A stretch of DNA of 64,000 nt from a bacterium (GTDB lineage: Bacteria > Vulcanimicrobiota > Vulcanimicrobiia > Vulcanimicrobiales > Vulcanimicrobiaceae), in assembly GCA_021832345.1 (NCBI GenBank), contig JAKBKY010000001.1:582385-646384 (forward strand), given 5' to 3'. The stretch's first letter is position 1. Each line of letters starts with the position of its first letter. Shown here piece by piece: positions 1 through 64,000 of the stretch. The position numbers and the translations under genes are program-made. The notes beneath the pieces are model-generated. The model was not told where the DNA came from. It was given only the letters and a program-made list of their open reading frames with translations, and made no database searches.

Positions 1-882
1 CATCGCGTCAGCGTGTACCAAGGGCACCAGCAGGAACGATGAGAGGAGGGCGACCAGCCCAAGGTTGGTCATCACCCGATCGCCGAGTCGATGCGAGATG
101 CGCCCGACCAGCAGCGTGTTGACGATGACGTTGCTCGCGGCAAAGAGCGAAAAAAAGAGATCCGTGCCCTCCAGCGTCATCCCGAGCTGGGCGCGCAGAT
201 AGAGCGCGATGACGGCAAACCAGCCGTAGAGTGCCAGGGAAAGGGCCAGTTTTTCCAAGAGGATGGGACGCAGATGCCGCTTGCCGAAGGTTGCGAGCAC
301 TGTTCGCACGCCGACATCGGCCTCATCGCCGCGCTGACCGAGCGATTCCGGCAGCAGGGTGATGGTGAGCAGGAGCGTGAGCAGTTGCAGCGCCGACGCT
401 GCGAGGAACGGGGCCGTGAATCCATAGCGCGCGAAGAGCAGCCCGCCGCCGAGCGGGCCGAAGATCATCGCGGCGCCGAACGCCGCACCGATATAGCCGA
501 AAGCGCGTGCGCGATCCTTGGCTTCAACCAGATCGGCGACGTAGGCTTGCGTGACGCCGATGTTGCCGCCCGAGATGCCTTCCACGATGCGGGCGATGAA
601 GACCCATGCGAGGCTCGGCGCAAAGGCGAGCATCGCCCAGCCGACGGTCGCGCCGGCTTGACTGACGATCAGGACGCGCTTGCGGCCGATGCGGTCCGAG
701 AGCGCGCCCCAGAGGGGCCCTGCGCCCAACTGGCAGAGCGAGAACGTGGCGAAGAGCAGGCCCACCGTCTCGGGCGATGCACCGAAGTGCGTCGCAAAGT
801 ACGGCAGCATCGGAATCAGCATGCTGAAGCCGAGAATGTCGACGAACGTAATGCCGAGGATGGGCAGAAGCTTCGTAAGCAT
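1..882 (-). CDS. MFS transporter, 3' end outside window
   Basis: This is the N-terminal 294 codons of a major facilitator superfamily transporter; the gene runs off the left edge. The ATG lies at 882-880 and reads MLTKLLPILGITFVDILGFS, a hydrophobic first helix. The loop between helices 2 and 3 carries the family signature as GALSDRIGRKRVL, and later helices alternate with short basic loops. The layout resembles tetracycline/multidrug efflux-type MFS proteins of about 400 residues, but the substrate cannot be told. It is transcribed away from the tRNA-Leu gene beside it. Function as a proton-driven exporter is inferred from the family. Confidence 0.85.
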   Translation of the reverse strand, partial: MLTKLLPILGITFVDILGFSMLIPMLPYFATHFGASPETVGLLFATFSLCQLGAGPLWGALSDRIGRKRVLIVSQAGATVGWAMLAFAPSLAWVFIARIVEGISGGNIGVTQAYVADLVEAKDRARAFGYIGAAFGAAMIFGPLGGGLLFARYGFTAPFLAASALQLLTLLLTITLLPESLGQRGDEADVGVRTVLATFGKRHLRPILLEKLALSLALYGWFAVIALYLRAQLGMTLEGTDLFFSLFAASNVIVNTLLVGRISHRLGDRVMTNLGLVALLSSFLLVPLVHADAM

Positions 883-971
883 GCCGGGCCTCGTAATCCA
901 CCGGAGCAACGCCCGGTTGCATTGCTCGGCGGCAGGGCCGGCCGCGCCCAGCACGAAATCCGCTCGACCGC

Positions 972-1055
972 GCCCAGATGGCGGAATTGGTAGACGCGCT
1001 GGTTTCAGGTATCAGTGGTGGCAACACCGTGGGGGTTCGAGTCCCTTTCTGGGCA
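972..1055 (+). tRNA. tRNA-Leu (CAG)
   Basis: The 84-nt sequence folds as a class II tRNA. The acceptor stem pairs GCCCAGA (972-978) with TCTGGGC (1048-1054), the D arm contains the conserved GG, the anticodon loop is TTCAGGT with anticodon CAG, a long variable arm follows, and the T arm contains GGTTCGAGTCC. The discriminator base is A1055. The CCA end is not encoded, as TGA follows. Confidence 0.96.
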
Positions 1056-1066
1056 TGAGGAAATTG

Positions 1067-1142
1067 CTATATCGCAAATATTCCGAATAATTGCACTAAT
1101 GAAGAAGCGCGGTCGGAATATTTGCACTATAAGCGCAGAAGC
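1067..1142. repeat. Cluster of A/T-rich short repeats, copy set A
   Basis: Three related stretches lie here in otherwise GC-rich DNA. CGGAATATTTGCACTATAAG is at 1114-1133, a weaker copy is at 1083-1110, and an inverted copy lies at 1067-1085 whose complement reads CGGAATATTTGCGATATAG. The same motif recurs at 2739-2790 on the far side of the orphan genes. The role is unknown; mobile-element ends or operator sites are both possible. The rest of 1056-1273 shows no gene. Confidence 0.6.
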
Positions 1143-1273
1143 GTAGGGCGCACGCAGGAATCAGCGGCCCCGCCAGCGTCGGTGGAAGACCTGAATCATG
1201 CTGCGACTGCGGCTCTGAGGCTTTGTGGCAGCGGCTCTGCTCTGTTAGCCCCCCGCAAGCGCTCGCGGCTGGG

Positions 1274-2125
1274 CTAGTGTTGGCCTGCGAACATCTTGCC
1301 TTGGCAGCTTTGCGCTTGTTTCCAGTCGTTGGTCGAGATCGAGCCGGCGTACCAGCGGCGCAGCATCGCTTCCAGCACCGTGGTCTTGAAGCGGCAGGTG
1401 CCGTCGAGGCCGACGCTCGTTTGCGCGGAAGCGTTCGCCTTTTTCTGAGCTTGGGCGATTTGCGCAGCGGAAGCGTGCTTGGCTTTCATCTGCGCGATCA
1501 TGCTGGGGTCGAGCACGACGGTGTTCTTGACGGTGTCGATGTAGAACGTCGCGCCGTCGCCGCTGAAGGCGCTGGTGCGCAACAGGCTGACGGCGGTGAT
1601 ATCGAGCCCGAAGAGCGGCAGATAGGTCACGTTCCACTCGACCGCAGGCTGATGGCGATTCAGCGCTCGCACCATGCAGCCCATCGAGAAGCCGCAGTTT
1701 TGGAATCCGTTGGGTACGGCGCGCTGCTGCGCGGAAAGATTCGTCGCAACCTTCATCGACGCAAATCCCGGCAGCAGTTGCCCCGCACACGCATCGGCCG
1801 CAATGAAAGCCATCGGCGAGATAGCATTCATCGTATCGATTTCTTTGAGAAGCACATCGAGCGCATCTACGTGAAACGTGCACGTTTCCTGCATACCAAT
1901 GAGTTGCACTTCCTTCGCGCTTTTGATACGTACGGCGAGTACCGCGAGCGGCGGCGAAACGCTGGTCAGGTGCAGCGAGAAGGTCGTGGTGTTGGGATGC
2001 CCGCCTTCCTGCGAGGTGACGGAGCGCGTCACCGACGCCGGCGTGGCGTTCGAAAGCGCGCCCTCGAAGCAACTCCAATTCGAGCCGCAGTCGAGAACGC
2101 CGGCCAAAGCTGCTGCAAGAATCAT
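1274..2125 (-). CDS. Cysteine-rich predicted secreted protein, unknown function
   Basis: This 283-residue ORF has a strong Shine-Dalgarno sequence (GGAGGAGCG) just before its ATG, supporting this start. Residues 1-15 (MILAAALAGVLDCGS) form a short hydrophobic stretch that could be a signal peptide or lipoprotein signal ending at Cys13. The remainder is mostly polar with about eight cysteines, among them several in the middle third, and a lysine/alanine-rich segment near residue 235. I recognise no family. It sits alone between two sets of A/T-rich repeats, next to a transporter gene fragment, which suggests an acquired or decaying segment. Confidence 0.6.
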   Translation of the reverse strand: MILAAALAGVLDCGSNWSCFEGALSNATPASVTRSVTSQEGGHPNTTTFSLHLTSVSPPLAVLAVRIKSAKEVQLIGMQETCTFHVDALDVLLKEIDTMNAISPMAFIAADACAGQLLPGFASMKVATNLSAQQRAVPNGFQNCGFSMGCMVRALNRHQPAVEWNVTYLPLFGLDITAVSLLRTSAFSGDGATFYIDTVKNTVVLDPSMIAQMKAKHASAAQIAQAQKKANASAQTSVGLDGTCRFKTTVLEAMLRRWYAGSISTNDWKQAQSCQGKMFAGQH

Positions 2126-2249
2126 TTCGCTCCTCCTGCGTTAGTAACTTGGTTCCGCGTTCGTTCCGGAAAATGACCGCCCTGCGAGGCCCGGCTCTTC
2201 GGATGCGGTGCCGCGCCGTGTACCGTCACTACCGCAAGGCTGCGCAGCT

Positions 2250-2576
2250 TCACCACGACCAGGCTCCGGCGTTCCAGGTGGGCGCGAAGGCGTTCGGCGA
2301 AAAACCGTGCAGGCCGCGCTGGTACGCGTAATTCGAGGGCGCGCCGCACTTCAGCACCGCTGAATCGTCGGGATCAGCGCCCATCGTCCACGGCACGTAC
2401 GCCATATCGAAGTCACCCATGGCCAGCGTTTCGGTACGCGGCAAAAAGAGTTGGGCGTTGCTCACGCTCTTCATCGTGACTGCGATGCCTCGTTCGCTCA
2501 GTTCGGCTTGCACCATCGTCGCAACCTGAACGCCGGTCATCGATTCGGGAAACTGCACGGAGCGGGTATTCCCCAT
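2250..2576 (-). pseudogene. C-terminal fragment of a family 5 solute-binding protein
   Basis: The 108-residue product matches the C-terminal lobe of peptide/nickel ABC transporter substrate-binding proteins (SBP_bac_5 family, normally about 500 residues). The stretch GVQVATMVQAELSERGIAV is followed by a conserved aromatic segment (DFDMAYVPWTMGADPDD) and a CGAPSNYA-like region. Nothing homologous precedes it and no permease or ATPase gene is nearby, so it is read as a remnant rather than a working binding protein. The family call rests on recognisable motifs in a short sequence. Confidence 0.65.
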
Positions 2577-2738
2577 ACGGCCGAGCTTTTCGACCCCGGA
2601 TTGTCGGTTTCCGGTAGTGCTTGGCAGAGTTGGGTGTTCGAGCGGCCGAAATCACCTCTGAAAGTTGCGGAAACGGTGGCTGGGCGGCTTAGGAAACTAG
2701 GGGAGGGGATGTCCGCGGCCTGATTTCTGGGCTCGTCA

Positions 2739-2790
2739 GGCAATATTTGCGATATAACATCGGGCGAGGAATTATTGCGACATAAGCGCG
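2739..2790 (+). repeat. Pair of A/T-rich short repeats, copy set B
   Basis: GGCAATATTTGCGATATAAC (2739-2758) and GGAATTATTGCGACATAAG (from 2768) repeat the motif seen at 1067-1142, here about 29 bases apart, the same spacing as between two of the copies in the first set. A further weak match (TATGTGCAATAGAG) follows at about 2800. The rest of 2577-3050 holds no gene I can support. Confidence 0.6.
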
Positions 2791-3050
2791 GGAATGGTAC
2801 TATGTGCAATAGAGCCTGAGGAAACGAAGCGATCAGCGTTTTGGCGATGCTTGGCGGGGCCTGCGGTTTATCTTCGACCCGAACGGCGCGCGTGACGAGG
2901 TGCTGCGCGTGTACGCGGCTTGTTTCGGGGGCGTGCGCCGCCTTGGCGTCCGACATACGGACCATCGCGTCGGAGAAGTGCCCGGGAAGGGACATTCATC
3001 GCGCCTTCTTCGCGGCGCGGTATGCTGGGATCGCTGAAGAGGCCCGAACG

Positions 3051-3743
3051 ATGGGATTTCGTGATCGCGAAGCGGCCGGGCGCGAATTGGTCGCTTTGCT
3101 TGCACGATATGCGCGCCGAACCGACGTGGTGGTGTTCGCGCTGCCGCGCGGCGGGGTACCCGTTGCCTACGAGGTGGCGCTGCGTTTGCATGCGCCGCTC
3201 GACGTGCTCACCGTGCGCAAGCTAGGTGTTCCCGGGCATCGTGAACTTGCCATGGGCGCCATCTCGTCGGGCGGACACTATGTGCTCGATGAGGAGTTGC
3301 TCGGCGTGGTACGCGTATCGCGCGACGAGTTGTTCGACGTGATTCACCGCGAGCTCGCCGAGCTCGACCGCCGCGAGCAATTGTATCGCGGGAATCGGCC
3401 GTTCCCCAACTTGAAGGGGAAGATCGCGATTGTCGTCGACGATGGGCTCGCGACCGGAGCCACGATGAGCGCAGCGGTAAAGGCGCTACGCGCTCAAGGG
3501 CCCGCGCGCATCGTTGTCGCCGTGCCGGTCGGAGCATCCGAAACTTGCACGATGCTGCGCAGCTATGCCGACGAGGTCGTGTGCGTGCAAACCCCGGTGG
3601 AATTCGGCGCGGTTGGAGTTCACTATCAGAATTTCAATCAGGTTAGCGACGATGAAGTCCGCGTGTTGCTGGCGCGAGCCGCCTATCACTACGACGTTAC
3701 GCGCGCCGTCGAACCACCGGAGACGTATCCGGGCGCGCTATGA
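3051..3743 (+). CDS. Phosphoribosyltransferase-domain protein
   Basis: The 230-residue product has the type I phosphoribosyltransferase fold. The PRPP-binding loop is plain as VVDDGLATGATM near residue 127, preceded by beta strands with the FALPRGGVPVAYEVA segment typical of the stand-alone PRTase proteins often paired with dienelactone-hydrolase-like enzymes. The ATG at 3051 is preferred because upstream translation (from 2841) lacks family similarity. Its TGA overlaps the next ATG (ATGA), showing translational coupling to the hydrolase. The true substrate base is unknown for this subgroup. Confidence 0.85.
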   Translation: MGFRDREAAGRELVALLARYARRTDVVVFALPRGGVPVAYEVALRLHAPLDVLTVRKLGVPGHRELAMGAISSGGHYVLDEELLGVVRVSRDELFDVIHRELAELDRREQLYRGNRPFPNLKGKIAIVVDDGLATGATMSAAVKALRAQGPARIVVAVPVGASETCTMLRSYADEVVCVQTPVEFGAVGVHYQNFNQVSDDEVRVLLARAAYHYDVTRAVEPPETYPGAL

Positions 3744-4215
3744 ACAGAACGCACATGCTGGAAGATTGCGAAGTTGCGATCGACGTCACCGGCGGAAAAC
3801 TCGGCTGCTGAGCGATCGTCTGATCCAAGCGACGAATTGCATGCGACACGACCCCATTACGCCACAGCGCGCGGTTGGGTATTTTGGTGCGAGCACGGGC
3901 GCAGCGGCGGCGCTGATTGCCGCGGCGCAGCTTGGCGACGTTGTCAGCGCGATCGTCTCTCGGGGCGGACGCCCGGACCTTGCCGGACCGGCGCTCCACT
4001 TGGTTACGGCGCCGACGTTGTTGATCGTCGGCGGAAACGATCGTCCGGTTATCGCGATGAATCGTGATGCGCAAGTGTGGCTACGCTGTCATAACGAGTT
4101 GGCTATCGTTCCGGGAGCGACGCATTTGTTCGAGGAGCCGGGTGCACTTGGCAAGGTTGCCGGTCTCGCGATTGACTGGTTCAAAAGGCATTGCGCTCAG
4201 CGCGTGTGCGTCTAG
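3740..4215 (+). pseudogene. Alpha/beta hydrolase (dienelactone hydrolase-like), internally deleted
   Basis: The C-terminal part is well conserved. GYFGASTGAAAAL carries the nucleophile elbow (serine here), TLLIVGGNDRPVI holds the acid region, and PGATHLFEEPGAL provides the catalytic histidine. The start (MNRTHMLEDCEVAIDV at 3740) lies in a different frame that stops after 23 codons at about 3810, and roughly the first hundred residues expected in this family, including the oxyanion segment, are absent. An internal deletion with frameshift explains both. It overlaps the upstream PRTase stop by four bases, the usual operon partner arrangement. Confidence 0.75.
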
Positions 4216-4874
4216 GGGGTTGGAGTAGGCGCCGGCGTATAAGGGATCACGACGGTGATCTGCGTTGGAGCGGTTCCACTTGCCAGCGCAACCGTGTCGT
4301 CGGCTCCATCTGCGCTGATATGCGCGAGAAGCAGCGCGTTGCCGCCCGTGACGGTTGCCCCTAAGCCGAGGTCGTAGGAGACATCCGTGATGGTGTCTGC
4401 GGCGAAGAGCGGATCGAATCCAGGAGCTGTGGGCTGCGCAACGCTAGCGGCGCGTACGCTGCGGGCGGCAAACGCGGTGATGCCGTGTGCGACGTCTCCA
4501 TCAATGTTCGGCGCAGAGCCGGGTGCGGCATAGACGTAGCGCGTGAGCGTCTGCGCGGCGGCGTCGTAACGATACGCGGTGAAGGCGCCACGTCCGAGCG
4601 AATCCTGCGTGTAGAGATCGAACTCGTGCCCGTCGGCATTCGCCCGCCCGAGAACGTCGTTGCTCGGAACGAAGATCGACCACGCGCCCGCCGATTCGCG
4701 GCTCCAGCGTTCCAGGAACTGATCGACTGCAGCCACCGCTTGGACCCGGCGGTCGGCGCGTGCGGCGCTTCCCATCCACACCGTCGCTAGTTGCGCGAGT
4801 CCGACCAGCACGAGCAGCGCGCAGCCTGCTGCTACGAGCACCTCCACCAGCGAGAAGCCGCGCGCTCTCTGCAT
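4212..4874 (-). CDS. Type IV prepilin-like / pseudopilin protein
   Basis: The 220-residue product starts MQRARGFSLVEVLVAAG: a short basic leader, then the prepilin peptidase site (cleavage after Gly6, Phe+1, Glu+5) and one hydrophobic helix to about residue 32. The rest is a globular domain ending in a proline/threonine tail (TPAPTPTP). The length suits a minor pilin such as a PilW- or GspJ-like protein. No other pilus gene is adjacent. Its 3' end converges with, and overlaps by four bases, the decayed hydrolase. Assembly into a pilus or secretion pseudopilus is inferred from the leader. Confidence 0.8.
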   Translation of the reverse strand: MQRARGFSLVEVLVAAGCALLVLVGLAQLATVWMGSAARADRRVQAVAAVDQFLERWSRESAGAWSIFVPSNDVLGRANADGHEFDLYTQDSLGRGAFTAYRYDAAAQTLTRYVYAAPGSAPNIDGDVAHGITAFAARSVRAASVAQPTAPGFDPLFAADTITDVSYDLGLGATVTGGNALLLAHISADGADDTVALASGTAPTQITVVIPYTPAPTPTP

Positions 4875-4937
4875 TGCATCGCGGGGCAGTACCCAGCCGA
4901 TGCATCGTTCGGTCGCGCCGACGCGTCGTGAGGTACG

Positions 4938-5807
4938 TTAGGCGGCGATAGCGCCGCGTAGTGCGCTCACCGCTTCGCCGCCGACGCGCACGCCGGTGAT
5001 CGAGCCGCCGTGGGTGAGGACCTGCGCGTAGACGCGCCCGGGGCGACCGACGTGGGCGCCCTGCGCAATCGTGAATGCCGGCTCGTCGACCAACCGGTTC
5101 TGCCACGCATACGCCGCCAGCGCGCCGCAGGCGCTGCCGGTGACCGGATCTTCGGCGACGTCGCCCGGTGCCCCAAACTGCCGCGCGATGAAGGCTGTCT
5201 CGCCGTCGGTTCGCGCAAAGAGATGGACGCCGAACGCCGTCTCGTCGAACGCCGCGAAGAGTGCAGCACGATCGGCATGCGCCCGATCCAACGCATCGCG
5301 TGACCTGAGCCCAACCAAGAGAAACGGCGCTCCCGTCGACACGATCTGCGGTGGGCGCTCGCCGAAGAGGTCGGCCGGCGAGAGCCCGAGTGCGCTTGCG
5401 ACCGGAAGCGGATCGATGAGCGCGCCGAACTTCGGAGCCGGTTGTTCCATCGTATACCGGCGGCTCTGCCCGATCGTCTCGATGTCGACGGGAATCACTC
5501 CGGCGGGCATCTCGAAACTCACCCGGGCGTTGGGCGCAAGGCGCCCGGCTTCAACCAAGGCGTGGGCGGTGGCAACGGTGGGATGGCCGGCGAGCGGAAT
5601 CTCGCGTAGCGGCGTAAAGTAGCGTACGCCGACATCGGCGCGCTCCGAGCCGACCACGAAGGCGGTCTCGGAGAGGCCAAGCTCGCGGGCGATCCGCTGC
5701 ATGGCGGCCGGCTCCAGGCCCGCGGCATCGAGGAGCACCGCACACGGGTTCCCCTGATGGGGTGTCGTCGTGAACGCGTCGACCAGGACGAATTCATAGC
5801 GTCGCAT
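4938..5807 (-). CDS. PhzF family isomerase
   Basis: The 289-residue protein has the two-domain PhzF/diaminopimelate-epimerase-like fold. Typical landmarks are the N-terminal VDAFTTTPHQGNPCAVL, the substrate-binding LSETAFVV, the PLAGHPTVATA segment and the C-terminal GDVAEDPVTGSACGALAAY. The catalytic glutamate expected in the N-terminal half is the Glu of LSETAF. In phenazine producers PhzF isomerises dihydro-hydroxyanthranilate, but no phenazine genes are near, so this is best treated as a general family member of unknown substrate. Confidence 0.93.
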   Translation of the reverse strand: MRRYEFVLVDAFTTTPHQGNPCAVLLDAAGLEPAAMQRIARELGLSETAFVVGSERADVGVRYFTPLREIPLAGHPTVATAHALVEAGRLAPNARVSFEMPAGVIPVDIETIGQSRRYTMEQPAPKFGALIDPLPVASALGLSPADLFGERPPQIVSTGAPFLLVGLRSRDALDRAHADRAALFAAFDETAFGVHLFARTDGETAFIARQFGAPGDVAEDPVTGSACGALAAYAWQNRLVDEPAFTIAQGAHVGRPGRVYAQVLTHGGSITGVRVGGEAVSALRGAIAA

Positions 5808-5861
5808 CAGGAGAGTTGCTGCACTCTACGAGATTCTACGAGGTCTAGGACCGATTGTCGT

Positions 5862-6041
5862 TTAGTTCCAGCTCTTGATGATGCTGGACGACCCCGGAAC
5901 CGTCGGACCCCAGCCACTGAACGAGTTGCCGTTGGACACGAACTCGATCACGCGGACGAACGGGAGCACGGGTTGCGCCTCGACTCGCGGCCGCTTTGGA
6001 GTGTTTTTGATAACCGGGTTCACGATGATCCTTCCCTTCAT
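5862..6041 (-). CDS. Small orphan ORF, 59 residues
   Basis: A 59-codon ORF runs from ATG at 6041 to TAA at 5862, beginning MKGRIIVNPVIKNTPKRPRV and ending SIIKSWN. Third codon positions are strongly G/C, as in the neighbouring real genes, which is the main support. The N-terminal half is basic; the C-terminal half is rich in Ser, Gly and aromatic residues. There is no signal peptide and no clear Shine-Dalgarno. I recognise no family. It lies between PhzF and the first 169-bp inverted-repeat element, on the same strand as both flanking genes. Confidence 0.45.
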   Translation of the reverse strand: MKGRIIVNPVIKNTPKRPRVEAQPVLPFVRVIEFVSNGNSFSGWGPTVPGSSSIIKSWN

Positions 6042-6170
6042 GTTTCGGATCGCATGTTCGATCCGTATTGAAGCGTACGCCCTTCGTTACTGCGTGCATA
6101 CGGCTTTTGTTTCATGCGATATTCGCCATAACGCGTTGTCGTGTCATCGTTACGAAACGCGTTATATGAA

Positions 6171-6339
6171 CTAGGAGGCTGTCGGAGTTACGCTGTTTTC
6201 GGATTCGGCGCCGAATTTTGTTCGGAGACGAGACGCGAAGAAGGAGCGAAGCCGTAGCTTCGTGACTGATGAGCAACGAAGTATTCGGGCAAAATTCGGC
6301 CCAAAAACGGAAGCGTGCTTAACTCCGACAGCCTCCTAG
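6171..6339 (+). repeat. Inverted-repeat element copy 1 (169 bp)
   Basis: The element is bounded by the 19-bp perfect inverted repeat CTAGGAGGCTGTCGGAGTT (6171-6189) and its complement (6321-6339). Inside, CCGAATTTTG pairs with CAAAATTCGG, and a 39-nt core (6243-6281) contains the hairpin CGAAGC-CGTA-GCTTCG. It encodes nothing. The right-end CTAG supplies the TAG stop of the adjacent minus-strand gene. Two relatives lie at 17611 and 45157; the internal core gives this copy the opposite orientation to those two. It could be a MITE or a structured transcript end. Confidence 0.9.
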
Positions 6340-8555
6340 GTGCCGGCTTGACCGCTCAAGCGAAAGACGTACTTCACAATAAAGCGATTCAAGGTGACGT
6401 AGGATGCCGGCGTTCCGTAATCCGCGTAGAGATCGTCGCCGTTGTTCAGGCGAAGGTGAAAGCCCGCAGCGAAATTCACGCCTTGCTCCGGTGCGAAACC
6501 GCCGCCCCCGTTGATCGAGCGTAGCGCGAGCGTCAGGTTGGCATGTCGTGCGAGGCTCCATCCGAGGGAGACACGGCGCAGCCATTGCGAGTCGAGGAGG
6601 CCGCCCGCAATCGAACGCTGATAGCTGCCGTCGTAAGCCAGGCCGAGTGAGAAACCGTGCCCGAGCGGACGGGATGTGGAAAGCGTGTAGAGGTGTATGT
6701 AGGAGGCTCCAAAGATGCCCCATGAAACGGACGCATCGATCGGCGTGGGCGTCCCATCTTTCCAACCGATCGGCACGTTCATCAGATCGTACTGCTGGGT
6801 CGCTCCGTCGAGATAGCAGGGATAGCCGCTGTAGGTCGTCGTGGCGACGATCGGGCCGCTGCAGCCTGGGCCTGCAGGAACGCCGTACTGACGCAGGCGC
6901 CCGATCTGTGGGCCGATGCCGTTGAGCGAGAGGCCGTTGCGTAGCGTGGCGTTAAGGAAGACCCCGGCGTCGGCCTGGTGGACCGCCCCCGAGTTGTCGA
7001 AGTAGCGGTCGGCGTTGACGAAAATGGCGGCATTTTTGGCGCGGCGCGTGGGACCACCGAGGAAGGCGAACGCATTGAATCCGTGAAGGTCCGCGTCTTG
7101 GGTGAAGCCGTCGATCGGGTCGTAGGTGGGCGAGAGGTCCACATAGCCGAGGTTGACTTCGTAGTTCGGCTTATGCACGTCGATAAAGCCGTTGCTTGCA
7201 TGAGCGATGCCGTTTGTCACGTATGTTCCGCGTTCCAACGCGTTGTCGACACCCCAAACGAACCCTGTTTTCAGGTTTCTCCCGGCGGCTCCAAACTGCG
7301 CGGTAGCATCGCTGCCCGCGAGGCTGTGATGGGCAAAGACTCCGTCCGCCCAGTAGAGGAACGTGCGATTGGGAAGTGCGTGCTTATAGCCATAGGCGAT
7401 GTCATCGAACGTGTTGCCCGTGGTTCGATCGAAGCCGCGGAAGGAGAGAACGCCGAAGGATTGGTAGCCGAAGGTTCCTTCGACCTTGCCCCCGCGATCG
7501 AACGGCCCAATGCTCGGCGAGTAAAAGATGGTGTTGGGACCAAAGCCTGCGGCGTCGGCGTTGATGTAACTGGCGCCTTGCGAGAAGAACGGTCGATACT
7601 CTTGGAGATAGAGGCGAAACTCTTGAGGAGCGATGGTCTGCTGATCGACTTCGACGTTCGAAAAGTCGGGATTCGCCGTCGCAACGAAGTTGATGGTATC
7701 GGTGAGCGGGATGCTCGCGTCGATGCCCGTCGTGCGGACGCTCTGGGTTTGGAACGATCCGTTGGCTTGGGCAAAGAGTTCCCGGTCGCGCCCAACGCTT
7801 TCGAGGCCATAGACCTCCACGCGCGGCTTGGGGCGCACCTCGCGGAGATGGTTCAGACGTACGCCGGTCCAGCGTGGCCAGAAGCGGGCTTCACGAAACG
7901 GCGGCCACTGCTGACCGTCGAACATGAGCCCGTTAAACGCCCAGGTGTAATGGTCGCCTTGGGCTGCCACCGAACGGATGGCATTGATGCGCCAGTTCGA
8001 AACGCCGGCGCGCGGGCGCAGTACGTTGAGTGGTATCCGCATCACCGCGCGCCAGGTGTGGCCCTGCACGAGCGTTCGCGCCTGCCATGTGGGCCGGTAG
8101 CGCGCGTCTTCGCTGGCCTGCTGGTAGCGCACCCCGGCCGGGGTCACTTCGAAGTAGAAGACCCGAGTACCGGTGCCGGTGGGGTCGAGCCCGATGCCGA
8201 CAAAATCATCGGTTCCAAAGCCGACGTTATCGGTATGGCCGGTCGCGGTGATCGGCCAGCCCGGCTGATGCGCGACGAAGCCGACGTAGAGGTAGCGGCT
8301 GTCGTAGAGCAGGTAGACGGCGGTCGCCAGTTTTGCGGGCGAGCGTGTGGTGAGATTCTCGAAGCCGCCATCCTCGGGCAGACGGCCGGCCTTCCATTCC
8401 CGGTCTGTCATCAGCGGATTGAGAGCCGGCCGATGGGGCGCACGCACGGCCGGGAAGGTGGCGTCGGCCGATACCCAGGCTTGTGCAGGGGGGCAGACGA
8501 GGAGGAACTGGAGCATCCAGACGACGAGGGCGAGGATCGGAGCGCGATAGGGCAC
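6336..8555 (-). CDS. Outer-membrane protein with CBM9-like and DUF5916-type barrel domains
   Basis: The 739-residue protein has a signal peptide (residues 1-26, ending PAQA). A CBM9-like beta-sandwich covers about residues 45-220 (LLYDSRYLYVGFVAHQP, DDFVGIGLDPTGTG, FYFEVTPAG). A long region rich in alternating hydrophobic and aromatic residues follows, as in DUF5916 barrels, ending with an aromatic strand near the C-terminus. Landmarks of that family include DFSNVEVDQQ and EYRPFFSQGA. The location would be the outer membrane; the substrate is unknown. It is transcribed divergently from the CadC-like regulator at 8629, which may control it. Its TAG stop lies within the terminal CTAG of the repeat at 6171-6339. 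Confidence 0.85.
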   Translation of the reverse strand: MPYRAPILALVVWMLQFLLVCPPAQAWVSADATFPAVRAPHRPALNPLMTDREWKAGRLPEDGGFENLTTRSPAKLATAVYLLYDSRYLYVGFVAHQPGWPITATGHTDNVGFGTDDFVGIGLDPTGTGTRVFYFEVTPAGVRYQQASEDARYRPTWQARTLVQGHTWRAVMRIPLNVLRPRAGVSNWRINAIRSVAAQGDHYTWAFNGLMFDGQQWPPFREARFWPRWTGVRLNHLREVRPKPRVEVYGLESVGRDRELFAQANGSFQTQSVRTTGIDASIPLTDTINFVATANPDFSNVEVDQQTIAPQEFRLYLQEYRPFFSQGASYINADAAGFGPNTIFYSPSIGPFDRGGKVEGTFGYQSFGVLSFRGFDRTTGNTFDDIAYGYKHALPNRTFLYWADGVFAHHSLAGSDATAQFGAAGRNLKTGFVWGVDNALERGTYVTNGIAHASNGFIDVHKPNYEVNLGYVDLSPTYDPIDGFTQDADLHGFNAFAFLGGPTRRAKNAAIFVNADRYFDNSGAVHQADAGVFLNATLRNGLSLNGIGPQIGRLRQYGVPAGPGCSGPIVATTTYSGYPCYLDGATQQYDLMNVPIGWKDGTPTPIDASVSWGIFGASYIHLYTLSTSRPLGHGFSLGLAYDGSYQRSIAGGLLDSQWLRRVSLGWSLARHANLTLALRSINGGGGFAPEQGVNFAAGFHLRLNNGDDLYADYGTPASYVTLNRFIVKYVFRLSGQAGT

Positions 8556-8628
8556 GTTGGCTAGCCTGCCGCAAGGCTCCCGGCGGTGTCCATGAGAAAA
8601 CCCTCAAACGTTTCTCGCTGGAGCATCG

Positions 8629-10056
8629 ATGATGCCGGTATATGAACTCGGGCCGTTCCGCCTCGACGCGGAGCAACTGATCCTCTCGTTGGGTGGTGAG
8701 CCGCTCGCGCTTGGGCCGAAGGTCGTGCAGACGCTCCTGGTGCTCGTCGAACGCCCGGGCGAGGTGGTCGCCAAGCCTGCGCTCTTGGCGCGCGTGTGGC
8801 CTGAAGGCTACGTTGACGAGGCGAATCTCGCCCAGAATATCTACGTCTTGCGCAAGACTTTTCGCGCGCATTGGCGTGCCGATGCGATCGCGACCGTTCC
8901 TCGCCACGGCTATCGTTTCGTCGGCGCGGTTCGGCAGGTTGCTATCGCTGCGTCCCTGCCGCTCGCGGAGGGAGCGGTCGCGCATCGGCCTGTGCCTGCG
9001 CGTCTCTGGTCTCGCATGTACCTGCGCCTAGCGGTGGCGGGCGCGGTGCTCGTCGCGGTGGCCGGCATCGCGGCCGGCGCGCATGCATATACCGCTGCCG
9101 TGCCGCATCTCTCGGCGCACGGACGCCGGCTCTATCAGATCGGCCGATACTACTGGAGTCAACGGACTGCGGTAGGCGTTCGCAAGAGCCTGTCCTACTT
9201 CGCGCAGGTAGTCGATGCCGATCCAGGCGACGCGCGCGGCTACGCCGGTCTGGCTGCGGCCGACGCGATCATGGGGGACTACCACTATGGGAAGATCGCG
9301 CCGAAGGTCTACTTCGCGCGAGCGCAGGCGTACGCGCGCAAAGCGCTCGCACTGGATGCGGGCTGCGCGCAGGCCTATGCTGCTCTTGGACTGATCGACA
9401 TCGATACGCACCACCTGGCGCGCGGCGTGCGTACGCTGCGACGCGCGATCGCTCTCGATCCTCGCGACGGACCGGCGCACCAATGGTATGGCACGGCGTT
9501 GCTCCTGCGTGGCCATGTGGCCCGCGCCTTGCGGGAGCTCAAGACCGCCGCCGACATCGATCCTCTCTCGGTAGCGGCCACCGATTGGCTCTCGAGTGCG
9601 GCCTACTACGACCGTCGCTACGACCAAGCGATTGCCTATGCACGTCAGACGCTCGATCTCTCACCGCAGCGCGTCGATGCGTGGGCGGAGATCGGGCTTG
9701 CGTATGAAGCGCGGGGCAACATGGTGCACGCAATCGGCGCATTTCATACATTCGCGCACAAGTGCGCGTCGTGCCGGGCGGAGGCCGCAGCGCTGCTCGT
9801 TCCGGTCTACGTCGCCGGGCACCATCCCAAGCGCGCTCGCGCCGAGCTGCGCTATGCCGAGGGTCATCGCCGCGCGGTCTCCTCGGAGGATCTGGCGATC
9901 GCGCTGGCATCGTTGCATCGTCAGGCGGCAGCCTTAGCCGTCCTGCGGCATGCGCGCCCGACGATGCTCCGGGTGGACCTGGCGATCGATCCGCGCTTCG
10001 ACGTGTTGCGTCGCGATGCGGCGATCGTCGCGCTGACCAAGAGCTCCGCATCGTGA
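8629..10056 (+). CDS. CadC-like winged-helix regulator with TM helix and TPR repeats
   Basis: The 475-residue protein has three parts. Residues 1-100 form an OmpR/PhoB-type winged helix, with LGPKVVQTLLVLVERPGEVV, the recognition-helix region ANLAQNIYVLRKTF and the wing VPRHGYRFVG. One membrane helix spans about residues 128-150. The C-terminal part, presumably outside the membrane, is a tetratricopeptide array of at least six A/Y-rich helix pairs. It lacks a receiver domain, as in CadC/ToxR-like one-component sensors. Of two adjacent ATGs the first is used here. Its stop overlaps the GTG of the selenoprotein gene (GTGA), so the two are probably co-translated. Confidence 0.88.
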   Translation: MMPVYELGPFRLDAEQLILSLGGEPLALGPKVVQTLLVLVERPGEVVAKPALLARVWPEGYVDEANLAQNIYVLRKTFRAHWRADAIATVPRHGYRFVGAVRQVAIAASLPLAEGAVAHRPVPARLWSRMYLRLAVAGAVLVAVAGIAAGAHAYTAAVPHLSAHGRRLYQIGRYYWSQRTAVGVRKSLSYFAQVVDADPGDARGYAGLAAADAIMGDYHYGKIAPKVYFARAQAYARKALALDAGCAQAYAALGLIDIDTHHLARGVRTLRRAIALDPRDGPAHQWYGTALLLRGHVARALRELKTAADIDPLSVAATDWLSSAAYYDRRYDQAIAYARQTLDLSPQRVDAWAEIGLAYEARGNMVHAIGAFHTFAHKCASCRAEAAALLVPVYVAGHHPKRARAELRYAEGHRRAVSSEDLAIALASLHRQAAALAVLRHARPTMLRVDLAIDPRFDVLRRDAAIVALTKSSAS

Positions 10057-10532
10057 GCGATCACGAGCGCGCGCTCTGCGCGGCGTTGGCCCAGCGTCCG
10101 CAGATCGCGCGTACCCTCGTTGCCCATCTTGCGTCGATCTTCGACGCCGGAACGGTTGCGCGCCGGACGAAGGAGTTGTGCGCGGTGATGGTCGCGCGCT
10201 TGAACGCCTGTACCTATTGAGGGGCCATGCATGACGCCTCGGCGAGGCGTCTCGGGGTGGATGACACAACGCTCGATGCGCTGGCCGATTATGCGCGTGA
10301 CCCGAGCTTTACGCCGCGTGAACGCGCGGCCTTAGCGGCATCGGTGGCGCTCACCCGCGAGCCGCGAGCGCTGCCGCCGGCCGTGCGCTGCGAGCTTGAA
10401 GCCCACTACGACGAGGGTGAGATCGTCGAACTGGTCAGCCTCATCGCCGCGATGAACGCCCTGACTCGCCTGAGCAATGTGCTCGGCGTCGAACCTAAGG
10501 GCACCTCGATAAATCCGGGCACTCGTCTTTGA
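10053..10532 (+). CDS. AhpD-like peroxidase-fold protein, predicted selenoprotein (Sec56)
   Basis: Read through an in-frame TGA at 10218-10220, the frame from GTG 10053 gives one 159-residue AhpD/carboxymuconolactone-decarboxylase protein. The helix before the TGA ends RLNACTY; TGA and GAMH follow, so the redox motif is C-T-Y-U-x-x-x-H, exactly where AhpD proteins have CxxC...H. Downstream helices (SFTPRERAALAASVALT, then EIVELVSLIAAMNALTRL) match the family, and the reading frame is unbroken on both sides. A hairpin at SECIS spacing follows the UGA. It is coupled to the TPR regulator by a GTGA overlap. The alternative, a frameshift-free nonsense pseudogene, is less likely because of the hairpin and the exact Cys position. 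Confidence 0.85.
10233..10251 (+). promoter_or_regulatory. Putative bacterial SECIS hairpin for the AhpD-like gene
   Basis: A perfect 7-bp stem, GACGCCT (10233-10239) with AGGCGTC (10245-10251), closes a 5-nt loop CGGCG. The loop starts 20 bases after the UGA and has a G among its first two bases, within known limits for bacterial SECIS elements. Function requires SelB, which is not in this window. Confidence 0.7.
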
Positions 10533-10659
10533 CCCCCGGGAAACGCATCTGCTTCGTCGGGTGCTCAGTCACAGATCACGCTGTATATGCTCCCTCGCAT
10601 CCTCCTCGCATCTGCCTTCCCCGACGGCCAAAACCAAGCACCCGGAGATCGAGGTGCCC

Positions 10660-12093
10660 TTAACTCCGAGCCGCCGCTCGCGCCAGCGCCCGTTCGGTTG
10701 TAACCACTCGCGTTGCGCTCACCCAGTCGTGCAGGAGCGTGCGTCGCCACACGAAGCTGACCAGAGCGATCGGCAGCCAAAAGACGGCGGCAAAGAGGTA
10801 ACGCCAAAAACTCTGCAGCGCATTTGGCCGTTCGAAGTTTAATCCGACGACGCGGATGCCGACGATCGTCATCCCGAAGCTTTGCCCGGCGAGCGTTACG
10901 AGGATCGCCAGATACAGCGTGAGGGCGACAAGAAGGGCGATGCGCCGAAACGCGCGCAGCCAACGCACGGGAGAGAGAGAGACCAAGCCCTTCGAGGTGT
11001 GGACTGCCGGGCCGTCTTTGGTCACGGTGAATGGGCCAAGCGAGGTAGCGGTCTTTGTGTTCCCACCGGGGTTGCGTGTCTTTGGAGCAGCAGTGCGTGA
11101 ATGGAGAACGATGGAGGCGTCTTGATCCCGGGTCATCTGGACACCGAAATGCACGCCCGATACGCCGAAGATCGACGAGATCAGCGCAAAGTCGATGGCA
11201 AAGGCGGCAAAGCGTCGCCACCAGCCCGCGCAGTCCCGAGGCTGCACGCTCAGCGTTGTGCCGGTTGGTAAGGACGGCGGCTCTTCCGGCTTCTCTTTGA
11301 GAAACCAGGCTTGCGCGATCTCGAAGAGACTGGTTTGCAGAAAGGCGCGCAAGGCGGCGATGCGGACCGTGGCGTAGGGCTCGGCGCCAAGCCACGTTCC
11401 GAACCGGAAGACGGCATCGTTCTCAAGTTCGCGGCCTTGTTCTGCGAAGACCGTGTAATCGATGCGCCGTCCGAATTCGTGAAAGGAGCTGACGGCGATG
11501 GCGCGGATGGCCGCATCGATCGAGCCGCAGCAGAGCAGCCCTATGCGATCGCAGGTGATCGCGCATCGTCGCAGCCACGCGCCGAAGATCACGGCGATGA
11601 TGGGATTCTCGTTGCCGCCTACGCTGAGCAGTGAGAGGAACGGCGTGTGGCCGGCTGCGATATGGCCGAGTTCTCGACCGATCATAAACGCCAGCTCGTC
11701 GTCTGCGAACGTCTCGATCCAGTGACTGGAGACGACGAGCGCATAGGGTTCGCCGAAGCCGAGTGCCGCTACCGGCACGAAGTTGTCCTCGCGCACGAAG
11801 ACGAGAGGCAGAGGGATCTCGAGTGCCGCGCAGGCGCGTTTGACGATCGCAAAGACCCGCGGATACTGCGCCTCATGGGCCATCACGCTGGTGCCCAGGA
11901 GCCGCCCGCGCGCCAGCGTCACGTAGAGCATCGCCAGCACTATGAAGAGCGCGACTTGGGAGGCGCCGATAGACTCGTGCAACGCATAGCCGACGATGAG
12001 CAGCGCCGGAGGGACGAACGGCAAGGTCAACCAAAACGCCAGCCGCTCGGTGCGGTCCCGCAGCGACGTTCTGCCGGTAAAGAGCGGGCTCAT
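10660..12093 (-). CDS. M48-like metallopeptidase domain fused to RDD membrane domain, zinc motif altered
   Basis: The 477-residue protein has two membrane helices at residues 20-65, then an M48-like region. At residues 140-144 the expected HExxH zinc motif reads RELGH, so the first ligand histidine is replaced by arginine, although the downstream ELENDA segment that normally gives the third ligand is kept. The C-terminal part (about 280-470) is an RDD-type domain, with WWRRFAAFAIDFALISS and the late GMTIVGIRVVGLNFERP. It is probably a catalytically dead membrane protein. It is divergent from nadA, 229 bases away; that gap contains an inverted repeat GGCTGGA/TCCAGCC at about 12229-12262 of unknown use. 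Confidence 0.8.
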   Translation of the reverse strand: MSPLFTGRTSLRDRTERLAFWLTLPFVPPALLIVGYALHESIGASQVALFIVLAMLYVTLARGRLLGTSVMAHEAQYPRVFAIVKRACAALEIPLPLVFVREDNFVPVAALGFGEPYALVVSSHWIETFADDELAFMIGRELGHIAAGHTPFLSLLSVGGNENPIIAVIFGAWLRRCAITCDRIGLLCCGSIDAAIRAIAVSSFHEFGRRIDYTVFAEQGRELENDAVFRFGTWLGAEPYATVRIAALRAFLQTSLFEIAQAWFLKEKPEEPPSLPTGTTLSVQPRDCAGWWRRFAAFAIDFALISSIFGVSGVHFGVQMTRDQDASIVLHSRTAAPKTRNPGGNTKTATSLGPFTVTKDGPAVHTSKGLVSLSPVRWLRAFRRIALLVALTLYLAILVTLAGQSFGMTIVGIRVVGLNFERPNALQSFWRYLFAAVFWLPIALVSFVWRRTLLHDWVSATRVVTTERALARAAARS

Positions 12094-12322
12094 CGTCGGC
12101 TCATCGCACCCTCGTCCGCGTTCTTCCTGCCCAAGTCCGACAGACTTCTAGAATCCGTTGCTTGCTCCCGGCATCGTGCCGCCGGAGTCTCACACGCATT
12201 CGAGCGGCTTGTAGGTCGGCGGTCGCGATTGGCTGGAGGTGACGCCGGGCGCATCCAGCCCTGAGCTTCATGGGTCGTAGGAGGTGCGAAGGAGCTCCAG
12301 CCGCAAGACGGATTGACGAGCG

Positions 12323-13363
12323 ATGAGCGTTACCGACTTTTCCTACACCCCGGACGTCGAAGCCGAGACCACCCCGATCTTCGAGCGCGTTGAGCGCGTG
12401 ATTCCGCGCGTCGAATGGCCCCTGCATGGCCCCTATGTCGCCGCCATCAATCGTCTCAAGCGCGAACGCAACGCGGTGATCCTGGCGCATAACTACCAGG
12501 TCCCGGAGATCTTCCACACGGTGGCCGATATCGTCGGCGACTCGCTTGCTCTCGCCATCGAAGCAGCCAAGACCGATGCCGACGTCATCGTGCTCTGCGG
12601 CGTCCACTTCATGGCGGAGACTGCGAAGCTCGTCAATCCCGGGAAGACGGTGCTGGTTCCGGATCTGTTGGCCGGCTGTTCGCTCGCCGACTCCATCACG
12701 GCTGCCGACGTGCGGCTCATGCGTCAGCGCTACCCCGGCGTTCCGGTCGTGACGTATGTGAACACGTCGGCAGAGGTGAAGGCGGAATCCGACATTTGCG
12801 TGACCAGCGGCAACGCCGTGAAGATCGTCGAAGCGCTCGGTGTTCCGCGAGTCATCTTTCTCCCCGATGAGTATCTGGCGAAGTACGTCGCTTCGCAGAC
12901 GCAGGTCGAGATCATCGCCTGGAAGGGCCACTGCGAAGTGCACGAGCGCTTTAGCGGTGACGATCTGCGCCGCTTCCGGCAGAGCGATCCGCGCGTGAAG
13001 ATCCTCGCGCACCCGGAGTGCCCTCCGGATGTTCTGGCAGAGGCCGATTACGTGGGCTCCACGCAAGGCATGTCGCGCTACGTTGGAACCTTGGCGGCGG
13101 ATCATGAGAACGAACCGGCGCAGCCGGTTCCGCGTGTCGTGATGATCACCGAGTGTTCGATGGCCGATAACGTTGCGGGGCAGTATCCGAGCGTCGACTT
13201 CGTGCGCCCATGCAACCTCTGTCCGCACATGAAGCGCAACACGCTGCCGAAGATTCTGCATAGCCTCCAGGCGATGGAGTACGAAGTCACGGTTGCGCCC
13301 GAGATCGCGCAGGCCGCTCGCCGCTCCGTGGACCGCATGTTGGAGCTCTCCCGTGGAGCGTAG
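12323..13363 (+). CDS. nadA: Quinolinate synthase
   Basis: NadA condenses iminoaspartate with dihydroxyacetone phosphate to quinolinate using a [4Fe-4S] cluster, in the cytoplasm. The 346-residue protein shows the triplicated fold: [13 protein letters not shown] at the first domain, [13 protein letters not shown] with its cluster-type cysteine, [13 protein letters not shown], then HPECPPDVL and [15 protein letters not shown] in the third domain. The Cys residues in the first, second and third domains fit the three cluster ligands. Its end overlaps nadB by 11 bases; together with nadC it forms a complete de novo NAD operon. Confidence 0.98.
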
Positions 13364-14873
13364 CGATGTGCTGGTCGTCGGCGCCGGCATCGCCGGCCTG
13401 ATGGCTGCGCTCAAGCTCGCGCCGATGCGCGTCACGGTTCTCTGCAAGGCACGCCTCGGAACCGGAGCCGCTACCGACTGGGCCCAAGGCGGCATCGCCG
13501 CCGCGATGGGCTCCGATGACTCCCCCCTGCTGCACGCGCAGGATACGCATCGTGCCGGAGGGGGGCTCACCGACGATGCCATCGTGGAGATTCTCACGCG
13601 CGATGCGCCGGCTCGCATCGAGGAGCTCCTCGAACTCGGCGCGCACTTCGATCGCGATGACGCGGGCGAACTCATCCTGGGTCGTGAAGCGGCGCACGCG
13701 CGTCGCCGCATCGTCAAGGCCGGCGGCGATGCCACCGGGCACGAGATCCTCAAGACCTTGGCGCGCGCGGTTCGCACGCATCCGCACATCAGCATCGTCG
13801 AAGAGGTCAGCGCCGAAGATCTGTGGGTTGAGAACGGCCGTGTGCTCGGCGTTGTGGTGCGTCTGCCCTCCGGCAAGACGCGAGAGTTTCGAGCCGATGC
13901 GACGATTTTAGCGACCGGCGGAATCGGACGCGTCTATCGCTTTACCACCAATCCGCCCCAAGCCACAGGCGACGGCATCGCGATGGCGGCTCGTGCCGGA
14001 GCGGTCCTCGCCGACATGGAGTTCGTGCAGTTTCACCCGACGGCGTTGGCGGTCGGTCGCGATCCGATGCCGCTGGTTACCGAGGCTCTTCGCGGCGAAG
14101 GCGCAACGCTCGTGAACGATCTCGGCGAACGATTCATGTGCGATGTGCATCCCGATGCAGAGTTAGCGCCGCGCGACGTCGTCGCGCGTGCGATCTTCGC
14201 GCAGATGCGCGCAGGCCGTACCGTCGGCTTGGATGCCCGTAAAGCCATCGGGGAGGCGATCGCGACGCACTTCCCCACCGTCTTCGCGAGCTGCATGGAG
14301 GCGGGCATCGATCCCCGCGTGCAGACGATGCCGGTTGCTCCCGCAGCGCACTACCACATGGGGGGGATCGCCGTCGACGAGTGGGGGCGCTCCTCGCTCT
14401 TGCGCCTGTGGGTCTGCGGCGAAACGAGCGCCAGCGGCGCTCATGGAGCCAATCGCTTGGCAAGCAACTCGCTCCTCGAAGCGCTGGTCTATGCCACGCG
14501 CGTTGCTGCCGACGTGCATGGTGCCCTGCCGCCGGCGCGCGATCCCGCTCGACGAATCGTGGCGCCGGCGCTGAGCGCACCGCCGGACCAGATTCAAGCG
14601 CTGCATGATCTGCGTCACCTCATGTACGCCAACGTCGGCCTGGAGCGAGACGCCGAAGGGTTGCAATCTGCGATCGCGCGGATCGAGCAGCTCGATGCCG
14701 TACATCGCAACGAGTATGGCGACTTGCGCAATCTGCTCGTCGTGGCGCGGCTGGTTGCCGAAGCCGCACTCGAGCGGCGCGAGAGCCGAGGAAGCCACTA
14801 CCGCACCGACCATCCGATCGCCGATGACGCCTATGCGAAGCGCTCCTTTACCCGGCTGCGCGTCGTTGCGTGA
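13353..14873 (+). CDS. nadB: L-aspartate oxidase
   Basis: NadB is the FAD enzyme that oxidises L-aspartate to iminoaspartate, the substrate of NadA. From GTG 13353 the 506-residue protein begins with the dinucleotide fold [15 protein letters not shown]. The FAD/substrate features [43 protein letters not shown] and [20 protein letters not shown] follow, then the helical C-terminal domain. GTG 13353 is chosen because the Rossmann strand starts four residues later; it overlaps the end of nadA, indicating coupling. Confidence 0.97.
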
Positions 14874-15711
14874 GCCCGGCAGGCTCATCGTCGAGCCGCT
14901 CGTTCGCAGCGCGTTGCTGGAGGATCTCGCCCATGGCGGCGATCTGACGACCGATGCGCTCGTGGCACCGGATCGGCAAGCGCGCGCCGAACTGGTGGCC
15001 CGCAGTGCGGGCGTCGTCGCCGGCCTGCGCGCCTGCCTGCTGGCTTTCGAGCTGCTCGATCCCGCGGTTCGCGTGGATGTCGCGCTTGCCGATGGGCGGC
15101 CGATTGCGGCGGGAGACGGCATCGCGACGATCAGCGGCCCGGCGGCAGCCATCCTCACGGGCGAACGGACGGCGCTCAATCTGCTCGGGCGGCTCAGCGG
15201 CATCGCGACGGCGACTCGGCAGCTTGTGGATCTGGTGGCGCCCTACGGGGCGCACGTTGTCGACACGCGCAAGACCACGCCGGGGTTACGCGCGCTGGAA
15301 AAGTATGCGGTGCGTTGCGGGGGCGGCAGCAATCATCGCTTTGGTCTCGACGATGCGGTCTTGATTAAAGACAATCACCTTGCGCTCGCGGGGTCGATTG
15401 CCGACGCAGTCGCGCGCGTGCGTGCGAGCGTCGGGCATCTCGTCAAGGTGGAGATCGAAGTCGATACGATCGAGCAGTTGCGCCAGGCGTTAGAGACGCC
15501 CATTGATGCGGTGCTCTTGGACAACATGCCGCCTCCCATGCTCGCCCAAGCGGTGCAGTTGGTTGCCGGGCGCGTCATCACGGAGGCCAGCGGCGGCGTA
15601 CGCCCTGAGACCATCGTGGAGATCGCGCGCAGCGGCGTCGATCTGATCTCCGTCGGCTGGCTCACCCATGGCGCGCCGTCGCTGGACATCGGTCTGGATA
15701 TCGTGCTCTAG
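14866..15711 (+). CDS. nadC: Nicotinate-nucleotide pyrophosphorylase (carboxylating)
   Basis: NadC turns quinolinate and PRPP into nicotinate mononucleotide. The product contains LLEDLAHGGDLTTDAL, the conserved ERTALNLLGRLSGIAT, the DTRKTTPGLRALEKYAVRCG lysine/arginine cluster, IKDNHL, KVEIEVDT and ITEASGGVRPETI. TTG 14866 gives a 281-residue protein of usual length, overlapping nadB by eight bases; ATG 14833 is an alternative that adds 11 residues. It is the third gene of the nadABC operon. Confidence 0.95.
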   Translation: MREPGRLIVEPLVRSALLEDLAHGGDLTTDALVAPDRQARAELVARSAGVVAGLRACLLAFELLDPAVRVDVALADGRPIAAGDGIATISGPAAAILTGERTALNLLGRLSGIATATRQLVDLVAPYGAHVVDTRKTTPGLRALEKYAVRCGGGSNHRFGLDDAVLIKDNHLALAGSIADAVARVRASVGHLVKVEIEVDTIEQLRQALETPIDAVLLDNMPPPMLAQAVQLVAGRVITEASGGVRPETIVEIARSGVDLISVGWLTHGAPSLDIGLDIVL

Positions 15712-15721
15712 CGGGTTCCTC

Positions 15722-16093
15722 CTAGCGGAAAGAGAGCAGTTCGATCGCGACGATGGCGCCGATGAACGCCACGACGATGGACCCGACATAGGCCACGAAC
15801 TGCGGCATCGCCAGCGTTCGCTCTTGGCGCATGGCGCGATCCGACGAGGCATAGCGCCACGATCCAAAGATGGCGATGACGATCCCAAAGCTCGCCATCA
15901 CCGTGCCGAATGCCGCGGAGAGGTGCGTGCTGGGGACGGCGACGTGCGCGATCTTCGATATTTCGGTGGCAAAGAGCGAGAATCGGGCGATCACGAACCC
16001 AAACGCGATGAACGCCAGGGACGTGCGTATATACGCGAGATAGGTTCGTTCGTTGGCAAAGGCATCGGCCGGCCGCATTCCGTTGTCGCTCAT
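15722..16093 (-). CDS. DUF202 / YidH-family membrane protein
   Basis: The 123-residue protein begins with the family signature NERTYLAYIRTSLAFIAFGF, followed by a second helix (SAAFGTVMASFGIVIAIFGSWRY) and a third at the C-terminus, so three membrane segments are expected. DUF202 proteins are small inner-membrane proteins of unknown function, and this length is normal. It is convergent with nadC, ten bases apart. Confidence 0.88.
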   Translation of the reverse strand: MSDNGMRPADAFANERTYLAYIRTSLAFIAFGFVIARFSLFATEISKIAHVAVPSTHLSAAFGTVMASFGIVIAIFGSWRYASSDRAMRQERTLAMPQFVAYVGSIVVAFIGAIVAIELLSFR

Positions 16094-16173
16094 GCACTGG
16101 GGGTTTGCCGCCTGCGCGCCCGCTTCCCGGGCTGCCGGGATCAGGCGCTGCCGGGTCGAAGCCCTACGGCCTC

Positions 16174-17604
16174 ATGGATACGCGTGAACGCCTCGCCGTC
16201 CCCAAGCGCGCCGGCCACGACACGGAAGTGCCTGCGAAACTGATCGACTTCATGTCGCAGGGATGGCTTGCGGCCACGCCCGGTGAGCCTGCCCATCCGC
16301 AGATCGAACGCCTGCGCGCCAGGCGTCACGCGCTCTCCGCCGCGTTCCCGGGTGAGTGGCTCATCGTCCCGGCCGGGCAAGAGCAGCCGCGGGCTAACGA
16401 CACCAACTTCCGCTTTCGGCCGAGCAGCGACTTCGCATATCTGATGGGCGGCGGCGAACCGGGCGCGCTCTTGGTCTTTGAGCCGCTCGGAAACGGTCAC
16501 CGTGCGACGGTCTATGTGCCGGCGCACAATCGCGGAACCCCGGCGTTCTTCACCGATCGCGTCTACGGCGAGCTTTGGGTTGGCCGCCATCGCGGCGTCG
16601 AGGAGAGCTGCAGCTACTTCGGCGTGGAAGAGGCCCGCCCGCTGGACGAGGTCGATGCGCTCCTGGTGGAGTTGGGGCAGCGCCCGGGGGTGCGCCTGGT
16701 GCGTGGACACCATCGTGCCATCGACGCGGCGCTCGCCGTGCATCCGGGCGACGGCGAGCTCTCCACCTGGCTTTCCGAGGCGCGTTTCATCAAAGACGAG
16801 TACGAACTCGATGAGTTACGCAAAGCCGTTGCCATCACCAAACGCGGCTTCGAAGACGTGCTGCGGATCCTTCCGCACGCCCGCAGCGAACGAGAGATCG
16901 AGGCCGCCTTCTGGAGCCGTGCGCGCATCGAAGCAAACGATGTCGGCTATCTGACGATTGCCGCAGCCGGAGAGCATGCCTGTACGCTGCACTGGAATCG
17001 CAACGACGGGGAGATGCGGCCCGGCGGGCTCCTGCTGCTCGATGCCGGTGTGGAGTGTGATTCGCTCTACACTGCAGATGTTACGAGAACGCTCCCGATC
17101 TCGGGCCGCTTCACGCCGGAGCAGCGCACGGTCTACGATCTCGTCTTGCAGGCGCAGCACGCCGGTTTCGAGGCCGTGCGGCCGGGCAACGACTTCTTGG
17201 AGCCCAATCGCCGCGCGATGCGCGTGCTGACCGAAGGCTTGATCGAACTGGGCATTCTGCAGTGCTCGGTTGAGGAGGCGCTCGATCCCGAGCGGCAGTT
17301 CTATCGGCGCTACACGCTGCACAACGTCAGCCATATGCTCGGCCTCGATGTGCACGATTGTGCGAACGCTCGCTCCGAAACATATCGTTACGGCACGCTA
17401 CGCACCGGCATGGTGCTGACCGTCGAACCCGGCCTCTACTTTCAGCCGGACGATGCAACCGTGCCGCAGCGTTTCCGCGGCATCGGCGTACGTATCGAGG
17501 ACGACGTGCTGGTCACCGCCGACGGTTACGAGAACCTCTCGGCGAGCCTCCCGTCACGCGCCGGCGATGTCGAGCGCTGGTGCGCCGACATCGCCGGCGT
17601 GTGA
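16174..17604 (+). CDS. pepP: Xaa-Pro aminopeptidase (M24B)
   Basis: The protein removes N-terminal residues preceding proline, using two metal ions. From ATG 16174 it has 476 residues, usual for the PepP group. An N-terminal creatinase-like domain (FRPSSDFAYLMGGGEPGALL) precedes the pita-bread domain. Metal ligands are visible as LLLLDAGVECDSLYTADVTRT (two Asp), HNVSHMLGLDVHD (His), TVEPGLYF (Glu) and GVRIEDDVLV (Glu). The start is uncertain, as ATG 16252 would also keep the core. The gene ends seven bases before the second inverted-repeat element. Confidence 0.93.
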   Translation: MDTRERLAVPKRAGHDTEVPAKLIDFMSQGWLAATPGEPAHPQIERLRARRHALSAAFPGEWLIVPAGQEQPRANDTNFRFRPSSDFAYLMGGGEPGALLVFEPLGNGHRATVYVPAHNRGTPAFFTDRVYGELWVGRHRGVEESCSYFGVEEARPLDEVDALLVELGQRPGVRLVRGHHRAIDAALAVHPGDGELSTWLSEARFIKDEYELDELRKAVAITKRGFEDVLRILPHARSEREIEAAFWSRARIEANDVGYLTIAAAGEHACTLHWNRNDGEMRPGGLLLLDAGVECDSLYTADVTRTLPISGRFTPEQRTVYDLVLQAQHAGFEAVRPGNDFLEPNRRAMRVLTEGLIELGILQCSVEEALDPERQFYRRYTLHNVSHMLGLDVHDCANARSETYRYGTLRTGMVLTVEPGLYFQPDDATVPQRFRGIGVRIEDDVLVTADGYENLSASLPSRAGDVERWCADIAGV

Positions 17605-17610
17605 ACGCGC

Positions 17611-17779
17611 CTAGGAGACTGTCGGAGTTCAGCACGTGTCCGTCTTTCGGCCGCCTTTTGCCCGAATACTTCGTTGCTCATCAGTCACGAAGCTACGGCT
17701 TCGCTCCTTCTTCGCGCCTCGTCTCCGAACAAAATTCGGCGCCAAATCCGAAAACGGCTCAACTCCGACAGCCTCCTAG
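17611..17779 (-). repeat. Inverted-repeat element copy 2 (169 bp)
   Basis: The ends are CTAGGAGACTGTCGGAGTT (17611-17629) and AACTCCGACAGCCTCCTAG (17761-17779), paired except for one position. The 39-nt core at 17669-17707 is identical to the complement of the copy 1 core. It lies between the convergent ends of pepP and a small membrane-protein gene, and its CTAG supplies that gene's TAG stop. No coding function is visible. Confidence 0.9.
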
Positions 17780-18042
17780 CTCCCGCGTTCGGCAGGCGGC
17801 GTGGTCACGCCACGTTGGACGGGCCATTCGCTGAATGCAAGGATCAAGAGCACGATGAGATTCCCAATGCCGGGAATCAGGTTGAGCAGGGCGAGCGGCC
17901 CCTGAAGGCCCGCTTTGTCGAGAATGCGCCAATAGAGCCAGATAAAGAAGACGACGACGGCCAGGATGACGAGCATCCACACGAGCATGAGACCGCCGAA
18001 GAGACCCGCAGCGGCAGATGCCGCACCCGAAGAGTTATCCAT
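17776..18042 (-). CDS. Small integral membrane protein
   Basis: From ATG 18042 (MDNSSGAASAAAGLFGG) the product has 88 residues. A long hydrophobic helix (LMLVWMLVILAVVVFFIWLYW) is followed by an amphipathic stretch with GPLALLNLIPGIGNLIVLLILAF, a second membrane segment, and a short polar tail. The pattern LNLIPGIGNLI is common in small DUF805- or TM2-like proteins, but I cannot assign a family. An upstream in-frame ATG (18099) is less likely. The stop codon lies within the end of the adjacent repeat. Confidence 0.65.
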   Translation of the reverse strand: MDNSSGAASAAAGLFGGLMLVWMLVILAVVVFFIWLYWRILDKAGLQGPLALLNLIPGIGNLIVLLILAFSEWPVQRGVTTPPAERGS

Positions 18043-18244
18043 GGGGACCTCCGAATTGGGCGAGCAATATGAGCTAAGGTTGTCCTTGCCGGGTGGCACT
18101 CCTGCGCGGGGCCGGAGGTTGCTCTTCTCGCGTGTGGAAGCGTCGTTGTGGAGTCTGCGGATCTCTGCGGCACGCGGTTTTGCTTGTGTCGATGCTGCCG
18201 GTTGCGTGGAACTTGTGCGCTACTTCTCAAGAGGGTTATCTCTG

Positions 18245-19150
18245 GTGTTAGAAGTCGACCACATCCGCAAAGAGTTCGGGAGCGTGCGTGCAGTGCGCGA
18301 CATCTCCTTTGCGATCCAGCCCGGCACGACGTTTGGCCTACTCGGCCCCAACGGCGCCGGCAAGACGACGACGATGCGCATGATTCTGGGCATCGTAGAG
18401 ACCGACGGCGGCAGGATCGCCTGGCAGGGAAAGCCGGTCGACGGCAAGATGCGCCGGCGTTGCGGCTACCTTCCTGAAGAGCGCGGCCTCTACGCAAAGA
18501 TGAAGGTGCGCGAGCAGATTCACTACTTCGGCCGGCTGCACGGCCTGACCGAGCCGAAGATCACGCAGCGGACCGATGCGTGGATCGAACGGTTAGGCTT
18601 GCAGGACTATGCGTTGCGACCGTGTTCGGAACTCTCCAAAGGCAATCAGCAGAAGGTGCAGATGGCCTGCGCCGCCGTGCACGAACCCGAGCTGCTCATC
18701 CTCGATGAGCCCTTCTCGGGACTCGATCCCGTCAACGCCGATATGCTCTTGATGGTCCTGTCCGATTTGAAGGCGCGCGGCGCGACGCTGGTCCTCTCCA
18801 GCCACCAGATGTGGCAGCTCGAAGAGCTCTGCACGTCGTTCTGCATCATCGCCGGCGGAGCGACCAAGACGTCGGGGACGTTGGAGCAACTGCGCGCCGC
18901 ATGGCCGACGCGGGTCATTCGCGTCGCACCCAACTCATCGGCGGTCTGCGCGGTACTCGGCGCGGTCCCCGGAGCGCGCAGCCTCGGCAATGCGCAGAGT
19001 GACGGCGCCGTCGATTACGAGGTGCCGGCCGCCACCGAGTTGCCGCCGATCCTTCGCCGGCTGGTCGAGGCCGACGCGATCACCCGCTTTGAGGCCATCG
19101 AACCGTCGCTGCACGACATCTACATCCGCGCCATCGAGGAGACGAAATGA
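18245..19150 (+). CDS. ABC transporter ATP-binding protein (NatA-type)
   Basis: The 301-residue ATPase has Walker A as GPNGAGKTT, a signature motif in the form ELSKGNQQKVQ, Walker B as LLILDEPFSGLDP and an H-loop at LSSHQM. The C-terminal extension of about 80 residues is typical of NatA/DrrA-like exporters. GTG 18245 begins the first strand (VLEVDHIRKEFG); a purine-rich stretch precedes it. Its stop overlaps the permease start (ATGA). The pair would drive efflux of an unknown substrate from the inner membrane. Confidence 0.93.
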   Translation: MLEVDHIRKEFGSVRAVRDISFAIQPGTTFGLLGPNGAGKTTTMRMILGIVETDGGRIAWQGKPVDGKMRRRCGYLPEERGLYAKMKVREQIHYFGRLHGLTEPKITQRTDAWIERLGLQDYALRPCSELSKGNQQKVQMACAAVHEPELLILDEPFSGLDPVNADMLLMVLSDLKARGATLVLSSHQMWQLEELCTSFCIIAGGATKTSGTLEQLRAAWPTRVIRVAPNSSAVCAVLGAVPGARSLGNAQSDGAVDYEVPAATELPPILRRLVEADAITRFEAIEPSLHDIYIRAIEETK

Positions 19151-20382
19151 ACGACGTCCTCATCGTCTACTCCGCGGAGATCATGCGGCGCATCAAATCG
19201 CGCCCCTTCCTGATTGGGCTCGTGGTGGGTCTTATCTTCATCCTGTTCATCGTCAAAGCGCCGGCCTTTCTCGGCGGGGTTCTAGGAAACGTCGGCAAAC
19301 GCATCGTGCTGGCGGGGGATCCGCGGCTCACCGCGCAGGCCAAGCCTCTTCTCGCTCACGACTTCACCATCCGCCGCGTGGTGACGTCGACGTCGGCGCC
19401 GGCGCCTGCGCAGTTGCGGGCGTACCGCGTATCGACCGTTATCGCCTTGAGTCGCGGAGCGAACGGTGCGTTGCGGATCGCCGTCTACTCGCGTAACCCG
19501 GGCAACGTCCACACCGACACGTTACGGCGCGATCTGCTCCCGCTCAACCTGCAACTGGCAACCTCGCTGCACGCACGGCGCATCACCGGCCTCTTGCATA
19601 TACCGGTGACGGTACACAGCGTCGGCGCGAAGTTCGCCTCGTCTACCGCGCAGAACGCGGCGCGGGGCATCGCCTACACGCTGATCGTCTTTCTCTACAT
19701 GCTGATCCTGATCAACAGTCAGTTCGTGATGAGCTCCGTCGCCGAGGAGAAGACCAGCCGCATCTCCGAGCTGCTCGTCGCCTCCGTGGACGCGACGGCG
19801 CTGCTCGCCGGGAAGGTGCTCGCTGCCGGGACGCTCGCGCTCCTGCTGCTGGCGATCTGGGTGGGAGCCGCAGTCACCCTCGGGAGTCCCGCCGGCGGGG
19901 CAGCTTCCGCATCGGGTGCCTCGCCGTTCGGCTTGGCGGGCATCTTCACCGGAACGATCATTACGCCGTTGGTCGGTGTCGGGTTCTTGGTCTTCTTCGT
20001 TCTGGGCTTCTTGCAGCTCTCGACGATGTTCGCGGCGATGGGCGCGCTGATCAACCGCACCGAGGACCTCGGCAGTCTCAGCTTCCCGCTGGTCATGCCG
20101 GTGATCGCGGCCTTCTTCATCGCCGTCACGGCGCTGGCGGTCCCGCATGCGCCGTGGGTGGTGGCGGCCAGCTTCATCCCGCTGCTGGCGCCGTTCGTGA
20201 TGTTCGCCCGCATGGCGGTCAGCAACGTGCCCGTCTGGCAGATCCTTCTCTCGGTGGCCATCAACGTCGCGGCGCTCTGGGGCATCGCGCTGCTCGCCGG
20301 AAAGCTCTATCGCGTCGGGATGCTGCTCTACGGCCGCGCCCCGAACTTCAAGCAGATTTGGACCGTCCTGCGCACGAACTAA
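19147..20382 (+). CDS. ABC transporter permease (NatB/ABC-2 type)
   Basis: The 411-residue protein has one N-terminal membrane helix (PFLIGLVVGLIFILFIVKAP), a periplasmic domain of about 140 residues, and a C-terminal bundle of five or six helices. The conserved NSQFVMSSVAEEKTSRISELLVASV segment is the ABC-2 membrane family 3 hallmark. It overlaps the ATPase gene by four bases. By homology to NatB it forms the membrane half of a sodium or drug exporter; the substrate is unknown. Confidence 0.92.
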   Translation: MNDVLIVYSAEIMRRIKSRPFLIGLVVGLIFILFIVKAPAFLGGVLGNVGKRIVLAGDPRLTAQAKPLLAHDFTIRRVVTSTSAPAPAQLRAYRVSTVIALSRGANGALRIAVYSRNPGNVHTDTLRRDLLPLNLQLATSLHARRITGLLHIPVTVHSVGAKFASSTAQNAARGIAYTLIVFLYMLILINSQFVMSSVAEEKTSRISELLVASVDATALLAGKVLAAGTLALLLLAIWVGAAVTLGSPAGGAASASGASPFGLAGIFTGTIITPLVGVGFLVFFVLGFLQLSTMFAAMGALINRTEDLGSLSFPLVMPVIAAFFIAVTALAVPHAPWVVAASFIPLLAPFVMFARMAVSNVPVWQILLSVAINVAALWGIALLAGKLYRVGMLLYGRAPNFKQIWTVLRTN

Positions 20383-20388
20383 GCGGGC

Positions 20389-21249
20389 ATGCCGCTGGTC
20401 TTCGTGCCGACGCCGCTGGGCAATCTGGGTGACATCACGTTGCGCGCCCTCGAAGAGCTGCGCGCCTGCGAACTGCTGATCGCCGAAGACACGCGCGTCG
20501 CCCGCAAGCTCTTAGCGGCGCTCCAGCTCCCCGGTAAGGAGCTCTGGAGCTACCGCGAGCAGAACGCCGCTGCCGTAACGAGCGGCATCCTCGAGCGTGC
20601 TCGCCTCGGGCGGGTGGCCGTGGTCTGCGATGCGGGAATGCCCGGGATCTCCGACCCGGGCAGCGCACTGGTTGCCGCAGCGCGTGCGGCGGGCGTCGCG
20701 CTCGAAGTGCTGCCCGGCCCAAGCGCTGCCCTCGGGGCTGCCGTCCTCTCGGGCTTCGACCTGCGCCGCTTCCTCTTCGAAGGGTTCCCGCCGCGCGCCG
20801 GCTCGGCCCGGCGAGCCGCTTTCGCCCGTGCGGCCGAGTCCGGCGCGACCAGCCTCTGGTACGAATCACCCCAACGCATCCATGCGACGCTGGCGGATCT
20901 CGCGACCGCGGTGCCCGGCGCCGCGGTCTTCCTCCTGCGTGAGTACACGAAGCGCCACGAGGAGCAGCTCCTCGGCACGCCCGAGGAGATCGCCGCCGCC
21001 TTGCCGCCCTCGGTTCGCGGGGAGATCGTCTTCGTCGTTGCTGCACGCCTCGCCGCGCCGAGCGCGCTACCACCCGACGAGGGAAGCCTGGACGCCGCCG
21101 TCGACCGGTTGTTGGCAGCCGGCGGCAGCGTGGCCGCGGTGGCCAAGCAGCTCTGCGCACAGGGGTTGGGCAGCCGGAACGACCTCTACGCGCGCGTACT
21201 CCTCCGCAAGCGCGCAAGAGGACGAGAGCAGGACGCGGCGGGAAGGTAG
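20389..21249 (+). CDS. rsmI: 16S rRNA (cytidine-2'-O)-methyltransferase
   Basis: RsmI methylates the ribose of C1402 in 16S rRNA. The 286-residue protein shows the tetrapyrrole-methylase fold: FVPTPLGNLGDITLRAL at the start, AEDTRVARKLL, the SAM site CDAGMPGISDPGS, LPGPSAALGAAVLSG and FEGFPPR, then YESPQRIHATL and REYTKRHEE. The length is standard. It lies six bases after the ABC permease and nine before metG. Confidence 0.96.
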   Translation: MPLVFVPTPLGNLGDITLRALEELRACELLIAEDTRVARKLLAALQLPGKELWSYREQNAAAVTSGILERARLGRVAVVCDAGMPGISDPGSALVAAARAAGVALEVLPGPSAALGAAVLSGFDLRRFLFEGFPPRAGSARRAAFARAAESGATSLWYESPQRIHATLADLATAVPGAAVFLLREYTKRHEEQLLGTPEEIAAALPPSVRGEIVFVVAARLAAPSALPPDEGSLDAAVDRLLAAGGSVAAVAKQLCAQGLGSRNDLYARVLLRKRARGREQDAAGR

Positions 21250-21258
21250 CCGGTTCCT

Positions 21259-22788
21259 ATGAAGCATGCGTACTACGTCACCACGCCGATCTACTATATC
21301 AGCGGCAACCCGCATATCGGCCATGTCTATACGACGGTGGTCGCCGACGTGCTGGCTCGCACGGCCCGCACGCAGGGGCCGGCGTTCTTTCTGACCGGCA
21401 CCGACGAACACGGGCAGAAGGTCGCCGATGCGGCGGCTGCCGCCGGCGTCGCCCCGCAGGAGTGGTGCGATCTGTTGGTGCCGCGCTGGCAGGCGCTCTT
21501 TGCCGCTTACCACGTAGCCTACGATGACTTCATTCGCACGACCCAATCGCGGCACGAACGCGTCGTTGCCGCCGTCTTCGAACGGTTGCGCGCCTCCGGC
21601 GACATCTATCTCGGCACCTACGAGGGATGGTACTGCGTTCAGGACGAGACGTTTTGGTTAGAGAGCAAGCTCGTCGACGGCAAGTGCCCCACCTGTTCGC
21701 GCGCGGTGAGCCGGCTCTCTGAAGAGAGTTGGTTCTTTCGGCTCTCCAGGTACCGCGACCGGCTGCTCGAGCACTATCGCGCAAACCCGCAGTGGGTGCG
21801 CCCGCGTTCGGTCTACAACGAGATGATGGCGATCCTCGAGTCGGGACTCGACGACTTCAGCATCTCGCGCAGCACGTTCGATTGGGGGATCCCGATTCCG
21901 GGCGGTGGGGGTGTGATCTACGTCTGGTTCGATGCGTTGCTCAACTACATCTCGGCGATCGATTGGTCGACCGATGATGCGCGCTTCCATGCCTATTGGC
22001 CGGCATCGGTGCAGCTGATCGGCAAAGAGATCGCACGCTTCCACACCCTGGTGTGGCCGGCGGTGCTGTGGGCGCTCGGTGAAGCTGCGCCGGAGCTGGT
22101 CTTTGCGCACGGCTGGATTACCGTGGACGGACAGAAGATCGGCAAGAGTTTGGGCAACGCGGTCGATCCGTATGCGCTGGCAACGCGGTTTGGCGCCGAT
22201 GCGATGCGCTACTTCCTGCTTCGCGAAGCGCCCTTCGGTTCGGACTTCTCCTACTCCGAAGAGAAGATCGAGCAGCGCTACAACGCCGACCTCGGCAACG
22301 ATCTCGGCAATCTCGTCAAGCGGACGCTGGCGATGCTGCAGAAGTACCGCGGCGGCGTGGTCCCGCACCCGCACGGGAGCGACTTCTCCAACCGCTTCGG
22401 TGAGCTTCCGCCCCGCGTGCGCAGCCTGCTGCTCAATCTGGAGTTTCGCGAAGCGCTGACCGCCATCTGGGAGCTGGTCGTGACGCTGAATCGGCGGATC
22501 GATGAAACCAAACCCTGGGTGCTGGCAAAGTCCGAAGCCGCCGAAGACGTCCGCCGGCTCGATGCGCTCCTCTACGATCTCTGCGAAGGCTTGCGTTGGC
22601 TTGCGATGCTGCTGTATCCGGTGATGCCCGAACGTACGCGTGAGATCTGGCGGCAACTCGGCGAGCCCGGCGCGCTCGACGGGTCCTGGGAGCACGCCCT
22701 GCAGTGGGGAGGCCTTGCGACCGGAACGCAGACGACACAGGGCGATGCGCTCTTCCCACGCCTGGAACCCGTAACGCTGCAGACGTGA
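21259..22788 (+). CDS. metG: Methionyl-tRNA synthetase
   Basis: The enzyme charges tRNA-Met. The 509-residue product begins with the Rossmann core YYVTTPIYYISGNPHIGHVY (HIGH motif), has a zinc-knuckle-type insert with CPTC, and the KMSKS loop as KIGKS within VDGQKIGKSLGNAVDP. The C-terminal part is the anticodon-binding helical bundle without a tRNA-binding (TRBP) extension, so this is the short form. Its TGA overlaps the GTG of the next gene. Confidence 0.97.
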   Translation: MKHAYYVTTPIYYISGNPHIGHVYTTVVADVLARTARTQGPAFFLTGTDEHGQKVADAAAAAGVAPQEWCDLLVPRWQALFAAYHVAYDDFIRTTQSRHERVVAAVFERLRASGDIYLGTYEGWYCVQDETFWLESKLVDGKCPTCSRAVSRLSEESWFFRLSRYRDRLLEHYRANPQWVRPRSVYNEMMAILESGLDDFSISRSTFDWGIPIPGGGGVIYVWFDALLNYISAIDWSTDDARFHAYWPASVQLIGKEIARFHTLVWPAVLWALGEAAPELVFAHGWITVDGQKIGKSLGNAVDPYALATRFGADAMRYFLLREAPFGSDFSYSEEKIEQRYNADLGNDLGNLVKRTLAMLQKYRGGVVPHPHGSDFSNRFGELPPRVRSLLLNLEFREALTAIWELVVTLNRRIDETKPWVLAKSEAAEDVRRLDALLYDLCEGLRWLAMLLYPVMPERTREIWRQLGEPGALDGSWEHALQWGGLATGTQTTQGDALFPRLEPVTLQT

Positions 22789-24461
22789 AGCCCTTCGACC
22801 GGAACCGCGCGCACTCCCAACTCATCGGGCTGCTCTTTGCCGGCGCGATGCTCGGGGTGGCCGCTGTGCTGGTACGCGGTCTGGGGTCGTGGCCCGCCGG
22901 GCTGATTGCCCTCATGCTTTTGGCGACGTGTGCAACGGCGCTGATCGCACGCTGCTTTGTTCCCATCGCGGGCCTGCGGCTGCGGCGTACGCGCACCGCC
23001 GCCGAGATCGTGCCGCTCACCGGAACGGTCGTCGCGCCGCTCGTGGCCTACGCCGGCGCAGAGGGAGCGGCGGCGGCGGCGTGCGCGCTCTTCGTCGGCT
23101 TCTGCATCGCCGCGATCGTACGGCGGCGCTCGGGTGGTGCGCTCATCCTGCGGCACGGCGTCATGCAGACGCTGGTGCTCTTCGCGCTGATCCCCGTGGC
23201 CGGCTCCATCGAGCGTTGGCAGCTCCTGGGCGGGTTGGAAGGCTCGCTGCTCTTCGCGCTGGCGCTCGGCGTTGCCATGCTTACGTATCAATTTCTGCTT
23301 GCGGCGCCGCTGCTGGCGCTACAAGGAGGCCTTCGGCTCGGGCGCGTCTGGTCGTCGACGCAGCAAGACGTGCGCTTCTGGATCGCGCTGTTCGGCGGTG
23401 TACTGTGGGCGACCGCCGTTCGGTATGCCTTGTCGATCGATCAGCCGGCGCTCGCGGTCGCTATGTGGCTCCCGGTGATCGTCGTGGCGACGATGATGGT
23501 GCGCATCGACGCCCTGCGTGTGGAGCTCCACCGCCTTCATCTGGTGCGCGATGCCGTGCATGCGATGCTCGGCGAGCGCGAACCGGTGCCGCAGATCAAT
23601 GCGGTGCTCGGCTCGCTGCACGGTCCGCTGGTCAATGAGACCGTCAGCGTCTTTGCGGCGACGACGGCGCGCACGGAGGATTGGGGCGTCGTCGCCTCGC
23701 TTGGGCCGGAGCCAAGCCCGGCGGGCGTCGATTTGCGCCGTCGTGTCCTTGCGCGGCTCAAGTTTGCGGGCCGGCAGCATACGACGCTACGCGACGAGTA
23801 CTACGCTGTTCACGCCTACGCAATCCTCGGCGGCGAGCACGGCGATCTTCTTGGCGCGCTCGTCGTCTATCGCCGTCCCGACGCACCCGCAAACGATCAC
23901 GCGCAGTTTGAAGCCGCCGCACGCGGGCTGGCGCCGCTCGTGCGCGACCTGCGCAGCATCGCGGCCGCACGCAGCGCAGCGACGACCGACGCGCTCACCG
24001 GCTTGAAGAACCGCGCGGCCTCGCTTGAGATCCTACGCACCGTCCTCGGCGGAAAGCGCGCGCACGAGGACACCTCGGTGTTGTTGTTGGACATCGACCG
24101 GTTTAAATCCATCAACGATCACTTGGGGCACGCTGCCGGCGATGACTGCCTGCGTGAAATATCGCGCACGATCGCGGGCGGCGTGCGCGCGGGCGATTCC
24201 GCCGGGCGCATCGGCGGAGAGGAGTTCCTGGTCGTGATGCCCTCGGCGACGCCGGAGATGGCCCTGATGGTCGGCGAACGCGTTCGCGCGGCGGTTGCGA
24301 TGAGCAGCATTCGGCATGCCGACGGCGAGCCGGTGACGGTGAGCGTCGGCGCGGCCTCGGCGATGCCGGGAGATACCCCTGAGACGCTGCTCGCGCGCGC
24401 GGACGCCGCGCTCTACGACGCGAAGCGCAGCGGGCGCAATCGCGTGGTCGAGAGCGCCTGA
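22785..24461 (+). CDS. Membrane-bound diguanylate cyclase (GGDEF)
   Basis: From GTG 22785 the 558-residue protein has seven or eight predicted membrane helices (residues 12-240), a GAF-like linker (about 260-400), and a C-terminal GGDEF domain starting TDALTGLKNR. The active-site loop is GGEEF and the metal-binding aspartate region is LLLDIDRFKSINDHLGH. The inhibitory RxxD site is not clear. It would make cyclic di-GMP in response to a membrane or cytosolic signal. The GTGA overlap with metG suggests co-transcription. Confidence 0.9.
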   Translation: MKPFDRNRAHSQLIGLLFAGAMLGVAAVLVRGLGSWPAGLIALMLLATCATALIARCFVPIAGLRLRRTRTAAEIVPLTGTVVAPLVAYAGAEGAAAAACALFVGFCIAAIVRRRSGGALILRHGVMQTLVLFALIPVAGSIERWQLLGGLEGSLLFALALGVAMLTYQFLLAAPLLALQGGLRLGRVWSSTQQDVRFWIALFGGVLWATAVRYALSIDQPALAVAMWLPVIVVATMMVRIDALRVELHRLHLVRDAVHAMLGEREPVPQINAVLGSLHGPLVNETVSVFAATTARTEDWGVVASLGPEPSPAGVDLRRRVLARLKFAGRQHTTLRDEYYAVHAYAILGGEHGDLLGALVVYRRPDAPANDHAQFEAAARGLAPLVRDLRSIAAARSAATTDALTGLKNRAASLEILRTVLGGKRAHEDTSVLLLDIDRFKSINDHLGHAAGDDCLREISRTIAGGVRAGDSAGRIGGEEFLVVMPSATPEMALMVGERVRAAVAMSSIRHADGEPVTVSVGAASAMPGDTPETLLARADAALYDAKRSGRNRVVESA

Positions 24462-24473
24462 GGGCGGCGCGCG

Positions 24474-25244
24474 ATGATCGATACACACGTTCACATCCAC
24501 GACGCGGCGTTTGCGCCGGATCGCGACGAGGTCGTCGCGCGTGCCCGCGCAGCCGGCGTGGACGCGATGCTGACGGTGGGCTGCGACCTTACCGATAGCG
24601 CGAGGGCGCTTGACGCTGCCGCGAGGTACGGCCTTGCGGCGTCGATCGGGATCCATCCGCATGAGGCGCGCAACGCACCCGACGATCTGGAGGCCGCCTT
24701 TGCGCCGCTACTCGCCGATGCATCCGCCGTCGCGATCGGCGAGACGGGGCTGGACTTCTTCTACGATACGAGCCCTCGTGACGATCAGGCACGCGTGCTG
24801 CGCGCGCAGCTACGCATCGCGCGGGAGCGGGGGTTGCCGGTGATCTTTCACCAGCGCGATGCCTACGACGCGTTCGTGGAGATACTTCGAGACGAGTTCA
24901 CCCCCGGCATGCGCGGCGTCGTTCACTGCTTCACGGGCGATGCGCAGCAGGCCAAGGTGTTCGTCGAAGAGTTTGGCTTGCGCCTTGGGATCGGCGGCGT
25001 GCTGACGTTCAAGAACGCCGAGCCGCTGCGCGAGGCGGTGCGCGCGGTTGGGCCGGCGCCGCTCATCTTGGAGACCGATGCGCCGTATCTGGCGCCGATC
25101 CCGCATCGCGGCAAGCGCAACGAACCGGCCTTCGTTCTTCGCACCGCCGAACGGCTGGCCGAGGTCGTAGGGATGTCGTTCGACGAGGTGCGCACGGTGA
25201 CCGATCGCAACGCTCGAGCGCTGTTCAGCCTGCCTTCTTCATAG
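24474..25244 (+). CDS. tatD: TatD-family metal-dependent hydrolase (DNase)
   Basis: The 256-residue TIM-barrel hydrolase has all the family's metal-ligand segments: IDTHVHIHD, AIGETGLDFFYD, VIFHQRDAYDAF, VVHCFTGDAQQA and LETDAPYLAP. TatD proteins are 3'-5' nucleases acting on DNA ends or nicked DNA in the cytoplasm. Twelve bases separate it from the GGDEF gene; metG followed by tatD is a frequent bacterial order, here with one gene inserted. Confidence 0.95.
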   Translation: MIDTHVHIHDAAFAPDRDEVVARARAAGVDAMLTVGCDLTDSARALDAAARYGLAASIGIHPHEARNAPDDLEAAFAPLLADASAVAIGETGLDFFYDTSPRDDQARVLRAQLRIARERGLPVIFHQRDAYDAFVEILRDEFTPGMRGVVHCFTGDAQQAKVFVEEFGLRLGIGGVLTFKNAEPLREAVRAVGPAPLILETDAPYLAPIPHRGKRNEPAFVLRTAERLAEVVGMSFDEVRTVTDRNARALFSLPSS

Positions 25245-25307
25245 CGCCGCAGGTTAAGAGAGCGTGCCCAGACCGATCGGGGCGTGTTGCGGCTTCGCAA
25301 AGTACAG

Positions 25308-25337
25308 CACGAGGCGCCCATTATTGAGCGCCTCGTG
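25308..25337. terminator. Perfect 10-bp hairpin between convergent units
   Basis: CACGAGGCGC (25308-25317) pairs perfectly with GCGCCTCGTG (25328-25337) around a 10-nt loop. It sits 64 bases after tatD and downstream, on the other strand, of the tRNA-like locus. There is no T-run on either side, so intrinsic termination is uncertain; it may instead be part of a structured RNA. Confidence 0.5.
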
Positions 25338-25348
25338 ATGATGCCGTG

Positions 25349-25457
25349 GCCAGTCTGATACTCTACTCTATACTACGGCATCCGCGCCAGATTTTCAACT
25401 AGCGGTTGGAGCGCGCGGGAATCGAACCCACAGCGACACAGAGTATCAAACTGGCCG
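25349..25457. repeat. 17-bp inverted repeat spanning the tRNA-like sequence
   Basis: GGCCAGTCTGATACTCT (25350-25366) is repeated in inverted form at 25441-25457 with one change that keeps a G-U pair in RNA. One arm lies inside the tRNA-like sequence and the other beyond its 3' end. A second short inverted repeat, GATGCCGT/ACGGCATC on the minus strand, sits in the same interval. No protein gene is visible in 25245-25536. Confidence 0.75.
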
Positions 25458-25478
25458 TCGACACCATCGAAGCGCCCC
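25407..25478 (-). ncRNA. tRNA/tmRNA-like sequence lacking a normal cloverleaf
   Basis: On the minus strand a 7-bp acceptor stem forms between GGGGCGC and GCGCTCC (one G-U pair). A canonical T arm GTGGG-TTCGATT-CCCGC precedes the 3' strand, and the D-side reads TTCGATGGTGTCGACGG, which resembles the 5' end of tmRNA more than a tRNA D arm. Between D and T arms only 24 bases remain. They give at best a 3-bp anticodon stem around TTGATAC, or a 5-bp hairpin GATAC-TCT-GTGTC. There is no mRNA-like domain. It may be a degenerate tRNA, a tmRNA scar, or a novel RNA. Confidence 0.5.
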
Positions 25479-25536
25479 AACGCGCTTCAATCACGCCGAG
25501 GTTTGCTGTCAACAAGAGTGCGTTGCGACTGGCGCG

Positions 25537-26403
25537 TCATTGAGTTCGCGGCAGCGGTTTGGCGCGGCTCCAGCGGCGCTCGAACTCGGTGCGCAGCGTG
25601 GTGCCGATACCGCCGGCCGAGGTGCGTAACCCCCAGTCGAACGTCGGCGTGCGTTGCGAGGTAAAGGTGGCGTTGGCGCTGCCGATCCACGCGGCGCTTC
25701 CGACGACGGCGAACTTGTCGTCGGCCGAGCAGACGCGCACCTCGACGCCGTCGGCGGCCAGACGCGCTAATGTCGTGCGCTCGGCGGGGCGCTCCTGCAG
25801 CGGACGAGCGCTGACCAACAGACGCGGATGCACGCCTGCCCGCCCCAGGCGATCGAGTTGCACTGAGATCGCGCCGCCGCCGAAGGTCTCGCTCTCCACG
25901 ACGACCGGCGCTCCGCTGTGTGCGCCGGCAAGAAGCCGGGATTCAAGTTGGATGGCGTCGCCCTTCATGGTGGCGAAGCTCTTCGAGGGTGGATCCGCGC
26001 GACCGGCGATCGCGTCGGAGGCTGCGCGCACGTCGCGTGCGCTGGTATCGGTGACGATCGTATCGGCCTGCGCCCAGTTGCGATCGTCAGCGTAGAGTAC
26101 GCCGTCGACCACCGCGAGCTTGCCGTGCAGCAGCGGAGCCGTCGCACCGGGGCCGACGAGCTGCGCATCGGCTCCCAGTTTGTGCAACTGCCCAACGGCA
26201 CGGGCGCTCATGCGGAACATCGCGTCGGGATCACCGCCGTAGGAGGAGGCTTCGACCCGCACCCTGAGCTGCGTCCCGCGGCGCGCGGCGGCGGCCAAGG
26301 CGTCGAGGACGCGGCCGGGATGCAGGAAGTAGGCCGATAGCTGCACCGAACGCGCGGAGGCGATCGCAGCAAGGAAACTGTCGGTGGAGCTCAGCGTCAC
26401 CAT
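25537..26403 (-). CDS. Phospholipase D-like domain protein
   Basis: The 288-residue product has two HKD-like repeats. The first is LLHGKLAVVDGVLYADDRNW near residue 93. The second is DDKFAVVGSAAWIGSANAT near residue 230, in which the expected histidine is aspartate, so the second motif is weakened. The surrounding strands fit PLD-like nuclease or phosphotransferase proteins, and the length suits a single chain holding both half-sites. No signal peptide is clear. It is transcribed toward tatD with the tRNA-like locus between. Confidence 0.75.
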   Translation of the reverse strand: MVTLSSTDSFLAAIASARSVQLSAYFLHPGRVLDALAAAARRGTQLRVRVEASSYGGDPDAMFRMSARAVGQLHKLGADAQLVGPGATAPLLHGKLAVVDGVLYADDRNWAQADTIVTDTSARDVRAASDAIAGRADPPSKSFATMKGDAIQLESRLLAGAHSGAPVVVESETFGGGAISVQLDRLGRAGVHPRLLVSARPLQERPAERTTLARLAADGVEVRVCSADDKFAVVGSAAWIGSANATFTSQRTPTFDWGLRTSAGGIGTTLRTEFERRWSRAKPLPRTQ

Positions 26404-26495
26404 CTTTACACCCGATACCGACGATGCTCCGTTATGGCAAGAGGCTGTCTGCCTGCGAGCAGCCGCCCGTCTCAGCTATCGAACGAGCGACGCTC

Positions 26496-26609
26496 GCCGC
26501 CTCGGCGTCGACCGTGCGCGCCGCCTCGGCATCGCGTGAGCGCAGACAGTGTGGGGCCATGTGGCCTCACGAGTCGTGCTTGCCGCCTCGGCATCGCGTG
26601 AGCGCAGAC
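26496..26609 (+). repeat. 28-bp direct repeat, two full and one partial copy
   Basis: A 28-bp unit beginning GCCGCCTCGGCATCGCG and ending GAGCGCAGAC occurs at 26520-26547 and 26582-26609, identical in both, 62 bases apart. A partial copy (GCCGCCTCGGCGTCG) starts at 26496. They lie in the gap between the divergent PLD-like gene and menG. Only two full copies exist, so this is not a CRISPR array. Confidence 0.8.
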
Positions 26610-26686
26610 GGGCTGCGACTATCGTAGCACCGGTGCCCCGCAGAGGAAGGGGTCAAGCGCCCTGGGAAGGCAGCACGCCGTAGAGA

Positions 26687-27418
26687 GTGATGACGACGAC
26701 ACCGCTTCCCGCCGGCCCCCCGGACGATAAGGGCGCATTCGTGCGCGAGATGTTCGCACGCATTGCGCCGCGCTACGATGTTACAAACCGCGTGCTGACC
26801 GCCGGCATGGACGAGCGCTGGCGCCGCCGGGCGATCCGCTTGCTTGCGCCGCCCCACGGCGGCCGCATTCTCGACCTCTGCTGCGGCACCGGGGACATCG
26901 CCTTTCATCTCCTGCGGACCGATCCCAGCCTGCAGGTCACCGGCGTCGACTTCTGTGCGCCGATGCTCGAGGCGGCGCGTCGGCGGGCCGCCGCACAGGC
27001 GCCCATGGCCGTGACCTTCGTCGAAGGGGACGTGAGTGCGTTGCCGTTTGAGGATCGCTCCTTTGACGGCGCGACGATGGGGTTTAGCATGCGCAACGTC
27101 GTGGATATCGACCGCACGCTGCAAGAGATTCGGCGCGTGCTGCGGCCCGGCGCGCGGGTGGTCAACCTCGACGTGAGCAAAGCCCGCAACCGCGCCTGGA
27201 AGGCGTGCTTCGATCTCTACTTCTACCATGTCGTGCCGCTGGTCGGCGGCCTGGTCGGCGGTTCGAAGGACGCGTATGCGTATCTGCCGCAGTCGCTGAC
27301 GCATCACCCGAGCGCCGAGCAACTCGTCGAACGCTTCACGGCAGCCGGTTTCCGCGATGCGGGCTACGTGCCGCTCATGGGCGGAGCCATCGCAATCCAC
27401 TACGGGATCGCGCCTTGA
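26687..27418 (+). CDS. menG: Demethylmenaquinone/ubiquinone methyltransferase
   Basis: This class I SAM methyltransferase performs the C-methylation of the quinone ring late in menaquinone (or ubiquinone) synthesis. The 243-residue protein shows MFARIAPRYDVTNRVLTAGMD, the SAM loop ILDLCCGTGDIAFHLL, VEGDVSALPFEDRSFDGATMGFSMRNV and the C-terminal YLPQSLTHHPSAEQL, all UbiE/MenG hallmarks. A purine-rich GAGAG lies before the ATG pair. It overlaps the polyprenyl synthase start by one base, a pairing typical of menaquinone operons. Confidence 0.95.
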   Translation: MMTTTPLPAGPPDDKGAFVREMFARIAPRYDVTNRVLTAGMDERWRRRAIRLLAPPHGGRILDLCCGTGDIAFHLLRTDPSLQVTGVDFCAPMLEAARRRAAAQAPMAVTFVEGDVSALPFEDRSFDGATMGFSMRNVVDIDRTLQEIRRVLRPGARVVNLDVSKARNRAWKACFDLYFYHVVPLVGGLVGGSKDAYAYLPQSLTHHPSAEQLVERFTAAGFRDAGYVPLMGGAIAIHYGIAP

Positions 27419-28380
27419 TGCGGTCGCTCGCCGATGATGACGCCACGATGCAGTCACTCGTCGAAGCGTTCTTCAGCAATGGGTTCACGACCGATAACCC
27501 GCTGATCACCGAAGCCGTCAAGCGCATGCTGGCGGCAGGCGGAAAGCGACTGCGGCCGCGCATCGCGCTGCTGGCGGCGGAGGCGTGCGGCGGCAACGCC
27601 GCGGAGCATCTTCATCTGGCGGCGTACATGGAACTCATCCACGTTGCGACGCTCATTCACGACGATGTTGTCGATCGCGCGCAAGTGCGCCGCGGGGTGA
27701 ACGCGACGGCGGTGGATTACGGCAACCGCATCAGCGTGCTGGCGGGCGACTATCTCTTTGCATGGATCTTCAAGAACGTGACGGCCGGCTACGCGCCTCC
27801 GGTTCCGCACATTCTCTCGGCGACGCTGGCCTCCATCTGCGACGGCGAGGTCCTCCAGTTGCGTGGGTTAGGACGTTTGGACGTCAGCCTCGATGAGTAT
27901 GTCGAGGTCGCCCGCAAGAAGACCGCCTCGCTCTTTGCCGCGTCGGCTCAGTGCGGTGCGATCGTTGCCGGCGGCACCGCGGCGGAGATCGCCGCCTTGC
28001 ATGAGTACGGCCAAGCCTATGGCATCGCGTTTCAGATGCGCGACGATCTCCTCGACGTGATCGCCAGCCAACGAACCCTCGGCAAGCCGGTCGGCAACGA
28101 CGTTCGCGAGCGCAAGATGACCATTCCGATCATCCTAGCCCTGGCCACCGGCGACGTCGCCTTCACCGCCGACGTCAAACGGTGGTACCATGACGGAGAA
28201 GAGCAAGCGGTTGCTCCAATCTTGCGGGGCATCAGCGACCTCGATGCAACCAGCGCCACCCGGGAAGCGCTCTCGGCCTACGTCGTTCGCGCGAAGGCGG
28301 CGCTTGAACCCCTGGGAGCCTCTCCCGCCCGTACCGAACTACAGAAGCTTGCCGACGATCTCGTCGGCGAGGAGGATTAA
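27418..28380 (+). CDS. Polyprenyl diphosphate synthase
   Basis: The 320-residue enzyme elongates isoprenoid chains for the quinone tail. The first Asp-rich motif is LIHDDVVD, followed by RRGVNATA; the second is FQMRDDLLDV, and GKPVGNDVRERKMTIPIILAL is the expected downstream segment. The absence of bulky residues just before the first motif suits a medium to long chain product (C30-C40), but length cannot be fixed from sequence alone. ATG 27418 overlaps the menG stop, which supports this start. Confidence 0.94.
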   Translation: MRSLADDDATMQSLVEAFFSNGFTTDNPLITEAVKRMLAAGGKRLRPRIALLAAEACGGNAAEHLHLAAYMELIHVATLIHDDVVDRAQVRRGVNATAVDYGNRISVLAGDYLFAWIFKNVTAGYAPPVPHILSATLASICDGEVLQLRGLGRLDVSLDEYVEVARKKTASLFAASAQCGAIVAGGTAAEIAALHEYGQAYGIAFQMRDDLLDVIASQRTLGKPVGNDVRERKMTIPIILALATGDVAFTADVKRWYHDGEEQAVAPILRGISDLDATSATREALSAYVVRAKAALEPLGASPARTELQKLADDLVGEED

Positions 28381-28386
28381 CACTCG

Positions 28387-28689
28387 ATGCTCGTTCATCC
28401 CATGCTCGCATTCCTCGATACGCCGATCGTCATCGGCCTGATCGCACTTGCAGCCCTGCTCTTCGGAGCCGACAAGCTGCCTAAACTCGCGCGCAGCGCC
28501 GGTGAGGCAAAACGGGAGTTTCTCAAAGGTCAACTCGAAGCCGACGAGGCTGCCAATCAAGCGCGTGAAGACGCGCGGCGTCGCAGCGCCACGGAGTCTG
28601 CCGATCCGATGGACAACGTGCAGGCCGGCAGCATGGCCGGGTCAGCGGTGCCGTCGCCGGACCCCGGAAAAGGCACGCCGAGCTCCTAA
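28387..28689 (+). CDS. tatA: Sec-independent translocase subunit TatA/E
   Basis: The 100-residue protein has one N-terminal membrane helix (PIVIGLIALAALLF) followed by GADKLPKLARSAGEAKREF, the amphipathic helix with the FG-hinge equivalent seen in TatA, and a long disordered charged tail. It is the pore-forming component of the twin-arginine translocase. It sits seven bases after the prenyl synthase and three before tatC. The nearby Rieske protein has a twin-arginine motif and is a likely client. Confidence 0.92.
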   Translation: MLVHPMLAFLDTPIVIGLIALAALLFGADKLPKLARSAGEAKREFLKGQLEADEAANQAREDARRRSATESADPMDNVQAGSMAGSAVPSPDPGKGTPSS

Positions 28690-28692
28690 TCC

Positions 28693-29469
28693 GTGTTGGC
28701 GCAGCGACCCACTCCTCCCCACGACGATGCATCGCGCTGGGATCAGCGGGAGATGCCCTTTACCGAGCATCTGCGCGAACTGCGCACGCGGCTGTTGATC
28801 TCGATCGTCACGGTGGGAACGATCTCGCTCCTGCTCTTCTGGCCCTCCCAGTTCGCCATTCGCTGGATGGTTGCGACCTACTTCGGCGGCATTCAACTCC
28901 ACGCGTTCGGCCCTGCGGACGTCATCTTTACCGAATTCCGGTTTTCGATCATCGGCGGTCTCATTCTGGGCCTGCCGGTGCTCATGTACCAGCTCTGGAT
29001 GTTCGTCGTGCCGGCCATCCATCCGCGGACGCGCCGGATGGTCTACTCGTTTATCGTGCCGTCCTTGCTGCTGGCGTTCTTAGGGCTGGCCTTTGCCAAC
29101 TACGTCGTGATCCCGCGCGTCATCCATGCGCTCATCTCGATTACCGATGCAGTGGCCCAGCCCACCTTCGGCATCGCCCAGACGCTGAACTTTGTGATGA
29201 TCTTGCTTGGGCTCTTCGCCTTGATCTTCCAGACGCCGATCATTCTCGTCGGCTTGGCGCGGCTGGGGATCGTCAACGCCCGTATGCTCATGCGCTACCG
29301 GCGCAACGCCCTCTTCGGCTTCTTCGTCGCGGGTGGCATCAGTGCGCCCGACGGCAACCCGATTACTATGGCGTTACTGGCCTTGCCGATGTACGCGCTC
29401 TACGAATCGAGCATCTGGATCATCCTCGTGCTTGAGAAGTCGTGGCGCGTCGCCGTAAAACCGGCGTAG
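28693..29469 (+). CDS. tatC: Sec-independent translocase subunit TatC
   Basis: TatC binds twin-arginine signals in the inner membrane. The 258-residue product has six membrane helices and the family signatures MPFTEHLRELRTRLL at the N-terminus, FTEFRFSIIGGLILGLPVLMYQLW after helix 2, and the FAFLGLAFANYV-like helix 3. Translation starts at GTG 28693. The C-terminal helices end GISAPDGNPITMALLALPMYALYE, also standard. The order tatA-tatC-resB-ccsA links protein export with cytochrome c assembly. Confidence 0.96.
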   Translation: MLAQRPTPPHDDASRWDQREMPFTEHLRELRTRLLISIVTVGTISLLLFWPSQFAIRWMVATYFGGIQLHAFGPADVIFTEFRFSIIGGLILGLPVLMYQLWMFVVPAIHPRTRRMVYSFIVPSLLLAFLGLAFANYVVIPRVIHALISITDAVAQPTFGIAQTLNFVMILLGLFALIFQTPIILVGLARLGIVNARMLMRYRRNALFGFFVAGGISAPDGNPITMALLALPMYALYESSIWIILVLEKSWRVAVKPA

Positions 29470-29479
29470 GCTGGTAGCG

Positions 29480-30829
29480 ATGCATCTGCGTGCTCTCTAC
29501 GACGATTTCTTGCGCACGTTCTCGAGCGTGCTCTTTGCCGTCTCACTCTTTAGCGTATGGGGCATCTTCACGCTCATCGGCGTCGTCGTCAAGCAAGGCG
29601 AAGATCCGTCCTATTACTTCGCCAACTTTGCAGCTCCGCTGGCGCGCGGAATGTTGCGCTTGGACTTCACCAACATCTATCATAGCCCGTGGTATATCGG
29701 AATCATCGCGCTGATTCTCACCTCGCTCACCGTTGCGACCTTCAAACGCGTCATTCCCGCGCGCATGCCGCCGCTCAACCCCGTGAAGATCGAGATGATC
29801 CCGTTGCACGCGATGATCGACGTTCCCGGTGATGAAGCAAGCGTGCGGCAGCGAGTGGAAGCCTTCTTCCGCAAGCGCGGTTGGCTGCTGCGCAAACGCG
29901 ACTTCGATGGCACGGAGTGGACGTTTGCCGATAAGCACGACTGGGCGCGTCGCGGGGTGCTCGTCGCCCATATCGGCTTCGTCATCATCGCCGTCGGCAC
30001 GACGCTCTACTGGTGGAAGGGCTTTGCCGGCGATGCGATCGTGCTGACGGGTCAAGCGGTCGAGATTCCGCAGACGCACGCGATCATCAAACTCGATCGC
30101 TTTCGCTATTCCATTCGACCGATCATGACCAAGAGCGGGGTGGTCTATGAGCCCATCGACTACGTCTCTCACGTGACGGTGACGGGTAAGAACGGCATCC
30201 CGACGCCGATGACGATTCGCGTCAATCACCCCATCAATGTCAACGGCACGCTCTACTACCAGTCGAGTTATGGCTTTGGAATGCGGTTTCTGATCAAGCA
30301 TAGGGGCCGGATCATGCGCGCGCTTTCGCAGCGCACGTACCTGCCTGGGAGTGCGTTTACGTTGACGGGGACGAGCATCGCCGTGCAGTTCGCACAGTTT
30401 GTTCCAACGGTCGATCCGCGCACCCATCTGCCTTCGCCCGACCCTCGGGTCAACAACCCGGCGGTGGTGCTCGCTGCCACAAGTGCCGGCCAACCGATCG
30501 GCGAAACGCTCGTTCCGTTGAGGCACACCGTCTCGCTTGGTAATGGTTGGGTCGTCACGCCGCAGCGCTACGTCCTCTTCACCGGATTGCAGTACCGCTA
30601 CGATCCGGGCGTGCTTTTTGTCGGAATCGGAGCGTTTGTGTTGCTGGCCGGGGTCATCATCTCGCTCGTCCTGGTGCCTGCGCGTCTGCACGTCCGCGTC
30701 GATCCCTCAAAAGGCGGCACGACCCGGGTCGGCGTTGCGGCCACGACGCTGAAGGGGTACGATATCTTCGAAACTGAGTTTCGCGAGTTGATCGCGGCAT
30801 TTACCCGTGCGGAGGTCGATCCAAACTAA
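29480..30829 (+). CDS. resB: Cytochrome c biogenesis protein ResB/Ccs1
   Basis: The 449-residue protein is one half of the system II heme-handling complex, which moves heme across the membrane and attaches it to apocytochrome c. Three N-terminal membrane helices (the first FLRTFSSVLFAVSLFSVWGIFTLIGVVV), a large extracytoplasmic domain (NHPINVNGTLYYQSSYG is characteristic) and a last helix near residue 390 agree with the family. Its stop overlaps ccsA by one base (TAATG). Cytochromes served include the c-domain of the cytochrome b fusion downstream. Confidence 0.93.
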   Translation: MHLRALYDDFLRTFSSVLFAVSLFSVWGIFTLIGVVVKQGEDPSYYFANFAAPLARGMLRLDFTNIYHSPWYIGIIALILTSLTVATFKRVIPARMPPLNPVKIEMIPLHAMIDVPGDEASVRQRVEAFFRKRGWLLRKRDFDGTEWTFADKHDWARRGVLVAHIGFVIIAVGTTLYWWKGFAGDAIVLTGQAVEIPQTHAIIKLDRFRYSIRPIMTKSGVVYEPIDYVSHVTVTGKNGIPTPMTIRVNHPINVNGTLYYQSSYGFGMRFLIKHRGRIMRALSQRTYLPGSAFTLTGTSIAVQFAQFVPTVDPRTHLPSPDPRVNNPAVVLAATSAGQPIGETLVPLRHTVSLGNGWVVTPQRYVLFTGLQYRYDPGVLFVGIGAFVLLAGVIISLVLVPARLHVRVDPSKGGTTRVGVAATTLKGYDIFETEFRELIAAFTRAEVDPN

Positions 30830-31830
30830 TGCATACGAAGATGACGCTCGATGCCGTCCTGATGGTCATTGCGTTGGCATCCTACGCGGTCGCAGCGCTG
30901 GCGCTCTTGGCGTATTTTTTCTCCCGCGAGGATTGGTTGCGCAATCTCGGCGCCTCGCTTGCCATCGCCGGCTGCATCTCGCAGTTTGTGCAGTTCGTCG
31001 CGCGTTACGAACTCACCGGAATCTGGCCGTTTCTCAACCTCTATGGGTCGATCTCGCTCTTCACGGCGATGTCGGTAGCGATCTACTTGTACTTCGCGTT
31101 CCGGTACAAGATATGGTTCGCGGGCGGTTTCTTGCTGCTGATCGCCGCCGTCTTTCTCGCCTACGGCATCACGTGGAATGAAGGCGCGATGCCGGCGGTC
31201 CCATCGCTGCAGTCGTACTGGGCGAAGATCCACGTCCCGATCGTGGTCGCCTCATACGCGGCGTTTCTGGTCTCATTCGTCCTCTCGTGCGTCTATCTGC
31301 TCAAGTACTACAGCGAACGTTACTTTGCCGGTCCCTTCGCCAAAGCATCGGTCTCCGGCACAGGGGTTGCGGCGATGAGTATGCCCGGTGGCCCCGTCCA
31401 CCCCACGACGATCGATCAGGACGAGGCGAATCCGAAGCTGCGGGTCCTCGGCCAGACGCCCGCCATCGCTGCGGCTGCAGCTCAAGGCAACGCCGTCGCG
31501 CTCTGGCTTGAAGGTTTGCCCACCCTGCCCCAGCTCGATATCCTCGTCTATCGCGCGGTCGCCATCGGGCTGCCGCTGCTCACCCTGGGAATCATCACCG
31601 GAGCGATGTGGGCGCATGAGGCCTGGGGCGCCTATTGGCAGTGGGACCCAAAGGAGACGGCGGCGCTCTTCTCGTGGATCGTCTATGCCTCGTACCTGCA
31701 TCTGCACACCCGCGGCCAGTGGCGCGGCCTGCGCGTCAACTGGGTCAGCGTCATCGGCTTTGCCTCGATCATCTTCTGCTACCTCGGAGTTAACATCTGG
31801 ATCAGCGGCCTGCATAGCTACGCGCGCTGA
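30829..31830 (+). CDS. ccsA: Cytochrome c biogenesis protein CcsA/ResC
   Basis: This 333-residue polytopic protein has about eight membrane helices and the tryptophan-rich heme-binding WWD-type motif as GAYWQWDPKETAALFSW. Conserved histidines (WAHEAWG, YLHLHTRG) fit heme ligands. A cytoplasmic-type insertion of about 80 residues between helices (from FAKASVSG to AVALWLEG) is longer than in many homologues. It works with ResB in apocytochrome hemylation at the outer face of the inner membrane. Confidence 0.94.
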   Translation: MHTKMTLDAVLMVIALASYAVAALALLAYFFSREDWLRNLGASLAIAGCISQFVQFVARYELTGIWPFLNLYGSISLFTAMSVAIYLYFAFRYKIWFAGGFLLLIAAVFLAYGITWNEGAMPAVPSLQSYWAKIHVPIVVASYAAFLVSFVLSCVYLLKYYSERYFAGPFAKASVSGTGVAAMSMPGGPVHPTTIDQDEANPKLRVLGQTPAIAAAAAQGNAVALWLEGLPTLPQLDILVYRAVAIGLPLLTLGIITGAMWAHEAWGAYWQWDPKETAALFSWIVYASYLHLHTRGQWRGLRVNWVSVIGFASIIFCYLGVNIWISGLHSYAR

Positions 31831-31971
31831 CGCGCGCCCTCGCCGTGGCTTGACCGCGCCGGGCGGATTTCCCGGCGTTCCGAGATTTGTCGAGGGGGTT
31901 TCTAAGAGGTCGCGCGTAGAATCGAGCCTAAATACCGAACCGTCTTCCACTTGCTTTTCGGAGAGTACACC

Positions 31972-32637
31972 TTGTCGAAACATGGAGCTGACACCCCTGA
32001 GGGTGCTTCGCATTCCGCTACTGACGATCCCGGGACTCCGCAAGAGATCAGCCGGCGTACCTTTATGGCACGCTCGGTCGTTCTGATGAGCGGATTAATC
32101 GGCGTGGGCCTGGCGATTCCGATCGTCGGATCGTTCGTCCCGTCGGGCAATCTCGGCAAGGGCAGTTGGGCCCCGCTGGATGCAGCCGAGTGGCAGACGC
32201 TGCAGACGACCACCACGAAGCCGGTGAAGATCTCGTTCTTGCTCAAGTCTAAGGACGCTTATCTCCCAGAGCAAGTCTCTCATGAGTACGTCTGGGGCAT
32301 CAAAGTTGCCCCGGCCAAGTTCCAAGCGGTGCGACCCGACCTCTTCGTAAAAGGCGGCCCCGCGTCGGTGGGCTATCCGCCCATCAACCTGGGGTTTGTC
32401 CTCTTCAGCCCGATCTGCCCGCACTTGGGCTGTCGCTACAACTGGGACGGGCCCAGCAATAAGTTCTTGTGCCCGTGTCACGGCTCGGTGTACACGTTGC
32501 TCGGTGAGCACATCGCGGGCCCTGCGCCGCGCGGCCTCGATCCGTTGCCGCTGAAGGAACAGAACGGCACCGCTGAGGTTACTTGGATTCACTATGAGAC
32601 GATGACGCCCGACCGCATCATCATCTCGTACCAATAG
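31972..32637 (+). CDS. Rieske [2Fe-2S] protein of a bc-type complex
   Basis: The 221-residue product begins at TTG 31972, just after the Shine-Dalgarno GGAGAG. A twin-arginine motif (SRRTFMARS) precedes the single membrane helix (VVLMSGLIGVGLAIPIVGSF). The cluster ligands are in CPHLGC and CPCHGS, giving two Cys and two His. It is nine bases upstream of the cytochrome b gene, so the two form a quinol-oxidising complex at the membrane. Export through the Tat system encoded upstream is likely. Confidence 0.95.
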   Translation: MSKHGADTPEGASHSATDDPGTPQEISRRTFMARSVVLMSGLIGVGLAIPIVGSFVPSGNLGKGSWAPLDAAEWQTLQTTTTKPVKISFLLKSKDAYLPEQVSHEYVWGIKVAPAKFQAVRPDLFVKGGPASVGYPPINLGFVLFSPICPHLGCRYNWDGPSNKFLCPCHGSVYTLLGEHIAGPAPRGLDPLPLKEQNGTAEVTWIHYETMTPDRIIISYQ

Positions 32638-32646
32638 GAGAGAAGG

Positions 32647-34101
32647 ATGCTCGACTGGTTAGATTCACGCACCGGCCTCATCACGCAGGCACAGAACTTC
32701 CTCAAAGAAGATGTTCCCGGCGGCGCCAGCTACTGGTACGTCTTCGGCAGTGCGACGCTCTTCGCGATGATCATCCAGATCGTCACCGGGATCTTCCTGA
32801 CGTTCTTCTACGCGCCGTCGGCTGCGACCGCATGGGAGTCCACCCGGGCGATCTACGCCAACCCCTTCCAGCACTTCGTGCTTTCGATGCACTATTGGGG
32901 CTCCTCCGCGATGATCGCGCTGGTCTTCCTGCACTTGCTCCAAGTGCTGATCTGGGGTGCGTACAAGTCGCCGCGCGAGATTCAATGGATCGTCGGCGTC
33001 CTGTTGCTCATCGTGACGCTCGTGCTTGGGTTCACCGGATATCTCTTGCCGTGGGATATGAACGCCTACTTCGCCTCGCAGGTGGCGTTGAACATGGCCA
33101 GCAGTGCGCCGGTCGCCGGTCCCCTGATTCAGCACATCTTGCAGGGCGGCGCCGTCATGGGCACCGCCACCATCAACCGCTTCTTCGGCCTGCACGTCTG
33201 GCTGATGCCGGCGATGCTCGTACTCCTGGTCGGCGCGCACCTGGCGATCCTGCGCCACAACGGCCCGGCGGGCCCCGCCGTCGACGATCCGCGGCCGTTG
33301 AAGAAGGGCCGCTTCTACCCGGATCAAGTCTTCATGGATACGGTCGTTTCGTTCGGCGTCTTCATCGTGATCTTGTTGCTGGCGTGGTTTGCGCCACCGT
33401 TCCTCGACGCCAAGGCCAATCCGAACGTCTTTTTCATCCCATATCCGGCGTGGTACTTCCTCTCGCTCTTCGGCTTGCTGAACCTTGTGCCGCACCAGTT
33501 TGATCTCTTCGCAACGATCGTCATCCCGACGGCCTTTATCATCATCCTCTTCGCGGTGCCGTGGCTCGATCGCTCGATCTCGCGCACGACCGGTTCGCGC
33601 AAGGGCATGATGTGGGGAACCGCAGTCGTGGTGGCCGCCGTCATCGGTCTGTCGATCTTCAGCCAAGTCTCGATCATGGGCAAACAAGCGGCAGCGGCAC
33701 AACTGGCGCCGCCTCCGCCGGTCGCCTCGACCTCCACCTCATCGAGCGCGAGTTCTGCGACCGTGGCTTCCACATCGTCGAGCCCCGGCGCGCGGGTCTT
33801 CAGCCAAAGCTGTTCCGCTTGTCACGGTGCAACGGGGATGGGGCAGCCGGGTGCGATCCCACCGCTGGCCAACAATCCGTTTGTGACCGGCCCCGCCAAC
33901 GCCGTGATCGGCGTCGTGCTCAACGGTCTTCACGGAGCCATTACCGTCAACGGCCGGAGCTACAACAGCATGATGCCGACGTGGAAGGGCAACCTCACCA
34001 ACAAGCAGATCGCGGAAGTCATTACCTATATCCGCGGTTCGCTCGGGAAGAACAAAGCCTCGGCCGTCACCACGGCTCAAGTCGCCGCCCACAAACCGTA
34101 G
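32647..34101 (+). CDS. Cytochrome b fused to C-terminal cytochrome c
   Basis: The 484-residue protein combines a full cytochrome b with a c-type heme domain. The b part has paired histidines in VLSMHYWGSSAMIALVFLHLL and in FFGLHVWLMPAMLVLLVGAH, plus GYLLPWDMNAYFA and the quinol-site-like FIPYPAWYFLSLFGLL, the form of the PEWY motif seen in some b6-type proteins. A Ser/Thr/Ala/Pro linker leads to CSACH (residues 389-393), with a later methionine (SMMPTW) as sixth ligand candidate. With the Rieske gene it would pass quinol electrons to its own tethered c heme. Confidence 0.93.
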   Translation: MLDWLDSRTGLITQAQNFLKEDVPGGASYWYVFGSATLFAMIIQIVTGIFLTFFYAPSAATAWESTRAIYANPFQHFVLSMHYWGSSAMIALVFLHLLQVLIWGAYKSPREIQWIVGVLLLIVTLVLGFTGYLLPWDMNAYFASQVALNMASSAPVAGPLIQHILQGGAVMGTATINRFFGLHVWLMPAMLVLLVGAHLAILRHNGPAGPAVDDPRPLKKGRFYPDQVFMDTVVSFGVFIVILLLAWFAPPFLDAKANPNVFFIPYPAWYFLSLFGLLNLVPHQFDLFATIVIPTAFIIILFAVPWLDRSISRTTGSRKGMMWGTAVVVAAVIGLSIFSQVSIMGKQAAAAQLAPPPPVASTSTSSSASSATVASTSSSPGARVFSQSCSACHGATGMGQPGAIPPLANNPFVTGPANAVIGVVLNGLHGAITVNGRSYNSMMPTWKGNLTNKQIAEVITYIRGSLGKNKASAVTTAQVAAHKP

Positions 34102-34106
34102 CGCGG

Positions 34107-35744
34107 TTACGATGTGCAGGCCGGGCCGTGGTAGAGGACGAGCGCGGCCTTCCCTGCACGAGTGATGAAGCGCACCTCGCGTCCATAGGTGGGTAACGGC
34201 CCGGCGGGCGCAACGACGAACACCCGACGAGCGGTGCAGATAATCGAACGCGGGGCGACATGGTGTGCGCCGTTGCCGTCGTGCGGGGACAACGCATAGA
34301 CGGGAGGCGCGGTGTAGAAGAGCAACGCGTTGCCCCCGGCGAGATGCTCGATCGCGACCGCGTCGCCCGGACGGCGCAGACGATCGATGACCGCAGCGAG
34401 CTTCGGAATGGGCTTGAATCGCTCGGTCTGCGGCACCGCGAAGATGGCCAAGACATCGACTGCTACCAGCATCGCCGCAGCCAGCGCATAGAGACCAAAC
34501 GTTGAACCGCGGCGCAGCGCCAGCATGACGGTGGTGAGGATCGATCCGGCGACGATGGCGCCGCCCATAACGAGGAGGTCGGGCACGAGCGCTAAGGTGT
34601 CGTTCGTCAGGCGATTGTCGCGTGCAAAGAGCGCGACGCCGATTGCCACAAGCGCCACGGTGACCGGGACCGCACCCGCCGAGATCGTTGCCGCTCGCGA
34701 GGAGCCGCGCCGAGCGACGTCGTCGAAGTAGAGCGCCAGCAGCAGCGCAAACGCCGGGAACTCGAGTGCAATATAGTTGGGGAGTTTCGTCCTGGCAAAG
34801 CTGAAGAAGAGAAACGGAACGACCGCCCATACGACGGCCAGGCGCAGCAGGCGCGCCAGGTTCGCATCGACGCTGTTGGCACGCAGGCGCTGCACGGCGA
34901 ATGCGGCTGCAACCGGAAGAAATGCGATCCACGGAAAGAACCCCAGGATGACGACCGGGATGTAGTACCAGATCGGCCCGGCCTGATTCTCGATGACGCC
35001 GGTGTAGCGGCCGATGGTGTAGTGGCCGATCAGCGTCACGATCGACCCGAGCCCGGTACGCATGCCAAGCAACACCAGCCACGGCGCGACGATGAGGACG
35101 AAACCGGCCAGGCCTGCAATCCAGGCCCGGGGCGACCAGGCGTAGGTCCGTTCCATGCGCCGATTCCAGAGGTAGTAGGGCACGATGACGAGCAGCGCCG
35201 CGACCGGCGCCACCGGGCCCTTGGCCAGAAAACCGAAGCCGGCGGCGATCCAGCCGTAGACGGCATAGCGATCGCGTCCCGTCTCAAGCGCACGGAACCA
35301 CCAGAAGATGCTCAAGCTCACGGCCAAATCGAGCAGTGCGTCCATGATCGCCAGGCGCCCCATGATCGCTTGCATCAGGCATGTGGACAGGATGACGCCG
35401 GCATAGATGCCGGCCCGCGTACCACGCTGGCGCGCGACCGCATACCCGGTCATCCCGCCCATCGCAATCGTGGCCAACGCCGACGGAAGTCGTAGAGCAA
35501 AGCTTGTCACGCCGAAAAGCTTGGCGAAGATCGCAGCGATCCAGAAGTAGAGTGGCGGCTGGACGAACCAGGGGTGCCCATTGGAGTGCATGACGATCCA
35601 GTCGCCGGTCAACAGGATCTCGCGAGCGACCTCTCCGTAGGCGGTCTCGCTGTTATCCCAGAGGGTTCCGACACCTAGCCCAGGCAAGGTTGCCAGCGCT
35701 GCAATCGCTGCACCCACAAGAGCGGCGCGTAGTGGTTTGCTCAT
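34107..35744 (-). CDS. ArnT/PMT-type membrane glycosyltransferase (GT39/GT83 like)
   Basis: The roughly 545-residue protein has about a dozen membrane helices and the N-terminal loop with DNSETAYGEVAREILLTGDWI, the acidic catalytic region of lipid-linked sugar transferases such as ArnT. HSNGHPWFVQPPLYFW follows, also typical of the family. A C-terminal extracytoplasmic domain of about 100 residues ends the chain. It would move a sugar from a polyprenyl carrier onto lipid or protein outside the inner membrane; the acceptor is unknown. ATG 35765 is an alternative start. It is divergent from the tetrapyrrole operon. Confidence 0.85.
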   Translation of the reverse strand: MSKPLRAALVGAAIAALATLPGLGVGTLWDNSETAYGEVAREILLTGDWIVMHSNGHPWFVQPPLYFWIAAIFAKLFGVTSFALRLPSALATIAMGGMTGYAVARQRGTRAGIYAGVILSTCLMQAIMGRLAIMDALLDLAVSLSIFWWFRALETGRDRYAVYGWIAAGFGFLAKGPVAPVAALLVIVPYYLWNRRMERTYAWSPRAWIAGLAGFVLIVAPWLVLLGMRTGLGSIVTLIGHYTIGRYTGVIENQAGPIWYYIPVVILGFFPWIAFLPVAAAFAVQRLRANSVDANLARLLRLAVVWAVVPFLFFSFARTKLPNYIALEFPAFALLLALYFDDVARRGSSRAATISAGAVPVTVALVAIGVALFARDNRLTNDTLALVPDLLVMGGAIVAGSILTTVMLALRRGSTFGLYALAAAMLVAVDVLAIFAVPQTERFKPIPKLAAVIDRLRRPGDAVAIEHLAGGNALLFYTAPPVYALSPHDGNGAHHVAPRSIICTARRVFVVAPAGPLPTYGREVRFITRAGKAALVLYHGPACTS

Positions 35745-35780
35745 CGCGCGGGCAGATTTTGGCATCGCGATGCGGAAGTC

Positions 35781-37694
35781 ATGCGTTCAACGATGAACCT
35801 CCCTATCTCTCTGCGCCTCACCGGTCGCCGTGTCGTCGTCGTCGGCGGCGGTGAGGTCGCCTTGCGCAAGGTCGGCGCGCTGCTGGACGCCCGGGCGTGC
35901 CTCCGTTTAGTCGCGCCCACCATCGGGCCGGCGCTTCGGGCACTCCTGCTGCAGAGTGATGCCGAGTTGCGGGAGCGAGCCTATGAACTCGCAGACCTCG
36001 ATGGTGCTTTCTTGGTGATCGTCGCGACGAATGTCGAAGAGGTCAATGCGCGCGTGAGCGCCGATGCGCGTGCGGCGGGTATCTTGCTGATCGATGCGAG
36101 CGATGCGCAACGCGGGGATGCCGCGATGTTGGCGTTGCATCGAGACGGCGACTTTACGCTGGCCGTCGATACCAACGGCGCTCCCGCCTTTGCTGCGCGC
36201 GTCCTGCGTGATCTGCGCCCGCTTCTGGCGCAACCCTACGGTGCGGCGCTGGGCGTCTATGCCAAGATGCGCACGTATGCCAAGGCCACGCTCGATAACA
36301 CCGAGCGTGCGGCGGTGCTGCGCACGCTCGCGGCGCTGCCGATCGACGAACTGAGCGCGATGGATTTCGGAGAGGCCGAACACGCTGTGGACGCAGCCGT
36401 CTCCGAGCTGCGCGCCGAGCTGCCGGTCATGACGCGGCGCGTCGTCTGCGCGACGCGTGGAAGTGCTCTGGCGCTGACACAGAGTCGCACGGTGGCCGCC
36501 GTGTTAGCTCAGCACGGTCTTCTGACGACGCTCTTAGAGGTGCGCACCACCGGCGATCGCGTCCAGGACCGTCCCCTCGCTTCGATCGGGAGCCAGAACG
36601 TCTTCGTGACCGAACTGGAGTTGGCGCTTCGCGAGGGGCGTGCCGATTATGCCGTTCATTCATGCAAGGACCTCCCAAGCGATCTGCCGGCCGACATGCA
36701 GATCGCCGCTATCTGCGCACGGCATGATCCGCGCGATGTTTACTGCAGCGAGCGCTACTCCCGCTTTGAGGAGCTTCCGGCGGGCGCGCGTGTCGGCACC
36801 TCAAGCCCGCGACGCGTGGCGCAGTTGCGAGCCTTGCGTGCAGATCTGCAGTATCTCGACCTGCGGGGAAACGTCGATACCCGGTTGCGGAAGCTGCGGC
36901 GGGGCGAGTACGACGCGATCGTTCTGGCCGCTGCGGGGCTCGCCCGCTTACGCCTGCGCGCGACCTACGTCGAGCCATTCGCCGTCGACCAACTCGTGCC
37001 GGCGGTCGGCCAGGGCGCGCTGGCCCTGGAAGTCCGCTCCGAAGACGCGGATCTCGCCGCGCGGCTACGCGACGCCGCAAGCGATCCCGGGACCGAACGG
37101 TGCGTTCGCGCCGAACGAGCGGCGCTGCGCCGCCTGCGGGCCGGCTGCAACGCGCCCATCGGCATCTATGCCTGTCTCGACGAGGAGGGCATGCGTATCA
37201 CCGGTGTCCTAGCGGTCCCGCAGGGGCCAACCGAGCGCGCCGAACTCTGCGCTGCCGTCGCCTCGCAGGAGCAAGCCGAAGCCCTCGGTACGCAGCTTGG
37301 GGCGCTGCTGGCCGGCCGGCTTCCGCTCTTCGGCCGGCGACTGGCCCTGGCGCGTTCGCAGGAGCGCCCAAGCCGCATCGCGGGAGCGCTGCGGGCCCTT
37401 GGGGCGGAGGTGCTTGAACTCACGCAAGCAGCGACCTCGCCCTTGCCCGGCGAACCACTGCCGGAGATGCTGCTCTTCCCCTCCAGCGGCTCGGTCGCGG
37501 CCGTCGAACCCTATCTCGCCCATCTGCGGTCGGTCTGCGCGCGCCCGCTCATCGGCGCAATGGGTCCGCGCACCGCCGAGGCCGCCGCCCAGGCCGGCTT
37601 TGCGCCCGACCTGGTCGCAACCCAGGCCTCCAACGAAGCGTTCGTGCAGGCGGTGCACCTGCATATGCTTCTCCGCCCGCCCTCATCGAGATGA
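35781..37694 (+). CDS. hemC: Fusion: precorrin-2 dehydrogenase + porphobilinogen deaminase + partial HemD domain
   Basis: The 637-residue chain contains three modules. Residues 1-210 resemble the CysG N-terminal/SirC dehydrogenase, with an NAD site VVVVGGGEVALRKVGALL. Residues 215-515 are HemC, with RGSALALTQSRTVAA, VHSCKDLPSDLP, TSSPRRVAQLRALR and RAGCNAPIG, the cysteine that holds the dipyrromethane cofactor. Residues 520-637 look like one of the two HemD lobes (RRLALARSQERPSRIAGALRALG, LLFPSSGSVAAV, AMGPRTAEAAAQAG). A full HemD exists downstream, so the partial lobe may be structural. It starts the tetrapyrrole operon and overlaps hemB by four bases. Confidence 0.9.
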   Translation: MRSTMNLPISLRLTGRRVVVVGGGEVALRKVGALLDARACLRLVAPTIGPALRALLLQSDAELRERAYELADLDGAFLVIVATNVEEVNARVSADARAAGILLIDASDAQRGDAAMLALHRDGDFTLAVDTNGAPAFAARVLRDLRPLLAQPYGAALGVYAKMRTYAKATLDNTERAAVLRTLAALPIDELSAMDFGEAEHAVDAAVSELRAELPVMTRRVVCATRGSALALTQSRTVAAVLAQHGLLTTLLEVRTTGDRVQDRPLASIGSQNVFVTELELALREGRADYAVHSCKDLPSDLPADMQIAAICARHDPRDVYCSERYSRFEELPAGARVGTSSPRRVAQLRALRADLQYLDLRGNVDTRLRKLRRGEYDAIVLAAAGLARLRLRATYVEPFAVDQLVPAVGQGALALEVRSEDADLAARLRDAASDPGTERCVRAERAALRRLRAGCNAPIGIYACLDEEGMRITGVLAVPQGPTERAELCAAVASQEQAEALGTQLGALLAGRLPLFGRRLALARSQERPSRIAGALRALGAEVLELTQAATSPLPGEPLPEMLLFPSSGSVAAVEPYLAHLRSVCARPLIGAMGPRTAEAAAQAGFAPDLVATQASNEAFVQAVHLHMLLRPPSSR

Positions 37695-38671
37695 TCCACC
37701 GCCCGCGAAGATTGCGTCGTACCCCAGCGTTGCGGGCGCTGGTGCGCGAGCATGCCGTGCGGCTGGATTCGTTGGTCCAACCGATCTTTGTGGTGGAGCG
37801 CTCGCAAGATGCCGGCCCCATCTCCTCGATGCCGGGCATCGAGCGATTCACCGTCGATGGGGCACTTGCGCACGCGCGCGAACTGGCACGGCTCGGGCTA
37901 CGCAGCGTCCTGCTCTTCGGCATTCCCGCGAACAAGGATGCGCGCGGCTCGGCCGCCGCCGATCCAAACGGGCCCGTGGTGCGCGCGATCCGCGCCATCA
38001 AAGACGAGTTGCCCGAGATGCTCCTGATCGCCGACGTCTGTAACTGCGAGTATACCGATCACGGCCACTGCGGCATCGTGGACGAGCGCGGCGACGTGGA
38101 CAACGATGCGACGCTGACGCTCCTCGTGCAAGCTGCGCTCGCGTACGCGCAAGCCGGCGTCGACGTCGTGGCTCCCTCCGACATGATGGATGGGCGCGTC
38201 GAGGCGATTCGCCGTGCGCTCGACGCACAGGGCTTGCACCATATCGCGATCATGGCGTACAGCGCGAAGTATGCCTCGGCCTTCTACGGCCCGTTCCGCG
38301 AGGCCGCCGGATCGTCGCCGCGTTTCGGGGATCGCCGCACCTATCAGATGGACCCTGCAAATGCGCGCGAAGCGATCCGCGAGATCGACCTCGATATCGC
38401 ACAGGGCGCCGACATGGTGATAATCAAGCCCGGCCTTGCCTACTTGGACCTGGTACGCGCCGCACGAGATACCTTCGATGTCCCGATTGCCGTCTACAAC
38501 GTCAGCGGTGAGTACTCCATGTTGATGGCGGCTTTTGCTAACGGCTGGCTGGAACGCGATCGTACCATCGATGAAACGCTGCTCGCTTTCGTGCGTGCGG
38601 GTGCCGACATCATCATCACCTACTTCGCAAAGGAGTATGCGCAACGCTATGCCGCCGCTGGACGCCCCTAA
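37691..38671 (+). CDS. hemB: Delta-aminolevulinic acid dehydratase (porphobilinogen synthase)
   Basis: HemB joins two aminolevulinates into porphobilinogen. The 326-residue TIM barrel has the zinc-site cysteines in DVCNCEYTDHGHCG, marking a zinc-dependent form. The two Schiff-base lysines are visible in MAYSAKYASAFYGPFR and IIKPGLAYLD. The C-terminal VSGEYSMLMAAF is conserved. It overlaps the HemC fusion by four bases and the MobA-like gene by 23 bases. Confidence 0.97.
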   Translation: MIHRPRRLRRTPALRALVREHAVRLDSLVQPIFVVERSQDAGPISSMPGIERFTVDGALAHARELARLGLRSVLLFGIPANKDARGSAAADPNGPVVRAIRAIKDELPEMLLIADVCNCEYTDHGHCGIVDERGDVDNDATLTLLVQAALAYAQAGVDVVAPSDMMDGRVEAIRRALDAQGLHHIAIMAYSAKYASAFYGPFREAAGSSPRFGDRRTYQMDPANAREAIREIDLDIAQGADMVIIKPGLAYLDLVRAARDTFDVPIAVYNVSGEYSMLMAAFANGWLERDRTIDETLLAFVRAGADIIITYFAKEYAQRYAAAGRP

Positions 38672-39242
38672 ATCGTGCGATGAGGCGGTCGTGATTCTCG
38701 CCGGGGGGCAGGCTCGCCGCTTTGCGCAGAAGCTCGAACAGGCGATCGACGGCGTCCCGCTCGTCGTGCGCGTCTATCGTAACCTCCGGGGTTACCGCCC
38801 CACCTACATCTGCGCGCGCCGGAGCTTCCCGGTCGATATCGATGCGCAGCTCGATTGCCCGATGATCGTCGATGACGCGCCGGGGCGAGGTCCCCTGGTC
38901 GGCATGATCACCGCCTTCCACGCTCTCCCTCATCGGCTGGTGTATGCCGTGGCGGCCGATATGCCGCTCGTCGATGCGCAGCTTCTTACCGAACTCTCTG
39001 CAGGGATGCGCGACGGGGATGAAGCGGTGATCCCCGAGCACGACGGCCGGATCGAGCCGCTCCCCGCGCTCTACGACCGGCGCGCGTTCTTGCGCCATGC
39101 GAGAAGCGCTCGGGACGGGTCGATCATCGCGGTGATCGCCGCGTTGCGCGCTCGCCGCTTGCCGATGAGCGGCGAACGCTTCCTCAATATCAACACGTCC
39201 GAGGATCTGGCTCGTGCCGGGAAGCCGGTGGGCCGGCCATGA
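38649..39242 (+). CDS. MobA-like nucleotidyltransferase (molybdenum cofactor guanylyltransferase)
   Basis: The 197-residue product has a nucleotidyltransferase fold. The N-terminal loop reads ILAGGQARRFAQKLEQ, a slightly altered form of the LAGGxSxRMG..K signature, and the metal site is AVAADMPLVDAQLL. ALYDRRAFL and FLNINTSEDL are typical of MobA. MobA adds GMP to molybdopterin; the molybdenum formate dehydrogenase at 48.5 kb would need it. It lies oddly inside the heme operon, overlapping hemB and, by ATGA, hemL. Confidence 0.8.
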   Translation: MPPLDAPKSCDEAVVILAGGQARRFAQKLEQAIDGVPLVVRVYRNLRGYRPTYICARRSFPVDIDAQLDCPMIVDDAPGRGPLVGMITAFHALPHRLVYAVAADMPLVDAQLLTELSAGMRDGDEAVIPEHDGRIEPLPALYDRRAFLRHARSARDGSIIAVIAALRARRLPMSGERFLNINTSEDLARAGKPVGRP

Positions 39243-40540
39243 GCATCGAGCGTTCGATCTCTGCCTTCGCGCGGGCACGTACATCGATTGCCGGCGGCGT
39301 CAACTCGTCGGTGCGCGCCTTCAAGGCGGTCGGAGGCTCGCCGATCTTTATCAAGAGTGCAAACGGCGCGATGCTGCGCGATCTTGACGATCACGAGTAT
39401 ATCGACTACGTCCTCTCATGGGGCCCGTTGCTCTTTGGGCACGCCCATCCCGCCGTCGTCAAAGCCGTCTCCCAAGCCGCAACGCGTGGCACCTCCTACG
39501 GCGCTCCGACCGAGGCTGAAAGCGATCTGGCGGAGCTGATCGCCGGCATGATGCCGTCGATCGAACGCCTGCGATTCACATCGAGCGGAACGGAGGCGAC
39601 CTCGAGTGCCGTTCGTCTGGCACGCGGCGTTACCGGGCGCGAGAAAATCATTAAGTTTGCCGGGTGTTATCACGGTGCCGCAGATCCATTCCTCATCGCC
39701 GCCGGCAGCAGTGCTCTCTCATTGGGTGCGCCGAACTCTCCGGGCGTCACAGTGGGAACGGCGCGCGACACGATCGTCCTGCCCTATAACGACGCCGGCT
39801 CCGTCGAAGCGGCGTTCGATGCGCACCCCGATTCGATTGCCGCCGTCATCGTCGAGCCGTATGTCGGGAATATGGGGCTCGTCCTTCCCAAAGCCGGGTA
39901 TCTGCAGGCGTTGCGCGCGAGTTGTACGGCGCACGGCGCGTTGTTGATCTTCGATGAAGTGATGACCGGCTTTCGCGTGGCGCGCGGTGGCGTGCAAGAG
40001 ATCGAAGGCATCGTTCCCGATCTCACGACGCTCGGGAAGGTTATCGGGGGTGGGTTGCCGGTCGGAGCCTTCGGTGGGCGCCGCGATCTCATGGAACAAC
40101 TGACTCCCGACGGCCGGATCTTCCACGCCGGTACGCTCTCGGGCAACCCCGTAGCTATGGCCGCCGGTATCGCAACCTTGCGGATGATCGCCGGGGATGC
40201 AACGCTCTACGAGCGACTCGAAGTGCTCTCGCGTCTGTTGACCGACGGCCTGCATGCGGTCTTAGAAAAACATGGTGTCGCACATACCACGGCCTACGCA
40301 GGTTCGATGTTCGGCCTCTTCTTCACGGAAGAACCCGTGAGCGACCTGGCCGGTGCGATGACCTGCGATACGGCTTTTTACGCAAAATACTTCCATGCCA
40401 TGCTCGACCGCGGAGTGTACCTCGCGCCCTCGCAGTTCGAAGCGGGTTTCGTTTCGACGGCGCATACGATCCGCGACATCGAGCGCACGCTTGCTGCCGC
40501 TGACGAGGCGCTCGAGGAGATTGTGTGCGCCAAGCCATGA
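39239..40540 (+). CDS. hemL: Glutamate-1-semialdehyde 2,1-aminomutase
   Basis: HemL, a PLP enzyme, forms aminolevulinate from glutamate-1-semialdehyde in the C5 pathway, using the product of HemA encoded downstream. The 433-residue protein shows PGGVNSSVRAF-like residues at the N-terminus (AGGVNSSVRAFKAVGG), SSGTEATSSAVRLARG, the phosphate-contacting KFAGCYHGAADPFL, FDEVMTGFRVARGG, and the Schiff-base lysine in TTLGKVIGGGLPVGAFGG. Length is standard. It overlaps its neighbours on both sides by four bases. Confidence 0.97.
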   Translation: MSIERSISAFARARTSIAGGVNSSVRAFKAVGGSPIFIKSANGAMLRDLDDHEYIDYVLSWGPLLFGHAHPAVVKAVSQAATRGTSYGAPTEAESDLAELIAGMMPSIERLRFTSSGTEATSSAVRLARGVTGREKIIKFAGCYHGAADPFLIAAGSSALSLGAPNSPGVTVGTARDTIVLPYNDAGSVEAAFDAHPDSIAAVIVEPYVGNMGLVLPKAGYLQALRASCTAHGALLIFDEVMTGFRVARGGVQEIEGIVPDLTTLGKVIGGGLPVGAFGGRRDLMEQLTPDGRIFHAGTLSGNPVAMAAGIATLRMIAGDATLYERLEVLSRLLTDGLHAVLEKHGVAHTTAYAGSMFGLFFTEEPVSDLAGAMTCDTAFYAKYFHAMLDRGVYLAPSQFEAGFVSTAHTIRDIERTLAAADEALEEIVCAKP

Positions 40541-41226
40541 TCGATCCGACGCCGCAGAGAGACCCCATTCCCATTGCCGATGCCCTCCCTGCGCGTGCGA
40601 TATTCCATGAGCTCTCGATTCCGCGGCTCTATGCCTACCACCGTGCCTTGGCAGGCGCACAGGCGGAGGGCAAGAGGACCGTCACCTCGCATGCGCTGGC
40701 CGAGCTCTTGGACCATACGATCTCCAGTGCTCAGATTCGCAAGGATCTCTGTGCCCTTGGGCCGCTGGGGCGGCGCGGGCGCGGCTATGCGATAAATCCG
40801 CTTGTCGAACAGCTCGCACTCGTCTTAGGATTAGGCCATGACTGGCGGATTGCCATCGTCGGCTTCGGCTTCCTCGGCCATGCCTTCGCCACGTTCATTA
40901 CAGCCCGGGAACGTCGTTTTGAGGTGGTTGCGATCTTCGATCAGGCGCCCTCCGTCATCGGCCAAGAGTGGCAAGGCATGACCGTCTCCGACAGCGCTCA
41001 GCTTGATCGGGTGGTCGCGCAGCGCGGTTGCAACATCGGCGTGATTGCCGTTCCGGCGCCGGTCGCACCGGCGATTGCCCAGCGCCTCGTGAATGCGGGT
41101 GTCCAGGCGATCCTCAACTTTGCACCGACGCCGCTCCACCTACGCACGCCCGTGATGGTGCGCAACATCGATCTCGCCGGCGAGCTGACGATCCTGACGC
41201 ATCATTTGAGTTGCGAGGCGCGTTAG
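40537..41226 (+). CDS. rex: Redox-sensing transcriptional repressor Rex
   Basis: Rex senses the NADH/NAD ratio and represses respiratory and fermentative genes when NADH is low. From ATG 40537 the 229-residue protein has an N-terminal winged helix (IPRLYAYHRALAG, then TSHALAELLDHTISSAQIRKDLCALGPLGRRGRGY) and a Rossmann domain (IAIVGFGFLGHAF; VIAVPAPVAPAIAQRLVNAGVQAILNFAP). The C-terminal domain-swap helix follows. Being between hemL and hemA suggests that heme synthesis is tied to redox state, possibly with self-regulation. Confidence 0.95.
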   Translation: MIDPTPQRDPIPIADALPARAIFHELSIPRLYAYHRALAGAQAEGKRTVTSHALAELLDHTISSAQIRKDLCALGPLGRRGRGYAINPLVEQLALVLGLGHDWRIAIVGFGFLGHAFATFITARERRFEVVAIFDQAPSVIGQEWQGMTVSDSAQLDRVVAQRGCNIGVIAVPAPVAPAIAQRLVNAGVQAILNFAPTPLHLRTPVMVRNIDLAGELTILTHHLSCEAR

Positions 41227-41229
41227 CTG

Positions 41230-42525
41230 ATGCCGATCCTGTGTTTGGGCCTCTCGCATCACACAGCGCCGGTCGACGTGCGCGAGCGCCATGCATTCCC
41301 TGCCGAACGCATGGGTGAAGCGCTGACCGTACTGCGTACCTATGATGCCGTGCGGGAAGCGGCCATGCTGGCAACCTGCGGCCGTCTGGAGATCTATGCC
41401 GAGCTGGATGACTACGAGTTGGGCGTCGAGCAGATCAAGGCGTTCTTGACGCAGTTTCGGCACGGAGCGGTAGGTTATGATCTCGAATCGTATCTCTATA
41501 CGTTACTGGGGCGCGAAGCCATCGAACATCTCTTTCGAGTTACCACGGGACTGGACTCGATGTTGATCGGTGAAGCCGAGATCCTTGGACAGGTCAAAGA
41601 TGCCTACGTGCAAGCACATCAGGTTGGCGCTTTAGGTGCATCGCTCCACCGTTTGTTCGGCGATGCGATCAATGCAGGCAAGACCGCGCGCTCCAAAACC
41701 TGCATCGGTCAAGAATCCGCGAGCGTAGCAACCGCAGCCATCGATCTGGCGCGCGCTCGCCTCGGATCGCTGGTCGGGCGTAAGGTGCTGGTTGTCGGAG
41801 CCGGGAAGATGGGGCGCACCGCCGGCAAACGCCTCTACCACGAAGGCGTTGCAGAGCTCGTCATCATGAATCGCACCTTCGAACGAGCGCAAGCACTGGT
41901 CGATGAGATCGGCTTCGGTAAGGCACTGAGTTTGGAACACGTCTCTGTGTCACTCGTTCACGCGGACATCGTGGTTACGTCCACCGGAGCGTCATCCTTC
42001 ATGGTTTCGGTACCGATGGTGGCGGCCGCGATGGCGCAGCGTCCCCAACGGCCGCTCTTCATCATCGACATTGCGGTACCACGCGATGTCGATCCGGCCG
42101 TTGCTCAGATCGCGGATGTTAGTCTGGTCGATATCGACGGCCTTCGCGACGTCGTCGATGAACGCTTAGAAGTGCGGCGCGAAGCGATTCCACACGTTGA
42201 AGCTATCGTCGCGGAGTATGTGGCGCGCTTTAGCGAATGGTACCGTTCTCGATTGGCAGTCCCCGTGATCGCTTCGCTGACGCAGAAAGCCGATGCCATC
42301 CGTACGAGTGAGATCGAGCGGCTCTTCGCGCGTTGTCCGGATCTGAGCGAACGCGAACGCACCTTGATTGCGGGCGCCTCAATGACGATCGTCTCGCGCT
42401 TGCTGCACTCCGCCGTCGTGAAGATTCGTGATAAGGCCGTCGCCGATCGTGAAGGAGCGCTCGAAAGCACGCGTCTGCTCGAAGAACTCTTTGAGCTGCG
42501 TTCCCAAGCCGACGCACGTACGTGA
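41230..42525 (+). CDS. hemA: Glutamyl-tRNA reductase
   Basis: HemA reduces glutamyl-tRNA to glutamate-1-semialdehyde with NADPH. The 431-residue product has the catalytic N-terminal domain (GLSHHTAPVDVRERHAF; the nucleophilic cysteine in AMLATCGRLEIYAE), FRVTTGLDSMLIGEAEILGQVKDAY, the NADPH site VLVVGAGKMGRTAGKRL, and the dimerisation helix at the C-terminus. Three bases follow rex, and it overlaps the CobA-HemD gene by GTGA. Confidence 0.97.
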   Translation: MPILCLGLSHHTAPVDVRERHAFPAERMGEALTVLRTYDAVREAAMLATCGRLEIYAELDDYELGVEQIKAFLTQFRHGAVGYDLESYLYTLLGREAIEHLFRVTTGLDSMLIGEAEILGQVKDAYVQAHQVGALGASLHRLFGDAINAGKTARSKTCIGQESASVATAAIDLARARLGSLVGRKVLVVGAGKMGRTAGKRLYHEGVAELVIMNRTFERAQALVDEIGFGKALSLEHVSVSLVHADIVVTSTGASSFMVSVPMVAAAMAQRPQRPLFIIDIAVPRDVDPAVAQIADVSLVDIDGLRDVVDERLEVRREAIPHVEAIVAEYVARFSEWYRSRLAVPVIASLTQKADAIRTSEIERLFARCPDLSERERTLIAGASMTIVSRLLHSAVVKIRDKAVADREGALESTRLLEELFELRSQADART

Positions 42526-44042
42526 ACCGCCACGGCCGGGTGTCGCTGGTCGGCTCCGGTCCGGGTGATCCGGGGCTGTTGACCCTGCGGGCGGTCGACG
42601 CTCTGCGTAGCGCTGCCGTGCTGCTCTATGACGCGCTTGTCGCCGAACCGATCCTCGCTTTTGTGCCCGAGGACTGCGAGCGTATCTATGTAGGCAAACG
42701 TGGGGGCGCGCACGCCATGGCGCAGAGCGAGATCGAGTCGCTTATGATCGCCAAGGCGCGTGAGGGCAAGCGCGTGGTTCGCCTCAAGGGCGGCGATCCG
42801 TTCGTCTTCGGGCGTGGCGGAGAAGAAGCGCAGCGTCTCCATGCCGCGGGGATCGCCTTCGATGTCGTTCCCGGTATCAGCTCGGCGATTGCGGCGCCGG
42901 CCTATGCCGGGATTCCGGTCACGCATCGCGATGCAAACACGGCTTTTACCGTGGCAACGGGACACGAAGATCCCACCAAAGGGAGTTCCACCATCGATTG
43001 GCAGCGTCTGGCCGACCCGCATCGGACGCTCGTCCTGTTGATGTCGATAGGAAACCTCGGCGAGATCGCCGCGCGACTCTGCGAAGCAGGCTTGGCCGGT
43101 GCTACGCCTGTGGCCGTGGTACAAGATGGAACGCGACCCTCGCAGCGTACGGTCGTTGGAACGTTGGCGTCGATTGCCGACGACGTTGCTCGCGCAGGCG
43201 TGCGCGCTCCGGCCGTCGTCGTCGTTGGGGAGGTGGTGGCTCTGCGGCAGGAGCTGCGCTGGTTCGATGCGCTGCCGCTCTTCGGCAAGCGAGTCTTGGT
43301 CACGCGCCCGCAGCATCAAGCCGACGATTTCGCAGACGCGCTACTGGTGAACGGCGCGCAGCCGATCTGCCGCCCTACGATTGCGATTGCGCCGCCGCAC
43401 GACGTGGAGTCTTCACGCCGTGCGATCCAACGACTCTCCGAGTACGCCTGGATTGTCTTCTCATCGCGCAACGGTGTGGATGCGATGTTCGCGCAGTTGG
43501 ATGAACTCAAGCGCGATGCCCGGGCGTTCGGCGCGTGCAAGGCGGCGGCGATCGGGCCGGCCACCGCGCAGGCGTTGCACTGCCACGGCGTGCGAGCCGA
43601 TCTCGTGCCGGCTTCTTATGTGAGCGAAGAGTTGGCGCAGGCGTTGATCGCCGTCACGCAGCCGGGCGAGCGTCTTCTCGTCTATCGCGCGCAGGAGGCT
43701 CGCGATGCGTTGCCGCGTCTACTCAACGAGCACGGCCGAGAGGTCGAGGTTGTCGCCGGCTACTCCTCGGTCGTGCGCCGGCATGAAGATTTCGTCCAGC
43801 GTACGGCGGATGCCGATATTCTGACCTTTACCAGCGCCGGAACGGTCGCGGGCTTCGTCGCAAATTTCGCCGACGCGTCGAGCGCGGCAGCTGCGGCGCA
43901 GGGCAAAGTGGTGGCTTGCATCGGGCCGATCACTGCCGCCGCCGCGCGAGATGCAGGTCTGCCCGTCACCGTCGTTGCGGCCGACTATACGGTGCCCGGA
44001 TTGCTGGCTGCGCTCCAGGGCGCATGCTCATCCCCAGCATAG
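42522..44042 (+). CDS. Uroporphyrinogen III methyltransferase / synthase fusion (CobA-HemD)
   Basis: The 506-residue fusion starts at GTG 42522. Residues 1-250 are the SAM methyltransferase CobA/SUMT: VSLVGSGPGDPGLLTLRAV, the conserved VRLKGGDPFVFGRGGEE and VVPGISSAIAAPAYAGIPVTHRD. Residues 255-506 are uroporphyrinogen III synthase HemD with both lobes (KRVLVTRPQHQADDFADAL; WIVFSSRNGVDAMF; AAIGPATAQAL; ADILTFTSAGTVAGFVANF). It makes uroporphyrinogen III and starts the siroheme/corrin branch, which with the dehydrogenase module upstream would give sirohydrochlorin after ferrochelation elsewhere. Confidence 0.95.
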   Translation: MNRHGRVSLVGSGPGDPGLLTLRAVDALRSAAVLLYDALVAEPILAFVPEDCERIYVGKRGGAHAMAQSEIESLMIAKAREGKRVVRLKGGDPFVFGRGGEEAQRLHAAGIAFDVVPGISSAIAAPAYAGIPVTHRDANTAFTVATGHEDPTKGSSTIDWQRLADPHRTLVLLMSIGNLGEIAARLCEAGLAGATPVAVVQDGTRPSQRTVVGTLASIADDVARAGVRAPAVVVVGEVVALRQELRWFDALPLFGKRVLVTRPQHQADDFADALLVNGAQPICRPTIAIAPPHDVESSRRAIQRLSEYAWIVFSSRNGVDAMFAQLDELKRDARAFGACKAAAIGPATAQALHCHGVRADLVPASYVSEELAQALIAVTQPGERLLVYRAQEARDALPRLLNEHGREVEVVAGYSSVVRRHEDFVQRTADADILTFTSAGTVAGFVANFADASSAAAAAQGKVVACIGPITAAAARDAGLPVTVVAADYTVPGLLAALQGACSSPA

Positions 44043-44809
44043 GCAGTATTGCGCTTGGGGCGTTGCTCGCCGTGTGCATCGCGCTGCCGGCATGGCGTGC
44101 GAAGGTGCTCACGGCCGGCGGTGCCGGCGCTGCGGTGCTGGTCGGCGCCACGACGTGGGGCGTCGGCGGCTGGCCTGCGGCGTTGGTGCTCTTCGCCTTC
44201 TTTCTTCCGTCAACGCTGCTCTCGCGCTTGGGTCGTGCGCGCAAACAGGGGTTGGTCGATGCCGGCAAACTCGGTCCTCGCGACGGCCGCCAAGTGCTGG
44301 CCAACGGTGGCGTTGCGTCGCTCTGCGTGCTCGCATCCATCCATTTCGGTGCGCCTCTCGCGGCAGCGTTTGCAGGCGCCTATGCGGCGGCATCGGCCGA
44401 CACGTGGGCAACCGAGATCGGGACGCTGGTGCGTGGGTTGCCGCGTTCGATCCTCACCTTTGCACCGTTGCCCACCGGCCTTTCGGGCGGCGTGACCTGG
44501 CAGGGCACGCTTGCACAGGCGGGCGGTGCGGTGTGCGTCGCGTTGGTCGCGGGGGGCGTCCACGTCGCACCGGTGTGGCCGGTCGCGCTCGGTGGCTTCG
44601 CCGGTGCGCTGGCGGATTCGGTTCTCGGGGCGAGCCTTCAGGAACGGCGTTGGTGCGACCCCTGCGGGCGAGTGTGCGAAACGAACCCGCATGCGTGCGG
44701 TGCGCCCACACGGCTGCAGCGCGGCTATGCCTGGATGAATAATGATGCCGTCAACTGGAGCGCGACGATCGTTGGGGCGCTGGTCGCGGGTGCGTTGGTT
44801 GCGCTATAA
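44024..44809 (+). CDS. DUF92 family membrane protein
   Basis: The 261-residue protein has six or seven membrane helices. The DUF92 hallmarks are the LLSRLGRARKQGLVDAGKLGPRDGRQVLANGG segment between helices (only its first half need match), the ASADTWATEIGTL motif, and a C-terminal GALADSVLGASLQERRWC followed by a cysteine cluster (CDPCGRVCETNPHAC). Plant homologues (VTE6) phosphorylate phytyl phosphate, but the bacterial function is unknown. ATG 44024 overlaps the previous gene by 19 bases; it closes the tetrapyrrole operon. Confidence 0.88.
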   Translation: MLIPSIGSIALGALLAVCIALPAWRAKVLTAGGAGAAVLVGATTWGVGGWPAALVLFAFFLPSTLLSRLGRARKQGLVDAGKLGPRDGRQVLANGGVASLCVLASIHFGAPLAAAFAGAYAAASADTWATEIGTLVRGLPRSILTFAPLPTGLSGGVTWQGTLAQAGGAVCVALVAGGVHVAPVWPVALGGFAGALADSVLGASLQERRWCDPCGRVCETNPHACGAPTRLQRGYAWMNNDAVNWSATIVGALVAGALVAL

Positions 44810-44822
44810 AGGCGAGGCGCCC

Positions 44823-45086
44823 TTAGGCGGGCGTCACGGTGCGGCCGTACCGCTGCTCGATGTAGGCGATGATCGCATCGTCGTCGTCGGCAATGACGAC
44901 GACGCCGTCCACCAGGGTCGGGATGCCGGTTTGGCCGGAGACCGCCTTGACGCTATGGCGTTGCGAGTGGCTCCGCGGCACGTCGACGGAGGTGTAGGCT
45001 AATCGCAGTTCGGCCATCTTGTCGCGTACGCGTCGGCAATAGGGACACCACTTAGCTTCGTAGAGGACGATATCCGTGGGGTTCAT
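44823..45086 (-). CDS. Glutaredoxin-like protein
   Basis: The 87-residue protein is a glutaredoxin fold with the dithiol motif WCPYC near residues 13-17, a TGIPTLVDG cis-proline segment and a C-terminal acidic helix (DDDDAIIAYIEQRYG). It resembles NrdH/Grx-like reductases with the IPT loop. It would reduce disulfides or act on mycoredoxin-like substrates in the cytoplasm. It lies downstream of arginase on the same strand, with inverted-repeat element copy 3 between them. Confidence 0.9.
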   Translation of the reverse strand: MNPTDIVLYEAKWCPYCRRVRDKMAELRLAYTSVDVPRSHSQRHSVKAVSGQTGIPTLVDGVVVIADDDDAIIAYIEQRYGRTVTPA

Positions 45087-45156
45087 CTCGTATCTTGCCT
45101 AACGCGTCATGTCGCAAGGATGGTTGCATCGCGTCGCGCCTGCAGCGGTTGAGTTC

Positions 45157-45323
45157 CTAGAACCTGTCGGACCCAGGCTCATTTCTCGTCTTCGGGTCGC
45201 TTTTGGCCGCTTTCTTCGTTGCTCATCGGTCATGAAGCTACGGCTTCGCTCCCTCTTCGCGCCTCGTCTTCGAACAAAAATCGTCTCCGAATCCAAGAAT
45301 GGCCCAAGTCCGACAGGTTCTAG
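45157..45323 (-). repeat. Inverted-repeat element copy 3 (167 bp)
   Basis: The ends are CTAGAACCTGTCGGAC (45157-45172) and GTCCGACAGGTTCTAG (45308-45323), perfectly complementary to each other but different from the arms of copies 1 and 2. The 39-nt core (45214-45252) differs at only two positions from the other copies. It sits between the arginase stop codon, which its CTAG supplies, and the glutaredoxin gene. Confidence 0.88.
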
Positions 45324-46216
45324 AGGATCGACTTCCCTAGGCCCGAGCAGATGAGCCCGACGGCAAGCGACGCGGTCTGGTTGCGTTGGTCGAGAATCGG
45401 GTTGATCTCGACGGTTTCGATCGATCCGACGCGGCCGGACTCGGCCAGCATCTCCATCGCCAGATGCGCTTCGCGATAGCTCAGGCCGCCTTTGACCGGC
45501 GTTCCGGTGCCGGGAGCCTCGCTTGGGTCGATGCCGTCCATGTCGAAGGAGACGTGGATGCGATGGTTCCCGGCTCCGGCGATCGCGATGGTCTCTTCCA
45601 TGACGCGCGTCATGCCGAGCCGGTCCACGTCGCTCATCGAAAACGCCGTTACCCCGGACTCCCGCAGCAGGCGTTTCTCGACCGGGTCGAGGTCGCGCAA
45701 GCCGATCTGCACGGTTCGCGACGCATCGGCAAAACCGTTGCGTAACGCAAACCAGAGCGGCATCCCGTGGACGTTGCCGCTGGGTGAGGTCTCGGGGTTG
45801 TTGATGTCGCTGTGGGCGTCGATCCACACCAACCCCGGGGCGCTACCGTGTGCCGCCGCGAGGCCTTTGAGTGTTCCCATGGCAATCGAGTGGTCGCCGC
45901 CCAGCACGATGGGAAGCCCGCCTTCACGGACGATTCGCTCGACGTGTACGGCGAGCCGGTCGCAGACCTCTTGGATAATCGCCAGATACTTGGCGTGCTG
46001 GTCGTCCTGCTGGGCTGATTCGCGGACGGGGACATCGAGGTCGCCAACGTCGTTGACGATGGCGATCCCCAGCTCCGCAAGACGCCGATGCAGATTCGCG
46101 TAGCGTACGGCGGAGGGGCCCATGTCCACGCCGCGACGATTGGCGCCTAGGTCCATCGGCACGCCGATGATGTCCACGCGCTGCGGTGTGGACCCATGCG
46201 AAGGAACCTGACTCAC
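45320..46216 (-). CDS. rocF: Arginase family ureohydrolase
   Basis: The protein is a manganese ureohydrolase, best matched to arginase (arginine to ornithine and urea). Metal-ligand segments are LGGDHSIAMGT, WIDAHSDIN and SFDMDGIDPSEAPGTGTP, and SGNVHGMPL is the arginase-type substrate segment. From GTG 46216 it has 298 residues, the usual length; ATG 46267 adds 17 residues with no family match. The final TAG stop lies inside the terminus of repeat copy 3. It is divergent from a serine hydrolase gene. Confidence 0.93.
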   Translation of the reverse strand: MSQVPSHGSTPQRVDIIGVPMDLGANRRGVDMGPSAVRYANLHRRLAELGIAIVNDVGDLDVPVRESAQQDDQHAKYLAIIQEVCDRLAVHVERIVREGGLPIVLGGDHSIAMGTLKGLAAAHGSAPGLVWIDAHSDINNPETSPSGNVHGMPLWFALRNGFADASRTVQIGLRDLDPVEKRLLRESGVTAFSMSDVDRLGMTRVMEETIAIAGAGNHRIHVSFDMDGIDPSEAPGTGTPVKGGLSYREAHLAMEMLAESGRVGSIETVEINPILDQRNQTASLAVGLICSGLGKSIL

Positions 46217-46298
46217 GGCTCTGACGGTTCGCGCCGTAGCGGCAGCCTGCCTTCGCGACGCAGGCATCCGGCTCCGGTGCTGCGTACATCCTCTGCCG

Positions 46299-47399
46299 AT
46301 GCGTCATCCGCCCTCCCTCGTGCGTCGCATCGCCGTTGCGCTGCTCGTAACGACGCTTGGCTTCTCCGTGCTCTGCACCGCGGCGCAGGCCGGCTTTGTG
46401 CCTGGGCCGTTGATGCGGCTGCATGCCAAGCTCGCGAGGCTTGCACGCAACACGCCGGGCCGGGTCGCGTTCGACATCGAGGATCTCACGACGGGGTATA
46501 CCACCGGGTATCAGGCCGGCGAAACGATGCCGGCAGCCTCGACCATCAAAGTGCCCGTCATGGTAGAAGTCTTCAAGCAGATGGAAGCCGGGGACTTTGA
46601 TTTCAACACCATGATGACACTGTACGCACACGATCGCGATTATGGCTGGGGGCAACTTGCCTATGCGCCGCTCGGTTCGCGATACAGCGTCCGCACGTTG
46701 CTCGGCAAGATGATCGATGAGAGCGATAATACGGCCGCTAATATGTTGATCCGGCTGGTTGGCCGCAACACCATCAACGCGACGATGCGGGAGCTTGGCT
46801 TCGACCACACCGTGTTACGCACCGCGATTCGTACGCAGAGCCGTTCCGTTCGGCGGATGTTGCAGAGTTCTCCCGCGGATATGACGCGCTTGCTTGCATT
46901 GATGGCCCAAGGCAAACTCATCGATCCCTGGGCCTCTGCCGAGATGATCTCGATTCTCGAAGGCCAGCAGTTGAACACGCTGCTCCCGGAGCCGTTGCCG
47001 CAGGGGCTGGTGATCGCGCATAAGACCGGCTCTCTCGATCATACGCTCGACGACGTCGGCATCGTGTACGCGCAAGGCGCTCCCTACGTGGTCTCGGTGA
47101 TGACGACCGATCTCCCATCGCTCTCGCAGGGGCGCAGGTTCATCCGGGATCTCTCGCTTGCGACCTACGACGACCTGGAGGCCTTTGCGCGTTGGCGGCA
47201 GCGCGCGGGCATCCACCTTCGCTTCGATCGGAACGTTCCGCCGCCGGGCCTCTCGCCGGACCTGGCGCAATGGACGGATTTGGCGGCTACGGGGTCGCGC
47301 TCTGCGCGCGCGGCGCGTAGGTGGGCGTCACCCAGTGCCGGTACCGCGGCTCTTCTCCGCGCACGATCCGCGCGTACATCCGGGCAATCTTCGCGGTAA
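46299..47399 (+). CDS. Class A beta-lactamase-like serine hydrolase, exported
   Basis: The 366-residue product has a signal peptide (to about residue 31, AAQA) and the three penicillin-binding motifs: STIK (Ser81, Lys84), SDN (142-144) and KTGS (from Lys242). The omega-loop glutamate of true class A enzymes (ExxLN) is not visible, so it may be a beta-lactamase-like hydrolase or cell-wall enzyme rather than a resistance enzyme. The last 80 residues are low-complexity Arg/Ala/Ser and overlap ilvE on the other strand by 113 bases, suggesting that the original stop was lost. Confidence 0.85.
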   Translation: MRHPPSLVRRIAVALLVTTLGFSVLCTAAQAGFVPGPLMRLHAKLARLARNTPGRVAFDIEDLTTGYTTGYQAGETMPAASTIKVPVMVEVFKQMEAGDFDFNTMMTLYAHDRDYGWGQLAYAPLGSRYSVRTLLGKMIDESDNTAANMLIRLVGRNTINATMRELGFDHTVLRTAIRTQSRSVRRMLQSSPADMTRLLALMAQGKLIDPWASAEMISILEGQQLNTLLPEPLPQGLVIAHKTGSLDHTLDDVGIVYAQGAPYVVSVMTTDLPSLSQGRRFIRDLSLATYDDLEAFARWRQRAGIHLRFDRNVPPPGLSPDLAQWTDLAATGSRSARAARRWASPSAGTAALLRARSARTSGQSSR

Positions 47400-48237
47400 T
47401 CGGCCCCATCTCACCGTTGCCGACCACGCGCTCGTCGATGGAGGCGACGTGGACGATGCCGGCCGCCGTTCCGGTGAGAAAGACCTCGTCGGCTGCGTAG
47501 AGTTCGCCGCGCGCAATCTGCCGCTCGACGACGGGCACATTGAACTCACGCGCTGCCAACTCCATGACGCTGCGGCGCGTGCATCCTTCGAGGACGTTGG
47601 CCGACGGATCGGGCGTCAGCAGCGTTCCATTGCGCACGATGAAGAGGTTCTCTGCCGAACCTTCCGCGACGTCGCCGTCTCCGGTGAGCATGATCGCTTC
47701 ATCGTAGCCGTTCATCAGCGCTTCGCTCTTGGCCAGCGCGGAGTTGACGTAGAGCCCGGTGATCTTGGCGCGGGGCGGCGCCATAGAATCCTCGGCTCGC
47801 CGCCAAGAGCTAACGCACAATCGCAGTCCGTGGCTCGTCGTGATATAGGAGCCGAAGGGCACGGGGATGATCGCAAAGGCATCGGGGATGTCGTGGAGCC
47901 GCACGCCGATCGTCTCTGCCGATTTAAAGAGGCACGGGCGCACGTAGATATCGGTCTGGAAGCGGTTGCGCACACAGAGGTTGACGGTGATCTCGACCAG
48001 CTCGTCCACCGTATGCGGCAGGGTCATGAGCAGAATCTTCGCCGAGGAGTGCAATCGTGTGTAGTGCTCTTTGAGCTGGACGAGATAGAGCTCGCGTTCG
48101 TCGGGGATCCAATGCCCGCGAATGCCTTCAAAGCACCCTGTACCGTACTGGAGCCCGTGCGTGAGGAGGCCAACCTTCGCCTCGTCATAGCGCCGATACT
48201 CTCCACCTGCAAAAACGATCGTTGATGCTAGATCCAC
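47287..48237 (-). CDS. ilvE: Branched-chain amino acid aminotransferase
   Basis: This fold-type IV PLP enzyme transaminates leucine, isoleucine and valine. The 316-residue chain has HGLQYGTGCFEGIRG at the N-terminus, the catalytic lysine in AKITGLYVNSALAKSEA, and DEAIMLTGDGDVAEGSAENLFIVR, followed by LEGCTRRSVMEL and FLTGTAAGIVHVASID, all family signatures. It starts 253 bases from the divergent formate dehydrogenase operon and its 3' end overlaps the beta-lactamase-like gene. Confidence 0.96.
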   Translation of the reverse strand: MDLASTIVFAGGEYRRYDEAKVGLLTHGLQYGTGCFEGIRGHWIPDERELYLVQLKEHYTRLHSSAKILLMTLPHTVDELVEITVNLCVRNRFQTDIYVRPCLFKSAETIGVRLHDIPDAFAIIPVPFGSYITTSHGLRLCVSSWRRAEDSMAPPRAKITGLYVNSALAKSEALMNGYDEAIMLTGDGDVAEGSAENLFIVRNGTLLTPDPSANVLEGCTRRSVMELAAREFNVPVVERQIARGELYAADEVFLTGTAAGIVHVASIDERVVGNGEMGPITAKIARMYARIVRGEEPRYRHWVTPTYAPRAQSATP

Positions 48238-48289
48238 GTCCTCTTCCTCCTCTCGCTTGCGCTACGTGTCCCTCAGAACGACGGCCGAG

Positions 48290-48329
48290 GCCTCCCGAGT
48301 TGCGCCCAGAGGTACTCCTTCCGGGAGGC
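48290..48329. promoter_or_regulatory. Inverted repeat in the ilvE-fdhA divergent region
   Basis: GCCTCCCG (48290-48297) pairs perfectly with CGGGAGGC (48322-48329) around a 24-nt loop, and alternative hairpins form inside it. The 253-base gap must hold the promoters of both ilvE and the formate dehydrogenase operon. A further small hairpin, CCGCT-GGGGG-AGCGG, is at about 48460. I cannot match any named riboswitch. Confidence 0.35.
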
Positions 48330-48490
48330 TGGCGCTCACGCTGGTTTTGGAGTAGCATCGGCTCACCCCTGGTTACCTCGTTCTTGTTGCACTCAGCCGC
48401 ACACGAGATAGGAGTTCACCGCAGGGCTTCGCGTTCTGTGCCCTCAGGCAACCGCTGGGGGAGCGGCGACGTATAGCGCGAGGAGGCACC

Positions 48491-51400
48491 GTGGCAAAGA
48501 CGACCATCGATCTCACCGGGCGGATCGGCATGCTGCCCAACTTGCTTTCGGCACGAACCCGTGCGCTCCAGGCGCGCGTGAGCGACGCTCGCAGCGTGGT
48601 CAGCGTCTGTCCGTACTGTGCGGTTGGGTGCAGCACGCTTGCGTACGTCGGAGACGATGGTCGCCTGCTCGATGTCGAAGGTAATCCAGACTCGCCGATC
48701 TCCGCCGGGCATCTCTGTCCGAAGGGCTCGGCGATCTTTGGGTTGACGGTCAACAGCGCACGCTGGACGAGCGTGAAGTACCGCGCGCCGCACAGCCGTC
48801 ATTGGGAAGATCGTCCGCTCGGCTGGACGCTGGAGCGTATCGCGCACCTGGTCAAAGAGACGCGTGAGCGCACCTTCGTGCGGGAGCGTGACGGCAAGCG
48901 CGTCAACCATACGCTGGGCATCGCCTCGCTCGGCGGTGCAACCTTCGGTTGCGAGGAGAACTATCTCCTCGGCAAACTCATGCATAGTCTCGGGGTCGTC
49001 TCGATCGAGAATCAAGCCAGGATATGACACTCCTCCACGGTGCCGGGTCTCGGCACCTCGATGGGACGAGGCGGAGCAACGGTCTGGGTACCGGATCTGC
49101 AAAATGCGGACTGCATCTTGATTCAAGGCTCGAACTTTGCCGAGGCGCATCCGGTGGCATTCCGCTTTGTCATGAAGGCCAAGGAGCGCGGCGCGACCAT
49201 CATCCACGTGGACCCGCGCTTTACGCGAACCTCGGCGCTGGCCGATCTCTATGCGCCGTTGCGGAGCGGCACGGATATGGCCTTCTTGGGCGGCATCATC
49301 AATTGGGTTCTCTCACACGAGCGCTACTTCAAAGAGTACGTTGCTGCGTACACCAACGCAGGTCATATTCTGCGTGCGGACTTCGTTGATACCGAGGATT
49401 TGGACGGCCTCTTCTCGGGGTACGATGCTCAAGCGCGGCAGTACGACCAGACGACCTGGGACTTCGAACGGGATGCCGGCGGTGCGATTGCGAGCGACCC
49501 GACGCTGACCCACCCGCGCTGCGTCCTCGCTCTGCTGCGCCGTCACTACGCACGCTACACGCCCGAGCTCGTCGAACGGGTCTGCGGCACGCCGAAGGAC
49601 GTCTTCCTGCGCATCGCCGGCCTCCTGGCCGAGAATAGCGGACGCGAACGGACGACCGCCTTTGCCTATGCCGTCGGTTGGACGCAACATAGCGCCGGCG
49701 TGCAGTTTATCCGTAGCGCCGCGATCCTGCAACTGCTCCTTGGAAACATCGGCCGTCCGGGCGGAGGCATCATGGCGTTGCGTGGGCACGCGAACATCCA
49801 GGGCGCAACCGATATCGCCACGCTCTACGATCTCTTGCCGGGATACCTTCCCATGCCCTCGGTGTTGCGCGACGAGCAGACGCTGGCGGCCTATCTGCGC
49901 ACCAACACGAAGACGACCGGCTGGTGGGCGAATATGCCCAAGTACGTGGTCTCGTTGCTCAAGGCGTTCTACGGCGCGGCGGCACGACCTGAGAATGACT
50001 TCTGCTTCGAATATCTGCCGCAGTTGACGGGCGATCACTCTACGCTGCCGACGACGTTCGCGATGAAGGATGGAGTGGTCAAGGGCTACTTCGTGATCGG
50101 CCAAAACCCGGGCGCCTCGGCGCAGAATGCGGAACTGACGCGTTCGGCGATGGAGCGTCTGGAGTGGCTCGTGAATATCGATGCGTACGAAAATGAGACC
50201 TGCGCGTTTTGGAAGCGCGAAGGCGCAGATGCGGAATCGATCGGAACCGAGGTCTTCTTTCTTCCGGCTGCCACGATCTTGGAGAAGGAAGGGACGATGG
50301 TGCAGACCAGTCGTCTGCTGCAGTGGCACGACAAGGCGCTGGAACCAGCAGGCGATTCAAAGAGCGATCTGTGGTACGTCTACGAGTTGGGCAAACGCCT
50401 CAAAGCGCTCTACGCCGGCTCCAGCGATCCCAAGGACCGGCCCATCCTCGACATGACCTGGTCCTACGATCATGAAGACGCGCGGCAGGCGGCGCGCGCA
50501 GAGCCCTCCGCGCTCAAGGTGTTGCAGGAGATCAACGGGTACGCCGTTGCCGACGGTCGACAGGTGCGCAGCTTTGTCGATCTTGCCGACGACGGCTCGA
50601 CTGCGGCCGGTGGATGGATCTTTAGCGGCGTCTGCCCCGATCGCAGGAGCAATCATGCGCGTAATCGTCACGGGGACGCCGGCACGGCGCTCGACTGGGG
50701 CTGGGCGTGGCCGGCAAATCGTCGTACCCTCTACAACCGCGCCTCGGCCGACCCGCTGGGCAACCCGTGGAGCGAGCGCAAGAAGTACGTGTGGTGGGAT
50801 GACGCGGCTGGGGAATGGACGGGCATTGATGTGCCCGATTTCCCGAAGACCAAAGCGCCGACGACGAAGGCGCAGCCGCACGGCATCGGTATGGAGGCGC
50901 ACTCCGGTGCGGATCCGTTCATCATGACGGCCGACGGCCGGGGGCAACTCTTCGTGACCGACGGACTGAAGGACGGACCGCTCCCGGTCCACTACGAACC
51001 GCTCCAGTCCGTCGTGGAGAACCGCCTCTATTCGCAGCAGAGCAATCCACTGCTCAAACAGTGGAACCGGCGCGATAATCGCTACAACGCTGCCGTTGAC
51101 CCGCGCTTTCCGTTTGTGTTGACGACCTACCGTATCACCGAGATGTCGGGCATCATGACGCGCTACGTGCCGTGGCTGGCCGAACTCCAACCGGCGGCCT
51201 TCTGCGAGATCGATCCGCAACTGGCCGTCGAGAAGGGCATCCGCAGTCGCGATTGGGTGACGATCTCAACGGCGCTCGGTGAGATGGAGGCCCGCGCCCT
51301 GGTCACCGGGCGGCTCAAGCCGTTGCGCGTAAGCAAGGGCCAATGGATCCATCAGATCGGAATTCCCTATAACTACGGCTCGTTCGGCTTGGCGCGAGGG

Positions 51401-51598
51401 GATACGCCCGGCAATCTCATTCCGCTCTCGATGGATCCCAACGCGTCGATCCATGAAGCCAAGACGATGTCCTGCGATCTGCGCAAAGGACGGCGCGCGT
51501 GCTATGCCGAGAGCGTTGTGGACGTCGATGTGCCGCCGGAGCAACGGACCCGCGAGGGTGAAGCGATGGTTCACGGCTTGGACGGGCCTGCGCAATGA
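48491..51598 (+). CDS. fdhA: Formate dehydrogenase catalytic subunit, selenoprotein (Sec179)
   Basis: The molybdopterin enzyme oxidises formate to CO2. It starts at GTG 48491 after GAGGAGG. The [4Fe-4S] site is CPYCAVGC (Cys40, 43, 47) with HLCPKG. Translation reaches TGA at 49025-49027 in ENQARI-U-HSSTV, exactly the selenocysteine position of FdnG-type enzymes, and continues in frame to 51598 (1035 residues) with HVDPRFTRTSALADLYAP, GRPGGGIMALRGHANIQG and a molybdopterin-binding C-terminal domain. No twin-arginine signal is seen at the N-terminus, unlike periplasmic homologues. It overlaps fdhB by four bases. Confidence 0.96.
49039..49057 (+). promoter_or_regulatory. SECIS hairpin for fdhA
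   Basis: GGTGCC (49039-49044) pairs with GGCACC (49052-49057) around the loop GGGTCTC. The loop begins 18 bases after the UGA and contains GGTCT, matching the GGUCU of the E. coli fdhF element. This supports selenocysteine insertion rather than termination at 49025. Confidence 0.88.
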
Positions 51599-52464
51599 GC
51601 GAGGCGACGGGGTTCTTTACCGATGCGACGCTGTGCATCGGCTGCAAGGCTTGCGAGGTTGCCTGCAAACAATGGAATGAGTTACCCTCGGACGGCTTCG
51701 ACTTCACGGGCGACTCGTACGATAACACGAGCGCGCTCTCGGCAACGACGTGGCGGCATGTGGCCTTCGTCGAGCAGATGAGCGCGCAGCCGGACGGCGT
51801 ACAAGATCGCTGGTCGATGGTGAGCGATGTCTGTAAGCACTGTGCCAATGCGGGTTGTCTCGAAGCCTGCCCAACCGGGGCAATCATCCGCAACGAGTTC
51901 GACTCGGTCTTCGTCCAGCCCGATATCTGCAATGGGTGCGGCTACTGTGTGGTGTCGTGCCCCTTCGGTGTCATCGACCTGATCGAGCGCTTTCGTCCGG
52001 GAGAACAGGGTTCGCCCTACAACATGGCGACCGTGCGCGACGACCACCGTCAGCGCAACGAAACGGCGCTCCAGGGGCGCGGCGGCGTCGCCGGAAAATG
52101 TACGCTCTGCTACGATCGGCAGAGGAGCGGCTTCATTCCGGCCTGTGCGAAAGCGTGTCCGACGCAGTCCATTTCGTTCGGTAACGTCGAGCAGTTGCGC
52201 GTGCGCGCCAAAGAACGAGTCGAGACGTTGCGAGGTCGCGGCATCGCTGCGCGCCTGTACGGCGCAGACGATGTCGGCGGTGGGATCGGCCCGCTCAATG
52301 CCTTCTTTCTGCTCACCGAAGAGCCGCAGACGTATAACCTCCCGGCCCAGCCCGTACTGCCGTCGAGCCGCCAGGCCGCCGGCTACGCCGCCGCGGTTGT
52401 CGCGGCACTGGGACTGGCGCTCGCCGGATGGGCGATCTTTCGCAGCGGCGACGGGAAGCGATGA
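51595..52464 (+). CDS. fdhB: Formate dehydrogenase iron-sulfur subunit
   Basis: The 289-residue ferredoxin-like protein carries four [4Fe-4S] cysteine sets: CIGCKACEVAC, CKHCANAGCLEACP, CNGCGYCVVSCP and CTLCYDRQ...CAKACP. A C-terminal membrane helix (AAGYAAAVVAALGLALAGWAIF) anchors it, as in FdnH/HybA-type subunits. It passes electrons from FdhA to the NrfD-like membrane subunit. It overlaps both neighbours by four bases. Confidence 0.95.
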   Translation: MSEATGFFTDATLCIGCKACEVACKQWNELPSDGFDFTGDSYDNTSALSATTWRHVAFVEQMSAQPDGVQDRWSMVSDVCKHCANAGCLEACPTGAIIRNEFDSVFVQPDICNGCGYCVVSCPFGVIDLIERFRPGEQGSPYNMATVRDDHRQRNETALQGRGGVAGKCTLCYDRQRSGFIPACAKACPTQSISFGNVEQLRVRAKERVETLRGRGIAARLYGADDVGGGIGPLNAFFLLTEEPQTYNLPAQPVLPSSRQAAGYAAAVVAALGLALAGWAIFRSGDGKR

Positions 52465-53420
52465 TGATCGACGCCCAGACGCGCCCGCAGGATGCACCAC
52501 CCTCGCTTGCGCCGACCTACTACGAGCGGCCGCTCCTCAAGGGCCCGCATTGGGAGTGGAATGTCGTCACCTATCTCTTTCTGGGCGGCATCACGGGTGG
52601 GCTTGGGTTGATCGCACTCTTGGCCGGCGACAGCCCGCAGGAGCGCCGCCTGCGACGGACCGCGCGATACGCGTCGCTGGCGCTGGCGGCGGCCAATCCC
52701 GCGGTGTTGATGACGCACCTCGGCCGGCCCGAGCGTTTCTTGAACATGCTGCGCATCGTGAAGTTCAAGTCGCCGATGTCCCTCGGCGTGTGGGGGCTGG
52801 TGCTCTACAGCGGCGTCGCGGCCGGTAACGTCGTCCGCCAACTCGCCGACGACGGGCGCCTGCCTTCCGGCGTGCGCATGCTGTTCCCGGGTCTGCTCAC
52901 GCCGGTGCAAGCGATGCTTGGGGTTTTCATCGCCGGTTATACCGGGGTGCTGCTCGGTGCCACCGCCATCCCCCTCTGGGGCAAGGGCAAGATCCATATT
53001 CCCGCGGCGTTCGTCTGCTCCGGCATCGCGGGTGCCTGTGCGCTGACAACGCTGCTCTCGACCCTCGAAGGGAACCATCGCGTGGTTCGAAAGCTCGAAA
53101 GGCTTGAGCTCGTCGCCTCGCTTGCGGAGCTGGGCATCGTGTTGCATTTTCGCGTCTCTGCCGCCGAACTTGGTAGGCCGATGTTCGACGGCGCACGGGG
53201 CGAACGGTTCGAGCGCCACACGTTACGCGAGGGCATCGGCTGGTCGCTTGCGCTGACGTTGTTCGGGAGATTGCCGCTGCCCAAGTCAGTCGATGCGCTG
53301 CGCAGTATCGGCGCGAGTATCCTCACGCTGATCGGTGGGTACGTCTTACGAGAAACGCTCATCGAGGCCGGCAAGGCCTCCATTCTCGATCCGCGTACTG
53401 CCTCCATCCAACCGCGATGA
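52461..53420 (+). CDS. NrfD/PsrC-type membrane subunit (quinone reductase anchor)
   Basis: The 319-residue protein has about eight membrane helices and the NrfD family opening WEWNVVTYLFLGGITGGLGLIALL. HLGRPERFLNMLRIVKFKSPMSLGVWGL is another strong signature. NrfD proteins carry electrons from FeS subunits to quinone without heme. Replacing the cytochrome b FdnI by NrfD makes this a formate:quinone oxidoreductase of the NrfD class. It is translationally coupled with fdhB and fdhD by ATGA overlaps. Confidence 0.93.
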   Translation: MMIDAQTRPQDAPPSLAPTYYERPLLKGPHWEWNVVTYLFLGGITGGLGLIALLAGDSPQERRLRRTARYASLALAAANPAVLMTHLGRPERFLNMLRIVKFKSPMSLGVWGLVLYSGVAAGNVVRQLADDGRLPSGVRMLFPGLLTPVQAMLGVFIAGYTGVLLGATAIPLWGKGKIHIPAAFVCSGIAGACALTTLLSTLEGNHRVVRKLERLELVASLAELGIVLHFRVSAAELGRPMFDGARGERFERHTLREGIGWSLALTLFGRLPLPKSVDALRSIGASILTLIGGYVLRETLIEAGKASILDPRTASIQPR

Positions 53421-54283
53421 TCGACGCATCGGCGCGCTCAGGGCGGACGGTCGGCGTTCGCATCACAACCGTTGATGGGCTCCATACTCAGAGCGGCCAC
53501 GACGAACTAGCGACCGAAGAGCCACTTGAATTTCGTCTGCGCATCGGTTCTCACGTACAAACGCTGGCCGTAACGATGCGCACCCCGGGTCATGACTTCG
53601 AACTTGCAGCCGGGTTTGCGTTTTCGGAGGGTATCGTGGCGAATCGAGCGCAGCTTGCCCAACTCTCCTACTGCGTGGACGCGGAGCGCGATGCGGCTCA
53701 GCGCTACAATGTCGTCAATCTCGATCTGCTTACGCAGACGTTGCCGGACATGGCGCGGTATGAACGCCACTTTACGATGAACAGTTCCTGCGGGGTCTGC
53801 GGACGCGCACAACTCGATGCGCTCCGCGAGCGTGGGCTCACCCCGATTCGCGATCGCATGCGCGTCTCCACGACGGCGCTCTATGGGCTCCCGGAGCGCA
53901 TGCACGAGGCCCAGCACATCTTCGCATCGACCGGAGGGTTGCATGCTGCGGGGCTCTTCGGCGCCGACGGCGAGATGATCGTCGTTCGCGAAGACATCGG
54001 TCGGCATAACGCCGTCGATAAGCTCATCGGCTGGGCGTTGCTCAACGCTCGGACGCCTCTGAAGAACTGTATTCTCCTGGTGAGCGGTCGAACGAGTTAC
54101 GAGATCCTCCAGAAAGCCATCGTGGCGCGCATTCCGATCGTTGCCGGTGTCTCGGCGCCGAGTAGCCTAGCGGTGGAGCTGGCGAAAACCTTCGGAGTTA
54201 CGCTGATCGGCTTCTTACGCGCGGAGCGCGCGAACATTTACGCGCATGACGCGCGGATCAGTTCTGGTTCTCGCCGTCCGTAA
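53417..54283 (+). CDS. fdhD: Formate dehydrogenase accessory sulfurtransferase FdhD
   Basis: FdhD transfers sulfur from the cysteine desulfurase to the molybdenum cofactor and is needed for active FdhA. The 288-residue protein has EEPLEFRLR, MRTPGHDFELAAGFAFSEGI, the catalytic loop SSCGVCGRAQLDAL with the CxxC cysteines, and REDIGRHNAVDKLIGWAL. It is the last gene of the operon, and its end overlaps the convergent sensor kinase gene by 26 bases. Confidence 0.96.
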   Translation: MIDASARSGRTVGVRITTVDGLHTQSGHDELATEEPLEFRLRIGSHVQTLAVTMRTPGHDFELAAGFAFSEGIVANRAQLAQLSYCVDAERDAAQRYNVVNLDLLTQTLPDMARYERHFTMNSSCGVCGRAQLDALRERGLTPIRDRMRVSTTALYGLPERMHEAQHIFASTGGLHAAGLFGADGEMIVVREDIGRHNAVDKLIGWALLNARTPLKNCILLVSGRTSYEILQKAIVARIPIVAGVSAPSSLAVELAKTFGVTLIGFLRAERANIYAHDARISSGSRRP

Positions 54284-56492
54284 GCCGAGCAAGACTTCTC
54301 ACGACCTCGCGTAGCAGGGCAGGACGTCGTATGAGGACCGCCTCTCCGAGGCGAGCGGGTCCATCGCCGACGATCGCGGCGATGGGGATCTTTCGTGCCG
54401 CAGCCGCTGCTGCGATCAGCGCTGCGGGCGTATCGTCGAGGGCGGCCTCATCGACGTCGACGAGCAGAGCATCGACGCCCGGCGCCTCGAGTGCCGCCAA
54501 CACCTCCTGCACGGACGAAACGACGTTCGCGCGGAATCCGGCCGTGCGCAAACCTTGAAGCAAGAAGGACTGTTCTTCGCTTATCTGCTCAAAGATGAGA
54601 ACGGTCGGCGCGCTGCCTCGCACGGCCATCCTTCGCGGCAGCCGCACGGTGAAGGTGCTTCCGTGACCTTGCGTACTGGTCACGGTAATGGTACCACCGT
54701 GCAGCTTGACGATTTGTTGCGCCAAGAAGAGGCCGAAGCCGGTTCCGGCGATCCTGAGTGTACGCACGTTGGAGGCGCGCGTAAAGCGCTCGAAAATGCG
54801 CCCCAAGTCCTCCTGCGGAATGCCGACCCCAAGGTCGGTGACGGCGACCTCAACCCACTCTGCTTCGCCATGGACCCGGATCGAAATCGGGGTCTCTTCT
54901 TTGGAGTACTTGAGCGCATTGTCGAGCAGGTTGGTAAAGACTTGCCGCAACCGCTGCGGATCGCCTTCGATCAGAGGCGTTCCTTCGACGCTTAGCGTGG
55001 TCCGGTGTTCATCGTCGCCGGAATCCACGATCTCGTGCAGGAGCACTGCGAGGTCCACCGGTTGTTTCTCCAGCGAAATTTCGTTGCGTTCGAGCTGCGA
55101 GAGTGCTAACGTATCGGTCGCCAGCGCCGCCAGCGTATGCGCCGAGCGCTTGATGGCGTCCAACGCATCTGCTTGCTCTTGGGTCATCGGGCCGAACTCT
55201 CGCGTGAGATCGGCATAGCCGAGGATGCTGGTGAGCGGGCCGCGGACATCATGCGCGAGCATGGCGATCAGGTCGCTCTTGGTCTGGTTGAGTTCAAGAT
55301 AGGACGTTTGGCGTTTCTCCAGTTCCTCATACAGGGCCACGTTGTGCAAGGCCGCGCTAAAGTAGCGTGCGAGCAGATCGAGCACGAAGACATCGGTTTC
55401 ACGCAGCGCGACTCCACCCGCAGCACGCAGCTCGATGGCATACCGTACGTCGGCCCATGACCCGGCGGGCGCGGCGGCGCGTCGATAGGCGTCATCGATG
55501 CAGACCGTGTTCTGGCTTACGGCACGCTCGAAGAGTTCGTCCTTCGTTCCACTGCCCGTAGGATATGGGGCGAGGGCGTCGACGCGCCGCGCAACCCCGT
55601 CGCCGTCAATGGCGTAGAGATGCGCCCGGGCTCCTAAGAGCTCCGTCGCGCTTTGGTCGAAGGCAGCAAGCACCGCTTGGCGGTCCAGATGCTCGAAGAG
55701 CCGTCGAATCGCTCGCGTGAGGGCGAGCAGACGGGCGTGTTCGGCTTCGAGTTGCGAGGCGCGCGCCACCTGGTTGCTGATGTCTCGTTCGACGCTGACC
55801 CAATGCGTGACGCGCCCGGCGGTATTGCGGATTGGGCGTAGCGTCAACTCGTTCCAGAAGCTCGTTCCATCCTTACGATAGCTGACTAGCTCGACGTGCG
55901 CGGGAGCTCCTTGCGCAACCGCGTCTCGTGCCGCCCGCATCCCCGGATCATCCGGCATGCCGTGGCGGAAGAAGGTGATGTCTTTGCCGATCACCTCGTC
56001 GTGTGCGTAGCCGGTTTGCCGTTCGAAGGTTTCGTTGACGTAGGCGACCTCAAGCGTGCCGCTCTCCGCCACTGCGTAGACTAGGATCGCATCCCCAGCC
56101 GAATCGATCGCCTGTGAGAGCAACTCAATCTGGCGATGCTGCGCCAGCCGTTCGCTGATGTCGAAGATGATCGCCACGATGTGCTTCTCGTTGCCGTCCA
56201 GCACGAGGTCGGCGTGCAGCTCGACCGGGAACTCGGATCCGTCGCAGCGCCGTACGAGTGTCTCCAGCACGAGCACTTCGCCTGCCTCAAGCCGTGCCAG
56301 CGCGTTTTCAAATCGCTGCGGCGTCAGCGCCACCAACAACTCATGCAACGGCCGCCCTTCGATATCTTTAGATGCGCATCCGAGCGCCTCGCAGGCACCG
56401 CGCGAGGCCATCAGCACGCGTTGCGTCGCGACGCCGATCTCCAAGAGCGCTAAGTGCGGCGAGTCAAAGAATGCGCGATGCGTGGCCTTCAT
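54258..56492 (-). CDS. Sensor histidine kinase, PAS-PAS-GAF-HisKA-HATPase with receiver-like tail
   Basis: The 744-residue cytoplasmic protein has two PAS domains (to about residue 250; the second has NETFERQTGYAHDEVIGKD and a PAC ending HWVSVERDIS), a GAF domain (about 265-395), and HisKA with the phospho-site histidine in MLAHDVRGPLTSILGY. The HATPase domain follows (FTNLLDNALKYS, VTDLGVGIPQEDLGRIFERF, GTGFGLFLAQQ). The last 115 residues form a receiver-like domain with LLVDVD as possible phospho-acceptor, but the usual Lys is Arg. No TM helices are seen. The second PAS resembles LOV-like photosensor modules but lacks the NCRFL cysteine motif. Confidence 0.9.
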   Translation of the reverse strand: MKATHRAFFDSPHLALLEIGVATQRVLMASRGACEALGCASKDIEGRPLHELLVALTPQRFENALARLEAGEVLVLETLVRRCDGSEFPVELHADLVLDGNEKHIVAIIFDISERLAQHRQIELLSQAIDSAGDAILVYAVAESGTLEVAYVNETFERQTGYAHDEVIGKDITFFRHGMPDDPGMRAARDAVAQGAPAHVELVSYRKDGTSFWNELTLRPIRNTAGRVTHWVSVERDISNQVARASQLEAEHARLLALTRAIRRLFEHLDRQAVLAAFDQSATELLGARAHLYAIDGDGVARRVDALAPYPTGSGTKDELFERAVSQNTVCIDDAYRRAAAPAGSWADVRYAIELRAAGGVALRETDVFVLDLLARYFSAALHNVALYEELEKRQTSYLELNQTKSDLIAMLAHDVRGPLTSILGYADLTREFGPMTQEQADALDAIKRSAHTLAALATDTLALSQLERNEISLEKQPVDLAVLLHEIVDSGDDEHRTTLSVEGTPLIEGDPQRLRQVFTNLLDNALKYSKEETPISIRVHGEAEWVEVAVTDLGVGIPQEDLGRIFERFTRASNVRTLRIAGTGFGLFLAQQIVKLHGGTITVTSTQGHGSTFTVRLPRRMAVRGSAPTVLIFEQISEEQSFLLQGLRTAGFRANVVSSVQEVLAALEAPGVDALLVDVDEAALDDTPAALIAAAAAARKIPIAAIVGDGPARLGEAVLIRRPALLREVVRSLARLTDGENQN

Positions 56493-56689
56493 GGGAGTTG
56501 CTCCAGGGCCAGGAGCGCAGGGATGTTCCCCTCGGGCGGATCCGGCTCGACCCCGTTGCCGACCGGCTGAGCAGCGACGGTGACGCCGTCGGGCGCCTGG
56601 GCGCGTAGAGCCTCGATGAGCCTCTCCCTATCAGAATCACCCGCTGCTAACAAGAGGGGTTGCTTCGACTGAGCGCGATGAATCTCCAC
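56489..56689 (-). CDS. Small ORF upstream of the sensor kinase, 66 residues
   Basis: This ORF ends with TGA overlapping the kinase ATG (ATGA), the same coupling seen in real operons here. The product (MEIHRAQSKQPLLLAAGDSD...) starts like the first strand and helix of a receiver domain but is cut short after about 35 residues, then continues in a Pro/Gly-rich tail. Its annotated start overlaps the divergent gene's start by 12 bases, so a later start is possible. I recognise no family with certainty. Confidence 0.4.
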   Translation of the reverse strand: MEIHRAQSKQPLLLAAGDSDRERLIEALRAQAPDGVTVAAQPVGNGVEPDPPEGNIPALLALEQLP

Positions 56690-57295
56690 TTAGAGCATGC
56701 CAAAAACGGTCGTACGGTAATAGTGGCGCTACTGGAGATGCGCGATGCCGAGTTCGCAGCGCCCGACGGCAGGCGCTGCGGGCCCATCTCGATGTCCCTT
56801 GAGCGCGGTATGCGTCAGGCTTGCTTGTGCCGGGACGCATGGGAAGCACGGGCGATCGCTCGGCTTGCTTCGGGCGTCATTAAGACCTCGCACGGCTTCG
56901 TGCTCATCGGGGACTTTGACCCTCGTCTGCAGCCGACACAGTGTAAACGGATTGCAGCCTACGTGGCGCACGACGCGATGCCGCTGGACGGCATGCCGTT
57001 CGAACGTTTTATCGCGTACCGTGCGGCGCTCTGGGATCTCGATCTCGATGCCGCACTTACGCGCTCGCGAATGTTACTCGCCCAACTCGAAGGGCTTCAC
57101 GAAGCGTTTGCCGTGCCGCTGGTGGCAGCGCTCTTGGCGCAACCGCGGCTCCTGGTTCTCGATCGACCGCAGGCGGTCTACGCGCGAGCCATTCTCGCGG
57201 CAGCGTCCGACTGCGCGGTCTTTTCGACGCACGACCTTCCTCGCGACATCGACGCCTTCGACGAGTGCGCGGCGCAACGAGCGCCGGCACGGTGA
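56678..57295 (+). CDS. Degenerate ABC ATPase-like protein without Walker A
   Basis: The 205-residue product follows the plan of an ABC-type ATPase from the Q-loop region on. SHGFVLIGDFDPRLQPTQCKRIAAYVAHDAMPLDG (partly) mirrors the usual ...G.V.V.G.D.......R..IGYV.. segment, LLVLDRPQA (158-166) replaces Walker B, and STHD (His185) matches the H-loop. Walker A (GxxGxGKS) and the LSGGQ signature are missing, and Walker B has Arg where the catalytic Glu would stand. It is coupled to a membrane protein (TGATG overlap), so a non-hydrolysing partner or a decayed exporter is inferred. Confidence 0.6.
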   Translation: MNLHLEHAKNGRTVIVALLEMRDAEFAAPDGRRCGPISMSLERGMRQACLCRDAWEARAIARLASGVIKTSHGFVLIGDFDPRLQPTQCKRIAAYVAHDAMPLDGMPFERFIAYRAALWDLDLDAALTRSRMLLAQLEGLHEAFAVPLVAALLAQPRLLVLDRPQAVYARAILAAASDCAVFSTHDLPRDIDAFDECAAQRAPAR

Positions 57296-57933
57296 TGCAT
57301 CTCCGGCGTTTGCGCGCGATCGTCGGCGCGCGACTCTATGCGCAACGGCGCTTCGTTATCTTCGCGTGCGCCTTGGCCTTCGTCGTGGGCGTTATTCAGC
57401 CGCACGGCATCGTCGCAACGTTCGATCCTCATGCCGACAACCTCTCGGCCCGGGCCGTGTGGTTGGCGGGGCCGATCTTTGTTGGAGCGTTGCTTGGCAC
57501 GTGGATTGCGCTTGCGCAACGGACCGAGCACCCGGGCGTCCTCGACTTCTCCGAACAGACGGCTCCGCTCTTCGGGCGAGAGCTCGCACGGGCCAAGGCA
57601 GTGGTTCCGTGCGCTATTGTGACCCCGGCGTTGCTGGCGTACTGGCTCGGGCAGGGGATCGGTGGTTTTCCGCCGTCCTTAGGCTACTTTGCGATGGGTC
57701 TGGTCGCGGCGATCGCCGCAACGCTGATCGCGCTTTCGGGCACACTGCGGCAGGGCGCGCAACGCGCCTTCTACGCGGTCCTGGCGCCGGCAAGCGCAGC
57801 GATCGCCTACGCGATCGCCGTCTATGCTCCCCCCTGGGTCGGGGTCGTTGGTGAACTCTGCTTCGCGGCCATCGTCGCCTTCATCGCGCTACGCCAATAC
57901 GGCGAAGCGCTGGCACGCTACGACCCGCTCTAG
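57295..57933 (+). CDS. Predicted membrane protein, partner of the ABC-like protein
   Basis: The 212-residue protein has five or six predicted membrane helices (FVIFACALAFVVGVIQP, AVWLAGPIFVGALLGTWIALA and later ones) with a polar loop containing DFSEQTAPLFGRELARAKA, a pattern like the coupling region of ABC-2 permeases. It starts one base inside the previous stop. As the partner is a degenerate ATPase, it may be the permease of a shrunken ABC system. No confident family assignment is possible. Its end overlaps the convergent DJ-1-like gene by four bases. Confidence 0.65.
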   Translation: MHLRRLRAIVGARLYAQRRFVIFACALAFVVGVIQPHGIVATFDPHADNLSARAVWLAGPIFVGALLGTWIALAQRTEHPGVLDFSEQTAPLFGRELARAKAVVPCAIVTPALLAYWLGQGIGGFPPSLGYFAMGLVAAIAATLIALSGTLRQGAQRAFYAVLAPASAAIAYAIAVYAPPWVGVVGELCFAAIVAFIALRQYGEALARYDPL

Positions 57934-58490
57934 ACGGGCGTGGCGCCGGTGACGGAGAGTTTTTCCAGCACAGCGCGATGGAACTGCGCGAGATCCTCTC
58001 CACCGCGCGTACTGATCCAGTTCGAATCCTGAACCGTCGGCTGATCGCGATAGAGTCCGCCCGCATTGCGAATATCGTCGGCGATCGAGTGAGCGCCGGT
58101 GACCTGACGGCCGCGAACGAGCTGCGCCGAGATGAGGACCTGCGTGCCGTGGCCGATGGAGAAGATCGGCTTCTTATTGAGATCAAGCTCCCGAACGAAG
58201 CGCTGCACCTCTTTTTCGATGCGCAGGCGGTCCGGCGATGTGCCTCCGGGGATGAGCAGACCGTCGAAATCTTCGGCCGTGCAGTCAGCGACCAACTCTT
58301 CGGCGCGCGCGGCGGCGCCTTCGTCGAGGCCCCGTTTGCCGCGAATGCGCTGACGCGAGCGTTCGTCGACCCCGACGATCGTCACGGCGGCACCCGCCTC
58401 CTCCAGGACGCGTTGCGTCTCGACTAAATCCATCTCTTCGAATCCGTCGCTCACCAGAGCGGCGATCCGTTTCCCTTCGACACTTTGCAT
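57930..58490 (-). CDS. DJ-1/PfpI-family protein lacking the nucleophilic cysteine
   Basis: The 186-residue protein matches the PfpI/YhbO-like group: ALVSDGFEEMDLVE with the conserved glutamate, DGLLIPGGTSPDRLR, and the nucleophile elbow, which reads FSIGHGTQVL (Gly113) where the family has a cysteine (xCHGxQ). Loss of the cysteine predicts no protease or deglycase activity. GAHSIADDIRNAGG and DSNWISTRG agree with the family's C-terminal part. It is the last gene of a minus-strand group with the HTH and SDR genes. Confidence 0.87.
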   Translation of the reverse strand: MQSVEGKRIAALVSDGFEEMDLVETQRVLEEAGAAVTIVGVDERSRQRIRGKRGLDEGAAARAEELVADCTAEDFDGLLIPGGTSPDRLRIEKEVQRFVRELDLNKKPIFSIGHGTQVLISAQLVRGRQVTGAHSIADDIRNAGGLYRDQPTVQDSNWISTRGGEDLAQFHRAVLEKLSVTGATPV

Positions 58491-58513
58491 GGCGCGGCTG
58501 TTCGCCTTGGAAG

Positions 58514-59023
58514 CTACAAGGTCCCACCCGTCTGCTGGACCGCCAGTCGAAGGAGGTAGGCCAACTCCATCTCCAGCTTGCCCAACGCATCGAGCTGCAT
58601 GTCGTCGAGCACGGCCTTCAGCGTGGGGTTGCGTTTGGCCATATCCCCTTCCGGTACACGGTGGCGCGGATTGATCTCGCGCATATAGATGCGCGCCTCG
58701 TAGCGGACCGGCCCCTCCGGAAGAAAGTAGAGCGGGTCCAGCCCGAATGCATAGGCCTCAAGCGAAAGGATTCCCGTGTGTTGGAGAAACTCTATCGGCC
58801 TACTGCGCAGGACCTGCGCGAATCGGGCCAGCGCACTGACTCCGATCCGTACGTCGCCTGCCAGGATGGCTTGAATCTCCGCTTCGCCAAGTTCGGTTGC
58901 CCGCGCCAGCATCTCGATGGAGACCTCGCGCTCTAGCGCCAGAGCCGCCAAGCCCGCGCCGAAGTTGCCGCCGCCCGCGGTGCCCCGAAGGCCGTCCCAG
59001 GCCGGTTGGTCGTTCAAGCTCAT
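58514..59023 (-). CDS. Helix-turn-helix domain protein
   Basis: The 169-residue product has an N-terminal helix-turn-helix-like region, roughly residues 25-75 (LALEREVSIEMLARATELGEAEIQAILAGD, of which SIEMLARATELGEAEI is the likely HTH), of the XRE type. The rest contains RYEARIYMREINPRHR and a C-terminal helix. The central portion FLPEGPVRYEARI does not match a family I know. ATG 59023 is 36 bases after the SDR stop, fitting an operon. It may regulate the SDR/DJ-1 genes. Confidence 0.6.
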   Translation of the reverse strand: MSLNDQPAWDGLRGTAGGGNFGAGLAALALEREVSIEMLARATELGEAEIQAILAGDVRIGVSALARFAQVLRSRPIEFLQHTGILSLEAYAFGLDPLYFLPEGPVRYEARIYMREINPRHRVPEGDMAKRNPTLKAVLDDMQLDALGKLEMELAYLLRLAVQQTGGTL

Positions 59024-59058
59024 GGTCGGATCGGTTCCGTCGTCTCGGCCTCGGGCAC

Positions 59059-59829
59059 CTAGCCGAAGAGTCCCGCGGTGAGCCCGCCGTCGACCCCGAT
59101 GGTTTGGCCGGTGATGTAGCTGGCTGCATCGCTGCAGAGGAAGGCGACCAGCGGCGCATACTCTTGCGGGGTAGCAACGCGGCCGATGGGGACCTGGCTT
59201 CGTGCGGCCGCGTGGAGCGCCTCGTCGCTGCCGTAGAGCCGGCGCAGCCGGTCGGTTAAGATTCGTCCGGTGGCGATGGCGTTGACGGTGATGCCGTCGC
59301 GCGCGACCTCGCCTGCGAGTGTCTTGAGCATGGAGACGAGCGCGACGCGGAAGACGTTGGAGAGCGCCAGCGTGCCGATCGGCTGTTTTACGGAGGTCGA
59401 GGTCAGCGCCACGATGCGCCCCCAGCCCGCCAGGCGCATCTGCGGCACGACGTCCGCCACGATCTGCGCCATACAGCGCAAGAGGCTGCGATAGGCGTCG
59501 TCCCAATCGCGTATCGACAGCTCCGTAACGCTGCCGGGTTTGGGGCCGCCGCCGTTGAGGATGACGATATCCACGTGCCCGAAGTGCGCGGCAACCTGCT
59601 CGAGCATCTGCGCAACCGCAGTCTCATCGCTTAAGTCTACCGTGAAGACCTGTGCATCGGGTGAACCGGCGTGCCGCGCCCGCTGCGCGACCTCGAGGAG
59701 CCGCTCCCGGCGTCGCGCGGCCAGCGCCAGATTCACGCCGCGCTGCGCCAGCGCCAAGCCCACGGCTTCGCCGAGCCCGGCGCTGGCGCCGGTGACTAGT
59801 GCGATCTTGCCGTGCATCGTGGGTTGCAT
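59059..59829 (-). CDS. Short-chain dehydrogenase/reductase with altered active site
   Basis: The protein has a Rossmann N-terminus with [25 protein letters not shown] in place of the NNAG motif, and the catalytic serine at [36 protein letters not shown]. In this stretch the usual YxxxK is replaced by LSNxxR with a later Lys, as in a known SDR subgroup. The ending [34 protein letters not shown] is standard. About 256 residues from the chosen ATG 59829; earlier ATGs exist. The substrate is unknown. Confidence 0.88.
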
Positions 59830-59903
59830 CGTCATCCTCATGGAGCAGTTGTCGCCCACATGCCGCCAGGCCTTCGAGCGGGGGCGACGGAAGAGGCACT
59901 CCT

Positions 59904-60302
59904 ATGCAGAGCACGCCGGAAGAGACCGTCGAACGCCGGACCGAGATCGTCTTTCCAACCGATGCCAACCATCACGGCACGCTCTTCGGCGGGAAGGCCC
60001 TCGCGATGATGGACGTCACCGCCGGCATCGCCGCGACGCGCGCATGCCGCAAGACGTTTGTGACCGCCTCGATCGATCGGACCGACTTTCGGGCGCCGAT
60101 TCGCGTCGGCGAGTTTGCCGAGACCATCGCGCGGGTGGTCCGGATCGGGCGCACCTCGGCGACCGTTGAGGTGGAACTCTGGGCCGAACACCCTATCACC
60201 GGCGAGCGCCGGCTCTCGACGGTCGGCCGCTTCGTGCTGGTTGCAGTCGACCCGCAGGGCCACCCGACCCCGATTCGCGAGCCGGATGAGTCAACCGTCT
60301 GA
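59904..60302 (+). CDS. Acyl-CoA thioesterase, hotdog fold (YciA/BFIT type)
   Basis: The 132-residue protein has the hotdog-fold signature PTDANHHGTLFGGKALAMMD, with the catalytic Asp/Asn-His region, followed by VTASIDRTDFRAPIRVGEF and TVEVELWAEHPITGERR. These proteins hydrolyse acyl-CoA in the cytoplasm and form hexamers. It is divergent from the SDR gene, 74 bases away. The start at ATG 59904 places the motif at the usual position. Confidence 0.92.
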   Translation: MQSTPEETVERRTEIVFPTDANHHGTLFGGKALAMMDVTAGIAATRACRKTFVTASIDRTDFRAPIRVGEFAETIARVVRIGRTSATVEVELWAEHPITGERRLSTVGRFVLVAVDPQGHPTPIREPDESTV

Positions 60303-60339
60303 TGTCTAGCCAACAACGCTCCACGAAATCGGACCAGAC

Positions 60340-60681
60340 TCAGTTACTCGATCGCGCCCCCCTGTGACCCGCGCCTGTTGGGAAAAGAAGTAGCATGGTA
60401 ATGAAGATCGTAACGATCAGAATCTCTCGTATAAGCATCATTGAGAATTCGTTCTGAGTATGCAGGCGGACCGCGCGCTGGGTAGCTGCTCTCACATAGC
60501 CACGGTACTGAGCTGCGGCAGCACCTTCTGCTCTTGTCCACGCGTGGCCGGTCGCGACTTCACTGGAGGGCCTGGAAGGAAGGGAGTAGGAGTAACTTCT
60601 GCACGTCTGTTGGTATGCAAGTCCATTTGCGACTGACGATCCGATCAGAAACACAAGACCCGCGATCATGAACCGAATCAT
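60340..60681 (-). CDS. Hypothetical membrane protein, lower-GC region
   Basis: The 113-residue product has an N-terminal hydrophobic helix or signal (MIRFMIAGLVFLIGSSVANG) and a second near the C-terminus (LIREILIVTIFITMLLLFP), with a polar Ser/Arg/Tyr-rich middle. The base composition is clearly more A/T-rich than the neighbouring genes, which with the adjacent repeats suggests acquisition. No family is recognised and coding status is only probable. Confidence 0.45.
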   Translation of the reverse strand: MIRFMIAGLVFLIGSSVANGLAYQQTCRSYSYSLPSRPSSEVATGHAWTRAEGAAAAQYRGYVRAATQRAVRLHTQNEFSMMLIREILIVTIFITMLLLFPTGAGHRGARSSN

Positions 60682-60859
60682 TTCTACTCCGTCTCCTTAA
60701 ATTACGTTCGCGGTTACTATATGCTTACCCAACATCCTCGCACGGATCGCAACTTAAACCGGGCGCTAGGCAGATCCCTCGATGCTCTTTCAGGTGCGAC
60801 CCCCGGCCCCGACATACCGCCTGCCTCCCGATCGGCAGCGGCTTGCCTGCGCTCACGAC

Positions 60860-60884
60860 GGGGGGGGGGGGGGGGGGGGGGGGG
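60860..60884 (+). repeat. Run of 25 G
   Basis: An uninterrupted run of 25 guanines, from the last base of GCTCACGACG to the start of GAACCCC. Such a run is very rare in bacterial genomes, is prone to slippage, and could also hide an assembly length error. The interval 60682-61028 has no supported gene besides this and the repeat copy. Confidence 0.85.
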
Positions 60885-60893
60885 AACCCCTCT

Positions 60894-60946
60894 CCACCAC
60901 CCGCCTGTACTCCCGAGAAACGGGCCTAGGAGGCCGCAGGAGCGCA
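60894..60946 (+). repeat. 53-bp direct repeat, left copy
   Basis: A 53-bp unit starting CCACCACCCGCCTGTACTCC, which also occurs at 61411-61463 with one mismatch. It contains the hairpin CCCG-AGAAA-CGGG followed by GCCTAGGAGGC. The two copies bracket the HicBA-like module and could be recombination sites or terminators. Confidence 0.85.
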
Positions 60947-61028
60947 AACCTCTCCGAGTCTCGTGCGACGGTCATTTGAGGAGGCGTAAAGGAGCTTGGA
61001 TGGGCTCGCTGCGAAGCCTTCGAGAACC

Positions 61029-61253
61029 ATGCAGCTTGAGTTCACCGCGGTCTTCCAACCTGTCGCGGAAGGTTTCATCGGCTTCATCGAGGAGCTTCCG
61101 GGCGCAAACACCCAAGGGGCTACGCTAGACGAGGCTCGCGAGAACCTCCGCGAGGCGGTTCGGTTGACCATGGAGACCAATCGCGCTCTTGCCGAAGAGT
61201 CGATCCGGGGCACCGCCGTCATCCGCGAAGCCCTGGCCATCACGGCGGCGTGA
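61029..61253 (+). CDS. hicB: HicB-like antitoxin
   Basis: The 74-residue product matches the short HicB/DUF1902-like antitoxin fold: MQLEFTAVFQPVAEGFIGFIEELPGANTQGAT, of which EGFIGFIEELPGANTQG is the diagnostic part (glycine-rich beta strands), followed by LDEARENLREAVRLTME, the conserved helix. No C-terminal DNA-binding domain is present, as in minimal HicB. It overlaps the toxin gene start by GTGA. It would neutralise the HicA RNase. Confidence 0.85.
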   Translation: MQLEFTAVFQPVAEGFIGFIEELPGANTQGATLDEARENLREAVRLTMETNRALAEESIRGTAVIREALAITAA

Positions 61254-61468
61254 AGCGTCGCGACCTCATACGCCACTTGCGTTTCCACGGATGTCAGCAG
61301 GCGCGCGAAGGCGCGAGTCACGCCGTCTATTTCAATCCGGGGAATCGTAGAACGTCGACGGTACCGAGGCATCGCGAGATCAACGCGTTTTTGGCAGCGA
61401 AGATCTGCTACCACCACCCGCCTGTACTCCCGAGAAACGGGCCTAGGAGGCTGCAGGAGCGCAGCTAG
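61250..61468 (+). CDS. hicA: HicA-like toxin with replaced C-terminus
   Basis: The 72-residue frame from GTG 61250 starts like HicA: MKRRDLIRHLRFHGCQQAREG, then SHAVYFNPGNRRTSTVPRH with the catalytic histidine, and REINAFLAAKIC. The last 20 residues come from the 53-bp repeat (YHHPPVLPRNGPRRLQERS) instead of the family's usual end, so the tail was replaced when the repeat arrived. HicA is an mRNA interferase. The core double-stranded RNA-binding-like fold seems complete; activity is uncertain. Confidence 0.8.
   Translation: MKRRDLIRHLRFHGCQQAREGASHAVYFNPGNRRTSTVPRHREINAFLAAKICYHHPPVLPRNGPRRLQERS
61411..61463 (+). repeat. 53-bp direct repeat, right copy
   Basis: The second copy of the unit at 60894, one base different (T for C at position 42). 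It forms the 3' end of the HicA-like frame. The distance between copies is 517 bases and the interval holds the whole toxin-antitoxin pair. Confidence 0.85.
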
Positions 61469-61596
61469 GGGAGGACAGTCCTTGATGAACGGCCTTGCGG
61501 GGGAGCTTGGCCCTCTGCTATGATGCGGCGGTCGCCGGGACGGAGCGCCTGCCCTGTACCCGAGCGAGACCACCCTTGAACGAGGAGCCCATCACG

Positions 61597-61866
61597 ATGC
61601 CCCTAACCAAAGAACACAAGGCGGAGCTCGCCGCCAAGTACGGCCGCAGCGCCCACGATACCGGTTCGGCCGAAGTCCAGGTCGCGGTCCTCACCGCTTC
61701 GGTGAACCACCTGACCGAGCATCTGAAGATTCACAAGAAGGATCATCATAGCCGCCGCGGCTTGCTGCTGCAGGTCGGCCAGCGCCGTCGCTTGCTCAAC
61801 TACCTGGCGCACAAAGATGTCGAGCGCTACCGGAAGCTGATCGCCGACCTCGGTTTGCGCCGCTAA
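61597..61866 (+). CDS. rpsO: 30S ribosomal protein S15
   Basis: The 89-residue protein is S15, a primary 16S rRNA binder in the central domain of the 30S subunit. The family features [38 protein letters not shown] (the HDTGS..Q turn and the [12 protein letters not shown] helix start) and [23 protein letters not shown] are clear, and the length is exact. ATG 61597 follows GAGGAG. The region just upstream is untranslated and could hold the autoregulatory site known from other bacteria, but I see no clear match. Confidence 0.98.
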
Positions 61867-61872
61867 CCGGAC

Positions 61873-62982
61873 ATGCCCACCCGCGCGGGGATACGCGCGC
61901 TGTTGGTCCTGCGCGAGGATGCATCACGCCGCTTCGGCGGCGATGTGGTTCAAGCGCGCCAGACCGCCGCGCACCTGCGCGACTGCGGCGTCGACGCGAC
62001 GCTGATTGAATCGACGCAACCGGACGCGCGCGGCTACGATCTCGCGCATGTCTTCGGCATCTTCGAACCTGACGTGGCCTGCGCGCAGTTCGATGCGCTA
62101 TGCGCCTACAACATTCCGATCGTGCTCTCGCCCATCTGGTGGGATCTGCGCGAGAACTGGTTCCGCGCGCGGGCGATCGAACGAGCGTTGCACTCGCCGA
62201 TCTTCCGCAGCGCACGCTTGCGACGGCTGCAGCGCCGGCCGATCGCATCGTTCATGCGCGGTCGGCCGGCAGCGCGTTTTGCAGAGCGAATCGCCGCGCA
62301 GCGGCGGCTCATGGAGCGTGCGGCTGCGCTCCTGCCCAACAGCACCGCCGAGGCGACGCTCTACCGCGAGGTGCTCGGGGTCGACCATCCGGCCGTCAGC
62401 GTCGTGCCCAATGCGTTCGTCGCGCCGCCGCCGGCGCCGCAGGCATCGGCTCGCCGGGGGATTCTCTGTGCGGCGCGCGTCGAGACGCGCAAGAACCAGG
62501 CGATGCTGCTCTATGCGCTGCGCGGCCTCGACGTCCCGATCACGCTTCTAGGCGAAGAGTACGATCCCGACTACTCGGCGCTCTGCCGCCGGTTTGCCGG
62601 CTCAAACGTGCGGTTCGTTTCGCAGGTTGCGCACGGCGATGTGTTTACGTACATGCGGCAGGCGGCCGTGCACGTCTTACCGTCGTGGTTGGAGACGCCG
62701 GGGATCGCGAGTCTAGAAGCCGCCGCCTGTGGAGCGCGGGTGATCGTCGGTGATCGCGGCAGCGAGCGTGAATACTTCGGGCAGGACGCCTCGTATGTTG
62801 TGCCCGATGACCCGCAGGCGTTGCGCGCGGTCGTCGAAGCGGCGCTGGCGCTGCCTGCGCGCGTTGCAGACGATACTCTCGCGCAGCGCATCGGCGGCTT
62901 TACGTGGGCGCGCGCAGCCGCACTCACCGCCGCTGCGTATGCGCGCGTGTTAACGATTGCCGGCCGAGCGGCGACCGGCTAG
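61873..62982 (+). CDS. GT-B glycosyltransferase (family 4-like)
   Basis: The 369-residue protein has two Rossmann-like halves. The C-terminal half shows VPNAFVAPP, then RRGILCAARVETRKNQAMLLYALRG, VHVLPSWLETPGIASLEAAACGARVIVGDRGSEREYF, the nucleotide-sugar site E(x7)E pattern, and YVVPDDPQAL. The N-terminal half carries SPIWWDLRENW. This fits GT4 retaining glycosyltransferases acting in the cytoplasm. It starts six bases after rpsO and its end overlaps the ggt fragment by four bases. Confidence 0.9.
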   Translation: MPTRAGIRALLVLREDASRRFGGDVVQARQTAAHLRDCGVDATLIESTQPDARGYDLAHVFGIFEPDVACAQFDALCAYNIPIVLSPIWWDLRENWFRARAIERALHSPIFRSARLRRLQRRPIASFMRGRPAARFAERIAAQRRLMERAAALLPNSTAEATLYREVLGVDHPAVSVVPNAFVAPPPAPQASARRGILCAARVETRKNQAMLLYALRGLDVPITLLGEEYDPDYSALCRRFAGSNVRFVSQVAHGDVFTYMRQAAVHVLPSWLETPGIASLEAAACGARVIVGDRGSEREYFGQDASYVVPDDPQALRAVVEAALALPARVADDTLAQRIGGFTWARAAALTAAAYARVLTIAGRAATG

Positions 62983-63218
62983 TAGCCGATCGCTAAGCCC
63001 GCCGGATGGCGACGATCGGTGCCGCCGTAGCGAACGCGCGTCTTGGGATCGACGACGATCGCTTGCGCCGATCCCCACCAGGGGATCATCTTGAGTGTGT
63101 AACCCATGCGGCGTAGAGCGGTCATCGTCGTGGGCGTGAGGGCGCCTGGTTCGTATTGAACTTCGTCGGGGAGCCACTGCATGTGGATGCGCGGCGCGTT
63201 GACCGCTTGCTGAATGTT
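62979..63218 (-). pseudogene. C-terminal fragment of gamma-glutamyltransferase
   Basis: The 79 codons read MNIQQAVNAPRIHMQWLPDE..., then GALTPTTMTALRRMGY, the AQAIVVDPKTRVRYGGTD ending and GLAIGY. These match the last quarter of the small subunit of gamma-glutamyltransferases (about 530 residues in full). The catalytic threonine region is absent. An IS200/IS605-type remnant abuts its 5' side, and upstream sequence does not encode the rest of ggt, so the gene is broken. Confidence 0.85.
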
Positions 63219-63223
63219 CATGT

Positions 63224-63541
63224 GTTGACATGCTCCCCGGCATAAAGTCCGAGGATTCTGCAACTCGCATTGCTGCGAGAAGCGCTTCCTGTCCCGAGCC
63301 TGCCCGTGGGAGGCGCTACCCTTGGTTCTCGCGCAACGACTCCCGAAGAGGGAGTCTTACGCGGATCGAACCGCAGCGGCGAACTCCCACAGGTCTCACA
63401 TGCTCGTATCTGACAAGCGTTACTTTCGGCCAGCCCGGCCGTAGGTTCGCAAGCGAACAAGTCGATTTTAGCATGGGTAGACGCTGCGCGTCTAGCGCCT
63501 TATATCCCCGGCCTGAACGCCGAGGCTTTACGGCGCATCTG
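63224..63541 (-). mobile_element. IS200/IS605-type remnant with omega-RNA-like right end
   Basis: The minus-strand right end reads GAATCCTCGGACTTTATGCC then GGGGAGCATGTCAAC, closely matching the conserved 3' end of TnpB-associated omega RNAs. The left end has a similar hairpin (CCTCGGC-GTTCAG-GCCGGGG, 63508-63530 region) and is flanked by TTTAC, a target-type tetranucleotide/pentanucleotide for this family. Between them a short frame (63218-63460) has ACETCG, perhaps a scrap of the TnpB zinc finger, and no transposase gene. It is about 318 bp, so non-autonomous. Confidence 0.7.
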
Positions 63542-63743
63542 GTAAATAACGAAGCGCACAGCGGACGATCGCATAGAGCTGGTTCATTCAGGGGCTCCTT
63601 CCGGTACGGTGCTCCAAGCCGATTCGACGCCGCCGCCAGGCGACTTCCCCGCGGCCAGGAGTTTCTGCAGCGCGGCTGCAAAGCTCCGGTTCTCACCGGC
63701 GTTGCCATTCTCTTCACCAGAACGAGGGAGATCAGGGATATCT

Positions 63744-64000
63744 ATGTATAGGCTTATCGTTCGCTGCGCGATGGTCGCGCTTATCGCCCCGCTCATCGCG
63801 TTGCCGGCCTCGGCCCAGTACCTGCGCCAGACCCCCGGTTCAAACGTGCACGTGCAGAGCTGTGCCGCCCAGGAAGGGCGCATCGGGTACAACCACATCT
63901 ATACCAATCGACACGGCCTCATTCGCTCGAACTACATACCAACCCAACCGTCGCACCTCGCCATCGATTTTCGCAACATCTCGCAGATGCCGATGAAAGA
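63744..64000 (+). CDS. Predicted exported protein, 3' end outside window
   Basis: The gene starts at ATG 63744 after the purine-rich GAGGGAGATCAGGG. The first 25 residues (MYRLIVRCAMVALIAPLIAL, then PASAQ) form a typical signal peptide with an Ala-x-Ala cleavage site. The mature part seen here begins YLRQTPGSNVHVQSC and has one early cysteine. The visible 85 residues match no family I know. It continues past base 64000. Confidence 0.75.
   Translation, partial: MYRLIVRCAMVALIAPLIALPASAQYLRQTPGSNVHVQSCAAQEGRIGYNHIYTNRHGLIRSNYIPTQPSHLAIDFRNISQMPMK

Follow-up and report, generated by a model that had tools for sequence, protein, structure and literature searches.

A predicted AhpD-like selenoprotein gene with a conserved winged-helix/TPR partner gene in a Vulcanimicrobiaceae genome

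The window (the whole 64,000-nucleotide stretch analyzed here) carries a pair of overlapping genes on the forward strand. The upstream gene (8629–10056) encodes a protein with an OmpR-type winged helix and TPRs. The gene directly downstream (10053–10532, forward strand) encodes a predicted AhpD-like selenoprotein; it comprises 159 codons, starts with a GTG codon that overlaps the TGA stop of its neighbour as GTGA, and terminates at an ordinary UGA (10530–10532). Its frame is interrupted only once, by a TGA codon at positions 10218–10220. The read-through product has 159 aa and gives a Pfam PF02627 match that spans the interruption (residues 16–96, E 3.4e-13). An earlier note on this DNA had described a complete 159-residue AhpD-family protein split by this in-frame TGA and coupled through GTGA to the gene before it, and both statements are borne out by the sequence. 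The shorter ORF that it had pointed out, starting at ATG 10227, is also present; it encodes 101 aa and lacks the redox motif. An ordinary gene caller would render this one selenoenzyme as a stub and a fragment.

The TGA occupies the place of the second cysteine of the redox motif, with a histidine four residues on, as had been claimed. The active-site segment reads C53-T-Y-U56-G-A-M-H60 (10209–10232, forward strand), and E41 (10173–10175) completes the proton relay known from AhpD. In the Pseudomonas aeruginosa protein PA0269 this relay is composed of Glu36-Cys48-Tyr50-Cys51-His55 (PMC3141380). These residues correspond to E41, C53, Y55, U56 and H60, so that all five match, one Cys being replaced by Sec. 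The AlphaFold2 model is all-helical (pLDDT 88), and its best structural matches are P. aeruginosa AhpD entries (7xw1, 2ijc/PA0269). Structurally the model is nearest to AhpD and peroxidase-related proteins, and the debrominase Bmp8 was found among the structural neighbours.

Profile searches placed the protein above the cut-offs of PF02627 (49.8 bits; cut-off 23) and of the AhpD core model TIGR00778 (40.8 bits; cut-off 27.8). Its best NCBIfam match, the peroxidase-related enzyme model TIGR01926, which matches all 27 members scanned, scored 73 bits, yet this is below the cut-off of 81.8. Scores for the YciW-related (seleno)protein model NF053654 (68.7 bits; cut-off 310) and for the AhpD-related (seleno)protein CFYUT model NF041238 (29.1 bits; cut-off 175) were far under the respective cut-offs. 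The protein is therefore filed as an AhpD-like selenoprotein and not as a formal member of TIGR01926, NF053654 or NF041238.

Homologues were searched for in 98 related genomes, which yielded matches at 40–60% identity. In the resulting alignment, 12 sequences have TGA at the column in question, 18 have Cys and one has Ser. The 12 TGA sequences come from twelve related genomes, one each, the genome of the window included, while the 18 Cys sequences include a distant Ramlibacter protein, which was the sole match when genome contigs were searched with the single window protein. Relatives with Cys at this codon, which the earlier note had named as a check, were thus found at exactly the same column as the TGA forms. 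Ser occurs only in G027, which has lost the entire motif. On either side of the TGA the protein sequence is conserved among the homologues, and the sequences closest to the window protein by identity (G001 and G002) are both Cys forms. Four further TGA homologues (L083–L086) lie outside the 12. A second Sec copy is listed under G046 (L077, G046:C221); it has almost the same sequence as the G056 copy (genus g25) and is located on a contig of 3097 bases, so short that it may represent contamination of the G046 assembly.

A putative bSECIS hairpin (10233–10251, forward strand) follows the UGA. It consists of an 8-bp stem closed by a GGC loop, which begins 20 nt past the UGA, and it satisfies the published bSECIS constraints (PMC13188914); the 47 nt after the UGA fold at -20.5 kcal/mol. 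The earlier note had proposed a perfect 7-bp hairpin with a 5-nt loop. Its presence and spacing stand, but its size does not, because the best fold has 8 bp and a 3-nt loop, and the 7/5 version omits the loop-closing C-G pair. Taken by itself the hairpin carries little weight: its fold energy is unremarkable for a sequence of this composition (z-score -0.77), and in these GC-rich genes about 7% of codons precede an equally long or longer stem that obeys the bSECIS limits for spacing, loop size and a G in the loop. A scan of the region against Rfam returned only chance-level matches and no SECIS family.

The hairpin gains its significance from the comparison, since every TGA homologue has it at this position, with covariation, and the Cys homologues lack it. 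It lies approximately 20 nt past the TGA in every TGA form, with 8 bp and a GGC loop, except that the most divergent form has 7 bp and a GG-containing loop; the same hairpin is present in each of the four further TGA homologues. In a fixed register, all eight pairs are formed in 11 of the 12 TGA sequences and seven in the twelfth (G010), versus 0–6 in the Cys forms. The stem variants among the TGA forms include GACGCCUC/GAGGCGUC, GGCGCCUU/AAGGCGCC, GGCGCUUU/AAAGCGCC and ACCGCCUU/AAGGCGGU, with two-sided compensatory changes at four of the eight stem pairs. In register 98.9% of cells pair, compared with 36–71% when the partners are slid, and the covariation score was reached by none of 500 shuffles. 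Residues encoded by the hairpin are roughly (G/D)-A-(L/S)-A-(R/K)-R-L-G in most TGA forms and differ in the Cys forms, the pattern to be expected where an RNA structure limits the protein sequence. The bSECIS element anticipated in the earlier note was therefore recognized as a conserved, covarying structure, and the codon-column and hairpin comparisons taken together identify the TGA as a predicted selenocysteine codon.

The genome of the window (2.34 Mb, 98% complete) encodes the machinery for selenocysteine insertion, the presence of which had been proposed as a test: selA (505 bits) with selB adjoining it, selD (359 bits) and a tRNA-Sec with the anticodon TCA. At least three other selenoprotein genes could be distinguished in this genome. 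The genome's own SelD gene has an in-frame TGA, and a TxxU peroxiredoxin with a T-P-V-U site is encoded in L087 (G000:C7:51500–55500), where the TGA is codon 122 of the frame starting at base 1234 of L087. The third encodes a formate dehydrogenase alpha subunit and is the second selenoprotein gene of the window (48356–51598, forward strand; TGA at 49025–49027, Sec within QARIUHSS). Its product scored above the cut-offs of NF041513 and TIGR01553, and the hairpin GGUGCCG-GGUCU-CGGCACC is located just 3′ of its UGA. Ordinary annotation may split this gene. Among the 98 relatives, selA was over the cut-off in 80. All 12 TGA genomes have selA, and it was not found in G001 and G012, both of which carry Cys forms; this correspondence says little, given that almost all of these genomes have selA and that the G001 assembly is only 70% complete.

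The protein encoded upstream contains the winged helix at residues 23–97, a predicted membrane segment at about residues 130–152 (read from the sequence) and then the TPRs. A homologue of this putative regulator immediately precedes the AhpD-like gene, on the same strand, in all 27 loci of the same family, beside Sec and Cys forms alike. It is absent from this position in the three loci of a second family within the class and in Ramlibacter. The unusual pairing with a CadC-like TPR sensor pointed out in the earlier note is thus real and conserved, while the regulated peroxide or disulfide system that it read into this pairing is a matter of interpretation. Two other neighbours are often conserved as well: downstream an RDD/M48-like gene, and on the far side a DUF5916-like gene, whose Pfam score falls under the cut-off. 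The selenoprotein gene is probably co-transcribed with the gene of the membrane-bound regulator, which may control it. The TPR part of the regulator contains a CxxC (KCASCR) that is kept in several but not all homologues; as a hint of a redox sensor it was rejected owing to this inconsistent conservation. We consider it improbable that the regulator and the AhpD-like protein (Sec or Cys) constitute one redox-signalling pair, in which the cytosolic thiol/selenol enzyme would set the redox state of the regulator or be induced by the membrane regulator, with the partly conserved CxxC as a possible switch. No description of a redox-signalling module composed of such a regulator and an AhpD-like protein was found in the literature.

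Two readings would deny the locus a selenoprotein. The TGA could be a nonsense mutation, or a miscalled TGC or TGT, in a C-x-x-C AhpD-like gene that has become a pseudogene or was wrongly sequenced; indeed TGC or TGT, one base away from TGA, occupies the codon in many close relatives. Such an origin does not account for an identical TGA in 12 independent genomes, each with a covarying hairpin that none of the Cys forms possesses, nor for the conservation of both halves of the gene and the decoding of Sec elsewhere in this genome. In practice the comparisons already refute this reading, and we regard it as highly improbable. It is no more credible that translation inserts another residue at the UGA, e.g. 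Trp, through a changed code or leaky read-through without selenocysteine. UGA read-through is known in bacteria in general, but the homologues hold Cys and not Trp at this codon, an ordinary UGA terminates the same gene, and the Sec machinery is complete and accompanied by a covarying SECIS. The sel genes, the Cys or Sec of the relatives and the covarying hairpin all favour the selenoprotein proposed in the earlier note. We therefore hold it very probable, on the strength of the comparisons described above, that 10053–10532 encodes a full-length AhpD-like selenoprotein, a CMD-fold C-x-x-U oxidoreductase whose UGA would be decoded with SelB and the hairpin. The Sec codon, the SECIS, the machinery, the predicted fold, the active-site residues and the conserved gene pair all have support from the comparisons.

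According to the proposed mechanism, the ribosome and SelB would decode UGA 10218 as selenocysteine with the hairpin 10233–10251 as a guide, and the resulting oxidoreductase would adopt the all-helical CMD fold, with C-x-x-U as its active site and the Glu/Tyr/His proton relay of AhpD. At the position of the second catalytic Cys, Sec56 may attack a peroxide or disulfide and may then be resolved by Cys53 via a selenenylsulfide. The protein could also be a genuine selenoprotein that catalyzes a thiol/selenol reaction other than the peroxide or disulfide reduction of AhpD, for instance reductive dehalogenation or the reduction of a small molecule controlled by the upstream regulator. This is a tentative alternative, possible though rather less than probable. 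The presence of Bmp8 among the structural neighbours is in line with it, as are the weak peroxidase activity of PA0269, the only activity of this kind that the protein showed (PMC3141380), and the local gene content: no peroxiredoxin adjoins the gene, and the conserved neighbours (the regulator, RDD/M48-like and DUF5916-like genes) are not redox genes. Arguing for AhpD-type chemistry are the full set of proton-relay residues, the AhpD and peroxidase-related proteins as nearest structures, and the Sec peroxiredoxin encoded elsewhere in the genome.

In a protein tree built with the Sec/Cys column masked, parsimony requires four changes of the Sec/Cys label, of which at least two are forced by well-supported branches. 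G071 (L049) and G077 (L047), the two Cys forms from the second family, are nested inside Sec forms, a pattern that reads as a Sec-to-Cys change; both have also lost the first Cys and retain the second alone. The tree does not place the window gene firmly and does not settle the direction of its own Sec/Cys change. Other variant sites were observed in G012 (L043), in which Asn replaces the active-site His, and in G027 (L039), which has no CxxC/U motif but is conserved in the rest of the protein and still has the regulator next door. The degenerate sites of these four sequences suggest that in some genomes the role of the protein is altered or not catalytic. A second AhpD-like selenoprotein type, with C-x-F-U-x-D-I, hairpins after the TGA and no His four residues on, was found in L072 (G061), L073 (G062) and L075 (G005), and could be a separate subfamily. 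Because one conserved gene pair exists in both Sec and Cys versions, and only the former carry a covarying SECIS, the family is well suited as a natural system in which to study Sec/Cys exchange.

Selenoprotein catalogues have listed AhpD-like and CMD-like CxxU proteins since 2005; the published accounts distinguish AhpD-like type 1 (COG2128/TIGR01926) from AhpD-like type 2 and CMD-like proteins (PF02627) (PMC1088965, PMC2398784, PMC13188914). A literature search for selenoproteins together with Eremiobacterota or Vulcanimicrobiota found no paper. The window protein resembles the published AhpD-like selenoproteins in its CMD fold, its CxxU with Sec at the second Cys, its bSECIS with a loop G and its widespread Cys homologues, and it differs in scoring slightly under the TIGR01926 cut-off and in the winged-helix/TPR gene pair, which the available portions of these descriptions do not mention. 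The M. tuberculosis AhpD (PDB 1gu9, 1knc) shares the Glu-Cys-x-Cys-His relay and the two-helix active-site hairpin (PMC3141380), but has another topology and only 12–14% identity; its Cys133 is Sec and its His132 is Tyr in the window protein, and among the neighbouring genes examined at our locus there is no ahpC next to the selenoprotein gene. PA0269 (PDB 2o4d, 2ijc, 7xw1) is closer, with a fold TM of 0.8 and 33–35% identity over 138 columns, and differs in having Cys51 where the window protein has Sec56. The partner protein resembles CadC/HilA-type regulators in its N-terminal OmpR-type winged helix followed by a membrane segment (as in CadC) or TPRs (as in HilA), although its scores fall well short of the curated cut-offs for either family. 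The kind of protein is thus already known and the conserved regulator partner is the unusual feature, one that could help to reveal what AhpD-like selenoproteins do.
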